Source of the DNA: Sanderia malayensis
Taxonomy: Eukaryota; Cnidaria; Scyphozoa; Semaeostomeae; Pelagiidae
Length of the DNA stretch: 64,000 bases
NCBI GenBank assembly: GCA_013076295.1
Contig: RQOL01000882.1
Coordinates: forward strand, 434,001-498,000
Direction of reading: 5' to 3'
How positions within the stretch are numbered: position 1 is the stretch's first letter; the number at the start of each line of letters is the position of its first letter. The position numbers were made by a program, and so were the translations under genes. Of this stretch, positions 1-64,000 are shown one piece after another. The notes under the pieces were generated by a model. It was given only the letters and a program-made list of their open reading frames with translations, was not told where the DNA came from and did not search any database.

Positions 1-27
1 GAGAGGAGAGAAAGAGCCCTACCCCTT

Positions 28-68
28 TTTCTCCCCTCCAATCCGCACTTTGGATTGGAGGGGAGAAA
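28..68. repeat. 17-bp inverted repeat (hairpin) at window start
   Basis: Positions 28-44 and 52-68 are perfect inverted repeats (arm TTTCTCCCCTCCAATCC) around a 7-base loop. It resembles one end of a short inverted-repeat element that continues outside the window. No other end is visible, so the class is unknown. Confidence 0.6.
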
Positions 69-261
69 GAGGTCCCTGCGCGCTGTTTATCTACTTTCCC
101 TACTTACTCTTTATACTATGTTAAGCTTACGTATGAATCTAACTTATATTTTGTTTTACTTACTCTTATAAATATAACTATCGTTATGCTAATATATATC
201 TATCACTATGTTTTATCAATATAGTATCATTAAATTCGCGCGCCTAATTAAAAACAGAAGG

Positions 262-2317
262 TCAAAGAACAAATAATGAGACAGTAACGAATATAATTTT
301 AATTTTAAATTCACAAAGAAGAACTTCTTCGTCTTCTTGTTTCTTCTTACTTGGTTGCTCCTGAAAAATAATAGAAATGAGTCAAAGTAAAAAATATATT
401 AAACAATGTCTTAAATTATTATTTCTCTAAGTTATGAGAAAAATCCATGTAGGGCAGCAATAGGATAAATATGAAAACAAAATAAAGGCAAACAAATAAA
501 TTACTTATCTTTGAGGCATATTCCAGCAATGTTAACTTGATAGTAGAAGTCCAAGAGCCAATAGCGTCGTCGTCATGTTATACAGCATCACTTCTTCAAC
601 TTGAAACCTGAAAGAAAAACTGCATGTTACTAAAACATAAATACTTATTGGCGGGACGTTAAAGTACCATGAACCATGAAGCAATGAAGTTATGTCACTT
701 AACAATGGGCCATATAAATTGTAGACGTTCGTAAGAGCGACAAAACAAGTCAGTATTGAGATATTTATTTGGCGAGGCAATCTTCAACCTATTCACTGCA
801 TTAGAACCAATCATGTGTACGCATTGAATACTAAATCAAGTCAAGTCTTAATTAAAAATTCAGGAATCGGATAAGGAGCGACAATTGACGAAGCTTTGAC
901 AAACAAAACAAAAGGAATGGAATCAAATGCCATTGTTTAACTATAAAATTCGGTTAGTTCGCAAAGGGGGTGGGTGGGAATGGATCAGTGGATAAAAAGG
1001 TGTGATGTAAACCAAAAAAGTTTGGGTCTGCAATAGTTCGAATTCAAGGGTATACGCAGCCATAGCTATTTTTCTTTTTTACTTTCGCAGAGGAATTTAA
1101 ATTTAAAAATAATTTACACTCGCCTTGAATTATAGACGAAACTTTCGCTGTTTCTTGTCACCTGATGAAGAAAAGTAGAAATTGTTGAGAAATAAAGAAT
1201 AATCTACCATTGAGAGACTCGAACACAAGACCTTCGGGTCAAGGCTGTCAACTATATAATATTCTATTCCATGTGGGGTGGTGGGTGGCGAATAGACGAA
1301 CCAGTTAAGCGAGGAGTTCAAATCCACCCGGATTCTGTCGACACGAGTTCAAATCAAGCAACGAGGAAGTTATCAGTTCAAGATTTAAATTTCATGATGG
1401 AAGAAAAATTGTAAAATTTGAATTGTAAATCATTAAAGGGAAATTAGAAGAAAACGTTGCAGACTGCTTACAGCAAACAGGATGAATAGCCAAATGGCTA
1501 AGGCGTTGGAAAATATAGGCTTCGCGTGAATTATTCTCGGGTTCGAGCCCCTCTTTAGCCAACAAAGTTTTGCTATGATAATAATTTTAGCTGAAAACAA
1601 TTAAAGAAATATCTTACAAGCTTGTACATGCGTGTGTAACTCCCACCTTTTATCTTCTCGGGTAGTTGGAAGTTGTCTTCAATCTCCGAAAATTTCATTC
1701 TGATTTCGCAAATATATTCTGAATAAAAGAAAAGATAGTTAAATGTTGCTATCATAAAATCGAATTCAAAATCAAAAATAATTATATGGCAAGCGCAAAA
1801 ATTATCTGTTCTACATTTGGGTGGGCAAGGCTGCAAATGTAGGCCTAACATTTTCAAATCTTAACTTAGCTAATAATATTGATTTTTCTGGCTCTTATCT
1901 ATTCGTATCTAAACATGGAATAATGTTTACCTAATTCTTTCGCAATTGCATATCATTCCTTCTTCTAATTCCATATGTGCGTGTCCTCCATTTTGTCTTT
2001 CACCGAGTCACTTTACAAACAGCAAGGCATGCTTCCATCTTCACAAATTTTCATCACGGTTCCTCCATCCTCCATGCAAAAGATCTAGAAATTCAAAAAG
2101 TATATTTGTAATAGTAAATCTGCTCCACATCTGGCTAAAATAAATAACAAAGTAGACGAAAAATAAAACGATATAATTCTTCGCATGCTATCCAAACGAA
2201 GATTAGGCCCAGTAAAAACTAACCTGACTTCAAGAACATGGAAACCTTGGTTATTTTCTTGAACAATTTTCCATCCACAACATTAGCTGCATAGCTTCTT
2301 TTCTTTTCACATGTCAT
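262..2317 (-). CDS. Possible small three-exon gene, unknown function
   Basis: A tentative minus-strand model has exons 2317-2224, 1718-1618 and 360-262. The first ends after one base of a codon (G|GTTAGT), the second starts after TTCAG and completes it, ends in phase 0 at CTT|GTAAGA, and the last starts after TTTTTCAG and runs to a TGA. The protein would be about 96 residues, basic, with segments such as VVDGKLFKKITKVSMFLKS, KFSEIEDNFQLPEKIKGG and a charged tail starting EQPSKKKQEDEE. I do not recognise a family. Compatible phases and strong splice signals support the first two exons; the last exon is less certain because another acceptor near 600 would give an immediate stop after VSS. An upstream extension in the same frame is open to about 2370, so the start is not secure. 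Confidence 0.3.
960..1375 (+). repeat. tRNA-like / SINE-like remnants
   Basis: Two stretches look like decayed RNA polymerase III promoters: an A-box-like ATGGATCAGTGGATAA near 979 followed by a B-box-like AGTTCGAATTC near 1035, and a B-box-like GAGTTCAAATCC near 1314. Neither folds into a convincing tRNA. SINE fragments are the likely explanation. Confidence 0.3.
1481..1562 (+). repeat. tRNA-derived SINE-like head
   Basis: An A-box-like TAGCCAAATGG at about 1488 and a strong B-box GGTTCGAGCCC at about 1539 are spaced as in a tRNA with a long variable arm. The acceptor stem does not pair cleanly, so I call it a tRNA-derived SINE or tRNA pseudogene, not a functional tRNA. It sits in the intron-like space just upstream of the small putative minus-strand exon at 1618-1718. 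Confidence 0.4.
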
Positions 2318-3730
2318 AAAACCACTTGGGCTTTGATATCTTGAGGCTGCGTTATTTTGCTCAGCTTACATCGACCGCCATTTTCTTCTAAACCCCAGTT
2401 TGCAAGCCTTCTTCTTCGATCTTTCTTTAACACGTCTGGTTCGTCACATCTTTAAGACTGAATGAGGACGAAAGGGGGCCAACTCCTCGTACGCAGACCT
2501 TTATTGGATGGACTGGGCACCGGAAATGGGATACTTGACCCATATTTGGCAATGAATTTGTCTATTGGCTAGATGTGACAATGTCTCCATATTGCTCAAT
2601 GAGTTTGCTATTTACCCTGAAAAATACGAAAATCAAAGTCACGGGAAATCGACAACATTATTTAGCAATAAATGCGGTGCTGATAAACTTTGTAATGGTT
2701 TCTTTGCATTGTGATGGCTTCATAAATAACACTGTCGCGGTTTCAACAGTCGCATTCCAAAATCCATTGCAATGCGGAGGATGTGGTTGCAGCCTATGCG
2801 AAGGCAATAGACATATCAGGCCGTGACTGTCAGAAAACAGCTAGACCATATTGTCTAGCAGGGTCACGTGAAATCAGTGGCCAATCAGAAGACGTGTTGT
2901 GCAACACTTGAACTCGAGAAATCAGGGCCCACTTGTTCCGCAAAGTTTGTCTGCTGTGTCCTGAATAAAGCTGTTCATATTGACCAGATAGTCCTCTTCG
3001 CTTTCTGGCCGTCAGCAAGTTTGGTCTGTTATTTTCGGAGAGGAATTTCTACTGGATTCAACGCAAGTTTATTTGAATTAAGCTTGCAAAGTTTCAGCCA
3101 TTTTGTCTAATCCAATACAGGTAAGTCTCGTTAAACGTATTAAAGCAACTTTACAGCTGCCTGGGGGCCCATGTAAGGTTTTGTAATAATAAATACGAAA
3201 TTTTGAAAGCTAAAGTCATTCTTGACACATCATGTGAAATGAAATGCGAACTGGTGTTCTAAATTCGAGCTTGTTTTACATATCGAATTCGACGTGAAAT
3301 TCTAAATTCGAACATTGACTATTTAAGGCAGAAGCATGAAGAAACTTTTGTGTTGTTTAAATGTTGTTATAGTTCTCTCTGCGGCTCGAATTTCAAGAAA
3401 GAGTTGCAAAGTTTGCGCTGTAATGCCATGCCAGTGCAATTTTGCAGCCCGAGACATAGGCGGGGTTTTCCCAGAGTTCAGAGCAGCATCTATCATCTTC
3501 AAATGGGTTGCTTTGAAGTAGAACCGCGTTTAATATTTATGTGAGTTTAGTCGGCATTATTATAGATTTAGTGGAGAGTATTATATTGTATCACCAGACG
3601 ATGTTTAGTAAATAAAATATAATACAATAATAATGCAAAAGAACAGAATATAAACGGTTTATCCTGGATAATAAATATGAATTACAATAAGTGTTGAAAT
3701 GTTTTGAAATGTGATATATCTTGTAAACAG
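2318..3730. promoter_or_regulatory. Intergenic promoter region and 5' non-coding exon of the Xsc gene
   Basis: On the minus strand near 2370-2395 there is AAAATGGCGGTCGA, which resembles the YY1-type ATGGCGG element common near animal transcription starts. On the plus strand AATACAG|GTAAGTC at 3113-3127 is a near-ideal 5' splice site and TTGTAAACAG at 3721-3730 a good acceptor just 8 bases before the Xsc ATG. I infer a 5' untranslated exon ending at 3120 and a 610-base intron. The region would then be a divergent promoter between the small minus-strand gene and Xsc. Open frames in it show no recognisable protein. Confidence 0.4.
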
Positions 3731-3738
3731 GTCAAAAC

Positions 3739-6700
3739 ATGATCAACGCAACAACAAGACGATGGCTCAGCTCGTGTCGCTTTCCAGCTAGCCAACGCGC
3801 GGTGCTTCGATCAACCGCGCGTCATTTTGCAGCAACATCCAGTGTTGCATCAGATTCCGCGCGGGATCCTCACGCGCCGACGAAAATGACCGCGTCGGAA
3901 GCATTCGTAGAAACTCTGGTTGCGCAAGGAGTGACAGATATATTTGGTATCGTTGGGTCAGCTTTCATGGACGCTTTGGATTTATTCCCCGAGGCTGGAA
4001 TCCGGTTTGTCTCCGTCCAACATGAACAAAATGCCGTCCATATGGCCGACGGCTATTCGCGAGCGGGCGGTAAACATGGAGTTTGCACGGCTCAAAATGG
4101 ACCAGGTAAATTTCCTCCACTTTATCTGAATTGGAACAATAACTCCCTTTTGAGCTATAAAATACACGATTGCCTGTACACTGTACAGTAAAATGTTGGA
4201 TGATGTGTATATAAGAATATTTATTCCCAAAACAATAGTTTAAATCCAACCTTGTTCAACCAATTGTGTTTTAACATTAGGTTGGATTTAAAATTTGCTG
4301 CTTCTCAAATAAGGGGCTTCCACTATATACAACACAAAACTTTGTTTATACCATGTAAGCTTTGTTTGGTTTATCAAAGCATTGCTTACCTAAAGCTCTG
4401 TTTACCTAAAGCTTTGTTTACCTAAATTGTTGGGGAGATGAACATGGCCATCCTTTGTTTCAGTCCTTTGTTTCAACGGTTTTGTTTTACCAATCAAAAC
4501 ATTCCCATATCTGCGCAATTGCGCATCTTCCGGTAATGACGTAATGCAAGTTTTAAAATTAGCCAATCAAAACTGCCAACCAAGATTAATCTCAGTTCAC
4601 AAGTGATCACGGAAGTTCCATTTCACTTCCGTGATCGTGCTCGAGTTTGTAGAAGATGAAGAAACACAGCAAACACCATTCCGTGTTATCTGTTTCGTAC
4701 AATCAAATAGCGATACTCTCTGCTCTGAAGGGTTGTTGATTCTCAAAAGAAAAGAAAATTTGATACTCCTCACTGAATTACTTTCATTAGCCTTTTTATA
4801 CACTACATATAATGTACATAGATATTGTTCTGCTCAGGAAATGATATATTTGGAATTGTTTTGTTCAAAGATTGTTGTGTTTTATTTGGTTCAGCTGAAT
4901 TCCAGTTTTGCTTTTACCGTGTAGTCTGGTTTGTGCACAGAATCTGTTTTAAGATAATGTGTGATATATTTGTTCTGCACTAATAATTCCAGTTATATTT
5001 AAACTTCTGTTAGAGTGCTCCTTGATGTTGTTCAGATTTGTTCGTAAGTTACTTAGGCCTGCGCCCCTAGCTTGAGGGCTTAGCTAAAGTTTGTGTCCCA
5101 AGCATCTGTCCAAGCGTGCTTTTGGCAAGTACTCACTTCCCCGGAGATATTCTTAATATTCCAAGAATTGAAAAAATAATTTTCCAGTTGAAAATTTCAG
5201 CGCAAAGATGCCACCAAAAAGTTTGGCTCCATAGCCTAGCTTCAAGGATTTTCTCCATCATTGCGGTGAAATCTGAGTGATTTTCAGAAAGCGTTAGTGC
5301 GGTTGCGCAGATATGGGAATTTCTGAACAACCTGAAAACGGACGATGTTCATCTCCCCAACAATAAAGCTTTGTTTACAATTGTTTCAAACACCAAATTT
5401 GAATGACAAATGTTCTTAGGGAATCTCTTCCGGGAATTCCTTTCGGGGAATTCCCCCGCAGACTGTTTTTCTTGGGTACGAATTGATTCCTTCAACAAAG
5501 CTCCGTCTGACCTTGGCCTGTCATCGATTGATCTCGTGGTGAAAACAAAGCGAGTCCTGGAATTATGATATCGAGTTCGAGATTCATTAAAGTCCAAAAT
5601 ACATGACCAGATTAAAGCCGGTTTGAATTTAAAAAATTCCAGTTATTGGGTTTGGAAATTTAAACTTGAATAACGACGAAAATCTACTTTGTATTTTGCG
5701 ACAGGTATAACAAATTTTGTCACCGGCGTCGCAGCGGCATACTGGGCCCATTCCCCCGTTGTGGCAATTACCCCAGAAGCGGGGACAGCAACAAAAGGTT
5801 TGGGGGGTTTCCAAGAAGCCGACCAGGTTCCCCTGTTTGAAGCCATCACGAAATACCAGGGGCATGTGAACAACCCCATGAGAATGGCAGAAATCACTTC
5901 CCGCGCGTTCGATATCGCCATGAACGAACGCGGTCCGACGCAGTTAAATATACCGCGCGATTATTTCTACAGCGAAGGCGTCTACACGGTGCCAAGGCCG
6001 ATTCGCGTCGAAAAATCCGCTGGTGGTCCAACGGCACTTGCGCAAGCGGCAGAACTCATCCGCACGGCGAAAAATCCTGTTATACTCGCCGGGGGCGGCG
6101 TTGTGATGTCAGAGTCGACGAATGACGTAAAAGAATTGGCGGAGTTTTTATCCGCTCCGGTTTGCACTACGTATTTGCACAACGATTCATTTCCGTCAAG
6201 TCATCCGTTATGGTGTGGCCCCCTGGGATACCTGGGACAGCAAACAGCAATGAAAACCATAAACGAGGCTGATGTCGTCATTGCACTGGGAACGAGGCTG
6301 AGCCCATTCGGAACATTGCCTCAGTATGGATTTGATTACTGGCCGAAAAATGCAAAAATTATCCAGGTACGCATTTATTATTATAAAAGACACTACCCCC
6401 TGAAAATTGCATGTATTGTGTTGTTTCTCATTTGTGGATACGAATGTTTCAGGGTGTTTTGCGTCTGTTTTGCAATATTTATTAATTTACCCCCTGGAAA
6501 TGTAGAATCTGTGCTGATGTCATCAATGAATGCATTCATTATTCCGGGGGTAATGTACCCAATTAATCGTTCTAGGTCGAAGCGGACCCTCGTCGAATTG
6601 GCCTGGTCAGACCTTGTGACGTAGGTATAAACGGCGACTGCAAACTAGCGACAAACGACCTCCTCAGCAGACTGAAGTCAATGTCTGACGTCACAGCACT

Positions 6701-8283
6701 GACAAACAAGGACGCACGTATGGACAAATTGGCCGCTGTGAGGCAGCAATGGGAGGCAAAGCTCAACGAGATGACGGAGGAGAACCCAAATCACAGGGAG
6801 GATAAAATTCTGCCCAGACAAGCGTTGAGGGAGTTGGAGAAAGCGATGCCCAAAAATGCCATGGTGTCTACAGACATTGGAAATGTTTGTTCTGTTTCAA
6901 ATGGATACTTGAGATTCGAAGAGTAAGTTTTGGCTTTGTATCTTTTAATCTGATCTGATGGTAATCTGTATCAATCTATTTCTCGTTCATCTTAAGCAGT
7001 ACAATCCATACTGATCTAATGCTAATCTCTATCAATCTATTTCTCATCCATCTTAAGCCATGCAAATCCATACTGATGTAATGCTAATCTGTATCAATCT
7101 ATTCTCATCCATCTTAAGCAGTACAATCCATACTGATCTAATGCTAATCTCTATCAATCTATTCCTCATCTATCGTATCCACTGCAAATCCATATTGATC
7201 TAATGCTAATCTGCATCAATCTATCTCTCGTCCATGTTATCCAATGCAAATCCATACTGATCTGATGCTAATCTCTATCAATCTATTCCAAGCGTAACAA
7301 TTTTTCTGAATCCAACACATTATTTCCAGGTCTCCAAGCTTTTTTGCTGCGATGACGTTTGGAAACTGCGGCTACTCATTTCCGTCCGCGATGGGGGCGA
7401 AAGTCGCGCAGCCAGACCGTCCAGCAATAGCCTACGTTGGCGATGGGGCCTGGGGCATGAGTTTGAACGAGGTTCTCACTTGCATTCGGGAGAAGATTCC
7501 AACCACTGCGGTTGTATTCCACAATTGCCAATGGGGCGCAGAAAAGAAAAATCAGGTTTTTATGATGAAATTTTTGTGTTTGATATTTGATATTATTTGA
7601 ATTTGATCCGAGAATCACCCCACTTCTCCAGAGTAACAGTAAGTATTTGATGTAAATGGGACGAAATTGGAGAGTTCTGGGGTATTCAAGACTGCGATGG
7701 AGGGATTAAGGGGTATAAAAGACAGTTTGATGGGGTATGCAAGACAGTCATGGGTCTAGAAGATAGTCACGGGGTATAGAAGTCAGTCGTGGGGAATACA
7801 AGACACTCGTAGTGTATACAAGACTTTCTTGTGGGCATAGTGGGCATAGCAGTCAATCATGGGGTATAGAAGTCAGTCATGTCATGGGGAGTAAAAGACA
7901 GTCTTGAGTTATATAAAAGCATCAAGGAGAACACAAGACGGTCACGGTGTAAACGCCTTTCTTTTCATTTCCAGGTCTTGTGGTTCGGCGACCGTTACAT
8001 CGGCGTAAATCTGGAAAATCCTTGGAGTTACGCGGACATCGCACGAAGCATGAAAGCCGAAGGAATCACGTGCACACATCGTGATCAGATTGGTGATGCA
8101 CTGCGACAGGCAGTAGCCAATCAGGAGGAAGGAAAAACAACTGTCCTTGAACTCATGCTGACGCGAGAATTGGGCGATCCGTTCAGACGTGATGCCATGA
8201 AATTACCCATCAGGCATTTGGATAAATACAAGCAAACAATCCAAGTTGCGGAGTCTGGTACGGGACAGCCCGTCGATCTTTAG
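3739..8283 (+). CDS. xsc: Sulfoacetaldehyde acetyltransferase (Xsc), nuclear spliced gene with mitochondrial-type leader
   Basis: Five coding exons (3739-4105, 5705-6366, 6576-6922, 7330-7555, 7975-8283) join in frame (phases 1, 0, 2, 0) to a 636-residue protein. From Met50 on, it reads as the bacterial thiamine-diphosphate enzyme Xsc, which converts sulfoacetaldehyde and phosphate to acetyl phosphate and sulfite: [16 protein letters not shown], catalytic-type Glu96 in [58 protein letters not shown], the cofactor motif GDG at 496-498 with Asn524, [10 protein letters not shown] and [12 protein letters not shown]. Bacterial Xsc has about 590-600 residues. The extra 49 N-terminal residues hold many Arg/Ser and few acids, as in mitochondrial targeting peptides. 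Acetolactate synthase and oxalyl-CoA decarboxylase are relatives, but the signature blocks are Xsc. AATAAA lies near 8386. Confidence 0.88.
4427..5363. mobile_element. Non-autonomous DNA transposon in Xsc intron 1
   Basis: The ends TTGTTGGGGAGATGAACAT (4427) and its inverse complement ending at 5363 are terminal inverted repeats. Both sides carry TAAA as a target duplication (4423-4426, 5364-5367), and removing the element with one copy restores the local CCTAAAGCTTTGTTTAC repeat seen just upstream. Length 937 bp. An internal hairpin (GATCACGGAAGT and its complement) lies near 4604-4636. No transposase is encoded; the open frames inside are short. The superfamily is not clear to me. Confidence 0.75.
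6945..7290 (+). repeat. About 62-bp tandem repeat in Xsc intron 3
   Basis: Five to six imperfect copies of a unit containing GATGCTAATCTCTATCAATC and CATCCATCTTAAGC fill most of the intron between exons 3 and 4. It has no coding capacity and lies wholly within GT-AG boundaries. Confidence 0.8.
7670..7960 (+). repeat. Short degenerate tandem repeat in Xsc intron 4
   Basis: An irregular repeat of about 20-25 bases built on GGGGTATAGAAGTCAGTC fills the last intron of the Xsc gene. Copies are diverged, with GGGGTATA-GA-GTCAGT as the shared core. Confidence 0.6.
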
Positions 8284-10330
8284 TAATCACCGGACACTTA
8301 ACCCGTACCAACGTTACCCTGTTTCGATATTTTATTTCGTATAAAAAAGGAGTGATTTATATTATAAAAAGTAAATTTGAATTCAATAAATCGTTTCCCA
8401 GTTCCATATTCCATATTATGTGTTCTCCATTCCGTATCCAGAGATTCCATGTTTTATTGTTGTAGCGTGTTGATCAGATTTTTGTGACGAGAACAGAGCT
8501 GAGGTCACGTGTTTCGCATTTTCATCCCCAGGCTTCTGGTTCCATTTCTTAACTTTGTCAAACTTTGCTATATTTTATTAACTTATCAAAATATGACATG
8601 TGATGATAGATTATCTCTTACTTCTCGCCTGATTTGCGTCATAACACATTTCACCGGCTGACCCCAAAATATTGTGTTGTTATCGAAAGTCAAGCATGTT
8701 ATGTAATACACAACAAGTTGAAATATGATCAGATCAAAATAGCCGTGTAGGTTTGCCATTTTGCAATGCGGATGAACAAGAAGTCCGAAATATGCTAATA
8801 TGTCCCATATCTGCTAACGTGTCCCTTACGTGCTGATTCAAGTTGGTACAAGTTCCGAAATAGATTGGACTGGGCAATTTGAACACAAGATAATATCTGC
8901 TTAAGTTATTGTAACGTGGGGCAGTTTCACAGGCAACTTATGTCGCACTTGTAATTCCAACTGAACGGGACATGCAGGTAATGCAATGCAGACAGTTAAC
9001 TGTACATATTCCTGGCCAAACACATTAATTTGCTAGTATAACATTTGGTTTTAACGGAGCGATTGCGTGAGGTGGAATTCTGTTCCACGTTATGCAACAA
9101 ATGCAAACATTTCGAGACATTTCTCAGCCAGTGCACTTTGCACCATGGATTTTGCAACTTGCATTGCAACCAATACTTTTGGCGCAAGCGCAGTTAACGT
9201 ATTGTTCATTGTCCCCAGTCTCCAAAGATAGTTGCCCAGCCTGAGTCACTACAAGTCATTGCTACAAGTTCAACAAGATCAGGAGAAACTGTCATATTTC
9301 CATTTTCAAAAGCTAGTCCATTGACTTTTAAGTTTGTGCACAACATGGTTGCAGTGAATATCAAGAAATTTCTTAATACCATCTGGGTTCATATCCATCC
9401 AAAAAAGCTCAACTTACCTTGTTATTTCAAAACAACATGGTAATTTTATATTTTGACAATAAGAAGCCGATTATTGTTCAAGTTTAGCAGATCAAAGTTG
9501 AATATAGAAAAATGTGAAAACAATTTTAATGGGATCGCAACATTTCGCAATTCTGTTGTTGCAAAAAATAAATATGAACAACAGACCAATATATGTGGTT
9601 ATTATTTCTTTTCTTGCATTATCTATTCCCAATTTATAAACCCTTTATGTTTAAGCAGGGCAGAAATTTCTTTATTCCCCACCAACCGCAACAAAACGTA
9701 TTTAACTCAAAGGGAAATGCAGGGATATGCACACGAAAATATTTTATGAGAACTTGGATAAAAGCTCTTGGTGCTAAAAGTATCTCAACCGGTTTCTTAT
9801 TATCAGGATCTAAAATTGTCTTTATTGTTTTGAAATTCAGCGTTTCAAAATGGATATAAACCAATGCAGATCCAAGTGAAAAAATTTTGACAGTTTCTAA
9901 ATTATCCTTGAGCCTAGTACTATAAAATTTCTTAAATTTTTGGACATGCTTTGCTAGTTCCAGGCTTTAATAAACAAATTTTTTAATAAACACAAGAAAC
10001 ATGTTTGCCTTGTCTGGTCTTGTTCTTCAACCTCGTCTCAAAGGTGGAAATATGACTCAAAAGGGTCTTCTCACCTTGATTCAGCACTTAATCCTTATCG
10101 TGACTATAGCTGTGTTATTATAAATTGAATAGAAATGAATAATATATGAAAGTATTGGCCTTTCAGAAAATAGGAGTCACAGTATAGGCCATTGTTCAAG
10201 CTCTGATCAACCTTCTATATTCGTATACCCTTTGACGTCAGGTTGTTCGTCATGAAATTATTAATTCAAGAATGGTTGCGTGACAGGAAGGGCGGGAGAG
10301 GCTGAATTTGCTTCCTTGTTGAACTGTTCG
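8284..10330. other. Intergenic region without recognisable gene
   Basis: The Xsc 3' end (AATAAA near 8386) is followed by AT-rich unique-looking DNA. Frames of up to 98 codons occur, but none has protein-like composition, splice-compatible neighbours or a known motif. Confidence 0.5.
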
Positions 10331-10334
10331 TGGA

Positions 10335-11548
10335 CTTTCTTGTATAAGTATATAGCAAACTAAACATCTGGTCTCTTGTTGACCTGCTTCATAGTATACA
10401 ATTAACCCTCATATAACGAACTTCGCTGTATATAGCAAACTAAACATCTGGTCCCTTGTTCAACTGCTTCGTAGTATACAATTAACCCCCCCCCCATATA
10501 ACAAACTTCACTGTATGTAGCAAACTAAACATCTGGTCCCTTGTTGAACTGCTGCATAGTATGCAATTAACCCTCATAACGAACTTCACTGTATATAGCA
10601 AACTAAACATCTGGTTCCTTATTGAACTGTTTCATACATAGTATGCAGTTCACCCTCGCATAACGAACTTCTACTTCACTGCATATCGGAAATTAAACAT
10701 CTGGTCCCTTGTTGAACTTCTTCATAGTATACAATTCACCTTCATATAACGAACGTCACTGTATATAGCAAACTAAACATCTGGTCCCTTGTTGAACTGC
10801 TTCATAGTATACAATTTACCCTCATATAACGAACTTCACTGTATATAGCAAACTAAACATCTGGTCCCTTGTTGAACTGCTTCATAGTATACAATTTACC
10901 CTCATATAACGAACTTCACTGTATATAGCAAACTAAACATCTGGTCCCTTGTTGAACTGCTTCATAGTACACAATTAACCCTCATATAACGAACTTCACT
11001 GTATATAGCAAACTAAACATCTGGTCCCTTGTTGAACTGCTTCATAGTATACAATTTACCCTCATATAACGAACTTCACTGTATATAGCAAACTAAACAT
11101 CTGGTCCCTTGTTGAACTGCTTCATAGTACACAATTAACCCTCATATAACGAACTTCACTGTATATAGCAAACTAAACATCTGGTCCCTTGTTGAACTGC
11201 TTCATAGTATACAATTTACCCTCATATAACGAACTTCACTGTATATAGCAAACTAAACATCTGGTCCCTTGTTGAACTGCTTCATAGTATACAATTTACC
11301 CTCATATAACGAACTTCACTGTATATAGCAAACTAAACATCTGGTCCCTTGTTGAACTGCTTCATAGTATACAATTAACCCTCATATAACGAACTCCACT
11401 GTATATAGCAAACTAAACATTTAGTCCCTTATTGAATTGCTTCATAGTATACAATTAACCCTCATATAACGAACTCCACTGTATATAGCAAACTAAACAT
11501 CTGGTCCCTTGTTGAACTGCTTCATAGTACACAATTAACCTTCATAAA
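10335..11548 (+). repeat. 80-bp satellite array, block 1
   Basis: About 15 head-to-tail copies of an 80-bp unit. Landmarks of each unit are CATCTGGTCCCTTGTTGAAC, TGCTTCATAGTATACAATT and CCCTCATATAACGAACTTCA. The central copies are almost identical; the first ones are diverged. There are no spacers between copies. Confidence 0.95.
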
Positions 11549-12162
11549 AACAAAAGCATCAATGAAAGCTGCTTTCTTTTACCCTGGGGAAAGAAAACCC
11601 CATGACAATAATAATAATTATGATCATGATTACAATGCTGTTGATAAAGCAAAGTGTCACGTCGTACCATGAAACATCGCAAACATACCCCCGTGCAATC
11701 TGGGGCTCGTTGTACTTTGGTCGCGAATAGCAGCTACCCCCTGGCCAACTGTCGGCGCTTCAAAGAAACCCTTTCTCCATCACGGCAAAGAAACGTCGTG
11801 CCTGAAAACCACATGAATACAAACGATAAGATCTTGACAAGACCACCTGTCAATGGTCAATTGTTGTCATTCTGCTTGAGACTGCGATACGTGTAGTACT
11901 AAACGAAACGAAGCCATTGAAGAGTCGTCTTTGTATTGGTTTCCTGAGAAACGATAGTAATTTTTACAGGAAGATATTTGCTTCGGCAGGCACAGCGAAT
12001 TTTCCTCAAACAAGCAACGAGGAAGTTTACCTTTAACAACCACAAAGTGTTTGTTATTAAAGGAAGCTAATTGCTTAGGCCAAGAAGTCAGACGGGCGGG
12101 ATTTTCGGAAGAAATTTTGTCAGAGCTAGAAAACAAGGAAAAAAACTTGTTTACAACGAATC

Positions 12163-12579
12163 ATGGAAGGCCTTGTGGAGATACAGCAAGCCCAGAGTTC
12201 TGGAAGTTTGAACACTGTCAATACAGGATCGACAATGTCTTTGAAAAAGGTTTTTGGTAGCATGATGATGTTGAAGAAATCAAAGAATTATGACTCCCTC
12301 GAGTCAGACAGTGAATCTGTGAAGTCATTTGCGAGCGGAAAATCGAAGTTGTCAACAAAAAGCGGCAAGAGCACTGCGACACGAAGTTCTGGTAAATCAC
12401 ACCTCTCTTCGACAAATTCAACAAAAACACAGAAGAGCATCAAAGGTGCATATTCCATGGACAGATTCAGCGGGCCTAAGCACGTCCCATCGCCTTCAGG
12501 GTCAAAGACAGGCGGCTACAACTCCAAGTCATATCACGAAGCGTGTTGGTCACAGGCCTACGCCTTTGGTGGGCGTTAA
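12163..12579 (+). CDS. Small Ser/Lys-rich protein with C-terminal QAYAFGGR, paralogue 1
   Basis: A single-exon frame of 138 residues. I do not recognise a known family. The protein has no signal peptide or membrane segment. Residues 1-45 include SLKKVFGSMMMLKKS; residues 45-95 are rich in Ser, Lys and Thr and probably disordered, with many potential phosphorylation sites; the end is structured-looking: YSMDRFSG then WSQAYAFGGR at the very C-terminus. The gene at 15394 encodes a protein of the same length with the same end (NIDRFKGG, then WAQAYAFGGR), and this pairing is the best evidence that both are real. The ATG lies in a good context (ACGAATCATGG) and it is the first in frame after upstream stops. 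AATAAA near 12935 could serve as polyadenylation signal. Confidence 0.75.
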   Translation: MEGLVEIQQAQSSGSLNTVNTGSTMSLKKVFGSMMMLKKSKNYDSLESDSESVKSFASGKSKLSTKSGKSTATRSSGKSHLSSTNSTKTQKSIKGAYSMDRFSGPKHVPSPSGSKTGGYNSKSYHEACWSQAYAFGGR

Positions 12580-15393
12580 TGCAACGAGAGGGGAGAAAGA
12601 GAGAAGTTTATTATCGTTCTGGCATTGCAACGGTTTCGCTGCAGTATTGTACATTGTAATGGTTTCATACTCAACTGATAGTGTCATTGTAATGGTTTCA
12701 CACACTTTCCTACGACATCGTAATGGTTTCTTCCGCCTCTGAGTCACAATGTTCATCTTTGGTTGTGCAGGTATCTTGCTGAGAGACAGTTTTTTCAATG
12801 AAAAGTAAGAACTAGAACTATGATCTCATGTATTTATGTATGCATAAGCTTTTAGCGTAGAGAATTGAAGCTGGCCAATGAATTTGGTGTTAAGTGTAAA
12901 TTTCCCCAACTTACATTCCACACGTTGACAAGTGTAATAAATATGGCTAGACCATTGCCTGGTCACGATTTTCAACTTTACCCCCAATTCAATTCGCCTT
13001 TACTCACAGAAATATTTGTAGTTTGATATTCAAGATTATGATAAATATTTTATATATACTACTATATACAATCGCTGGAAATGTGCATTTACGCCTGGAG
13101 CAAAGCAAAGAAATACGCGAAATATGACCCAGCCCTGCTTTTTTTATAATCTGAAACCAGACAAAATCATCTTTCATTTGCGAGGGGATTAAGTTCAGAA
13201 AATTCTAAGAATCTTGGGACACGAAGTCACAAAACATATGGCGCAGCAAGTTTTGCATCAATTAATGAAAATTCTTATAATGAATGATTTATTCGAAATT
13301 CGAACCAATTGAAAGAAACCCTCGTTCGCTTTCATTCATATTTTTGCTTCGATTGTTCGATAATAGAAGGCAGGTGACGTTTGTCTGTTGTTGATTTCGA
13401 TTGTGCTGGGGAAAAAGGGCGCGAAACTTGGTTGTAAACAACAAAGTATTTCACGAATTTATCCTCTTCTGACATTGTTTTGTTAGCCTAAAGCTCGGCC
13501 AAGACTTTGCCAAGACTTGAAAGTCAATAAAAGTTTTGTTTAATGTTCTGGTTTGCTAACAAGTTCGCAGCGTGTTAAGTCTTGTCCCTCTGTGAAACTC
13601 AAAAGGCCTAGTGTTTGACCGTGAGATAACCGATAGCTAAAGGAAGTTTTAAATCAACAACAAATATGGCGAAGTAATATGTATTTCGTGTTTTGGGCCA
13701 CCAACGTTACACGCTGTGTCAGGAAAAGAAAGTTTTCTGTGAATAAAGTCCTGTGGAGCCTTGTTGATTTTGTTACCATAAAACTATAAACAATCTAAGT
13801 TTTTGATTTCCTATCAATATTCAACTATTTCTAAACTGCATTTAAAATTTGATAAAGGCATTTGGAATTTTCGATATAACAAGACGAGCCCCTGTACATA
13901 TTGCACTAAACATCTGGTTCTTGTTGAAGTGCTTCATGGTATACAATTCACCCTCAAATAACGAACTTCACTGTATATAGCAAACTAAACATCTAATATG
14001 AGCTTCACTGCATTACCTCAAATAAATTGTTTTTATTTCTGAACTCTCTTGCTCTTCTGATAACCCCACCCCCGATAATTACATATTGTCCCCGTATTGT
14101 TTCATGCTCGTTACATCACAATTCCAATGCTCGATATAAATTTTGCTATCGTCATTAAATAAACTCTTGTTCTGTTGTCAACTACTTTATTTATTATTTC
14201 TATCTTTCAAACAATAAAATTGTGTTTTCCTTTGTTATTTGATGAATGATCAACTCTGATTTGTGTCCCCGGCTCCATTTAATTGCAATTTCTTAGTGTA
14301 TTTAGTTTGTTATTCCAGTTTACCAAAGCTAATTTAAATACTTGGAATTTTTGAGTTATTATTAGTAGGCGTTGTCTTTTGTTGTGAATTTGTAAAGACC
14401 CAAGTTAATGTTTTTGTTAGAGAATAGTGCTCGTAAAACATGCTATAAATTGAAATTTCACATATCAAAACTTGGCAACGTTTCAACATTAAATTGTTTG
14501 CCCCTTGAGCTGTGAAGTTCCGTTTGGCTTGCCTGGGAGGTCACTGCCAACTGCCTGTAACTTTATCACATGTTTACAGAAGTGGCTTCACGTTTATTTC
14601 ATAATCCTTCCACGTGAAAACATTATATAACATCATGATAAACTTGTCATGAAATTATCTGATGATGACACCAATGTGTTAAATGACGTAATGGGCCTTC
14701 CGCATCGCGTGACAGCTTCGTTTCTGTCGTGTGAAACACGTGATAAATAAATGCTTGGTTGACTGAAATACTTCTTGACACGCCTTAATTTGAGATTTTG
14801 ATTATCTTCAGGTAATAAATTGTAATTTTCATTTAATTTGTATGTATGACATGTAAATATGATGTAGAATTGAAAATTTGTTTGAAAAATTGATTGATTT
14901 TATGTATCGCTTTCTAATCATTTCGCGCGGGAAAAATGTTGGAAACGTGGTTTGATGGTGAGGTTGCCATGGTGTGCCCACGTGGTGTGATTAATGACGG
15001 TTAGCACGTAGGCGGTATAAATGGTCCGTCAAAATCTAATGGTTCGTTCGTTATTTTACTGGGACGCAAACGCGCATGCGCTACTACTAGTATAATTGCA
15101 TGGCTCCCATTCATTCAGTAAAATAAACAAGGTTGGCAGCCACGCGTGGTAAACTCAAGATTGATAAAGTCATAATAAAGTCACGGAAATATTTCAATAA
15201 AAACCAGTTGATAAACGCTGTCTTATTAATAGAATATTGCAGGACTATTGTATGGGAAAATAGCTGTGCTTATCACGAGAAATTTGGAGTTATAATAAAG
15301 GAGAAAATTGTTGAAGAAGAAGTCAAATTGAAAAGATTTGGTGAGACAGGTTGAATTTGGGATTTTATTGAAGCTTTCATCATATTAGTCGAG
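12580..15393. other. Intergenic region between the QAYAFGGR paralogues
   Basis: Mostly unique AT-rich DNA. It holds a small outlier of the 80-bp satellite (13905-14000) and, at about 15014-15022, GGTATAAATGG, a TATA-box-like sequence that could belong to the 15394 gene with a long leader. I see no convincing coding exon; the 73-codon frame at 15133 has no ATG start and no relatives here. Confidence 0.5.
13890..14000 (+). repeat. Isolated 80-bp satellite copies
   Basis: About 1.3 diverged copies of the 80-bp unit (CATCTGGTTCTTGTTGAAGT, CAAATAACGAACTTCACTGT) between the two paralogous genes. They connect the large arrays on either side. Confidence 0.85.
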
Positions 15394-15807
15394 ATGTTTT
15401 TCAACTTGTTCAAATCGAAAAAAAGCAAGAAGACGGTTGAAGATACTGAAACTTTTGAGAAAGAGTCCTTGAATAAAAGTGAGAGAGAAGTTAGAAAGCA
15501 GCCAGAAGTTTCAAGAACTCCGGCCATGTCAATACCGCTGAGAAAGCAAAGACAGCCACCCCAAATGTCTAGACTTGGAAGATATTCTTCACATAATTCA
15601 TCAATTGGACATTTATCTGTTAATTCTAATGCAACTCACGCATCTGGTGTATCAACTACTTCATCAAACAAGACTACAAGATCGACAAAATCTAATTGGA
15701 GTTATAATATCGACCGTTTTAAAGGCGGTAAACAAACTAACCCGAAAATGAAGTCAACTGGACACACTGATTTATGGGCCCAGGCCTACGCCTTCGGCGG
15801 TCGGTAA
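15394..15807 (+). CDS. Small Ser/Lys-rich protein with C-terminal QAYAFGGR, paralogue 2
   Basis: A single-exon frame of 137 residues. It starts MFFNLFKSKKSKK, a hydrophobic-basic N-terminus that might bind membranes or nucleic acid, continues with a Ser/Thr/Asn-rich middle (residues 65-105), and ends SYNIDRFKGG then WAQAYAFGGR. Length, composition and the two C-terminal blocks match the gene at 12163, while the middle parts hardly align. The last codons are also conserved as DNA (CAGGCCTACGCCTT in both). No known domain is recognised. A TATA-like GGTATAAATGG lies about 370 bases upstream. The arrays of the 80-bp satellite start about 1.1 kb downstream. Confidence 0.75.
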   Translation: MFFNLFKSKKSKKTVEDTETFEKESLNKSEREVRKQPEVSRTPAMSIPLRKQRQPPQMSRLGRYSSHNSSIGHLSVNSNATHASGVSTTSSNKTTRSTKSNWSYNIDRFKGGKQTNPKMKSTGHTDLWAQAYAFGGR

Positions 15808-16885
15808 CTTTAGATTCACTTAACATTACTAACATATATTTACGCTATATTTGTTTAAGATAGAGTTTATTAAAACGTTTATTTTAACACATGCAATGTT
15901 TTACGCTGGCTAAGATAATATTGTTATTTTTTTATCTATATACACCGCCTTTCATAGATAGTATTAAACGAAAACGTGGTATAATAGGTGGATTTCAGTT
16001 GTTTAATTAGGACAGATTTCTTACTTCCATATATTTATTTATTTCCATTGTTATTGGGTAAATGATTTTGAGATCATTCTGTTTATCAAGATATAATTGT
16101 CTCAGTTCAGTTTTTCGGGACGGTCTTTCAAAATATTGAAATTCAAAACCTCAGAGTTCAAATTTCAAATTTCACAGGCATTGACGTCAATCCTTGTGAC
16201 CTTCCGCTTAAGTTGAAATTTATTGTCAACAAAATGACTTCCCCCTCTGGCTATCGTCCAATTATTTAATTCCCTAAAGATATGCTATTAAAATCCCTTG
16301 TTTTTATTCCAAAACATCCTGCTACATAGCTAGTTCTTATAAACAAGTTGAATAGCTGTTTAAAAAGTATAATTTATTAGAACTCGGTTTCTCAAATGAA
16401 AAATAAAATTACTCTACTTTATTGTGTATATCGAGTATATAGCGTATATAGCGTTTTGCTTGATTTAAAAATCGATTCTTTGAAATTTCGCACCAATCTT
16501 TCAGTTTTAATATCTTCCGTTTTGGAACAGAAATAGCATTTCCTTGATAAATTAGCTGGAGTATGTAAGATATGCATTAAATTATTAATATTATCGACCG
16601 TGTTTTGATTGCTATGAAATTGGAGATATATTTATGAAAATTGAGATTTGAAATTAAAGTTGTTTCCTTCGAGTTTAGGCTTGTCAGAACATGTTCTTTA
16701 TCGGATCCTCTTGTTAAATCTTTTGGCAACCATGAACAACTTTTTTCGAAGTCAGACAGCTGATTAAGCTTTCAAAAGTCTTCCTGTTATTTTAGTTTGT
16801 CCAGGCACCTCCGCTAACAAAAAGTCTAGCTTTGCTTTGCGTATCAGAAAAGGTTACGAAATCTTCAACTAACTTTAGCAGCTAA
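15808..16885. other. Gene-free AT-rich region
   Basis: Unique AT-rich sequence downstream of the second QAYAFGGR gene. I see no coding or RNA gene signal in it. Confidence 0.5.
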
Positions 16886-18015
16886 CTAAACATCTGGTCC
16901 CTTGTTAAACTGCTTCACAGCACCCTCATATTACGAACTTCGCTGTATATAGCAAACTAAACATCTGGTCCCTTGTTGAACTGCTTCATAGTATACAATT
17001 CACCCTCATATAACGAACTTCACTGTGTATAGCAAACTAAACGTCTGGTCCCTTGTTGAACTGCTTCATAGTATACAATTCACCCTCATATAACGAACTT
17101 CACTGTATATAGCAAACTAAACATCTGGTCCCTTGTTGAACTGCTTCATAGTATACAATTAACCCTCATATAACGAACTTCACTGTATATAGCAACTAAA
17201 CGTCTGGTCCCTTGTTGAATTGCTTCATAGTATACAATTAACCCTCATATAACGAACTTCACTGTATATAGCAACTAAACGTCTGGTCCCTTGTTGAATT
17301 GCTTCATAGTATACAATTCACCCTCATATAACGAACTTCACTGTATATAACAAACTAAACATCTGGTCCCTTGTTGAACTGCTTCATAGTATACAATTAA
17401 CCCTCATATAACGAAGTTCACTGTATATAGCAACTAAACGTCTGGTCCCTTGTTGAATTGCTTCATAGTATACAATTCACCCTCATATAACGAACTTCAC
17501 TGTATATAACAAACTAAACATCTGGTCCCTTGTTGAACTGCTTCATAGTATACAATTCACCCTCATATAACGAACTTCACTGTATATAGCAACTAAACGT
17601 CTGGTCCCTTGTTGAATTGCTTCATAGTACACAATTCACCCTCATATAACGAACTTCACTGTATATAGCAACTAAACGTCTGGTCCCTTGTTGAATTGCT
17701 TCATAGTATACAATTCACCCTCATATAACGAACTTCACTGTATATAGCAACTAAACGTCTGGTCCCTTGTTGAATTGCTTCATAGTACACAATTCACCCT
17801 CATATAACGAACTTCACTGTATATAGCAAACTAAACGTCTGGTCCCTTGTTGAACTGCTTCATAGTATACAATTCACCCTCATATAACGAACTTCACTGT
17901 ACATAGCAAACTAAACGTCTGGTCCCTTGTTGAACTGCTTCATAGTATACAATTAACCCCCATATAACGAACTTCACTGTATATAACAAACTAAACGTCT
18001 GGTCCCTTGTGGAAC
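16886..18015 (+). repeat. 80-bp satellite array, block 2
   Basis: About 14 copies of the same unit and orientation as at 10335-11548. Several copies have 79 bases, with GCAACTAAACGTCTGG in place of GCAAACTAAACATCTGG, which marks a subfamily that has spread inside this block. The array stops in mid-unit at about 18012. Confidence 0.95.
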
Positions 18016-19196
18016 TATAAATTCCATCCAACAACAACAACAACAGCAGCATTTGCAACGGTTGCTGAGCAACCAGTCGACAAGAGAAATTCGCGCGGGA
18101 GATATTCAAAATATAACGGACGCATTTAAGCTGGTGGTTGAATTGTAAATAATTGCTGAAAATAATTATCGTCTTGTGTCATAGCTTGGACTGGCAAAGC
18201 TTGGGCGTTCTGGCAAAAGGCCGCATCGCTTAGGCCAATGAAACTCGCGTCTGTAGTGGAGAAGGAAAATCAGCGAAAAATTGCAAGAGAAAACAAAGAA
18301 TTTATTGAAATACAGAACAAGTTTTTATGTGAGAAAAAGCTGGAATAAAGTTGAATTCTTGATGAATTTGCCGGTGTATAATGACTTCGAAACAACTTGG
18401 AATTTGATGAGTCTAAAAGTATAAAAGTGAACAATACTTTTCGTGGAATTTGGCAAGAAATCTTGAAGTATCTTCTCCATAAACTCAACGTTTGAAAGTT
18501 GGCGTATTTCTCAGACAAAAATCTCAAATTTAGGAAATTGTTTTTATCTAGTAGATGTTGTGGAATAATTTCTGTATGATATGAAGTATTTGGATCGCTG
18601 CTTATGGATTGGTGAATCAAACACATTGAGCATTTGGATGAAATAAAGTTGAAGTTGGTGTCGGAGAAATTCTGCTCCATTCTTGACTAAACAAAATAAA
18701 AAAATCTATTTCCAAAAGGTAATGTTTTAGGTTTCTTTCATTTAATATCCAAATAATGTTAAAATATTGTTAAAACGCGAAGTGATAAAAGTCTAAAATT
18801 TCACGCATACTGTCTTCCCTGGAAGGTCCATTTAGTCCATTGATAAACAATAGAAACTGATATGTTTCCAGGGAGTAAAGTATCTGACTATATTGTCTCA
18901 TACTGTCACCCCTGGAAGGTCTATTTAGTTCATTGATAAAAAATGCTGAATAATGCATTTCCAGGGGGTAGAGTGCCTTGTTGCCACCCCGGAAAGTTTT
19001 GCATCTTAATGATAATCAACAGAAATCAATTTACTTCTAGGGGGTAAGAGCAGTACAGCAACGGTCGAAAGTAAGGTAACACCTTCTTCATCAAAGTAGA
19101 AAGTCCAAGCCAACAATTAAACGGCGTTACAACGGTAAAAACCGCTCGAACGGCAGATTCTAATCAACGCGTTGCGACACATCTTTATGGGTGCCT
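18016..19196. other. Region upstream of the SERINC gene
   Basis: Holds a short coding-looking plus-strand frame at 18238-18348 (MKLASVVEKENQRKI, Lys/Glu-rich, closed by a stop), perhaps a pseudogene or transposon scrap, and diverged copies of the CCCCTGGAA repeat at 18800-19045. The bases directly before the SERINC start carry no clear TATA box. Confidence 0.4.
18800..19045 (-). repeat. CCCCTGGAA-family dispersed repeat, copies at 18.8-19.0 kb
   Basis: Two to three copies of a unit containing GGAAGGTCCATTTAGTCCAT, TTGATAAACAAT and a TTTCCAGGGGG-TAAAGTGTC junction. The same unit recurs at 22.9, 50.2, 51.7, 54.2 and 60.3-60.7 kb. The ends TTCCAGGGG and CCCCTGGAA are inverted to each other. Confidence 0.75.
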
Positions 19197-21803
19197 ATGG
19201 GAGCAGCACTGAACACCGCTGGCGCGGCTGAAATAGCAGCGGAATTAGCCTGCTGCGCATGCTCATCGGCTTGCGGTTTCCTTTGCAAAGATCAAGCTAC
19301 GCGAGCCAAACTTCGTTACGTCACACTCCTGTTATTCGCCGCGATCACGTGTTTTTTAATGCTCGTACCAGGCATGCGCCGTAGCGTGGATAAAATCCCG
19401 AATTTCTGCGGGAAAACCGTGACGACCGAGACTTGCGACCGATTTTTCGGTTTCGGCGCGGTTTACCGCGTCATGTTGTCAATGACGTGTTTCTACGCAA
19501 CGCTTTCCCTGCTGACGGTTCGCATAAAAAAAGTGAAAAGTTTTCGCGCCAAATTCAACAACGGCTGTTGGATCGTGAAATTACTCCTCCTCATCGGCAT
19601 AACCGTAGCTGCCTTCGCAATTCCCCCGAAATCGGAATTCTTCCGACTATGGATGTATTCTGGCCTAATTGGCGGTTTCATCTTCATGTTGTATCAGATT
19701 ATGTTGATAATCGATTTCGGCCATTCATGGAGTATATCCTGGGCAGAGAGACTGGAAACGAGTAACGCCAAACTGTGGTACCTCGCAATGATATTAGCGA
19801 CATTCCTAATGTTTCTCATATCAATTACCGCTGTCTCCTTTTTCTACTATTTATTCGCCGGCTCATTGGGCCTAACCAAATGCAAGGCGAACATGTTCTA
19901 CATCACATTCGTGGTCATTCAAAGTCTCCTAGCAACGATTATATCCGTTACGCCCACAATCCAACAGGAGCTTGAAGGTGCCGGTCTTCTACAATCATCA
20001 GCGGTTGTTTTATACTCATCGTACCTGACTTGGAACACGCTATCTTCTGAACCAGACCCGGTTTGCAATCCACTCGGTAAGGTCATATTAGACTACGATA
20101 CATTGTCCGGAGTGGATGGTGCGGCACTGTTTGGTTGTTTGCTTACGTTCGCATTGCTTATATTCGCCTGCACTGTTCGCGCAAATACATCACATCTAGG
20201 TAAATACGGCCTAGCGCTTTCGGAAGGTGAGGATTACGCAGTGGCTATGTATATTGACGAGAACCGAAAAACGAAAACGAAAACCGAAGAAGATATTGAA
20301 ATATCGTTGGATGACTATGTCGGGTATAATTATTCGTTGTTTCATGTGATAATGACACTTGCTAGTTTGTATCTGTTGATGATATTGACTAATTGGCATT
20401 CGCCGGAACAGAAGTCGAATATGAAACGGTTGGTTAAAAACTGGGCCTCAGTCTGGGTCCAAATGGCATCAAGTTTCATCTGTGTCTTAATCTATATTTG
20501 GTTCTTGGTGGCACCATTAGTGAAAAAGATGTGGGGACCATTGTTCGGGATCTATTCGGCCCCAAATGGTGGGGGTCAAAGTGACAAAGGTCAGAATGGC
20601 AAAGGTCAGAGTGGCAAAGGTCAGAGTAGCACAAGTCAGAGTAGCAAAGGTCAGAGTAGCAAAGGTCAGAATTCAAAAAATTTGAACGAAAGTTATTTAG
20701 TACCACAACTCCAAGAAGGATGTGGCGATGTAAGAAAACGGGGGATTGAAAACAAGGGACAGATTGACACAATGGGACAAAACGGTCTTGGTCCAAGTGG
20801 AAAACAAAAAAAGAATATTCAGCGATTCCCTTCGGTGGAAAGTTTGAGGTCAGCATTTTCGTCGATTTCGAAAAGAAAACAGAAAACCAGATTGGAACGG
20901 GATAAAATGCGACTAAAAGAAGAGACATCAAAAGAGACATTGTATTCGGAATTCTCGGCGGCCGAGGAACACGAAGAGCGAATTCCGAGAACTATCGGCG
21001 ACCGAGAATCAAACCGAGAACCGAGATTGCAGCGATTCGCTTCATTAGAAAGTTTGAAATCGGGATTTTCGGCGATTTCCAAGGCTACTAGTCAGCTGAT
21101 GAAACGGAAATTGAAAAAGAAATTTCGAAGACGAAAAAGTGACGACGCGTCAAAGTCGGGAATCGAAGAGTCGAACCTGAACGGAAATGACGCCATACGC
21201 GAAGAAACAAAGAATGGCGAAAGTTTTCATTCGGGGACTGTTATTAGTGACGTTGCCACGCGGAATCGAGACCCGTCCAATATGGCTGCAAGTCAAGTCG
21301 GAGATACGGACTTGCAAACTTGTAAAACTCAAGAAAATATCGTAAAAACAAATAGCGAATATGTAAACAATGACAGGGATTGCAGTAAACAGATTAACAA
21401 CGCAAATACAAACAATTATGACGTAAACACCAGGCAGACGGAGCTCGGGTATGAAAGAGAGCGTGGAAATGAAAGGGTCGAATTAGCAAAAGAAATCGTG
21501 GATAGCGAAAGACATTTGCGAGAGAATGACGTATCTATGACACGTTCATCTATAATAAACACGCCTGCGTGTCAACAGAAAGCGCAGCAGCCCGAGGTGG
21601 CCCGCGAGATTTTAAAAATGCAGTGGAAAATATTGCGAATGCAAGCGAAAGTGGTCAAAGTGCAGGAGAAGATTATAAGGCTACAGACAGAGAACGAATA
21701 TGTGAAAACGAATGCGAGAGAAGTCGATTCAATAGCAGCCGGGGGCCTCAATGCGAGAAGAACTGACGTCAGAACAGCGCTGAATAGAAAGGAGCATGGG
21801 TAA
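19197..21803 (+). CDS. SERINC: SERINC-family membrane protein, intronless, with long C-terminal tail
   Basis: A single frame of 868 residues from the ATG at 19197; an in-frame GTG lies six bases upstream and an out-of-frame ATG at 19187 is not used. SERINC proteins are multi-pass membrane proteins, reported to help incorporate serine into membrane lipids and to move lipids between leaflets. The start MGAALNTAG, the Cys-rich CCACSSACGFLC, the NGCWIVKLLLLIG block, YSGLIGGFIFMLYQIMLIIDF, the SxTPTIQ block, SSYLTWNTLSSEPD and the final YIWFLVAPLV are family hallmarks; about ten membrane segments are visible to residue 445. A usual member ends near residue 450. Here about 420 more residues follow: a GQSSK-type pentapeptide repeat (460-495), two copies of a QRF-S-ESL-S-FS-ISK motif (about 541-558 and 611-628), Lys/Arg-rich stretches and a likely coiled coil (about 798-840). 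Lack of introns suggests a retrogene. Confidence 0.88.
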   Translation: MGAALNTAGAAEIAAELACCACSSACGFLCKDQATRAKLRYVTLLLFAAITCFLMLVPGMRRSVDKIPNFCGKTVTTETCDRFFGFGAVYRVMLSMTCFYATLSLLTVRIKKVKSFRAKFNNGCWIVKLLLLIGITVAAFAIPPKSEFFRLWMYSGLIGGFIFMLYQIMLIIDFGHSWSISWAERLETSNAKLWYLAMILATFLMFLISITAVSFFYYLFAGSLGLTKCKANMFYITFVVIQSLLATIISVTPTIQQELEGAGLLQSSAVVLYSSYLTWNTLSSEPDPVCNPLGKVILDYDTLSGVDGAALFGCLLTFALLIFACTVRANTSHLGKYGLALSEGEDYAVAMYIDENRKTKTKTEEDIEISLDDYVGYNYSLFHVIMTLASLYLLMILTNWHSPEQKSNMKRLVKNWASVWVQMASSFICVLIYIWFLVAPLVKKMWGPLFGIYSAPNGGGQSDKGQNGKGQSGKGQSSTSQSSKGQSSKGQNSKNLNESYLVPQLQEGCGDVRKRGIENKGQIDTMGQNGLGPSGKQKKNIQRFPSVESLRSAFSSISKRKQKTRLERDKMRLKEETSKETLYSEFSAAEEHEERIPRTIGDRESNREPRLQRFASLESLKSGFSAISKATSQLMKRKLKKKFRRRKSDDASKSGIEESNLNGNDAIREETKNGESFHSGTVISDVATRNRDPSNMAASQVGDTDLQTCKTQENIVKTNSEYVNNDRDCSKQINNANTNNYDVNTRQTELGYERERGNERVELAKEIVDSERHLRENDVSMTRSSIINTPACQQKAQQPEVAREILKMQWKILRMQAKVVKVQEKIIRLQTENEYVKTNAREVDSIAAGGLNARRTDVRTALNRKEHG
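20565..20680 (+). repeat. In-frame 15-bp repeat encoding GQSSK pentapeptides
   Basis: Seven or so copies of AAAGGTCAGAGTAGC inside the SERINC coding sequence. As 15 is a multiple of three, the array reads as repeated G-Q-S/N-S/G-K. The same DNA motif forms a non-coding array at 33185-33555. Confidence 0.85.
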
Positions 21804-22334
21804 GAGCATGGAAAAATAATTTGGCGGGAAAATATGCGGCGTTCAAAATAAACAAGTGGTTTTGGTCCAAGAAAAGTTTGCACAAGTGATCGGATGTAAT
21901 GTTATAGCGACGGAGGTAAATTGAATACATTACTGTAATATACAGGGACCAGAATCCTTTGCAGGTAATGTACAGGGGACCAGAATCCTTTGCAAACAGT
22001 GGCCCACAATTCACTGCGGTCTACCATGTTCCCAATCCGACGAAACTTGAATCCGAAATTAATGGATACAATGTATATATGACTTTTTATAGTGTTTTTA
22101 AATCTTTCGCAAGTTTTTTATCATTTAAATGTTTGTAAATAAATGCACTGTTTGATTGAAAGAAAACAAAACAGAACATCAACAACTGCAATATCATTCT
22201 GCCAAGTAACCAATCTTTAGCCAAACTATAACATTAACACTACTAAGGTAATAAAATGCTTCAAGCTTGTCTACGAAACTACACAAGCATATTTACTCAA
22301 ACCAATCCACATATATAAATATCAAACTAATCCA

Positions 22335-22510
22335 ATCTATAATCTGGATTACAAATCTATAATCTGGATTGCTAATCTAGCATCCACATGGCGTATAGAT
22401 TACAGATTCTAGTCTGAAATCAAGATGCAAGCATATAATAATGATTGCTAATTTAAAATCTGGATTACAAATCTATAATCTGGATTGCTAATCTTGAATC
22501 AGGATGATAA
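22335..22510 (+). repeat. AATCTATAATCTGGATT tandem repeat
   Basis: Irregular copies of ATAATCTGGATTACAAATCT and ATCTGGATTGCTAATCT, alternating. It is a short, AT-rich, non-coding array. Confidence 0.6.
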
Positions 22511-22914
22511 AATATAGCTATAAATGATCTATGATCTACGGAAAACTAAACAGTTCTGGACTAATCTATTAATCCATGAACCCAACCAAATAATTATCTT
22601 AAACAGAACAACTTTAAAACTGAGGATGAAAATAACATGTCTTTGAAACGCAACCGATAAATAAAAAGTAGTCCAGGCAGACAAATTTAACCAATGCATC
22701 TGCTTTCATAACTGCCTTTGATATAACATAGCTGTTATGCGCTACATACCGTAGTATACAACTATACAACTATACAACTAATAAAACTGAATTTGTTATT
22801 TTAGAGCAAAAGAGAAAGACTAAAAAACTACGTTAAAAACGTTAGGCTACTGCATGTTAATTGAAAAATTTAAGAAACTCAGAGAAGACTAAAGTCTTGA
22901 AATGGACACTGATC

Positions 22915-22995
22915 TATTCTCATACGGTCACCCCTGGATGGTCTACTAAATGTATTGGTGAACGATGCAATATGACATACTTCCAGGGGGTAAAG
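22915..22995 (-). repeat. CCCCTGGAA-family dispersed repeat, single copy
   Basis: A single diverged copy with GTCACCCCTGGATGGTC at one end and TTCCAGGGGGTAAAGTC at the other, so the copy is bounded by inverted ends about 70 bases apart. Confidence 0.65.
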
Positions 22996-23114
22996 TCTGA
23001 TCTATTGAGCTGCATTTGTACTTAAAAAGATTGGAAGGATTACTAATTGTAGCTTACTTGATATAACCTACAAACACTAACTAATTCTCAGCTCAGCAAG
23101 GCATTTATAAACAA

Positions 23115-23192
23115 AGGGTTGGCTCAAAAAAAGGCTGGCTCAAGAAAGGGCTGGCTTAAGAAAGGGCTGGCTCAAGAAAGGGCTGGCCAAGT
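23115..23192 (+). repeat. Short GGCTGGCTCAAGAAA repeat
   Basis: Five copies of a 15-16-bp unit, GGCTGGCTCAAGAAAG. Part of a spurious open frame. Confidence 0.7.
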
Positions 23193-23967
23193 CAAAACAT
23201 TGTACTTATGTTTTTTTATAAAAACAAACGAAATCTTTAGGCAATCAGCCATGGAAAAAGTTGTGTGGCAATTGATGATATTTGGGACACATGAAATCAC
23301 CCAGAAACAAACAAAGACACTTGAAACATGGCGAAATGACAGAGATTGTCACTGATTGTTCTCTTAGTAAAACTTGGAGTCTTTATGAGTCCATTTAACA
23401 TACATTTTGAAACTCATAAAGCGGCGAAAAGGCATTTGAAAATGTATTCAATCACTTTGGAGAGCCAGTAAATGGGACACTTTAGAAGATTGGAACGTAA
23501 ATGGGACATTTTAGAAGATTGGAACATAAACAAGACAATTTAGGCAGTGTTAAGATACATTCAACGAAATTCAAAACACATTGGTCCTCGGAAATCGAAA
23601 TTCGCACTACGTTTGGGTCGCCGTAAAACTTTTGGGACACGCGAGAACAAATGGGGAACCAGTTAGTCAGTCAATCAGCCCTTGATCTTACGTCATGTAG
23701 AGCCAAGTAGAAAATAAAAAGGATGGATAGACAGAAGAACAAAAATATTGAAAAAATATAAACTCACATTTGGTGATAAGCTTTTGAATTTAGAAAATCA
23801 TGTGATGATCATCTCGCCACGCGATTGGCTAGTTAGAACGGTGCAGACATCACGACGTAACATTCGATTTCTGACATCATTTCCGGTTAATCAACATCTC
23901 TTTACTGAGTTATGGCGTTGTAGTTCTTGCGTTTGGAAGGCTGAAATGAAATTGAAATACTTTGAAG

Positions 23968-24345
23968 CAGTTCAAAAGGGGACGAGATGTTTAGTTTGCT
24001 ATATACAGCGAACTTCGTTATATGAGGGTGAATTGTATACTACGAAGCAGTCCAACAAGGGACCAGATGCTTAGCTTGCTATATACAGTGAAGTTCGTTA
24101 TATGAGGGTCAATTGTATGCTATGAAGCAGTTCAACAAGGGACCAGATGCTTAGCTTGCTATATATTAGTGAAGTCCGTTATATGAGGGTTAATTGTATA
24201 CTATGAAGCAGTTTAACAAGGGGCCAGATGTTTAGTTTGCTATATACAGTGAAGTTCGTTATATAAGGGTGGATTGTATACTATGAAGCAGTTGAACAAG
24301 GGACCAGATGTTTAGTTTGCTATCAGTGAAGTTCCTTATATGAGG
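23968..24345 (-). repeat. 80-bp satellite array, inverted block
   Basis: Nearly five copies of the 80-bp unit in reverse orientation to the blocks at 10-18 kb (AGTGAAGTTCGTTATATGAG, AACAAGGGACCAGATG). They lie just beyond the stop codon of the minus-strand AT-hook gene. Confidence 0.9.
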
Positions 24346-24391
24346 GTGAATCAAATAATGCTAATAGTGATGATAATAAAAATCAAGCATA

Positions 24392-27300
24392 CTACTGTGG
24401 AGGAGCATCAAATCTTGATATTCGAAACTTCTTCGACTGCTTCGCAGTGGTTTGCTTCGCAGCTTTGTTCTTTCTTGGTCTTCCTCTTTTTCTGGGTCTC
24501 TCAATTTCAGGCGGCTCCGCAGCGACGATGCCCCGCTTGGTCTGTACAGGAGTGACTTCTGTGTTGCCGTGCCAAGTCCCATCTAAATCCTGCCCGTTGT
24601 CGTCAGCAGAAATCAGAGTTTCCGCGCCAATTCCAAACGGATCCTCGGGAATCATAACGAGGTTCGGCTCCAGAAACGAGGCAAATAAATCACTGGTTAA
24701 TAAATCTTTAGCGAGAACAACATTCGTTCCGTTTCCCGAACAGTTCCCCCCAGCTCCGCTCAGCATTTGATCATTGAAAACACCACGAGATTCACTCTGC
24801 TTGGCCGAGCAATTCGGTCCCAGTCCATCAAGCAAAGACGTCGGCAATTCATTTTCATGCATGACGTCACAGCCTCCATTTCGTCCGACAACTTTCATGG
24901 ATAGAGGAGAGAGGAAACTGTTTTGACTGTTGTTATCCATACTCAAGGCCATGACTTCCTTCAGTGAGTCTTGCGTGAAGTCGAGATCGCTTTGATGGGG
25001 CACATCGCAAGAGAGGTTGGTAACGGAGAATTGCGGAGGGGTGGTTAAATGTTGAGGCTCGGGGGTAATATTTGGGATCGGAGAGCTGAAGAGATCTTGC
25101 TTGAATGGTGACATATCGTTTTCATTTTCCAGTGCTAAATCCTGATGAAAGAAAATGAAAATAGATGACCCCCGTGTTAGAGTGAATAGGGTGTTATGTC
25201 ATGTATTGTAAAAGGTAAACCAACAGATTGGAATACTTGCAGGATCGAAACCCGCTTGAAACAAATTGCTCAAGCACAATGGTCTATTGCTTCTTCTGTC
25301 GTTCACAATCGTAGATTGGGTCTTCTATTGGAATTCCTAACTAATTGGTTAATCTACAGCTTCTAGCAGATTAATTATTACCGTAAATCCCCGAATAAGA
25401 CCCCACCTTCGAATAAGCCCCCATCCTGATAATCATTTGCAAGGTTATTGAGCCCTAGTTTCCAGACATTGAAGTTGAATAGTTTAACAGCAAGTTTAAG
25501 CCAATAATTTCAATGATTGGGTGTATCGTATAGCTTTTATCTTGCTTACCTTTATCTTTAAATTTCATTTTTGCAAATAAGCCCCAGGGGACCTAATCGA
25601 GGGTTTACGGTAAATGGTTAATCTAGAGGTTCCAGTAGATTAATTATTGATTACTTTGCAGATTGCATAAATTTCAAACACAACATACCCCCGTCCACGC
25701 GAGGCAATTCAGCAAATAACAGGTTGAAATCCACTCCATATCAGGGGGACACAATGTAAACTAAGGAAGTCCTTACCTGATCAACCATTTCCTCTTCCTC
25801 CAGTTCCTCTGTGTATAGCAATTCCTCCACGAAAGCTTGCAAGAGCTGGTTCGAGTCAGAACTCGGGTTCAAGTCCCTTTTAGCGGCATCACATTCAAAA
25901 TTCAAATCAAACTCGTTAACAGCCTCTGAATCGTCCGTCATCGACTCGCTAAACGAAGCTTGAGTAGAACGGTTGAGCATTGAAGACTGGGAACTGCCTT
26001 GAGACAAAATTACGTCATTATGTTGATGATGGTGATCATTGTTGTTGTTGCTGTTGTCGTTGAGAGGTGCCTGCTTGGCTGTAGGTGCCCAGATATCATT
26101 GCTGCCAAAAGACAATTGCGGACTGGTTGAATGGTGAGAGTTGGGCACATAGAGAGAGTTCTCGTAGGGAGATTGGGGAACAACGAAATCAACAGCCTCG
26201 TTATCAATTCTTTCGGAAGAAACTGAGGACGACTGTGAGGCTGTGATTGAGTTTGGGTTGACTGCTGGGATTTTTGAATCTGTAATAAAAAAGAATGATC
26301 ATTGAAGACATAATTTTAGCAAACATTTATGGATACATTGCAAAAACATTGCAAGAAATAAATGACAACAATAGCTGGAGATATTGCAGATAAATAGCTG
26401 GGTATATTGCAGATGAATAGCTGGATATACTGCAGATGAATAGCTGGAAATATTGCAGATGAATAGCTGGATATATTGCAGAAGAATAGCTGAATATATT
26501 GCAGATGAATAGCTGGATATATTGCAGATGAATAGCTGGATATATTGCAGATGAATAGCTGGATATATTGCAGATGAATAGCTGAATATATTGCAGATGA
26601 ATAGCTGGATACATTGCAGAAGGATAGCTGGATATATTGCAGAAGAATAGCTGAATATATTGCAGATGAATAGCTGAATATATTGCAGATGAATAGCTGG
26701 ATGTATTGCAGATGAATAGCTCGATATACTGCAGATGAATAGCTTGATATTTTGCAGATGAATAGCTTGATATTTTGCAGATGAATAGCTGGATATATCG
26801 CAGATGAATAGCTTGATATTTTGCAGATGAATAGCTGGATATATTGCAGATGAATAGCTGGATACATTGCAGAAGAATAGCTGGATATATTGCAGATGAA
26901 TAGCTGGATATATTGCAGATGAATAGCTGGATATATTGCAGATGAATAGCTTGATATATTGCAAATGAATAGCTGAATATATTGCAGATGAATAGCTGGA
27001 TACATTGCAGATGAATAGCTGGATATATTGCAGATGAATAGCTGAATATATTGCAGATGAATGGCTGGATATATTGCAGATGAATAGCTGAATATATTGC
27101 AGATGAATAGCTGGATACATTGCAGATGAATGGCTGGATATGTTGCAGATGAATAGCTGGGTATATTGCAGATGAATAGCTGGATATATTGCAGATGAAT
27201 AGCTGGATATATTGCAGATGAATAGCTGAATATATTGCAGATGAATGGCTGGATATATTGCAGATGAATGGCTGGATATATTGCAGATGAATAGCTAAAT

Positions 27301-30300
27301 ATATTGCAGATGAATAGCTGGATATACTGCAGATGAATAGCTTGATATATTGCCGATGAATAGCTGGATATATTGCAGATGAATAGCTTGATATATTGCA
27401 GATGAACAGCTGGATATATTGCAGATGAATAGCTGAATATATTGCAGATGAATGGCTGGATATATTGCAGATGAATGCTATATTGCAGATGAATAGCTGG
27501 ATATATTGCAGATGAATAGCTGATATATTGCAGATGAATAGCTGGATATACTGCAGATGAATAGCTTGATATATTGCAGATGAATAGCTGATATATGCAG
27601 ATGAATAGCTTGATATATTGCAGATGAATAGCTGAATATTTTGCAGATGAATAGCTGGATATTTTGCAGATGAATAGCTGAATATATTGCAGATGAATAG
27701 CTGGATATATTGCAGATGAACAGCTGGATATATTGCAGATGAATAGCTTGATATATTGCAGAAGAATAGCTGGATATATTGCAGATGAATAGCTTGATAT
27801 ATTGCAGATGAACAGCTGGATATATTGCAGATGAATAGCTGGATATATTGCAGATGAATAGCTAGATATATTGCAGATGAATAGCTGGATATATTGCAGA
27901 TGAATAGCTGAATATATTGCAGATGAATGCTGGATATATTGCAGATGAATGCTGGATATATTGCAGATGAATAGCTGATATATTGCAGATGAATAGCTGG
28001 ATATATGCAGATGAATAGCTGATATATTGCAGATGAATAGCTGGATATATTGCAGATGAATAGCTTGATATATTGCAGATGAACAGCTGGATATATTGCA
28101 GATGAATAGCTGAATATATTGCAGATGAATGGCTGGATATATTGCAGATGAATGGCTGGATATATTGCAGATGAATAGCTAAATATATTGCAGATGAATA
28201 GCTGGATATACTGCAGATGAATAGCTTGATATATTGCAGATGAATAGCTGGATATACTGCAGATGAATAGCTTGATATATTGCAGATGAATAGCTGAATA
28301 TTTTGCAGATGAATAGCTGGATATTTTGCAGATGAATAGCTGAATATATTGCAGATGAATAGCTGGATATATTGCAGATGAACAGCTGGATATATTGCAG
28401 ATGAATAGCTTGATATATTGCAGAAGAATAGCTGGATATATTGCAGATGAATAGCTTGATATATTGCAGATGAACAGCTGGATATATTGCAGATGAATAG
28501 CTGGATATATTGCAGATGAATAGCTAGATATATTGCAGATGAATAGCTGGATATATTGCAGATGAATAGCTTGATATATTGCAGATGAACAGCTGGATAT
28601 ATTGCAGATGAATAGCTGGATATATTGCAGATGAATAGCTAGATATATTGCAGATGAATAGCTGGATATATTGCAGATGAATAGCCGGATATATTGCAGA
28701 TGAATGGCTGGATATATTGCAGAAGAATAGCTGGATATATTGCAGAAGAATAGCCGGATATATTGCAGACAAATAGATGGATATATTGTAGATGAATAGC
28801 TGGATATATTGCAGAAGAATAGCTGGATATATTGCAGATGAACAGCTGGATATATTGCAGATGAATAGCTGGATATATTGCAGATGAATGGCTGGATATA
28901 TTGCAGATGAATGGCTGGATATATTGCAGATGAATAGCTAAATATATTGCAGATGAATAGCTGGATATACTGCAGATGAATAGCTTGATATATTGCAGAT
29001 GAATAGCTGGATATACTGCAGATGAATAGCTTGATATATTGCAGATGAATAGCTGAATATTTTGCAGATGAATAGCTGGATATTTTGCAGATGAATAGCT
29101 GAATATATTGCAGATGAATAGCTGGATATATTGCAGATGAACAGCTGGATATATTGCAGATGAATAGCTTGATATATTGCAGAAGAATAGCTGGATATAT
29201 TGCAGATGAATAGCTTGATATATTGCAGATGAACAGCTGGATATATTGCAGATGAATAGCTGGATATATTGCAGATGAATAGCTAGATATATTGCAGATG
29301 AATAGCTGGATATATTGCAGATGAATAGCTTGATATATTGCAGATGAACAGCTGGATATATTGCAGATGAACAGCTGGATATATTGCAGATGAATAGCTG
29401 GATATATTGCAGAAGAATAGCTGGATATATTGCAGATGAATAGCTTGATATATTGCAGATGAACAGCTGGATATATTGCAGATGAATAGCTGGATATATT
29501 GCAGATGAATAGCTAGATATATTGCAGATGAATAGCTGGATATATTGCAGATGAATAGCTTGATATATTGCAGATGAACAGCTGGATATATTGCAGATGA
29601 ATAGCTGAATATATTGCAGATGAATAGCTGGATATATTGCAGATGAACAGCTGGATATATTGCAGATGAATAGCTTGATATATTGCAGATGAACAGCTGG
29701 ATATATTGCAGATGAATAGCTGGATATATTGCAGATGAATAGCTGGATATATTGCAGATAAATAGCTGGATATATTGCAGATAAATAGCTGGATATATTG
29801 CAGATAAATAGCTGGAAATATTGCAGATGAATAGCTGGATATATTGCAGATGAATAGCTGGATATATTGCAGATGAATAGCTGGATATATTGCAGAAGAA
29901 TAGCTGGATATATTGCAGATGAATAGCTTGATATATTGCAGATGAACAGCTGGATATATTGCAGATGAATAGCTGGATATATTGCAGATGAATAGCTAGA
30001 TATATTGCAGATGAATAGCTGGATATATTGCAGATGAATAGCCGGATATATTGGAGATGAATAGCTGGATATATTGCAGATGAATAGCTGGATATATTGC
30101 AGATGAATAGCTGGATATATTGCAGATAAATAGCTGGATATATTGCAGATGAATAGCTGGATATCTTGCAGAAGAATAGCTGGATATATTGCAGAAAAAT
30201 AGCCGGATATATTGCAGACAAATAGATGGATATATTGTAGATGAATAGCTGGATATATTGCAGAAGAATAGCTGGATATACTGCAGATGAATAGCTTGAT

Positions 30301-33300
30301 ATATTGCAGATGAACAGCTGGATATATTGCAGATGAATAGCTGGATATATTGCAGATGAATAGCTGGATATATTGCAGATGAATAGCTGGATATATTGCA
30401 GATAAATAGCTGGATATATTGCAGATCAATAGCTGGATGTATTGCAGATGAATAGCTGGATATATTGCAGAAGAATAGCTGGATATATTGCAGAAGAATA
30501 GCCGGATATATTGCAGACAAATAGATGGATATATTGTAGATGAATAGCTGGATATATTGCAGATGAATAGCTGGATATATTGCAGATGAATAACTGGATA
30601 TGTTGCAGATGAATAGCTGGATATATTGCAGATGAATAGCTGGATATATTGCAGATGAATAGCTGGATATATTGCAGATGAATAGCTTGATATATTGCAG
30701 ATGAATAGCTGGATGTATTGCAGATAAATAGCTTGATATATTGCAGATGAATAGCTGGATATATTGCAGATGAATAGCTTGATATATTGCAGATGAATAG
30801 CTGGATGTATTGCAGATAAATAGCTTGATATATTGCAGATGAATAGCTTGATATATTGCAGATGAATAGCTTGATATATTGCAGATGAATAGCTGGATGT
30901 ATTGCAGATAAATAGCTTGATATATTGCAGATGAATAGCTGGATATATTGCAGATGAATAGCTGGATGTATTGCAGATAAATAGCTTGATATATTGCAGA
31001 TGAATAGCTGGATATATTGCAGATGAATAGCTGGATATATTGCAGATGAATAACTGGATATGTTGCAGATGAATAGCTGGATATATTGCAGATGAATAGC
31101 TGGATATATTGCAGATAAATAGCTGGATATACTGCAGATGAATAGCTGGATATATCGCAGATGAATAGCTGGATATATTGCAGATGAATAACTGGATATG
31201 TTGCAGATGAATAGCTGGATATATTGCAGATGAATAGCTGGATATATTGCAGATGAATAGCTGGATATATTGCAGATGAATAGCTTGATATATTGCAGAT
31301 GAATAGCTGGATGTATTGCAGATGAATAGCTTGATATATTGCAGATGAATAGCTGGATGTATTGCAGATAAATAGCTTGATATATTGCAGATGAATAGCT
31401 GGATATATTGCAGATGAATAGCTGGATGTATTGCAGATAAATAGCTTGATATATTGCAGATAAATAGCTTGATATATTGCAGATGAATAGCTGGATATAT
31501 TGCAGATGAATAGCTGGATATATTGCAGATGAATAGCTGGATGTATTGCAGATAAATAGCTTGATATATTGCAGATGAATAGCTGGATATATTGCAGATA
31601 AATAGCTGGATATACTGCAGATGAATAGCTGGATATATCGCAGATGAATAGCTGGATATATTGCAGATGAATAGCTGGATATATCGCAGATGAATAGCTG
31701 GATATATTGCAGATGAATAGCTGGATATATTGCAGATGAATAGCTGAATATAGTGCAGATGAATAGCTGGATATATTGCAGATGAATAGCTGGATATATC
31801 GCAGATGAATAGCTGAATACATTGCAGATGAATAGCTGGATACATTGCAGATGAATAGCTGGATATATTGCAGATGAATAGCTGGATATAATGCAGATGA
31901 ATAGCTGGATACATTGCAGATGAATAGCTGGATATATTGCAGATGAATAGCTGGATATATTGCAGATGAATAGCTGGATATATTGCAGATAAATAGCTGG
32001 ATATATTTCAGATGAATAGCAGGATATATTGCAGATGAATAGCTGGATATATTGCAGAAGGATAGCTGGATATATTGCAGAAGAATAGCTGGATACAGTG
32101 CATACCATTTATTTCCTGCGATGACGTAATACACGAGATAGGGATAATGTGATCCAGAGACCTTGACCTCGTATCCACGCCAAGTTGATTGAGGTAATCT
32201 GAAAGAATTCAAAAATCATTCATCAACCCCCGTGCTCTACCATGAATCAATTGATAATAAAGAGCCTTTGCTTGTTAATCCGGGGGTTACATATTTAAAT
32301 GTAAATACCATTGACTTTTCTTTCGAGTTTTGTGATTGCAGACGCTGCGAGTAGGATGAGTTCGATCTGAAAAAAGATTATTTTGGATTGACGGATTGGT
32401 GAAGTAATCAAGCAATGAATTAAAGATTAAGGATTATAAGATTATGGATAGTGGATTTTAAATACGGATTATTGATCAGGGATTAAAACATCATGGATAA
32501 CTAGCTATAAAATTGTGCATTATAGATTATAAGATTAGGGATCATGGATAATGGATTAAAGTTTACGGATTATGGATCAGGGATTTTAAGTTAATGGATA
32601 ACTAGCTATAAAATTGTGTATTATAGATTACGGTATTTCGTGTGTCTATACTGGATTGGAGAGTGCTCTATGCCATGGGCAGAGCGGAATATACAGAGGT
32701 GCGTGAAACTCAGAGTCACAACATATATGTGTCTTTTTTGAAGTCTAACTCTGTGTATTATAGATTATGAAATTATGGATCATGGATGAGGAATTATAAA
32801 ATTATGGATTATGGATAATGGTTTATAAATCAGAGTGATAGATGGTGGAATATAAAATTATCGATAATGGACAAGGAATTGTAAAATTATGCAATTTGAG
32901 CTTTGTAAGATAAGATTATTGATACGATAATAACATGGATTATGGATTATAAGAATCGTTGATTATAAACCATCAATCACGATTAATCCAGATTGTACCT
33001 CGCTCATTCTTCTTTCGTAGCCAATCAATTCATTCAATTCGTGCAAATAAAACTTTGTTTCATGAAAGTAATTCCTAAAAACGTAAGTAATGATATGAAA
33101 ACTATGATAATTATGTTGATATATATTATGATATTGGGTTTCTTGGGGTATGGTAGAATACTAGAAGAATGAAATGTTAAAGTAACAAGTGATGACGAGT
33201 GAAAGGTCAGAGTAGCAAATATTGGTGGACTAAAGGTTAAAGTAGCAAATGTTGGTGGACAAAAGGTTAAAGTAGCAGATGTTTGTAGACCAAAGATCAT

Positions 33301-36201
33301 GGTAGCAAATGTTGGAAAATTAAACGTTAAGGTAGCAAATGTTGAAGAACAAAAGGTTAAAGTAGCAAATATTGGCGGACAAAAGGTCAGAGTAGCAAAT
33401 ATTGGCGGAACAAAGGTCAGAGAAGAAATTATTGGAGAACAAAAGGTTAAGTTGGTGCACCAAAGATCATGGCAGCAAAGCAAATAATTGAGAATCAAAG
33501 GTCGGAGTAGCAAATATTGGCGGACAAAAGGTCAGAGTAGCAAAGGTCAGAATGCCAAGGGTCATGAAAATTAGCGAGGTGTATGATAGACTGTGGTTTC
33601 ATAACTTACTTGTCTTTGACTTTAGGGACTTCAGGGCTGACAAATTTTGTCACATCTGAAATTGAAAACAACCCAAAATCAACACGCAACTTGAATAACG
33701 CAAAACAAAGATTAATTGATGAACACACCCGTCAAAATTACGAATAACATTGCATAGACTATGAGATGAAATCACGAAACGGGGGTTTACTCACGTGGCG
33801 ATAAAACATCTGAATTGGGAACAATTTGGTCGTAATCTTCTGCTGATTTCAGTGCATGTTCTCTTCTCCTTTGATTCATGAACGCATCTTGAATAAACCA
33901 ATGCAGATTACATCACAGATAACGGTAGCTACTATTACGCAGGATCAGGTTTGGATCTCAAACACAATCCGTCATTCTTCCCCCGTCAGTGCAAGGCAAA
34001 TCCGGAGAAAGCCAGTTCAAATCTACTCGACATCCGGGGGACACAATACAATTAACTGCATAACACAATAATGTAAATTCAGTTTGGATGAAAATTCCGA
34101 AAGACAGAAAATGAAAATACATTACCCCCGTGTTAGAGCGAATCCACTATTACATGGTATTATGCATGACATTTAGTAGTAAAGCACTAACGATCAAACC
34201 ACGGGGTTTTCATGATATAACCCCCGGAATATTGACCCAACAACGAGTAATTCAAACCATAATGCAACAATATTAAGGGGGTAAAGCAATTTCTCACCAT
34301 AACGACTCCTGTATTGTTCGTTGTTATTGAACAAAATTGTCCCTGACGAATGACTTTGGATGATAAATTTCAGCACTTTCTCATTTCGACCTTCACCATA
34401 ATTGACTTCTGACATTTGACCTTTTGAGATTGATCTTCGACCTTTGACCCCTGACCCCTGAATCCTAACATCACACCTTTGACATTCACCTGATCGAACT
34501 TCAATTTTCCTATCTCCTTTGAATGCAACTTGTTGACTTGTGAACTCTGACTCCTGACCTTTATCACATTTATTGACCTCTGGTTCCTGACCTCTATTGA
34601 TTTGACAAGTGACCTCATTTGAAGACCTTAGCCTTCCCAGCTGTGATACCCTCATCTTCGGATATCCGCTTCCTGTCGACTTGAAATCTCTGATGCTTGC
34701 GTATGCTAATTGCCTTGCATTGTCTGCTTCAATTTTCGACGCTGACTTCATGTAAACATCAGTCGCACACAATTCGGCAAATCCATCAAACGGCTTCGCT
34801 AGCTTTAACAACTGCTCGCAAAAGGAAGTCGAAGCTAGCCTCCCATCCAATCCCATTTTCTCTGTCTCCAATCTCATCGCTCTACTCATCGCTAGAGAGC
34901 TACTTTGTACCTTCACAGGGGGATTCTCGGTGTTACCATTGGCTGATGCTTTCGCATTGGAAAGTAGCGATTGGTCGACTAATACTTTTGCAGGTATGAG
35001 ATAGCATACTTCGCCATTCATAACGAACTTTGTCGCATTGACGACTGTCTTTTTCTTAAAATCACAGACTGTGTGAAATCGAACATTCTGTTGCTGTTTT
35101 TGCTCGTTAGTCAGTGTGCTCTTGTTTGACGTATCACCAACAACTGTCAAAGGGGGATTCCCCTTACCACTGACGACAACATCCCCAGGGGAGTCCCTCT
35201 GGTTCTCTTTGCCAATCACACGGAAATCCCCATTTCTGTTCTTCAATGGCTCAAACTTCACTTGCAGCTGGTTCTTTCCAAGTGTTGACACGTGACAATT
35301 CGAATCAGACCAAATCCGAATTGTCTCTTTGGATACCAACGGTGAGACATTGATGGGATACGGAGAGACAACTGGTGCTTTTGGTAAACCTTGTCCCTCT
35401 TTTCTCAATGCTTGGTCTGATGTGTCTTTGTTGACAGCCAATGGTGCTTCTTTGATGTCCGAGTGACCCATTTGTCGTCTCTTGCTCCTCCGCAGTTGTC
35501 TCTTCTCTTTGAAATCTATTAACGGATCTTCCGGCACTGCAGATGATGAATTTCCCATTTCGTCCTTTCAATAATAAAAGCAGAGATTTTAGTGAAATTG
35601 TCTCGTGATTATCTTCATAGAGAGCTTAACAAATTCTCAAATCAATTCAAAAAATGTTTATGTGAACTAACAGCAAGATAGCTTGAACATTTATGGTTTA
35701 TCACAATTTAATCATCTTTATTTAATCGTTTTTAAATAACAGTCTTGGGCTTTCCTGGGGCTAGGCAAAGTGGGGCTTTCCACAAAGGGGGTTAATTGAA
35801 AGGGGGCTAAATAAACAGCAGGCTTAATTGAAAGGGGGTTTAATAAATAGGGGGCTCAAGAGTTTAATTAAGAGGTTGGTTAAATAGATAGGGGGCTTAA
35901 TTGAGAGGGGGCTAAATAAATAGGGGGCTTAATTAAGAGAGGACTAAATAGATAGGGGGCTTAATTGGGAGGGGGCTAAATAGATAGGGGGCTTAATTAA
36001 AAGGGGGCTTAATTGAAACAGGGCTAAATAAGAATGTTTCTATACCTCATAGCTTGAAATTTCTTCATTTTTGTCACATAAATCTGTCAAGCTATTTGTT
36101 GAGCCAGGCACAACACAAAGTCCCGAATCACTTGTGCCTCCGCACACTATTCTGTTTGGAACAACATGTGTTGTCGGTGTGGAAGGTGATTTAACTTTCA
36201 T
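24392..36201 (-). CDS. Putative nuclear protein with C-terminal AT-hook, multi-exon
   Basis: Minus-strand exons: 36201-36046 (start, MKVKSPSTPTTHVVP), 35564-34298 (422 residues, begins DEMGNSSS), 33887-33795, 32198-32106, 26279-25777 and 25141-24392 (stop TAG). These six join in frame to 953 residues. Two further well-spliced candidates, 33655-33610 and 32366-32309, break the frame if both are used, so they are alternative exons or mis-set by me. Exon two has the basic stretch KEKRQLRRSKRRQ, a likely nuclear signal. The last exon is rich in Asn, Ser and acidic residues and ends with ERPRKRGRPRKNKAA, an AT-hook (RGRP core) that binds the minor groove of AT-rich DNA. The 26-kb exon has acidic EELLYTEELEEEEM. 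This fits a transcription or chromatin factor with activation-type regions. I recognise no folded domain. Confidence 0.6.
25379..25615. mobile_element. MITE-like element with ACCGTAAATCC ends
   Basis: TACCGTAAATCCCCGAATAA at the left and GAGGGTTTACGGTAAA at the right are imperfect inverted ends, and inside both ends are CGAATAAGCCCCC-type stretches. A related fragment lies at 62555-62640. It occupies the intron between the last two exons of the AT-hook gene. Confidence 0.55.
26379..32095 (-). repeat. 23-bp minisatellite array of 5.7 kb filling one intron
   Basis: About 248 head-to-tail copies of a 23-bp unit whose core is ATATTGCAGATGAATAGCTG. It nearly fills the intron of the minus-strand AT-hook gene that runs from 32105 to 26280: the array begins about 10 bases inside the 5' splice site and stops about 100 bases short of the 3' splice site. 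Variant units (AGAAGAATAGC, GAACAGCTGG, AGCTTGATA, AAATAGCTGG) recur in the same order, for instance around 27.6, 28.3 and 29.05 kb, which shows higher-order repeats of roughly 0.7 kb. No stop codons occur in any minus-strand frame of the unit, so huge false open frames arise. Confidence 0.97.
32380..32960 (+). repeat. Degenerate GGATTATGGATAATGG repeat
   Basis: An AT-rich, irregular array built on GATTATGGAT and TATAAAATTATGGAT, with a unique insert near 32635-32755. It lies in an intron of the AT-hook gene. Confidence 0.6.
33185..33555 (+). repeat. AAAGGTCAGAGTAGCAAAT-type tandem repeat
   Basis: About 13 imperfect units of 26-30 bases, for example ATTGGCGGACAAAAGGTCAG then AGTAGCAAAT. Each carries an AGGTCA or AGGTTA half site. 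The repeat is intronic on the minus-strand gene and is related to the coding repeat in SERINC. Confidence 0.8.
35770..36015 (+). repeat. AGGGGGCTTAATTGAAAG tandem repeat
   Basis: Short units (about 17 bases) alternating between TAAATAGATAGGGGGCT and TAATTGAAAGGGGGCT. It occupies much of the first intron of the AT-hook gene, between 36045 and 35565. Confidence 0.8.
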
Positions 36202-37904
36202 ATTTCTTTCGAGTCAATTATTTTCTTTGAGATATTCACTTATTTGTGAGCAATTTTCCATCAAATATTCACTTCACAAATTCAATTTTCAGTTTTGCAT
36301 TGTCATGCTAATGTTGTATTCAAACCCCTGAAAAATAACATCATTTCATATTATGATAATTTATGATAAATTATGCTTTGCATTATGATAATTTATGATA
36401 AATTATACTTCGTATTATAATAATTTATGATAAATTATATTTCATGTTATGATAATTTATAATAAATTATACTTCATATTATGATAATTTATCACTTGTA
36501 TGGTTGCATGTTATGTTTCAGAGCAACCTCTATTTTATAAGAAACACAAGACTAAAAATTTGACAAAAACACAACAACAATATAAATACACAAGGCAGGT
36601 TGAAATTTAGGACAATTGGGAAATAAAAAAATAGAACAGAAAAACAGAAGAACAGAAGCTAATAGCATTCGTGTAGAAACTGATGCAGTATCAATGAACA
36701 AAAATGTTATGGCCATTTTAACATGGATTTGTTGTGACTGGAAAGTCGACAACGAAAATGATAAAAATGAATTAGCAAAATCAAGGCTTTTAATAGGAAA
36801 TAACAGGCTGGAATTGAAGCACGGTGTTTTTATAAAAAGCCGTGTGTCTGTGTGTTTTTAGAAGCAAGTTGGGGGGAAATAATTGTCTCAAAAAGGACAG
36901 TAATAAAAATAACTGATAAATTTTAATTTTGCCATGCAGGCCTACTTTTTGACCAAAATAAATATCTACGAAGAGTGAAGCATTTTACTATCAAAAAAGC
37001 TCTTTGGGTTAATTATTGTATTCACTTAAGGTTGTGTGGGCTTTTGCGTGCTATAAAACAACGAAATAAAGATTAGGGCATGTGAAAATGTCGAAAGAAA
37101 AATGGCGATTTCACTTCAACCCTTTTCAACCTCCCAGGGAAGAAACTTAAATTTTAGGGCCTAAGAAAAACTTAACTGAAGTTTACCATTCAAGGCAAAG
37201 AGGTTAAATGCAAAGGAACAATAATTCAATGCGCTTACCTTGATAAATTAAAGTTTAATTCAATTTTCTTCTAAAAGCCGGGTGCTAAATTTCTTCTCAG
37301 AACAAAAACGTGAAATTTTCCGCCAAATTTGAAACTTCATGTGGGAAGACCAAGACACACCTCCTCGGTCTCGTTATGAAACCTGTGCGAGAAAGAGGCA
37401 GGCTTTGAAAAAAGGCAAATTATGAAAATATATCAATGAAATTTATTTCATATAATTTCATCTTTCATTTTATTTCATCTTTACTGACATTCTCCTTCGC
37501 AGAAGCCTGTCATGCTCATGACGAAAGAAGAAATTTAATGCATTTTTTACATGAAAAAGGAGGAGCTAAAAACAATTTCCACAAACTGGTTCTTTTAGAT
37601 ATATTTTTATCAAATTGCATCTAGTGCCTTCAAATTTTAGATTCATATCAAAAATCTACGACAAATCCCAAGATAAAATATAAGCAAAGAAGAAAAATTG
37701 GGCGCATCCGTAATCAGCGCTGGATTCTCCCACCCTTAGCATCACGCCTAGAATCTTGGGAGTTGCACTACCATTAGCTCTGTGCGAGTACATATTGGAT
37801 GAAGTCTAACTCTCGAGCACATGGAGGTTTTGTTTACCCGAAGGCTGGCCTCTCACTCCCAATGACGACAAGCTGATCTGTCACCCCAACATATTGACCA
37901 GGCA

Positions 37905-37985
37905 AATGTGGCTGGTGGGGAACCCGCGACCTTCAGTCTGCCAAATCGACGCCTTACCAACAAGGCTAACCAGTCACGCTTATTT
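37905..37985 (-). repeat. tRNA-derived SINE-like fragment
   Basis: Read on the minus strand it has GTGACTGGTTAGCCTTGTTG, with an A-box-like TTAGCCTTGTTGG and TAAGGCG, then AAGGTCGCGGGTTC as B-box. Six of seven acceptor bases pair with CAGCCAC at the 3' end, but the T arm is malformed, so a working tRNA is unlikely. Confidence 0.4.
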
Positions 37986-39171
37986 AAGGTGTCGTAAGGT
38001 CTAGTCATTAGACGTTGTTGGGGGCATCCATAGTATTTGCATGGTGTTAATTCATTCAATTGACTAAACGTGGAATCCTACTAGTTATCATTTTGAAAAA
38101 ACTTTCAGCTCTCTTAGACAAATGCTTCAAAAAGTTTTGGTCTCAGAAGTGCCGCAACCAGTGATTAACTTTATGCATCATCTATAAAAACCGTCAATGA
38201 ATACACCCATTTTTTTATGAGAAACTATATATTTTATAAGCAATATCATCGTACTACCAGAGTTTCTTAGTTTTCACCCTATTTATGGCACGAATAGTTT
38301 CTTAGCAAATTTCTTAACACCCAGACCAAATGTTCTTTAATTCATTGTCCTTCTCTATATCTTTTGTCACTGCCAAAATTTCCACCCCAAATTAAGAAAC
38401 TTTTCGCACTAAAGTGTTGATTAAAACCTTTTACACAATAATACGTATTTATGGGGAAACTTTGGTAATTGTTGTGTTTTGTTTATAGCTAAAAAGGGCC
38501 TAATTCGTTTTATATATCCAGACTTATTGCTTTAAATAGCAGTTGGATAGCACTTTACAAGTTTCAAGCATGTGAAAGTTGATAAATGAGAAATTTTATG
38601 TTGCCAGCCCAATTAGTCATCCAGATAAAATTGGCTGAAGGAAATTTGGGAGCTAAGGTGAAATAATCCAAGTAAAACAAAGCTAGATTAAATCTTCACT
38701 GTATATATATAGCTAATTCTACAAATTGAAAGCTGAACATACGACTATAATAATAATAAAAATGTAAAATTATTTTTTCAAAAGTCCAAAAGCGATACAT
38801 CAAAGGGATTCGAAAATTTTCTTTCCCACTCAAAGCACCACGTTGACGTTAGCCAATCAACATCCCGAATATGCCCCACTGGCTGACGATGATTGGCTAA
38901 TGCATCTCAGCTGTCAATCAAAAATTGCGGTGTTCATCATAACTAATTTCTTTTTTCAAAATTTTTTTATCTGATATGTTGTTTCTTCATTGATATTATA
39001 TCATTCTTAAGTAATTACTATAAATCCCCAGGTAAAATTAGTCTTTAACCTTTAAATATTTATTAACATTTTCCAATGATAATAAAAGAAATTTAATTTG
39101 TACAGGCAAGAAATACGGATTATGCTTCCAGACATTTGTATAAACATTGGGAAGGCTGTTTTGCAAACTAT

Positions 39172-39182
39172 TTCAGTATAAA
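39172..39182 (+). promoter_or_regulatory. TATA box of the ShKT gene
   Basis: AGTATAAATAC lies 80-90 bases before the ATG at 39262. About 30 bases downstream is ACACTCAACTTTC, a fitting transcription start. The chitin-binding genes have a similar arrangement (TATTTAAGG at 47711, GTATAAAGG at 51489). Confidence 0.5.
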
Positions 39183-39261
39183 TACAGGCCCAGAATGATA
39201 TGTTTTACACTCAACTTTCTAATTCAGTGAGAAGAAGATATACGAAGCATATTCAACAACC

Positions 39262-40790
39262 ATGAAGCTTATTTTGATTGTGGCATTCATTGCTTTTGCA
39301 AGTGCAAAGGAAGTATTAGTAAGTAATACTGAAAACCTTTTCTATGCTGATCAGAATCGAGTTAAAGTAGAGACAGTTGTTTGAGTTGTTGAAGGAGTCT
39401 TCTATGCTGATCAGAATCGAGTCAAAGTAGAGACAGTTGTTTGAATTGTTGAAGAGTCTTCTATGCTGATCAGAATTGAGTCAAAGTAGAGACAGTTGTT
39501 TGAGTTGTTGAAGGAGTCTTCTATGGTAATCAGAATTGAGTCAAAGTAAAGACAGTTGTTTGAGTTGTTGAAGGAGTCTTCTATGCTGATCAGAATCTAG
39601 TCAAAGTAGAGACAGTTTTGTTGATTTTTAATCCTAACATAAAATGGGGCAAAATATCTTTTAACTCGCCAATTTTATTTTAATTTCTCAGGTTTCTGAA
39701 CAGTTGGACGATGCGGAGGGTAAATATAATCCGGATTACTTTAGATTAATCCAGACACATTAGATTAATCTCGATTTGACACAAATTGATGTAGCTCGCA
39801 CTTTAATAATTACTTAAATAAATAAAATAAAATAAAAATAGGGGAAAACTGACGTTATTGAACTCAAGATTTAGACATTTCCAAATGCTTGTTATGTCTT
39901 TACGCCCTTTGTACTTTTGGACTTTTAGACACATGTGTAGATGCAAGCCCTACTCATGCATGCGTCGAATGGAAGGAACAGGGATTCTGCGAAAGAAACA
40001 ACAATGTCAAAGAAAAGGCTTGCAGGAAAACGTGTGAAGCTTGTACAGGTAATAAAACATTCTTGCCTTGCCTTCTCTAAATGCTCCATTTTTGCTCAGG
40101 CTTAAACACCCACAGCTTGTAAAGATGGAGCAAGCATACGTGTGCATCTATCAACTATGAACTGCTTAGATATAGCCTTGTGTGTGCTATGTTCAATGCT
40201 CCATCTTAGCTCAGCATTAGAAACCCACGCCTTGTAAATATAGGGCTAGCATACGTGTGCATCCATCAACTATCAACTGCTTAGATTATAGCCTTGTGTG
40301 TGCTATATTCAATGCTCCATCTTACCTCAGTCTTATAAACCCATAACTTGCAAATGTAGAGGAAGCATGCGTGCGATGTATTGATTAATTATCAGTGGCG
40401 TAGTTAGAGGGGGGGCAGGGGGGGCGAAAAACCCCCCTGTAGAGCTAAACTGCCGTTTTGTCGGAAAATTGCTGATCTTGTCGGAAAATAAATATCTTCT
40501 TTTTACGTTTAGTTCTTGCTAATTTCTTATCTCATATTCATAGTCTTGAAGAAGAATAATGCTTGTGAAAATTTGTCGGAAAATCTGAATTTCTCGCCCC
40601 CCCCTATAAAATTTCCTATCTACGCCATTGTTAATTATCAACATTTAACCATATACCACTTCTCATTTTAGACCCCTGTGTAGACGCACAACCTACTGAT
40701 GCTTGTGAAGTTTGGAAAGGAATGGGATTTTGCGAAAGAAACACGAATGTCAAAGAAAAAGCTTGCAGAAAAACTTGTGGAGCTTGTTAA
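39262..40790 (+). CDS. Secreted protein with two ShKT domains
   Basis: Four exons (39262-39318, 39692-39719, 39929-40048, 40672-40790) join in frame to 107 residues. Residues 1-15 are a signal peptide (MKLILIVAFIAFASA), followed by a short acidic spacer (SEQLDDAEG) and two ShKT domains of about 37 residues, each on one exon with phase-1 starts and six cysteines (C..C..C..C...C..C, ending CRKTCEAC and CRKTCGAC). The two domains are clearly duplicates: both have VDA, FCERN, NVKEKACRKTC. ShKT domains occur in anemone peptides that block potassium channels, but equally in many harmless secreted proteins and enzymes; the domain alone does not show venom function. The gene is intact. Intron 1 has a 60-bp tandem repeat and intron 3 a hAT-type MITE. 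Confidence 0.82.
39336..39617 (+). repeat. 60-bp tandem repeat in ShKT gene intron 1
   Basis: Four and a half copies of a 60-bp unit with TCTTCTATGCTGATCAGAAT and AAAGTAGAGACAGTTGTTTG. Diverged reverse copies occur at 48215-48320 and 51915-52030 in introns of both chitin-binding genes. Confidence 0.88.
40090..40385 (+). repeat. About 115-bp repeat in ShKT gene intron 3
   Basis: Two to three copies of a unit with TAGAAACCCACGCCTTGTAA, AGCATACGTGTGCATC and CTGCTTAGATTATAGCCTTG. A further copy is at 62330-62465 in an intron of the WSC gene. Confidence 0.75.
40393..40630. mobile_element. hAT-type MITE with 8-bp target duplication
   Basis: The 238-bp element has ends CAGTGGCGTAG and CTACGCCATTG, imperfect inverted repeats, and is flanked on both sides by TTAATTAT (40385-40392 and 40631-40638). 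An 8-bp duplication and CAG-type ends fit the hAT superfamily. Internal sequence has G-rich and C-rich runs near the two ends and no coding capacity. Confidence 0.85.
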
Positions 40791-41099
40791 AAAAAAAGAA
40801 CAGAATTGTGATGGACAATTTTAAATTCTATTATATTTAACCAAATTAGCTACATTAGCAATCAATAGCAGCAAATGAATATGATTTTGTCTATTTTTTA
40901 TTTCATTCTAATTAGCTTTAGTGTTGAAGGATATCATCAAAGTTTGCAAACAATTGGAAAAAAAAAGTTTTCGAGACATGACTTGTAAAAGTAAACTTTT
41001 TTCCGGGAGGTTTATTCAACCCCAACTACCCTGAGACAATTTCGTTTACTCAACCAAGGCCAACCAGGGGTGCAAATCCAAAATCTTAAAAAACTGTAG

Positions 41100-43080
41100 T
41101 AGGACCAAACTAGGAAATGACTAATAAGTTACAAAATTCCAATGTTTAAATAGCTATCCGCGGGAGATCTGTGTGCGCTAGAATTTGAACCATTGCTCCT
41201 AGAGAGCTAGGAATTGTCTCAACGTGATCAGTAGGACCTATTTAGTATAATTCGACTCCTTGTGAGTCATTTTTCACCCTATTTCAAAATTTGAATTTTT
41301 CAGTACCTACTTCATGTATGATAGAAAGCTTAAATAGCTATCCGCGGGAAATCTGGGTCTTTGAACCATTGCTCCTAGAGAGCTGGGAATTGTCTCAACG
41401 TGATCAGTAGGACCTATTTAGTATAATTTGACTCCTTGTGAGTCATTTTTCACCCTATTTCAAAATTTGAATTTTTCAGTACCTACTTCATGTATGATAG
41501 AAAGCTTAAATAGCTATCCGCGGGAAACCTGGGCAGGCGCGGATCCAGGAGAAAATCTGAGCGTCGCAAATGGGGGTCAGGGGGGCAAAGTCCAACGAAA
41601 GTTTTGGGACCACGCCCTTATGGGCGGCGAAAAATTGCGGCCACGCCCCTTTTATTTAGTTCCTCTCATTGTGCTGCAGGCAAGGCCAAATAAGATATTT
41701 CTGTATTAAATTAAGTATTTGATACACATGAGCTTCATTCAAAGGATAGTTTAATATGATGCCCGTGTTTAACTTTAAATAGCCCGAAACAAAGAGAACA
41801 TGCAAGACATTCAATAATGGCAATGTTTTTTGCTTTGATAATTGTCAAGAAGAAAACAGAAATGTGAAAACAGAAAAGTCTAATCATACAAAGAATAAAA
41901 AATAAAAATAATTATTGGGCAAAATAATTAGCAATAAGCAAGAACAAAAACAAAAATTCAAATTGAGAAAACCCAAGCAGGCATTGTCTAATCAGTGTGG
42001 CCTAAATCCAGAATGTCAGCGAGCCTCATTCGACGAGGATGACGAATAGCAAACGGTTGAACGACTTCTTATAATGTCTTAGTCAATAGAGCGATGAACG
42101 TGAAGCACAGCTAGGCCATTTAGCCCTTTTCACACATGGTGCAACGAAACGAAGATATGTTTTCAGGCAGGATTGTGTTGTGTAACATGTAACGGATATG
42201 AATTGTAACATTCTCTTCCGCTATACGAGCAGTAAGGAACAATAGGAGAAACAATTGCTGCATCATAATTTTTGCCTGATTGGCTTGCGACGGTCAAGGT
42301 CTTTTGCTATTGGCTTGCGACTGTCAGTTGAATTTGACCGTCGCTCCCGCTCTTTGATCCACAGCAGCTGCTGTCGTTATATGATTTGTAGGAGAGCGGC
42401 CAAAGAGTCTCTCAAAGAGGAGTCTCTCAAAGAGTAAGAGCCGCAGAAATTATTCAAGTCAAAACAAAATCGGCTCAGTGAAGGGGGCAAGCAGCTCAAA
42501 AATACAAGAAAGAGAAAAGACCCGTGACAAAGCGAAGCGGGAATAAGATTATTTGCGGCGGAGACAAATCATGTTGTGTTTATCATGGACTTTAAAAGTT
42601 GTTTTGCTTCTTTAAGAAAGGTTCTATTTAAATAATAAATTCAGGTTATTGCTCAAATCTGACCGTCGCAGCTGCGACAGTTGCGACCGTCTGGATCCGC
42701 GCCTGCTGGGTCTTTGAACCATTGCTCCTAGAGAGCTGGGAATTGTCTCAACGTGATCAGTAGGACCTATTTAGTATAATTCGACTCCTTGTGAGTCATT
42801 TTTCACCCTATTTCAAAATTTGAATTTTTCAGTACCTACTTCATGTATGAGAGAAAGCTTAAATAGCTATCCGCGGGAAATCTGGGTCTTTGAACCATTG
42901 CTCCTAGAGAGCTGGGAATTGTCTCAACGTGATTAGTAGGACCTATTTAGTATAATTCGACTCCTTATGAGTCACTTTTCAGTCTATTTCAAAATTTGAA
43001 TTTTTCAGTACCAACTTCATGTATATGATAGAAAGTTTAAATAGCTATCCGCGGGAGATCTGGGTGAAATTTCAGGGCGT
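41100..43080 (+). repeat. 179-bp tandem repeat, interrupted by a transposon
   Basis: Units start near 41148, 41330, 41508, 42857 and 43036 with TTAAATAGCTATCCGCGGGA and contain CATTGCTCCTAGAGAGCTGG and TCAACGTGATCAGTAGGACC. The unit beginning at 41508 is broken by the element at 41534-42705 and resumes right after it. Confidence 0.88.
41534..42705. mobile_element. 1.17-kb non-autonomous DNA transposon inside the 179-bp repeat
   Basis: Ends CAGGCGCGGATCCAG and CTGGATCCGCGCCTG form perfect 15-bp inverted repeats. CTGGG on both sides (41529-41533, 42706-42710) is a 5-bp target duplication; removing the element with one copy restores the surrounding 179-bp unit. Sub-terminal TGCGACGGTC-type motifs recur near the right end. 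Frames of 93 and 60 codons inside show no transposase features. CAG ends with a 5-bp duplication suggest the hAT5-like group, an inference only. Confidence 0.85.
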
Positions 43081-44296
43081 AGAAGAAGCAGCTTGCTTTC
43101 AAACTTGTCTCTTACCAATCGTGCTTAACGTGACCATAAACAAGTTTTGTAAACAATGGAGTTGGTCTAATTTGGACGAGCCATTTGTGATACTATTGTC
43201 TGGAAAAAAGCCAATTTTCACTATCAACCAGGGATTTCTCTTCCCGTGATCAAGACCGACCATGTAATGAAAGTATTTTTGTTTACAATTAGTTGCTCGA
43301 CAATTGTACCGAGTTTGTTAACTCTGAGCATTGAACAACTTATAGAATTGTTATCCCTAGTACCATTGTTTCTAATAATGACAATCTTTTATCCTAATAA
43401 AGTTGCTTTCTCAAACCTGATTGCTTTCTTGACATTAACACACTGGTGAGAGTTTTGTAATTCGTTTGGAGATTTTTTACTTGAAAGAAAACAATGGTTT
43501 GTTTGAGAAGAGAAGAATCTCAGACACCACAAAACACGAAATGCGATAATTGAGTGACAGACGCGAAAGTCTAGGTGCTTATCGGTTGTCAACAGTAGCT
43601 GTGAGAGTGTCAGCGCTGGGCGTTCCAGTCGTGAAAAGGGGCTGGCATTTCTGAATATATTGGCGGGTTGAAACACGAGAAGACAGATTGGACACAAAGG
43701 TAAGGTACAGAGAGCATTGAAGGTGGTTGAAGAAGCAGATGAGCTTGATGTAACCCGAGGCAAGGATCGAGGATTTCGCAGAGAACAGTTTCGAAATATC
43801 CTCAGAAAGCTGACAAGTATTTGGTGGGAAAGAGTTGAGCATTTATAGGAGGTTTCGTGACAAAATTCTGCACGAAATAGCAAGAATATCACTTCGAGAA
43901 CCTCGGGGTAGACAATAATAATTCCTTCGCTGCAAGACGCAACCGGTGGAGAAAGGCGTGGATAATTTTTGCTATTTTCATCAGGAAATTTGAAGGAAGG
44001 ATAGCCATAAGATTCAAGGCAGATATTTTGTTCTCTGTTGGTTCATCTGCAAGAAAAGGAAACTGAAACGACATTTCATCCTGATTACAAGCTGGCTGTA
44101 TTTGGTATCATCGAGGATAAGCAAAATAAAAGCTTCCAGCAGACATAACTTTGCAACAAAAGCTTCCAGCAGACATAACTTCGCAACAAAAGCTTCCAGC
44201 AGACATAACTTCGCTGTTTTGTTAACCTGAGAGTTTCCAAATCAGAATTATAAGCCGAGAAGTGATCAGAAAGACACAGAAACAACCTCATACGAC
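43081..44296. other. Intergenic region before the Frizzled-CRD gene
   Basis: Contains a coding-looking but stop-bounded plus-strand stretch at about 43690-43848 (segments VQRALKVVEEADELDVTRG and REQFRNILRKLTSIWWERVE), probably a decayed exon or pseudogene, and a 30-bp repeat (AAGCTTCCAGCAGACATAAC) three times at 44129-44213. Confidence 0.4.
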
Positions 44297-45645
44297 ATGG
44301 GCCTATTCTCAGCATCAAACATGGCGTTTTTCATCGCCCTAACCGGCCTAATTTCAACATCATTCGCTTATTACAACCCTTTGAGTCTTTATTCAAAGTG
44401 TGAAGATTTACAAGTGAAGATCTGCAAGGGGCTTGACTATAACCGAACCTCCTTTCCAAACAGCTTGGGCCACCAAAGCCAGAAAGAGGCCGAGATGTAT
44501 ATTAAAACCTACGCCCGTTTGATAGAATCTGGTTGTTACAAAGAAATGAAATTATTTCTCTGCTCCATTTATTTTCCTGTTTGCACCAGTTATACAGACA
44601 CGATTCTGCCATGTAGAAGATTTTGCAGGAAAGCTATGAAAGGTATGTTGTTTACCCCCCGGATAGGGGATAGATTTGCTTGGTTTCACGTGAGATATCT
44701 TTAACAAGACAGGGGTACGCGTAAATATTTTGATTTCAATCTAAGGTTACCTGCGCATTAACCTCGCTCTCGGGATAACACGTGGTTATTGTGAATTGTA
44801 AAGCTAATGTTACCCCCGGGTTAATGCTAAATTTCTCGTTATATTGATGATGAAAGATTTGCTAATGACGGGGGTTGCCAACTGAATAAAACATGTGCAA
44901 GATTTTGAAATATGTAATGTAATGGATGTAATAATTTTGAGTTCTCCAGTTTTTTCTCCAATTCTGAATTTTGGTTGAAGTTTGTGTGGCCTTCATAAAC
45001 CACTGTTTTTATGATAAGACTGTTTGACGTGAACGCGATCAGTTTTCCAACGTTTCTGTTGACATTTTAATCTTAATTTTGTCCGCCTTTCTCCTCCCTT
45101 TGGGGCGGTATGGTTTATCAACACTTTTCAAGACAAACCAAGTTAATATTTGAGTTGTCACACGAGTTAATATTTGAGTTGTCCCACGAGTTAATTTCAC
45201 TTCAAATCTTTTAAATGTTTGCATGCAATGTAACTGCGAATAGGTTACATGTTATTGTGCTGAAACTGATTCAATTTGCGAAATATGTAAATGGTGAAAA
45301 ACAACAAAATATGAACTGTTTAATTTTGGGATTTTTTCGAGCTAAAAATAAGGGATTCGTTTCGGCTTTCCAGTTAAAAGTTTTATTTATATTTACAGCA
45401 AATATTCGCAAATGGCTAATTGACTTTTCAATTTGTAAATATTTTGTTTATTGCCCGCAATTGTTATAAAACTTGAAACTGAAAATAAGTAACTTTCTTT
45501 TTTTAACTTTTCAGGATGTGCTCCGATTATGAAGCAACATAATTACGAATGGCCGCGAGATTTTAAATGCTCAAAGTTCCCAAAACGAATGTGTTTGGAA
45601 AAACCAAAACAGAGCAAGTCGAGCAAAAGTAAAAAGCGAAATTAG
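44297..45645 (+). CDS. Secreted Frizzled-type cysteine-rich-domain protein
   Basis: Two exons (44297-44642, 45515-45645; phase 1, AAAG|GTATGT and TTTTCAG|GA) encode 158 residues. Residues 1-24 form a signal peptide (FFIALTGLISTSFA), followed by a complete Frizzled CRD with ten cysteines: CEDL, CKGLDYNRTSFPN, the E-A-Y-x-R-L-I-ESGC helix, LFLCSIYFPVC, PCRRFC, KGCAPIM, CSKFP and MCLEKP. The end is a short basic tail (PKQSKSSKSKKRN). There is no transmembrane segment and no netrin-like domain, so it resembles a minimal secreted Frizzled-related protein. Such CRDs bind Wnt ligands or lipids outside the cell; action as a Wnt modulator is an inference. A lysine-rich tail may hold it on proteoglycans. 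Confidence 0.85.
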
Positions 45646-47839
45646 AAAATACACATCGGAGGACCTCATTAACTGGAAGTTTATAAAATGTATCATTAAT
45701 TTTTACAAACGAGTTTATATATTATAATTTTTAGTTTACAATGTTTGTTTGCTTTATATAGTTTCAACAACATCAAATCTTTGTAACATAAAATACCCTA
45801 TCCTTTCAATAACTTTTTAATTTTTATGCTTTATGACTTTTGATTATGTTAATTTCGATTGTTATTCTTTAAGTTTTGAAAGTTTAATTGTTTAATTAAA
45901 AAATGGAGTTAAATTTCTAATATTTCAGTTATTTTAAAAGGTTGTGCCGTTCAGTAGCAGAAATTTATCTTCGCTCATAAAAATGTGAAAATTTAATGCT
46001 TCCAGGCTTTGAAAACTTTCAAATTCCTAATGAAGTTCTTTTAACTTTGATTTCGGTTTTAGGCCGATATTTTCGTGAATTTTGACACGTTCTGATTGGA
46101 AAATGAGTTTGCCTAATTTCTTCCTCTACAACAATCTTATATCATTTAATTGCCAACATTATAAACTAATTTGCTCGCGAAGAAAAGCAATTAACATTGA
46201 ATTGTAATCACATAGGAAATTTAATTACATAAAGTAGTTCCGTGCTGAAAAAATTGCTTCAATAATCGAATAGCTTTAATTTCCTGACTTTTGAAATTTA
46301 GATATTGGGCAACTTGAAACTAAGGATGCTATTATTTTAAAAAACAACAAACTGAGAAAATATCTGTGTCGCCAACATAAAATATGGCCTCCTGGAAATA
46401 TATTATCTTCTGCTGTTTATCAATGAACCAAATCACGAATTATGTCAACTGTTATATTATTTGTGTGAAAGTACTTCGATATTGTTTCAAAGTTTGTCTT
46501 TCCAAACCGTTAAAAAACCTTGAAATTTTAATTTGGACTTGAGGTACCATTACGGATAAACAATTTGCTTGATAATTAGGGTTGAGGAAAATAGCTATGG
46601 ATGAAAATTAGGAAATGGTTCGAGTTCTTTTCGGTTAATCAGCTTCGCTTCCAACCCGAAACTGGTGATAAATGGCCTAGGTATTTTCCTGTGTAGCAAA
46701 CGTCATTAAAATCAAATTCCTCTCCACGTTTAGTTATATTGAACACATTTTTCTGTCCCAAATTAGCAATTTATATGCCTCATACTGAGTCAATCTTTGA
46801 GGAACAAACTCTTTGCAAGCAAATATATTTTATTGCAATTTAAATGTAAAAGGTAGGCATACTAACACAAATATGAAAGTATGAAATGTCCCTTACAAAA
46901 TTCTACTAAATAGTGTAAGAAACTTTAAATACCACACATAGGAGGATCTTAGAAGCTTTTAATTAAAAGTCACGAGCCAGTCCTAAAGGCCGTTGGCTTC
47001 TATAAACTGCCAGCCATTAAATAAATTTCTGAAATCGTTGTGACCGTTACAGTTTTAAGTGGAAGGGTTCAGGAACATTAAAGGTAATAAAATTTGGTTG
47101 AGACACTGTTAAATATAGTTTATAAATACATTAAGGCTCAAAGTCGTTAAAATTTATAAATATAGAATAATAGCAGGTCCTAAGTGCCATTAGAAGCATA
47201 ATTTTTGTTGACCTAAGCCAAAAAGGATTTGTCATTTGAAAAATACTTCAGGCTAAAACTCGAAAACTTTCAAGAATTTGAATAGGATATTCTGCTATCA
47301 ACAAAATTACTAATTCTCTAAAAAAATGTGTATGGCGAAATATTTGAAATGAATGGATTTAAGTATATCGTGATTAGACTTAATTTACGTAGCCACATGG
47401 AACCAAATATAATAAAATGTTTACCGGCCAACCATCTCTCCCTGGAGGGAAATTTCAACTTCAGTCACACATTCCAAATATTGGAGGGTGATCATATCCA
47501 ATAAATGACAAAATGAAAACCATAACTCTTCATAATTAGTGCAATTAATGTATTAAAATAACCAATAAATAGACTATTAAATCATTTTTTGAATGGCCTA
47601 GTGTTTTTAATTAGGAACTGCTTTAATTAGACAAGACGTGTAATTATCCGGTTGATTCTAGTCCAAGGGCACTTAACTTGCTAAACCCCGCCTGGCATGT
47701 GGATGGAGGGGTATTTAAGGGGCACAAATTGGAGCAGTAACACACTCAACTCAGTTTGCAATCGACTTGCGAACAGAGGTCACTTTCGCGAAAGTCAAAT
47801 TTCAAAGGTCAAAGATCATAGTTCAACAATCACTACAAG
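45646..47839. other. Intergenic region before the chitin-binding gene pair
   Basis: AT-rich, mostly unique DNA without recognisable genes or repeats. Near 47711, GGGTATTTAAGGGG looks like the TATA box of the next gene, with a start site about 30 bases on (ACACACTCAACTCAG). Confidence 0.5.
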
Positions 47840-49302
47840 ATGAATCAATTGATCGTAACAGCACTGTTAGCATGTGTAAGTCTTTTGAATATCTTTGTTA
47901 TTTACCCCTGTTTAATGCCACTTTTCAATGATGTTTGTATTATTCCTGTGCTGCGTTCCGGGGGGATGTGATAAACACACAGAGTTCATCGTTTTTGGGA
48001 AAATATGCGATTTGTTGGTAATTATCGACCAGTGAGAAACCAACCTTTGACCTCAAATGACTTTTACGTTTCTCCGCAATAGCAGAGATATTTATTGAAT
48101 TTTTTGGTATTTTTTCAGGTTATCGTAGGAGCAAGCGCCAGTGTAGAATGGCTTTGGCGTAAGTTGATATTTAAGACAATTATAACTACTTTCTAAGATC
48201 CTTTCAATAGCTCAAACAACTGTCTTTATTTTGACCGAATTCTGATCGGCATAGAAGACTCCTCTAACAACTCAAGTCTCTATTTTAACTGGATTCTGAT
48301 CAGCATAGAAGACTCTTTCAAACTCCTTTTGTTCAATTCGATTCAATTCAATATCGTTGGTTTCAATGCAATTCAATATCCTTCGCTTCTTTCAACAGCT
48401 TGTTACGGCCCTGGTCATTTCCCCGACCCATCTAGCTGCACCCACTTCATCCAATGTGATGACTTCGGAAAAGCCTTCAGAATGCCATGCGCACCGGGAA
48501 CCATGTGGGATGCGTACAAAAACACCTGCGTTCATTACGACCACACGAAATGCTCTTATTGGGGATATGGATATTACGGAAAATATATCAATTACAACAG
48601 TAAGTATCAACCACCGTGCTACTATGATAAAGTAAATTGAGACTAACTGTGCATGTACACAATTGACGGGGGCAACATACGTAAATTGATGAGAGCAAGT
48701 CTGAGTTTTACACACTTTTTTATAGCAATACTCTGGATTTCGCTGAGCTTTAATTTTTTGTATTTTTTTTTTTAATTTTCATTGCTTTTGGCAATTTTCA
48801 GCCTCGATATTCTTATAAATATTATTCCTACAAAAAAGAGTCTAACAAGTAAACTTGAGTCCGAGTTTTACACTACACCAGCATTTATCTCACGCCCTGC
48901 CATTATTATTCTATCACAGAGTGCTACAAACACGGACCTGGATATTACCCGGACCCATACAATTGCAACAAATTCATTCAGTGTGATAATTTTGGCAAGA
49001 GCTTCCACCTGACCTGCCCAACTGGATTACACTTCAACCCGAAGCACAGCGTATGCGACTGGCCCGCAAATGTCGCTTGTCCCTACAAATATTCAAACAA
49101 CCACTACAAACCATACTACGGATCACATCATTCTGCATACTCCCGTAAGTCATGTTCAATCTGTCCTTTAACCTCTTTTTGTGATCGTTGATATGTCCTT
49201 TGACCTTTCTCTGGCCTCCAACTTGTCTTTTGACCTCTGTTTGTGTCAGTCAATTTGTCCTTTAACCTTTATCTGCGGTCGTCAATCTGTCTTTATCTAT
49301 CG

Positions 49303-49350
<48 letters not shown>

Positions 49351-49999
49351 CGTTATGGCCGTCAATCTCTCTTTTAAGCTCTCTTTGTAGTCGTCAACCC
49401 GTCCTTTAACCTCTTTTTATGACCTTAAACATGTCCTTTGACCTCTCTCTGTGATCGTCGATCTGTCCCTTATCTTCCCATTGGCTGTTAATCTATGTTC
49501 TACTTGTCTCTAACCATCAATATGTCCCTTTTATCACATGATTCTAAAATCTTGACATTTGTCCTTTGACCCTAATAAAACATATTCCCACTGAACAATT
49601 TCATCCTTTGATCTCGATACAACAACTTCACGCACACAATTTGCCCTTTGACCTTAAAACAATAATTTGACCTTTCACCTTTGCATGATGACCTTGTTTT
49701 CACTCAGTGTTTTTACTTTGTTTTCACCCTATCTTGTAGACTGCGTCGCTGGCTACCCTGGCTACAAGCCCTACCCCCATGACTGCAGCAAATTTATCCA
49801 ATGCGACAACTTTGGAAAGGCCTTCCTCCAACAGTGCCCATCCGGTCTTTACTTCAACCCGAAGAACAACGTATGTGACTACAAGCAGAACGTCGCATGT
49901 GCTACCACGTACGGAGACCAGGTTGAGGAAGAAGACAAAATGTTGGAAAATGAAGATGATGATGATATCATGGAAAATGAAGATGATGATGACAAGTAA
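47840..49999 (+). CDS. Secreted protein with three chitin-binding (peritrophin-A) domains, copy A
   Basis: Five exons (47840-47875, 48119-48158, 48399-48599, 48920-49144, 49740-49999) give 253 residues. Exon 1 (MNQLIVTALLAC) plus exon 2 (VIVGASASVEWLW) form the signal peptide and spacer. Exons 3, 4 and 5 each encode one CBM14/peritrophin-A domain, each with six cysteines and the motif FIQCD(D/N)FGKAF; they begin in the same phase, so whole domains were duplicated as exons. The C-terminal tail is strongly acidic (EDDDDIMENEDDDDK). Such domains bind chitin or mucin-like matrices outside the cell, for example in cuticle, gut lining, mucus or skeletal matrix; an acidic tail would suit calcium binding. 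The gene has a tandem duplicate at 51629-53660. Confidence 0.88.
49302..49351 (+). repeat. (CTAT)n microsatellite
   Basis: About 12 CTAT units in intron 4 of copy A. Around it, 49140-49680, are irregular TTTGACCTCT-type repeats. Confidence 0.95.
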
Positions 50000-50194
50000 A
50001 TAAACAATTTGATGAAGATCAGTGAAAATCAGTATGAAGATTGATAGCCGTGTTTAATTCAACTTTGATCAAATTTAGTTCCTTTTCTATTTATCAACTT
50101 ATGTAATGCCTAGCCTCGTTCTAAGTTCAATCAATCTTTCATTTAATAACCGCAAGAAATTCTGTTGTTCTTTCTGATTCACCCCCTGTCAGGT

Positions 50195-50385
50195 TTTTCT
50201 GGTCTTTTTGAAATGCACTTAGTCCATTGATAAACATTACGAAGTGATAAATTTCCAGGGGGGTAATTTTTATCCCGGAAGGTCCATTTAGTCCATTGAT
50301 AAATGATACGAAATGATATATTTCCAGAAGGTAAAGTGTCTTACTATATTGTCTCATTCTGTCACCCCTGGAAGGTCCAAATAAC
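50195..50385 (-). repeat. CCCCTGGAA-family dispersed repeat, two copies
   Basis: Two copies with TAGTCCATTGATAAACATTA, TTTCCAGGGGGGTAAT and CACCCCTGGAAGGTCC. They match the units at 60.3-60.7 kb. Confidence 0.75.
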
Positions 50386-50749
50386 GTAAAGACGATGGAA
50401 CCTGCGTAAGTAAACCAAAAAATTTGATAAACAGTGGTGACAAATTTCCTCATTCATTCCTTTAACAAAAACAAGGAACTTGCCTAAAGTGACGTGGTGC
50501 CTACAACGACGTATAGCAAGTTAATAATAAGGAAGGGAAAATTACAAATATTGTGCAAGAATCAATGAATGAATTAAGAAACCTCCACTATTTTGTGACC
50601 CAGGGGTGTTTTTACCCCTCCTGCAGTCTTTCTGGGTTAAATGACTAAGAAACGGACTTGAGCACTTGGTGAAATGAAGATATTTTGGTGCATACTAGCG
50701 ATGCGTGGCTAATCTAATGACGGCGCTGATTGAAAGTAAGTACGCATAC

Positions 50750-50967
50750 CGTATTTCCTCTAATTAGCGCCTACCCTCTTTTAACCGCCCTACTCTAATT
50801 AGCGCCCACCCTTTTTAACCGCCCCCTCCAATAAGCGCCCAACCTAAAATCAACAAGTATGAGCCAATTCTTAAATTCTCACTGTTTTGTTCAAATAATT
50901 TTGCAGAATACTTTTCTAATTTGCAAAATATTTTATAAGCACCCCGGCGCTTATTAGAGGAAATACG
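50750..50967. mobile_element. MITE with CGTATTTCCTCTAAT ends
   Basis: The left end CGTATTTCCTCTAATTAGCG and the inverse complement of the right end (CGTATTTCCTCTAATAAGCG) differ by one base over 20. Length about 218 bp. Inside are GCGCCCACCC-type repeats. No target duplication is obvious. Confidence 0.75.
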
Positions 50968-51628
50968 CTATATCATACTGGATAGCCACTTCAGCTATGA
51001 TAGCTGTTATCAATGTGGGTCCAGTTGGTATAAACCCTTAACCCCAGAAATTCTGGGTACTCATTTACCGACCTTGAAAGTATGGATAGCTGAGTTGGTT
51101 GACAGCTTGTAGTTCGTGGTTCGTGGACCATACGTAGATTTGAACCAGTGAAGGCATGGCCTTTATAAAATCAAAACCAGCTCCTTAACAACCGGAACTC
51201 TTCCGCAACATTGAGCCCTGGCGAAAATTGTGAATTTAACTTTGATAGTTTTCAGTTATTGCAAGAATGGCAATTATTAAAATCCCGCATGGTGTGGAGA
51301 AGGTCAATATATATCATAACGAAACTTGGAACTCGAAATTCGACCTCAATTTCGAATTTCGAACTCGAAAATCGACCTCATCGAATGAAATGGGTTTTAA
51401 TTAATGCAGTGGGTTTTAATTAATGCAGTTAATCCGCCGCAAGCAATGTTAATCCGTACCACGCATGCGTTCCAATGCCTTTACAGAAGGGTATAAAGGT
51501 GAGCTTCAAAGGATTGCTTCCACGCAAATCACCTTGCGATTGCAGTAAAAGGTCACTTTCCAAGTGTAAGGTTAAAGTTCAAACATCGAAGCAACAGAGA
51601 TCAGAGATCGAAGATCAATTATATAAAG

Positions 51629-53660
51629 ATGAATATGATTATTGTAACAACGCTTTTGGCGTGTGTGAGTATACTATTGTTTATAATATTTTACCCCCTG
51701 GAAATATAACATTTCGTATTGTTTATCAATGGACTAAGTGGACCTTCAAGGGGTGACAGTATGAGATAAAATAGTCAGACACTTTACCTGTTAGGCATTG
51801 ACCAAACAAGCCTTCCAGGGGAAGATCAAGTGTATTAAAACTGTCCTTTTTTTATCTCAGGCCTTCTTGGAAGTTCAATCAACCGGCCACAAATCAGGAT
51901 ATTGGCGTAAGTTTGCTCCTTTAACAACTGTATCTACTTTGACTCAATTCTGATCAGCATAGAAGACTCCTTTAACAACTCAAACAACTGTCTATACTTT
52001 GACTCAATTCTGATCAGTATAGAAAACTCCATCGTTAACATCTCGACCTCAATCCATCAATCCTTGACACGAATCCGTACCAATCCATCAATCCTCAGCG
52101 TGAATCCATACCAATCCATCAATCCTTGACATGAATCCGTACCAATCCATCACTGGCATCTCGACATCAACCCATCAATTCTTGACATGAGTCCTTATCA
52201 TTCCATCAATCCTTGACATGAATCCGTACCAATCCATCAATTCTTGGCATGAATCCATACCAATCCATCAATTCTTGGCATGAATCCATACCAATCCATC
52301 AATCCTTGACATGAATTCATATCAATACATCGTTAACATCTTGTTATTTTCATAGCTTGCTATAGGCCTGGCCACTTTCCCTACCCATGGAACTGCAACT
52401 ACTTCGTCCAGTGCGACGACTTTGGCAAAGCCTTTCTCCGTCCCTGTGCCAAAGGAACATTGTTCGACCCACGAATTGGCAATTGCAACCACGCTAACAT
52501 GGTCAACTGCAACAATTGGGGCTGGGGACTTTGGGGAAAATACATCATTTACAACAGTAAGTATCAACCCCCTTTGACACTATGATGAAGCAAATTGAAA
52601 CTAACTGAACTTGTAAATAATTGCCGGGGGTAACATACGTAAATTGATGGTGTAAACCAAATGTATTGAACATGTAAACAAGTTACGGAGTTATCATACG
52701 AAGATAGGTTATGGCAACTTGAGTCCCAGTTTTAGACACTTTTTTATAAAAATATTTTTTCTTTTGCTGAACCTCGACTATTTTCTATTGTTACTCTTAA
52801 ATTTCCATTGTTTTTTTGGCGATTTTGAGCCCCGGTATCCTCATAAAATTATTCCTATAAAAACATCTAGCATATAAATTTGAGTCCGAATTTTACACTA
52901 TACCAGCAATTATCTCACACCCTGTTATTATTCCTATATCACAGAGTGCTACAAGCATGGACCTGGATATTACCCAGACCCATACAATTGCAACAAATTC
53001 ATTCAATGTGATAATTTTGGCAAAGGTTTCCACATGACCTGTCCAACTGGATTACATTTCAACCCAAAATACAGCGTATGTGATTGGCCAAGAAATGTCA
53101 ACTGTATCTATCAACATTATGGTGGCTACAACTACAATCCCTTCTACGGACCACACTATTTATCTTACAAACGTAAGTTTGGCTCAATGACATTTTGACC
53201 TTTTTTGACCTTTAATCTGTCCTTTGACCATTCTCCAACGTGTCCTTTGACCTGTCTCTAGCAGTTTAATCTATTCGTTTTCCCACTGTTTTTATGTCAT
53301 GGCATTCATTTCTTGACCTCAATAGAACTACTTCACACACACTATCTGTCCTTTGACCTTAATACAACAATTAACTCTTAATAATTTGACCTTTCACCTT
53401 TGCATGATGACCTTTCCTCTTACGACATCTTCTCCCTTGTAGTCTGCGTCAAGGGCTACCCTGGTTACAAGCCCCACCCAAAGAGCTGCAATAAATTCAT
53501 CCAATGTGACAACTTCGGAAAAGCATTCGTACACGCATGCCCAGTTGGTTTGAACTTCAACCCGAAAAACAACGTCTGCGACTATCCCGCTAACGTCTCA
53601 TGCGAAGGCTCATACAAAGACGAAATTGCGGAGGAGGAAATCACTGAAGAGATGAAATAA
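51629..53660 (+). CDS. Secreted protein with three chitin-binding (peritrophin-A) domains, copy B
   Basis: Five exons (51629-51664, 51861-51906, 52356-52556, 52945-53172, 53443-53660) give 242 residues in the same layout as copy A: signal peptide MNMIIVTTLLAC on exon 1, then a spacer, three six-cysteine domains on exons 3-5 (FVQCDDFGKAF, FIQCDNFGKGF, FIQCDNFGKAF) and a short acidic tail (DEIAEEEITEEMK). Exon lengths match copy A (36, about 45, 201, about 226, about 220-260). Introns 3 and 4 are also alike in sequence, so the duplication is fairly recent. Copy B lacks the Asp-rich ending of copy A. Intron 1 carries a CCCCTGGAA-family repeat (51690-51810) and intron 2 two further repeats. Confidence 0.88.
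51690..51810 (+). repeat. CCCCTGGAA-family repeat in intron 1 of copy B
   Basis: TTACCCCCTGGAAATATAAC, TATCAATGGACTAAGTGGAC and TTCAAGGGGTGACAG bound this copy; it ends in GTCAGACACTTTACC, which in the tandem block at 60 kb joins the next unit. Confidence 0.75.
51915..52330 (+). repeat. Two tandem repeats in intron 2 of copy B
   Basis: First, about two reverse copies of the 60-bp ShKT-intron repeat (CTTTGACTCAATTCTGATCA, to about 52030). Then about nine units of roughly 31 bases with CAATCCATCAATCCTTGACA and TGAATCCATAC (52040-52330). Confidence 0.85.
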
Positions 53661-54891
53661 ATTATTGAAGCGAAAACTTGATGCTTTCTATACTTTGATA
53701 ATTCTGTATTAATCAGTTACTAATTTCAATTGCTTTTCTATCGCTTACTTGACTTTTGGTTGCGCTAATTATTACTATTATAAGTCTGATAATTTCTATG
53801 ATAATTATGATAATTATGTTGAGTCAATTTGACTGTTGTTGGAAACATAAATTTAAATTGTTAATGAAACAATGTGTTATTATCTCTGACTCCTCCACAA
53901 GGTCAACTAAAAAACCATCCTCCGCAGCGTCGATTTAAAATGGTTGGTTAAAGAATCCTGCTCCATTGTTCTAATAGAAAGGACTAATAGGAAGGTGTCA
54001 CAGGATTCGATGATTAAGAAATTTATCCAAGTTTAGTTAAGGAAGGCGGCAAACCTAAAGTCGAAACTCTCTTTAAAAATGTTTATTTGAAGAACGCTGT
54101 TCTACTCAAACCACAGGCTTTGCTTCAATGCCCATCAGCCTCGCTAGTTGAAACACTTCAAGAACTAAATACTGGAGATAGAATTAAAATATCTGGCTAC
54201 ATCAGTAGATACAATCACCCCTGAAATTTTCATTAAATCTGTTCATTTACAATAGAGAGTGGTGTAATTCCAGGGGGTAAGTGTCAAATAATCAAAATTT
54301 ATACCTTCCATTTTGGAATTCTAAAATCGAAAATCGAAAATTCTAAAATCGAATGTCGAATCATAGAACTTCGTCGTAACACGTTCCATTCACTCGTCGC
54401 GTGTGGGAAGCACTGTCAGCTATTTGACAACCCAAAAGTCAAGATTATTCTAAATGTTCAGTTAAAATATGTAATGTACATTTAATTTAATCCTGAATTA
54501 CTTTACTCGGCACAAGATAATTTCAGTGACAGCAAAAAATATATGCAAGGTTTAAATCTCATTATTTATATCATTATATCATAATTGAGTTAGAAATGTT
54601 AATTACTTTATTTATTATTCTACAATTCTATTTATAAATTTATATATAACATTTATCTAACAAATTCCTATAAAATCTTAATTCTTTACGAAGACATTTA
54701 TTTGTAACTTCCAACTTTTGGATTTTCGTAACATTCAAGGAATTTAATTTGTCCTGGTTCATTTTGAGCTCAAAAGCAGCTGTCAAAGTTCAGTGTCTGC
54801 ACTGTGTGCGTCCGTCGGACAGCATATACGATATCATAGTGCAACGAAATACTGCAACAAATTGCTTACCTTGCCTCCCTGTGTCGCATTG
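53661..54891. other. Intergenic region between copy B and the WSC gene
   Basis: AT-rich DNA where the plus-strand copy B and the minus-strand WSC gene converge. It holds a diverged CCCCTGGAA-family copy at 54215-54285 and a poly-AT stretch near 54540-54680. No gene seen. Confidence 0.5.
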
Positions 54892-57800
54892 TTATGAGTT
54901 GACTATTTCGCTTAGCTCATCATCGAGTTGGTCATCTTCTGGCACGTTTCTATGATTTCGTGATAGCATTTTCTCTCCTTTAAACTCATCTTGCTCTGAA
55001 TTTCGTTTGAAATGCTCCTTGAGGATGCTGGGAACGGCCTGTTGGCTGTTGAAGGCGTTCTCAAGATCGTCCAACTCAGCGCCTCGCTTTGAAATTTCTC
55101 GCCTCGCTCTCGAGTAATCGGCATTGCTCACAGGGAGGTCTGGGAGTGAATTGATAGCCGTTTCAGCTTTCTTATTGGCTGTTGGATGACTCTGAGCGTA
55201 TGATTTGATTTCATTGCGAATTGATGACGTCAAATCTAGATGAATAAAGATTTAAATCAATGAGTTGATATTGTTTATTGTTTCACAACCTTCTCTACTG
55301 TTGCGTCCTTTCTTTTAAGCCAATTTCTTACTCTACCAAGTCACTGTCTCCACTAAACCAATCCTCTCTATTAAACCACCCTTTCTATTGAACCACCCTT
55401 TCTATTAAACCACCCTCTCTATTAAACCACCTTCTCTATTAAACAACCCTCTTTATTAAACCACCCTTTTTATTAAACCACCCTCTTTATTAAACCATCT
55501 TCTCTATTAAACCATTCTCTCTAATAAACCATCCTCTCTATTAAACCACCCTCTCTAACAATCCACCTTCTTTAATAAACCACCTTCTCTATAAAACCAC
55601 CCTCTCAACTAAACCACCCTCTCTTTTAAACCATCCTCTCTAATAAACCTCCCTCTTTATTAAACCACCCTCTCTACTAAACCACCCCCTTTATTAAACC
55701 ACCCTCTCTACTAAACCACAACAACATTTTTTATTAAATGCTCTCTCCTACCTCGCAACAGCCCATATACTATAACAACGGTGTAAAATTTTATTTCATG
55801 AACCTTTTAGCTTATTAGCAGCTGTTGTTTGAATCTCGCCCCGAATATCTTTCATAACCTCGTCTCTTTTATCTGGCGATGACCTCAACTCGGAGGCGAT
55901 GTCATCCTTCAGGTCTCTCACTGAATCTTCAAAGCCTTTGATCGTCGACTGCTCTTTGTACAAGTTTACAACTAGCGACATTAGCTTTTCAACGCCTGAA
56001 AGGGAAGGATATCAGGGCCAGAGGTCAGATTCCAAAGGTCGAAGTTCACAGTTCATTGCTCTCTTTGTACAAGCTTATAACTAATGACATTAGCTTTTCA
56101 ATGCTTGCATAGAAAGGATGTCAGGGTCAGAGGTCAGGGCAAGAAAGGCTAAAGGTCGAAGTTCATTGCTCTCTTTGTAGAGATTTACAACTAACAAAAT
56201 TAGCTTTTTAAAGTCTAAAATAAGGGGTCAAAGATGAAAGGTCAAATTTCAAACCTTTTTCAACATGACTCCTCAGTTGAGGGTGCTCCTTCTTTTCTGC
56301 ATCTCTCTATTAAATAATAAACAAATAAAATCAATAATTAATTATTTCAGTCAAGATCATGAAATATATTATATGTGAGTATGGTCGAAGTAAGGTCTTA
56401 ACAATGAAATAAATTTTCAGAAGCTTAACTTGCGATAAGTAGTTTAAAGTGTCATGAGTGTAAATTCAAACATTATACTCTTCATTATTCTATTAGTTTC
56501 CAATCCAACTTTCCAATTTCAACAATTGGACAGTTTTCAGAAAAACTTTTGATGAAAATAGAGTAATGACTTAAAAGTGGACTGCTCTTATATGCGGGGT
56601 ATTTACTGTAATAGCAGTAAAATAGAGGGTAAACAACACGAAAATATATTGGTGCACATACCCTTGAAATTCTTCCCTCCTTTTCGCTATTTGCATCAGA
56701 AAAGTCAGCCTCGACTTCATGATCTTCTGAACCTCGTGATGATCTTTTGATTTCATGTTCTGCAGCATGTTCTGCGTCAGTCTCTTCGTTCAACAATCGA
56801 GCAAAGTCCATTTCACTGACCTCGTCATCTGATAAGATCAAGAGGTCAAAAGGTCAAAAGGTCAAAGGTAATATTTTTGTGATAATTATTATCCACGGAG
56901 CTCTAAGGTCATACGATGAAATGGTCATAAAATCACAGTACATCAAAAGTCATGGGTTACTTCAACGTGATAGGCCACAGGTTATGGGTCAAATCATCAT
57001 TATATTTGAAAGGTTTTGATTTAGATCAAAACATTAAAATAGGTCATGGATCAATTCAGTTCAATTGAAGATTGCAGAAAACCAAAACTGAACATCAAAA
57101 ATATCAAAAGCGATAAGTGAGAATTTAAAAGGTCAAAGGTCAAAGGTCAAAGGTCACCTTCTTTGATGCTTCTTTTGACCTGAGCATGATTCTCCCCCCT
57201 CGCTGCCATCTTCTTCACCCCATCAGTCTCTTCTTCTCCTTCATCATCATCATCTTCCAATGATCTCCTCTTCCTTATCGAAATGCTGTTCTCCTCTTTG
57301 ACCGAAACGCTCTCGAGACTACCAGTCTCGGTTGCATTTAGTTGAACAGGAAGTGACGTATTTGATGTTGAAAGCGAGGCATTGGAGAGCAAAGGAGATG
57401 AAACGTTGCCAAGAGCAACCGTACTGTTCTCCGCAACTGTTTCGGTTGATGCGTTTAACGCGCTGGGTGTAATACTCGATGTACCATTGCTTAAAATGGT
57501 CGAGTTGGTCACCTGCAAATTAAACAAGAATTTTACACAATTGCGTCATCCAGGGATGGTTCTTTTAATGCAGTCAGATGCAATAAAAAGATGAAATACT
57601 TCCAGACGGTAAAGTGTTAAGCATAGCTTCGTTCAGCCTCATGTTGTCCCAAATAATCTCATTCAACAATTTGTTCTATCGAGCCCTCCTCTACATTAAA
57701 CCAACTTCTCTACTAAACCACCTTCTTTACTAAACCACCTTCTTTACTAAACCACCTTCTCTATTGAACCATCCTCTCTATTAAACCATCTTCTGTATCA

Positions 57801-60800
57801 AACCATCTTCGCTATTAAACCATCCTCTCTATTAAACCACCTTCTCTATTAAACCACCTTCTCTATTAAACCATCCTCTCTATTAAACCATCCTCTCTAT
57901 TAAACCATCTTCTCTATTAAACCACCCTCTCTATTAAACCATCCTCTCTATTAAACCATCTTCTCTATTAAACCACCCTCTCTATTAAACCATCCTCTCT
58001 ATTAAACCATCCTCTCTATTAAACCATCTTCTCTATTAAACCACCCTCTCTATTAAACCATCCTCTCTATTAAACCATCCTCTCTATTAAACCATCTTCT
58101 CTATTAAACCATCCTCTCTATTAAACCATCTTCTCTATTAAACCACCCTCTCTATTAAACCATCCTCTCTATTAAACCATCCTCTCTATTAAACCATCTT
58201 CTCTATTAAACCACCCTCTCTATTAAACCATCCTCTCTATTAAACCATCCTCTCTATTAAACCATCTTCTCTATTAAACCACCCTCTCTATTAAACCATC
58301 CTCTCTATTAAACCACCCTCTCTATTAAACCACTCTCTCTATCAAACCATATTCTCTATCAAACCACCTTCTCTATAAAACCATTCTCTCAACTAAACCA
58401 ATCCTCTATATTAAACCATCCTTTCTATTAAACCACCTTCTCTATTAAACCATCTTCTCTATTAAACCATCCTCTCTATTAAACCATATTCTCTATCAAA
58501 CCACCTTCTCTATTAAACCATTCTCTCAACTAAACCAATCCTCTATATTAAACCATCCTTTCTATTAAACCACCTTCTCTATTAAACCATCTTCTCTATT
58601 AAACCAATCCTCTATATTAAACCATCCTCTCTACTAAACCACCTTCTCTATTAAACCATTCTCTCAACTAAACCAATCCTCTATATTAAACCATCCTCTC
58701 TACTAAATCACCTTCTCTATTAAACCAACCTCCCTATTAAACCATCTTCTCTCCTAAACCACCTTCTCTATTAAACCATCCTCTCTATTAAACCACTCTC
58801 TCTATCAAACCATATTCTCTATCAAACCACCTTCTCTATTAAACCATTCTCTCAACTAAACCAATCCTCTATATTAAACCATCCTCTCTATTAAACCACC
58901 TTCTCTATTAAACCATCTTCTCTATTAAACCACCCTCTCTATTAAACCATCCTCTCTATTAAACCATCCTCTCTATTAAACCACCTTCTCTATTAAACCA
59001 CCCTCTCTATTAAACCATCCTCTCTATTAAACCATCCTCTCTATTAAACCATCTTCTCTCCTAAACCACCTTCTCTATTAACCATCCTCTCTATTAAACC
59101 ACTCTCTCTATCAAACCATATTCTCTATCAAACCACCTTCTCTATTAAACCATTCTCTCAACTAAACCAATCCTCTATATTAAACCATCCTCTCTATTAA
59201 ACCACCTTCTCTATTAAACCATCTTCTCTATTAAACCACCCTCTCTATTAAACCATCCTCTCTATTAAACCATCCTCTCTATTAAACCACCTTCTCTATT
59301 AAACCACCCTCTCTATTAAACCATCCTCTCTATTAAACCATCCTCTCTATTAAACCATCTTCTCTATTAAACCACCCTCTCTATTAAACCATCCTCTCTA
59401 TTAAACCACCCTCTCTATTAAACCACTCTCTCTATCAAACCATATTCTCTATCAAACCACCTTCTCTATTAAACCATCTTCTCTATTAAACCACCTTCTC
59501 TATTAAACCATCTTCTCTATTAAACCACCTTCTCTATTAAACCATCCTCTCTATTAAACCATCTTCTCTATTAAACCACCTTCTCTATTAAACCATCCTC
59601 TCTACTAAACCACCTTCTCTATTAAACCATCCTCTCTACTGAACCACCTTCTCTATTAAACCATCCTCTATATAATTAAACCACCTTCTCTATTAAACCA
59701 CCCTCTCTATCAAACCACCTTTTTTATTAAACCATCCTCTCTATCAAACCATCCTCTAGATTAAACCATCCTCTCTATTAAACCACCTTCTCTATTAAAC
59801 CATCGTCTCTATTAAACCACCCTCTAGATTAAACCATCCTCTCTATTAGACCACCTTCTCTATTAAGCCCACATCTCTATTAAACCATCCTCTCTATTAA
59901 ACTATCCTCAATTTATTAACCTCAACAAGTCAGCCTCGTTTGTATGTAACCTCGTGCATATGTAACCCCAATAACATAAATCAGTACCTCTGTATTGTTG
60001 CCATTGGCGACAGCTTCGGTGACTTCTCTTTTACTAGGCCGTTTCACAACGTCTGCTGACTGCTTGGAGACTGGTAACAAAACCTTGACGGTGTCGGATA
60101 TGACGTCATTATCTGCAGCCGCTCTCTTCTTTTTGTCGTCATCATTTTTGCTGGGGTCCAAATCAAATCGGTTGATGAACTCCCCATCGCCAGATGCCCC
60201 CAAAGTCATGCGTCGGTACTCGAACTTCTGTTTGTCTGTGTGAGGAAGTTAATATAGCGTTTGATGAAGGCTTTCGTAGTTGCAAAAACGTAGCAAAAAT
60301 AACATTGATAAATGATGAAAAATGATATACTTCCAGGAGGTAAAGTGTGACTATATTGTCTCATGCTGTCACCCCTGGAAAGTCCATTTAGTCCATTGAT
60401 AAACAATGCGAAATGATATATTTCCAGGAGATAATGTGTCTAACAATATAGTGTCATACCGTCACCCCTGGAAGGTCCACTTATTTCATTGATAAACAAT
60501 ACGAAATCATACATTTCAGGAGGTAAAGTGTCTGACTATATTGTCTCATACTGTCACCCCTGGAAGGTCCATTTAGTCCATTGATAAACAATACGAAATC
60601 CTACATTTCCAGGAGACAAAGTGTCTGACTATATTGTCTCATACTGTCACCCCTGGAAGGTCCATTTAGTCCATTGATTAACAATACAAAATGATAAATT
60701 TCCAGGAGGTAAAGTCAGTATCAGCTAACATGATGTCAGCCCCGTCTTACAAACCCGGTATAATCGCGTTTCCCAATGCGCAAACCACGAAAGAAGGGGG

Positions 60801-63800
60801 GATAAATAACATACCATCATTAGCTTCCAGATCATCCTCGTCTTCATCATCCACACTTCGTATCTGTCGCCTGTAGTCGTCAATGCCTCCAAGGTAGGCC
60901 ACAAGCAGGTCCTTTCCATTGTCCAAGTTCACCCAGCTGTCGTCTCCGATCTCGATGGATCGCTTCTCTTTCTCCTTGTGTTTTGATGAATCGACGATTT
61001 CTGTTTTTCGAAGGTATTTCTTCGCAGCTGGAGATTGTTTGATGGAGAGAGAAAAGAGATGGATTAATGAGGGAAGCAGTTCGTTAAATGGTTTCAAAAA
61101 AGATAGTTTAGGGAGAAGATAGTTTGTTAGAGAGAGTGGTTTTTAATCAGAGAGAGGGTCTCTTAACCTTCAAAAGTTAAAGGACAAAGATGAAAGGTCA
61201 AAGATCAAAGGTCAACATTCGAAGGTCAACAGTCGAAGGTCACCTTTCAATGAAGCCATTGCAGACAGTTTCATTTCTTCAAGTTCTGGGTCTTCATCGT
61301 CCTCTCGTTTGTGTTTCCCACCTTTTCTCTTTCTTGTCAACACTCTATTCTTTGGATCTTGAATGAAATAAGTAAATATGAAATAAGTTAACAGCTATAT
61401 AACATATTGAATGTCCAGCGTCACCAGAAATAGCTCGATATTCATAGAAATAGAGGAGTTTACTGAAAGCAAAATTAACTTCAACCTCTTTACTAAATTA
61501 ACAAACTCTCCTCTTTATACAAAGTATCTATTGAGACCGTCCTACTCCACATAACCTTCCCTATTTTAGAGCATTCTTTCCATCAAACCATCCGAAATGT
61601 AAAGTTGCTTTCCAATTAATAAACAATTATGTCTAGTTATTTGGAAATTTGACAAGACTACATTACTGCTTCTCCCGTGGCAGAGGACTTGGAAAAACAA
61701 GATTTGTTAATCGTATTAACTGGAATTTATAATAATTAATAAATGCTGTTTTCTCACCTGGTAAAAGCTTCTTTGCGGCTACGGAAAAAAACATTGTTTT
61801 TAGTTATTCAACTGAAGATATATATATATGTAATTTTAAATTATTGAACTTGTAATGTCAGAAATAAAGGTATAGATTCAAATTCAAAATGAAAATCAAT
61901 TTATACCTTTTAGTGCGGCTTCGGCAGCTATAAAAATAAAATAGAAAACATTTTAAAATAAAGAAACTTTAATTTATCATCTCATATATTTATGTATATA
62001 TCATCACATAAGTTATCATACATTATCATGCGTTATCATATATTATCATACATAATCATACATTATCATATATTGTAATATATTATCATGAATTATCACG
62101 ACTCACCTTTGACAAGATTATTTGCAACAGTAGCTGAAAAAAAATTGCTAATTTATTACGTTGATTAATAATTAATGAAGTTAAGAAATTGTAAGTAATC
62201 TATTCAAACTATACAAGATATAAAGAATATTTTATAGAGAAGAGAGTCAATTTATTCCGCATTTACCTTTAGTAGAGCCTGGAAAGAATAAAGTAAGATA
62301 ATATATTAGAGTTGCATATATTGAACAACGGATATCAACTATGAACTGCTTAGATTATAGCCTGGTGTGTGCTATATTCAATGCTCCATCTTTGCCCAGC
62401 CTTAGAAACCCTTACCTTGTGAAAATAGAGCAAGCATACGTGTGCATCTATTAACTATCAACTTATATACTGTATGATTACAAAAGTCATATGTAATAAG
62501 CAACATCGTATTAAAACGAGTTCTTATATGCCATGTTTCAGATAATTGTCTCCCCAACCTCGAATAAGCCCCCATCCAAAAGTGTCAACAAAAAATAAGC
62601 CCCCAGGGGTTAACTCGAGGGCTTTTGGGGCAAGCTTCCACTCAAACCCTCGGGGTTAATGAACTCAGTAATCTACTCAGTTTTATTAAAATTCATTCAT
62701 TCATTAATTCATTATTTATTAAAGGTTTATTTAGCAAACTTCAATGCAATTCAAGAGCTTACTTGAATACTTGCTGACGTCAAATCCCTGTTTTTGCGCC
62801 ACCTGGTCCTTCCTTGCCTCCTCCGCATCAACCTTCTTGAAATCAAAATCGGTCGGATCATACTGCTGTCCATCTAGAAAAACGAAATCAAGGCAATCAG
62901 AAACAAAAAACTCACGAATCCCCATAACTCGAACCTTCATGGGACCGATGAAAATGGTTCGAATTAACGAATATTCGGGTTATCGAGGGCTACAAAGTAC
63001 CAGAAAAGCATTTAAGGGGAATACAAAATGGTTCGAGATATCCAAGGTTCGAGTTACCGGGGGTTCGAGTTACCGGGGGTTCGAGTTATCGGGATTCTAC
63101 TGTATCTGTAATGGCATCATTGAAAAGTGACCTTTGATCTTTCACCATTCACCTTTCACCTTTGACCAGGTGTATTCTGCATACATTGTATGGTATTGCA
63201 TAGCATTTTTGAACCTATCTATTACCTACTAATATCTTTATTATTACTACTGTTATATTATTTGCACCCTTTTTAAGGAGCATCGTTTTAACATATGGAT
63301 TATTAGAGCACATTATCAAAGGAAGTCTGTTCTATTTATGTCTCCTCACTGTTTTATATGGTATCGGAAAAGTGACCTTTGATCTTTCACCTTTAACGAC
63401 ATTTGACACTTGAACGACGCTCGCAGCCAATACATTTATATAGCATTGCTTAAACGTAGCCAATACATATTTGAAAGCGTGTTCCAAACTCAACTATGTG
63501 ACATTGAACTGGGGTAGTCAATAGCAGAATGTACTTACCAATGGAGTAAATGGAATTGTGCCAGAAGGCACCACACGATCTCGTATTGTCTCCAAGGCAG
63601 CGCGAATTGCAGTAAGCGTCGTCCACTTTTCCATAACGACCAAAGGCGTTGCCACAGAAACAGAGGTAGGAGTATTGCAGACCGGCAAAGTTGTAGCCTT
63701 GGTATTTGCATTCTCGCAGACAAACCTCGGGAGTCATTGCGTAACGCGTGTACCTGCGGGGTAAATCACGACCAGGTTTCTTGTCTTTGTAGCAGCCCAT

Positions 63801-63805
63801 GTAAT
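54892..63805 (-). CDS. WSC-domain protein with microexons and dibasic-rich acidic body (5' end outside window)
   Basis: Fourteen minus-strand exons join in frame to 713 residues: 63805-63539, 62873-62763, 62278-62267, 62133-62107, 61927-61907, 61778-61758, 61357-61244, 61027-60815, 60235-59988, 57512-57158, 56828-56662, 56306-56255, 55995-55804, 55235-54892 (stop TAA). The first visible exon is a WSC domain (YMGCYKDKKPGRDLPRRYT to CGAFWHNSIYSIG) with eight cysteines; WSC domains bind carbohydrate at cell surfaces. The signal peptide must lie beyond 64000. Microexons encode SSTKG, ATVANNLVKG, AAEAALKG and AAKKLLPG-like units. The rest is hydrophilic, acidic and dotted with dibasic or polybasic sites (KREDDEDPE, KEKRSIE, KKKRAAADN, SKREVTE, RKRRSLEDDDDEGEEE, VKRSIKEG, IKRSSRG). 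Exon 57512-57158 adds a Ser/Thr/Asn-rich, heavily N-glycosylatable part. A secreted precursor processed by furin-like proteases is possible. Confidence 0.72.
55320..55725 (+). repeat. 17-bp minisatellite, block 1 (last intron of the WSC gene)
   Basis: About 24 copies of a unit CTATTAAACCACCCTCT, moderately diverged, within the intron 55236-55803. Confidence 0.9.
56000..56250 (+). repeat. Diverged 80-130-bp duplication with AGGTCA motifs
   Basis: Three imperfect copies of TTCATTGCTCTCTTTGTA..AACTAATGACATTAGCTTTTCA followed by AGGTCAGA or AAAGGTC motifs, next to the acceptor of the 55995-55804 exon. Confidence 0.6.
57680..59930 (+). repeat. 17-bp minisatellite, block 2 (2.2 kb, intron of the WSC gene)
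   Basis: About 130 copies of CTATTAAACCATCCTCT, with CCACC, CCATCTT and CCAATCC variants in longer repeated patterns. It fills almost all of the intron 57513-59987 between the Ser/Thr-rich exon and the DKQKFEY exon. All frames on the plus strand are interrupted by TAA, unlike the 23-bp array. Confidence 0.97.
60290..60715 (-). repeat. CCCCTGGAA-family repeat as a tandem block
   Basis: About four units of some 110 bases: CACCCCTGGAAGGTCCATTT, TAGTCCATTGATAAACAATA, ACATTTCCAGGAGGTAAAGT, GTCTGACTATATTGTCTCAT. This is the only long tandem form of a repeat that is otherwise scattered. It fills the intron 60236-60814. Confidence 0.9.
61960..62100 (+). repeat. ATTATCATA microsatellite-like tract
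   Basis: Irregular units of ATTATCATACATTATCATAT in the intron between two microexons. Confidence 0.7.
62330..62465 (+). repeat. Dispersed copy of the ShKT-intron 115-bp repeat
   Basis: CTGCTTAGATTATAGCCTGG and AGCATACGTGTGCATCTATT match the repeat at 40090-40385. One copy in an intron of the WSC gene. Confidence 0.75.
62550..62645. repeat. Fragment of the CGAATAAGCCCCC element
   Basis: CTCGAATAAGCCCCCATCC and AATAAGCCCCCAGGGGTTAA correspond to the two inner ends of the element at 25379-25615; the middle is missing here. Confidence 0.5.
62915..63110 (+). repeat. GTTCGAGTTA-type element remnant
   Basis: CCCATAACTCGAACCTTCAT at the left and GGGGGTTCGAGTTATCGGG at the right are inverted ends; three copies of GGTTCGAGTTACCGGGG lie at the right end. 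It looks like a decayed inverted-repeat DNA element and is in an intron. Confidence 0.55.
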
Positions 63806-63819
63806 CTGCGGGAAAAAGA

Positions 63820-64000
63820 GGCTGGCTTGATAAAGAGGTTGGTTTCGTAAAAGGGTTAGTTTGATAAAGAGGTTGGTTTCATAAAGAATATAGCTTAATA
63901 AAGAAGTTGGTTTAATGAAGAGGATACCTTAATAAAAAGGGTGGTTTAATAAAGATTATGGTTTTATAAAAGTGGTGTTTTAAAAGAAAGAGTAATTTAA
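63820..64000 (-). repeat. 17-bp minisatellite, block 3 (inverted, first visible intron of the WSC gene)
   Basis: TAAAGAGGTTGGTTTAATAA is the reverse complement of the units at 55.3 and 57.7-59.9 kb. About ten diverged copies run to the window end. Confidence 0.85.

Follow-up and report, generated by a model that had tools for sequence, protein, structure and literature searches.

A spliced, eukaryote-type sulfoacetaldehyde acetyltransferase gene in the jellyfish Sanderia malayensis and a candidate mitochondrial route for taurine breakdown

The window (the whole 64-kb stretch of Sanderia malayensis DNA analysed here) contains a spliced gene predicted to encode a working sulfoacetaldehyde acetyltransferase (Xsc), which belongs to a eukaryote-type branch of the family. 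On balance, we think it probable that this enzyme is mitochondrial and takes part in a route from taurine to acetate, ATP, and sulfate, in which targeting, substrates, and flux are predictions built on genes observed in the genome. What is new here is the presence of an intronless acetate kinase-family gene and a sulfite oxidase beside Xsc in one genome in which phosphotransacetylase and phosphoketolase were undetected.

Gene structure and genomic context

The Xsc gene occupies positions 3739-8283 of the + strand, where five coding exons with GT-AG borders join into a reading frame of 637 codons (stop codon counted) that is free of internal stops. The joined product is intact and 636 residues long. 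A spliced full-length Xsc gene is confirmed in the window, with exon joins predicted from homology and splice consensus. A non-coding first exon, ending at 3120, likely precedes the coding exons. Matches to the donor consensus ranged from 9/9 at the UTR intron down to 6/9 at intron 4 (GTTTTT). The features are as follows:

3121..3730, + strand, probable 5' UTR intron; donor CAGGTAAGT (CAG/GTAAGT, after 3120) matching 9/9, acceptor AG at 3729-3730
3739..4105, + strand, Xsc coding exon 1; start codon, basic N-terminal extension of about 49 residues before the core, start of the ThDP-binding N domain
4106..5704, + strand, intron 1; 1599 b, phase 1, GT-AG
5705..6366, + strand, Xsc coding exon 2
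6367..6575, + strand, intron 2; 209 b, phase 0, GT-AG
6576..6922, + strand, Xsc coding exon 3
6923..7329, + strand, intron 3; 407 b, phase 2, GT-AG
7330..7555, + strand, Xsc coding exon 4; carries the GDG...N thiamine-diphosphate motif and QWGAEKKNQ
7556..7974, + strand, intron 4; 419 b, phase 0, GT-AG
7975..8283, + strand, Xsc coding exon 5; eukaryote-type LWFGDRY motif, C-terminal tail of the ESxTGQP type, stop codon
8385..8390, + strand, AATAAA, possible polyadenylation signal

Intron 3 consists mostly of a 62-b tandem repeat (6950-7287, 5.5 copies), and intron 4 contains a 20-b tandem repeat at 7710-7824.

The same window holds animal-type coding stretches (Serinc, Frizzled-type Fz, WSC, and CBM_14), and Rfam and tRNA scans of its 64 kb gave no matches. 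Contamination is ruled out by the introns of the Xsc gene, these animal-type neighbours, and the large contig (at least 498,000 bases), and an 80%-identical relative in another animal, Rhopilema, argues in the same direction. No point supporting an assembly artefact or contaminating bacterial DNA was found, and we assign this explanation a negligible probability.

Identity of the protein

Over the entire profile (1-579 of 579), the window protein scored 869.3 bits against TIGR03457 (sulphoacet_xsc, an equivalog model), exceeding the cut-off of 676.4 by 193 bits, and it scored 886 bits against NF005713 (cut-off 620). Its score against the acetolactate synthase model TIGR00118 was 358 bits, below the cut-off of 538. 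The preliminary description had claimed a full-length spliced Xsc in an animal genome, and the intact five-exon join together with the passed equivalog cut-off bears this out. Conservation across 156 bacterial-type Xsc reaches 98% or more in 200 columns; the protein matches 193 of these, with D536L being one of the seven mismatches. It also contains the HEQ glutamate and a GDG...N motif, which we take to be the thiamine-diphosphate motif.

The genome encodes a separate protein of the oxalyl-CoA decarboxylase / 2-hydroxyacyl-CoA lyase family (NF006721, 582 bits, cut-off 557), and this oxalyl-CoA-decarboxylase-like protein matches 71/200 of the Xsc-conserved columns. In a tree with an outgroup, the Xsc rows stood apart from 11 acetolactate-synthase-type ORFs (100/100). 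Membership in another animal ThDP family was ruled out by the profile scores, the separate oxalyl-CoA-decarboxylase-like protein, and the conserved columns; the grouping with a non-Xsc animal family that had earlier been raised as a check did not appear, Xsc being set apart from the outgroups.

The window protein thus shares with bacterial Xsc (TIGR03457, NF005713) homology along its whole length, both curated cut-offs, and the conserved columns, whereas the jellyfish gene differs in being nuclear, in its five coding exons, and in its basic N-extension, LWFG motif, and ESxTGQP tail. Unlike bacterial xsc loci, the jellyfish gene is not part of a Tpa-Xsc-Pta cluster, none being found among the 20 window reading frames scanned.

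A eukaryote-type Xsc branch

A Rhopilema esculentum protein (P0002, 636 aa), already called sulfoacetaldehyde acetyltransferase-like in NCBI, is 80% identical over a full-length alignment, and an Xsc-like protein of Mnemiopsis leidyi (P0028) is 69% identical. Both are database predictions and share the motif and tail with the window protein; a literature search found no paper on the Rhopilema or Mnemiopsis Xsc-like proteins.

Trees of 51, 69, and 54 rows were built from rows hand-picked from 165 proteins and 80 bacterial loci. Since these loci were the best 80 of 590, Xsc diversity is under-sampled. The 51-row tree split eukaryote-type from sampled bacterial Xsc (100/100). In it, the window protein and Rhopilema group together and are joined by environmental rows (8 rows, 100/99) and by ctenophores (17 rows, 97/97). 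The eukaryote-type branch takes in another scyphozoan, ctenophores, an amoebozoan, and a chrysophyte.

Just after QWGAEKKNQ, the bacterial [VI][DE][FY][YF] is consistently replaced by LWFG in eukaryote-type Xsc, a segment that aligns with the LFYEDRY segment of acetolactate synthase. LWFG[DN]R was present in 11/11 proteins whose source name or source database is eukaryotic (P0001, P0002, P0028, P0039, P0058, P0061, P0062, P0077, P0079, P0088, and P0136) and in 0/80 bacterial loci (best 80 of 590). Counts for the C-terminal ESxTGQP tail were 88/89 against 0/76 and 0/80 (the 80 being the bacterial loci, best 80 of 590). The LWFG[DN]R motif served for the initial sorting of unnamed proteins into eukaryote-type and bacterial-type, a procedure that carries a risk of circularity; the tree and the independent tail both concur with the motif-based label.

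The LWFG change lies next to the active-site half of the enzyme and may shift its specificity, which is a point against the route proposed below. Together with the tail, which is limited to eukaryote-type Xsc, and the alignment with acetolactate synthase, it would fit a branch that has shifted to a different substrate or acceptor and keeps only the name of Xsc. Such a shift is improbable in our view, given the retention of nearly all bacterial Xsc-conserved columns (193/200) and the 193-bit excess over the TIGR03457 cut-off.

The 69-row tree was rooted with the genome's own oxalyl-CoA-decarboxylase-like protein and the 54-row tree with 11 bacterial acetolactate-synthase-type ORFs. In both, the root came to lie between eukaryote rows whose stems are very long. 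Constraining 27 eukaryote rows to one clade cost 3.26 log units (AU p 0.448), so a eukaryote clade was not rejected. Rooting with these two outgroups (69 and 54 rows) thus fixes neither donor nor direction.

A horizontal transfer giving "this animal" the gene had been proposed earlier. Our results do not support that claim, since the protein falls inside a branch shared with the other scyphozoan, ctenophores, the amoebozoan, and the chrysophyte, with bacteria apart. Direct transfer of a bacterial xsc into a recent ancestor of this jellyfish could draw on the 59-68% identity of sampled bacterial Xsc to the window protein and on the enzyme being best known from bacteria (excerpts of PMC10356861). 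It is nevertheless very improbable, as Rhopilema, the environmental rows, and ctenophores group with the window protein to the exclusion of bacteria, and as the LWFG motif and tail are common to the eukaryote-type branch. The gene appears to be a member of a broad eukaryotic branch and does not look like a jellyfish-specific acquisition from bacteria. A scan of viral contigs (viral_contigs) for a viral carrier gave 19 pattern matches, none of them a relative.

Possible mitochondrial targeting signals

N-extensions with a composition like that of mitochondrial presequences were found in 65/71 of the eukaryote-type Xsc rows having an extension, compared with 15/445 control 30-mers from the protein cores. 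In composition, the first 30 residues of the window Xsc extension include six basic and no acidic residues. The acetate kinase-family protein described below also has a basic N-extension. Judging from these N-termini, eukaryote-type Xsc is probably imported into mitochondria.

Acetate kinase and sulfite oxidase

An intronless acetate kinase-family gene lies on a separate contig of 6,729,942 bases. Its product scored 318 bits against the subfamily model TIGR00016 (cut-off 293.4) and fell under all acetate kinase equivalog cut-offs, with 257 bits for the best acetate-kinase-named model (cut-off 561) and 279.5 for NF009063 (cut-off 659). Like AckA (TIGR00016), it has the NxGS[ST]S, HLG, R.GS.DP, and NEE motifs, whereas the jellyfish-type rows cluster in a separate branch (12 rows, 100 SH-aLRT) and have basic N-extensions in 8/8 rows looked at. 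Two of its relatives among the matches listed are a EukProt protein of 100% identity and a protein named Acetate kinase (59%). The substrate of this enzyme could be another acyl phosphate.

No phosphotransacetylase and no phosphoketolase were detected in this genome; Xsc is therefore the only acetyl-phosphate maker recognised here. The need for a way to use acetyl phosphate, and a search for phosphotransacetylase or acetate kinase elsewhere in the genome, had been raised beforehand. The search yielded a candidate on the kinase side, albeit one that misses the equivalog cut-offs, and nothing on the phosphotransacetylase side.

A sulfite oxidase-type gene is present in the same genome, as the preliminary description had supposed for the downstream sulfite. 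Sulfite oxidase is located in the intermembrane space and not in the matrix, and this difference of site is a further point against the route.

Proposed route from taurine

The route would start with the deamination of taurine, an abundant osmolyte, to give sulfoacetaldehyde; the likely enzyme is an ordinary omega-aminotransferase of mitochondria, of the AGXT2 or GABA-T type. No dedicated bacterial-type taurine aminotransferase was found among eight Aminotran_3 matches at four gene places, and bacterial aminotransferase queries gave only weak matches to the genome (25-59% over short pieces). The class-III aminotransferases seen here are presumably ordinary animal ones. From its family membership and conserved residues, Xsc with thiamine diphosphate is predicted to convert sulfoacetaldehyde and phosphate to acetyl phosphate and sulfite. 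The acetate kinase-family enzyme would then use acetyl phosphate to phosphorylate ADP, giving acetate and ATP, and sulfite oxidase would oxidize sulfite to sulfate.

Tentatively, we propose that jellyfish mitochondria gain ATP from taurine by substrate-level phosphorylation in this way. Should this hold, the acetyl-phosphate to acetate step would be in animal use as a route to ATP, and an osmolyte would be burnt for energy, perhaps in starvation or low oxygen. Xsc itself would then date far back in eukaryotes as a mitochondrial enzyme that ctenophores and medusozoans have retained and that is unseen in better-known animals.

An alternative role, which we consider rather unlikely, is that Xsc clears reactive sulfoacetaldehyde or frees sulfite, with acetyl phosphate being hydrolysed and the kinase serving an unrelated purpose (another acyl phosphate, or the direction from acetate to acetyl phosphate). 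Consistent with this, the two genes sit on separate contigs and are built differently, Xsc with introns and the acetate kinase without; among the matches listed, their species lists share no named species except this genome, the only one in which the two were seen together. The protein matches listed contained neither a Rhopilema or Mnemiopsis entry named as acetate kinase nor an Xsc carrying the Seg-type name of P0168. Against it, no other acetyl-phosphate maker was detected to supply the kinase, and acylphosphatase had no match in the genome either, in a search weakened by short exons and introns.

The substrate-level phosphorylation route resembles the bacterial Tpa-Xsc pathway with phosphate acetyltransferase in the sponge symbiont Ca. 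Taurinisymbion ianthellae, as outlined in excerpts of PMC10356861, in the conversion of taurine through sulfoacetaldehyde to acetyl phosphate and sulfite, a conversion proposed here from genes. The symbiont passes acetyl phosphate to acetyl-CoA and oxidizes sulfite by AprAB/Sat, whereas the jellyfish candidates are acetate kinase and sulfite oxidase, the animal's own enzymes.

Implications for marine sulfonates

Our results point to eukaryote-type Xsc in animals, an amoebozoan, and a chrysophyte. The usual view is that animals excrete taurine and leave its carbon-sulfur bond unbroken, and cleavage of this bond in marine sulfonates has so far been credited to bacteria. If an animal can desulfonate with an enzyme of its own and also has sulfite oxidase and acetate kinase, such cleavage would extend to abundant gelatinous plankton. 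Taurine, hypotaurine, and acetate have been reported in another scyphozoan, Rhizostoma (excerpts of PMC7070884). The findings are also relevant to work tying taurine to cnidarian settlement, where TauD-type taurine catabolism has been proposed in larvae (parts of PMC12225738). Taurine breakdown in cnidarians is common to both proposals, whereas TauD is a dioxygenase and the word "sulfoacetaldehyde" is absent from the main text of that paper. TauD-family matches are likewise present in the Sanderia malayensis genome.

Structure and identity of the Xsc gene

The window holds a real gene for sulfoacetaldehyde acetyltransferase (Xsc). The five exons and GT-AG borders claimed in the preliminary description are present: the exons join into 637 codons including the stop, with no internal stop, and the borders hold for all four introns.

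3739-8283, + strand: five coding exons of Xsc
Introns 1-4, + strand: 1599, 209, 407 and 419 bases; GT-AG; phases 1, 0, 2 and 0
About 8251-8280, + strand: ESxTGQPxDL tail at the C-terminus of the window Xsc, conserved in eukaryote-type Xsc
8385, + strand: AATAAA, downstream of the coding exons

A non-coding first exon ending at 3120 is likely. The GC content was 51.7% for the coding sequence, 34-41% for the introns and 37.4% for the whole window. Intron 3 consists mostly of a 62-base tandem repeat (5.5 copies, 6950-7287), and a 20-base repeat lies within intron 4.

The product is a real member of the Xsc family, as had been proposed, with scores of 886 bits for NCBIfam model NF005713 (cut-off 620) and 869 bits for TIGR03457 (cut-off 676). 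The highest-scoring acetolactate synthase model gave 358 bits, under its cut-off of 538. Aligning the product with 156 bacterial-type Xsc proteins gave 200 columns with conservation of 98% or more; the window Xsc agreed at 193 of them, and the oxalyl-CoA-decarboxylase-like protein of the same genome at 71. The 60 PDB matches listed, headed by BbmA, acetolactate synthases and pyruvate oxidases, included no Xsc structure.

A scan of 20 reading frames among the window's 112 longer ones found animal-type domains in neighbouring genes (Serinc, 362 bits; Fz, 81; WSC, 70; CBM_14, 35). The Serinc domain occupies residues 28-453 of a long intronless open frame (19164-21800, + strand), whose C-terminal part is long, charged and without a Pfam match.

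The window Xsc lies in a eukaryote-type branch

Among the best 120 of 8000 scored proteins, the Xsc-like proteins of Rhopilema esculentum and Mnemiopsis leidyi were 80% and 69% identical to the window Xsc, respectively. Other eukaryotes named among the matches listed were Stereomyxa (Amoebozoa) and Paraphysomonas (chrysophyte, taxid 36769); no named anthozoan, hydrozoan or bilaterian Xsc was seen among these 120, which does not prove its absence. The relative P0001, a EukProt model of 1108 residues, appears to be a wrongly joined ctenophore gene, with an id presumably in the style of Pleurobrachia.

The motif LWFG[DN]R after QWGAEKKNQ is common to the 89 eukaryote-type proteins and occurs in none of 80 bacterial loci (the best 80 of 590). 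Likewise, an ESxTGQP-like C-terminal tail was found in 88/89 eukaryote-type proteins, 0/76 other proteins and 0/80 bacterial loci. In a tree of 51 rows (36 eukaryote-type, 15 bacterial), the two types were separated at 100/100. The window Xsc stood first with Rhopilema and environmental sequences (8 rows, 100/99), then, further out, with another group (12 rows, 95/82) and finally with the ctenophores (17 rows, 97/97). Four environmental proteins (P0019, P0021, P0022 and P0024) form a group between the cnidarian-type and ctenophore rows.

The history first suggested, a bacterial transfer to this animal, is thus revised, since the window Xsc falls inside the eukaryote-type branch. A private bacterial gift to the jellyfish does not fit the grouping with Rhopilema and ctenophores, apart from bacteria. 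The branching pattern agrees either with descent from an early animal followed by numerous losses or with transfer from one eukaryote to another; rooting attempts with selected rows of both types settled neither the root nor the donor.

At least 20 residues precede the core in 71 of the 89 eukaryote-type rows, including the window Xsc, and in 6/76 bacterial-type rows. In 65 of the 71, the first 30 residues had a net charge of at least +2 and no more than one acidic residue, a combination found in 15/445 random 30-mers of the Xsc core. The extension thus has the make-up of mitochondrial presequences, a likeness of composition that is no test of targeting.

Enzymes that may act with Xsc

The preliminary description suggested looking elsewhere in the genome for a phosphotransacetylase or acetate kinase, either of which could use acetyl phosphate. 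A PF00871 profile search gave one acetate kinase match (309 bits, on a contig of 6,729,942 bases).

G000 C569, L088:4345-5583, + strand: acetate kinase-family gene, intronless; a single open reading frame that starts with ATG and encodes 412 residues

The protein scored 318 bits for TIGR00016 (cut-off 293) and fell below every equivalog cut-off. Its relatives, among the best 120 listed, were a 100% identical EukProt protein, one at 76%, one annotated as acetate kinase at 59% (with a Seg-type id, which we take to be Aurelia) and nine more at 51-62%; beyond them identity falls to 44% or less. A tree of 48 of these 120 set the 12 jellyfish-type rows apart from the rest across a single branch (SH-aLRT 100); each of the eight examined had 3-8 basic residues and 0-1 acidic ones among its first 30. 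Acetate kinase is a plausible, testable energy-yielding end for the Xsc route.

Phosphotransacetylase, phosphoketolase and acylphosphatase had no match in the jellyfish genome, in searches that were positive in 10/14, 3/14 and 12/14 control genomes, respectively; because matching is exon by exon, genes with short exons may escape them. For the sulfite oxidase proposed as the next step of the route, there was a single Mo-co_dimer match, with an open frame of 610 residues that we take to be this enzyme.

Aminotran_3 gave eight matches at four gene places, presumably ornithine aminotransferase, an ETNPPL/PHYKPL-type enzyme, AGXT2 and GABA-T. Aminotransferases adjoining bacterial xsc matched these genes weakly. 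As a guess, AGXT2 or GABA-T might accept taurine and so supply sulfoacetaldehyde to Xsc. Ten TauD-family matches (L101-L108; G000 C777, C781, C473, C809) may represent a rival taurine route, which may compete with Xsc, or carnitine-type enzymes.

Relation to published work

The Xsc label is not new, since the Rhopilema protein is already annotated at NCBI as "sulfoacetaldehyde acetyltransferase-like". The biology of animal Xsc appears undescribed so far, with no description of it or of a jellyfish acetate kinase among the literature matches listed. Bacteria convert taurine to sulfite and acetyl phosphate via Tpa and Xsc, followed by phosphate acetyltransferase, according to work on a sponge's bacterial symbiont (PMC10356861), and a further study concerns bacteria associated with octocorals (PMC9502895). 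One report records taurine, hypotaurine and acetate in Rhizostoma (PMC7070884), and another, from 2025, ties TauD genes and taurine to cnidarian larval settlement (PMC12225738).
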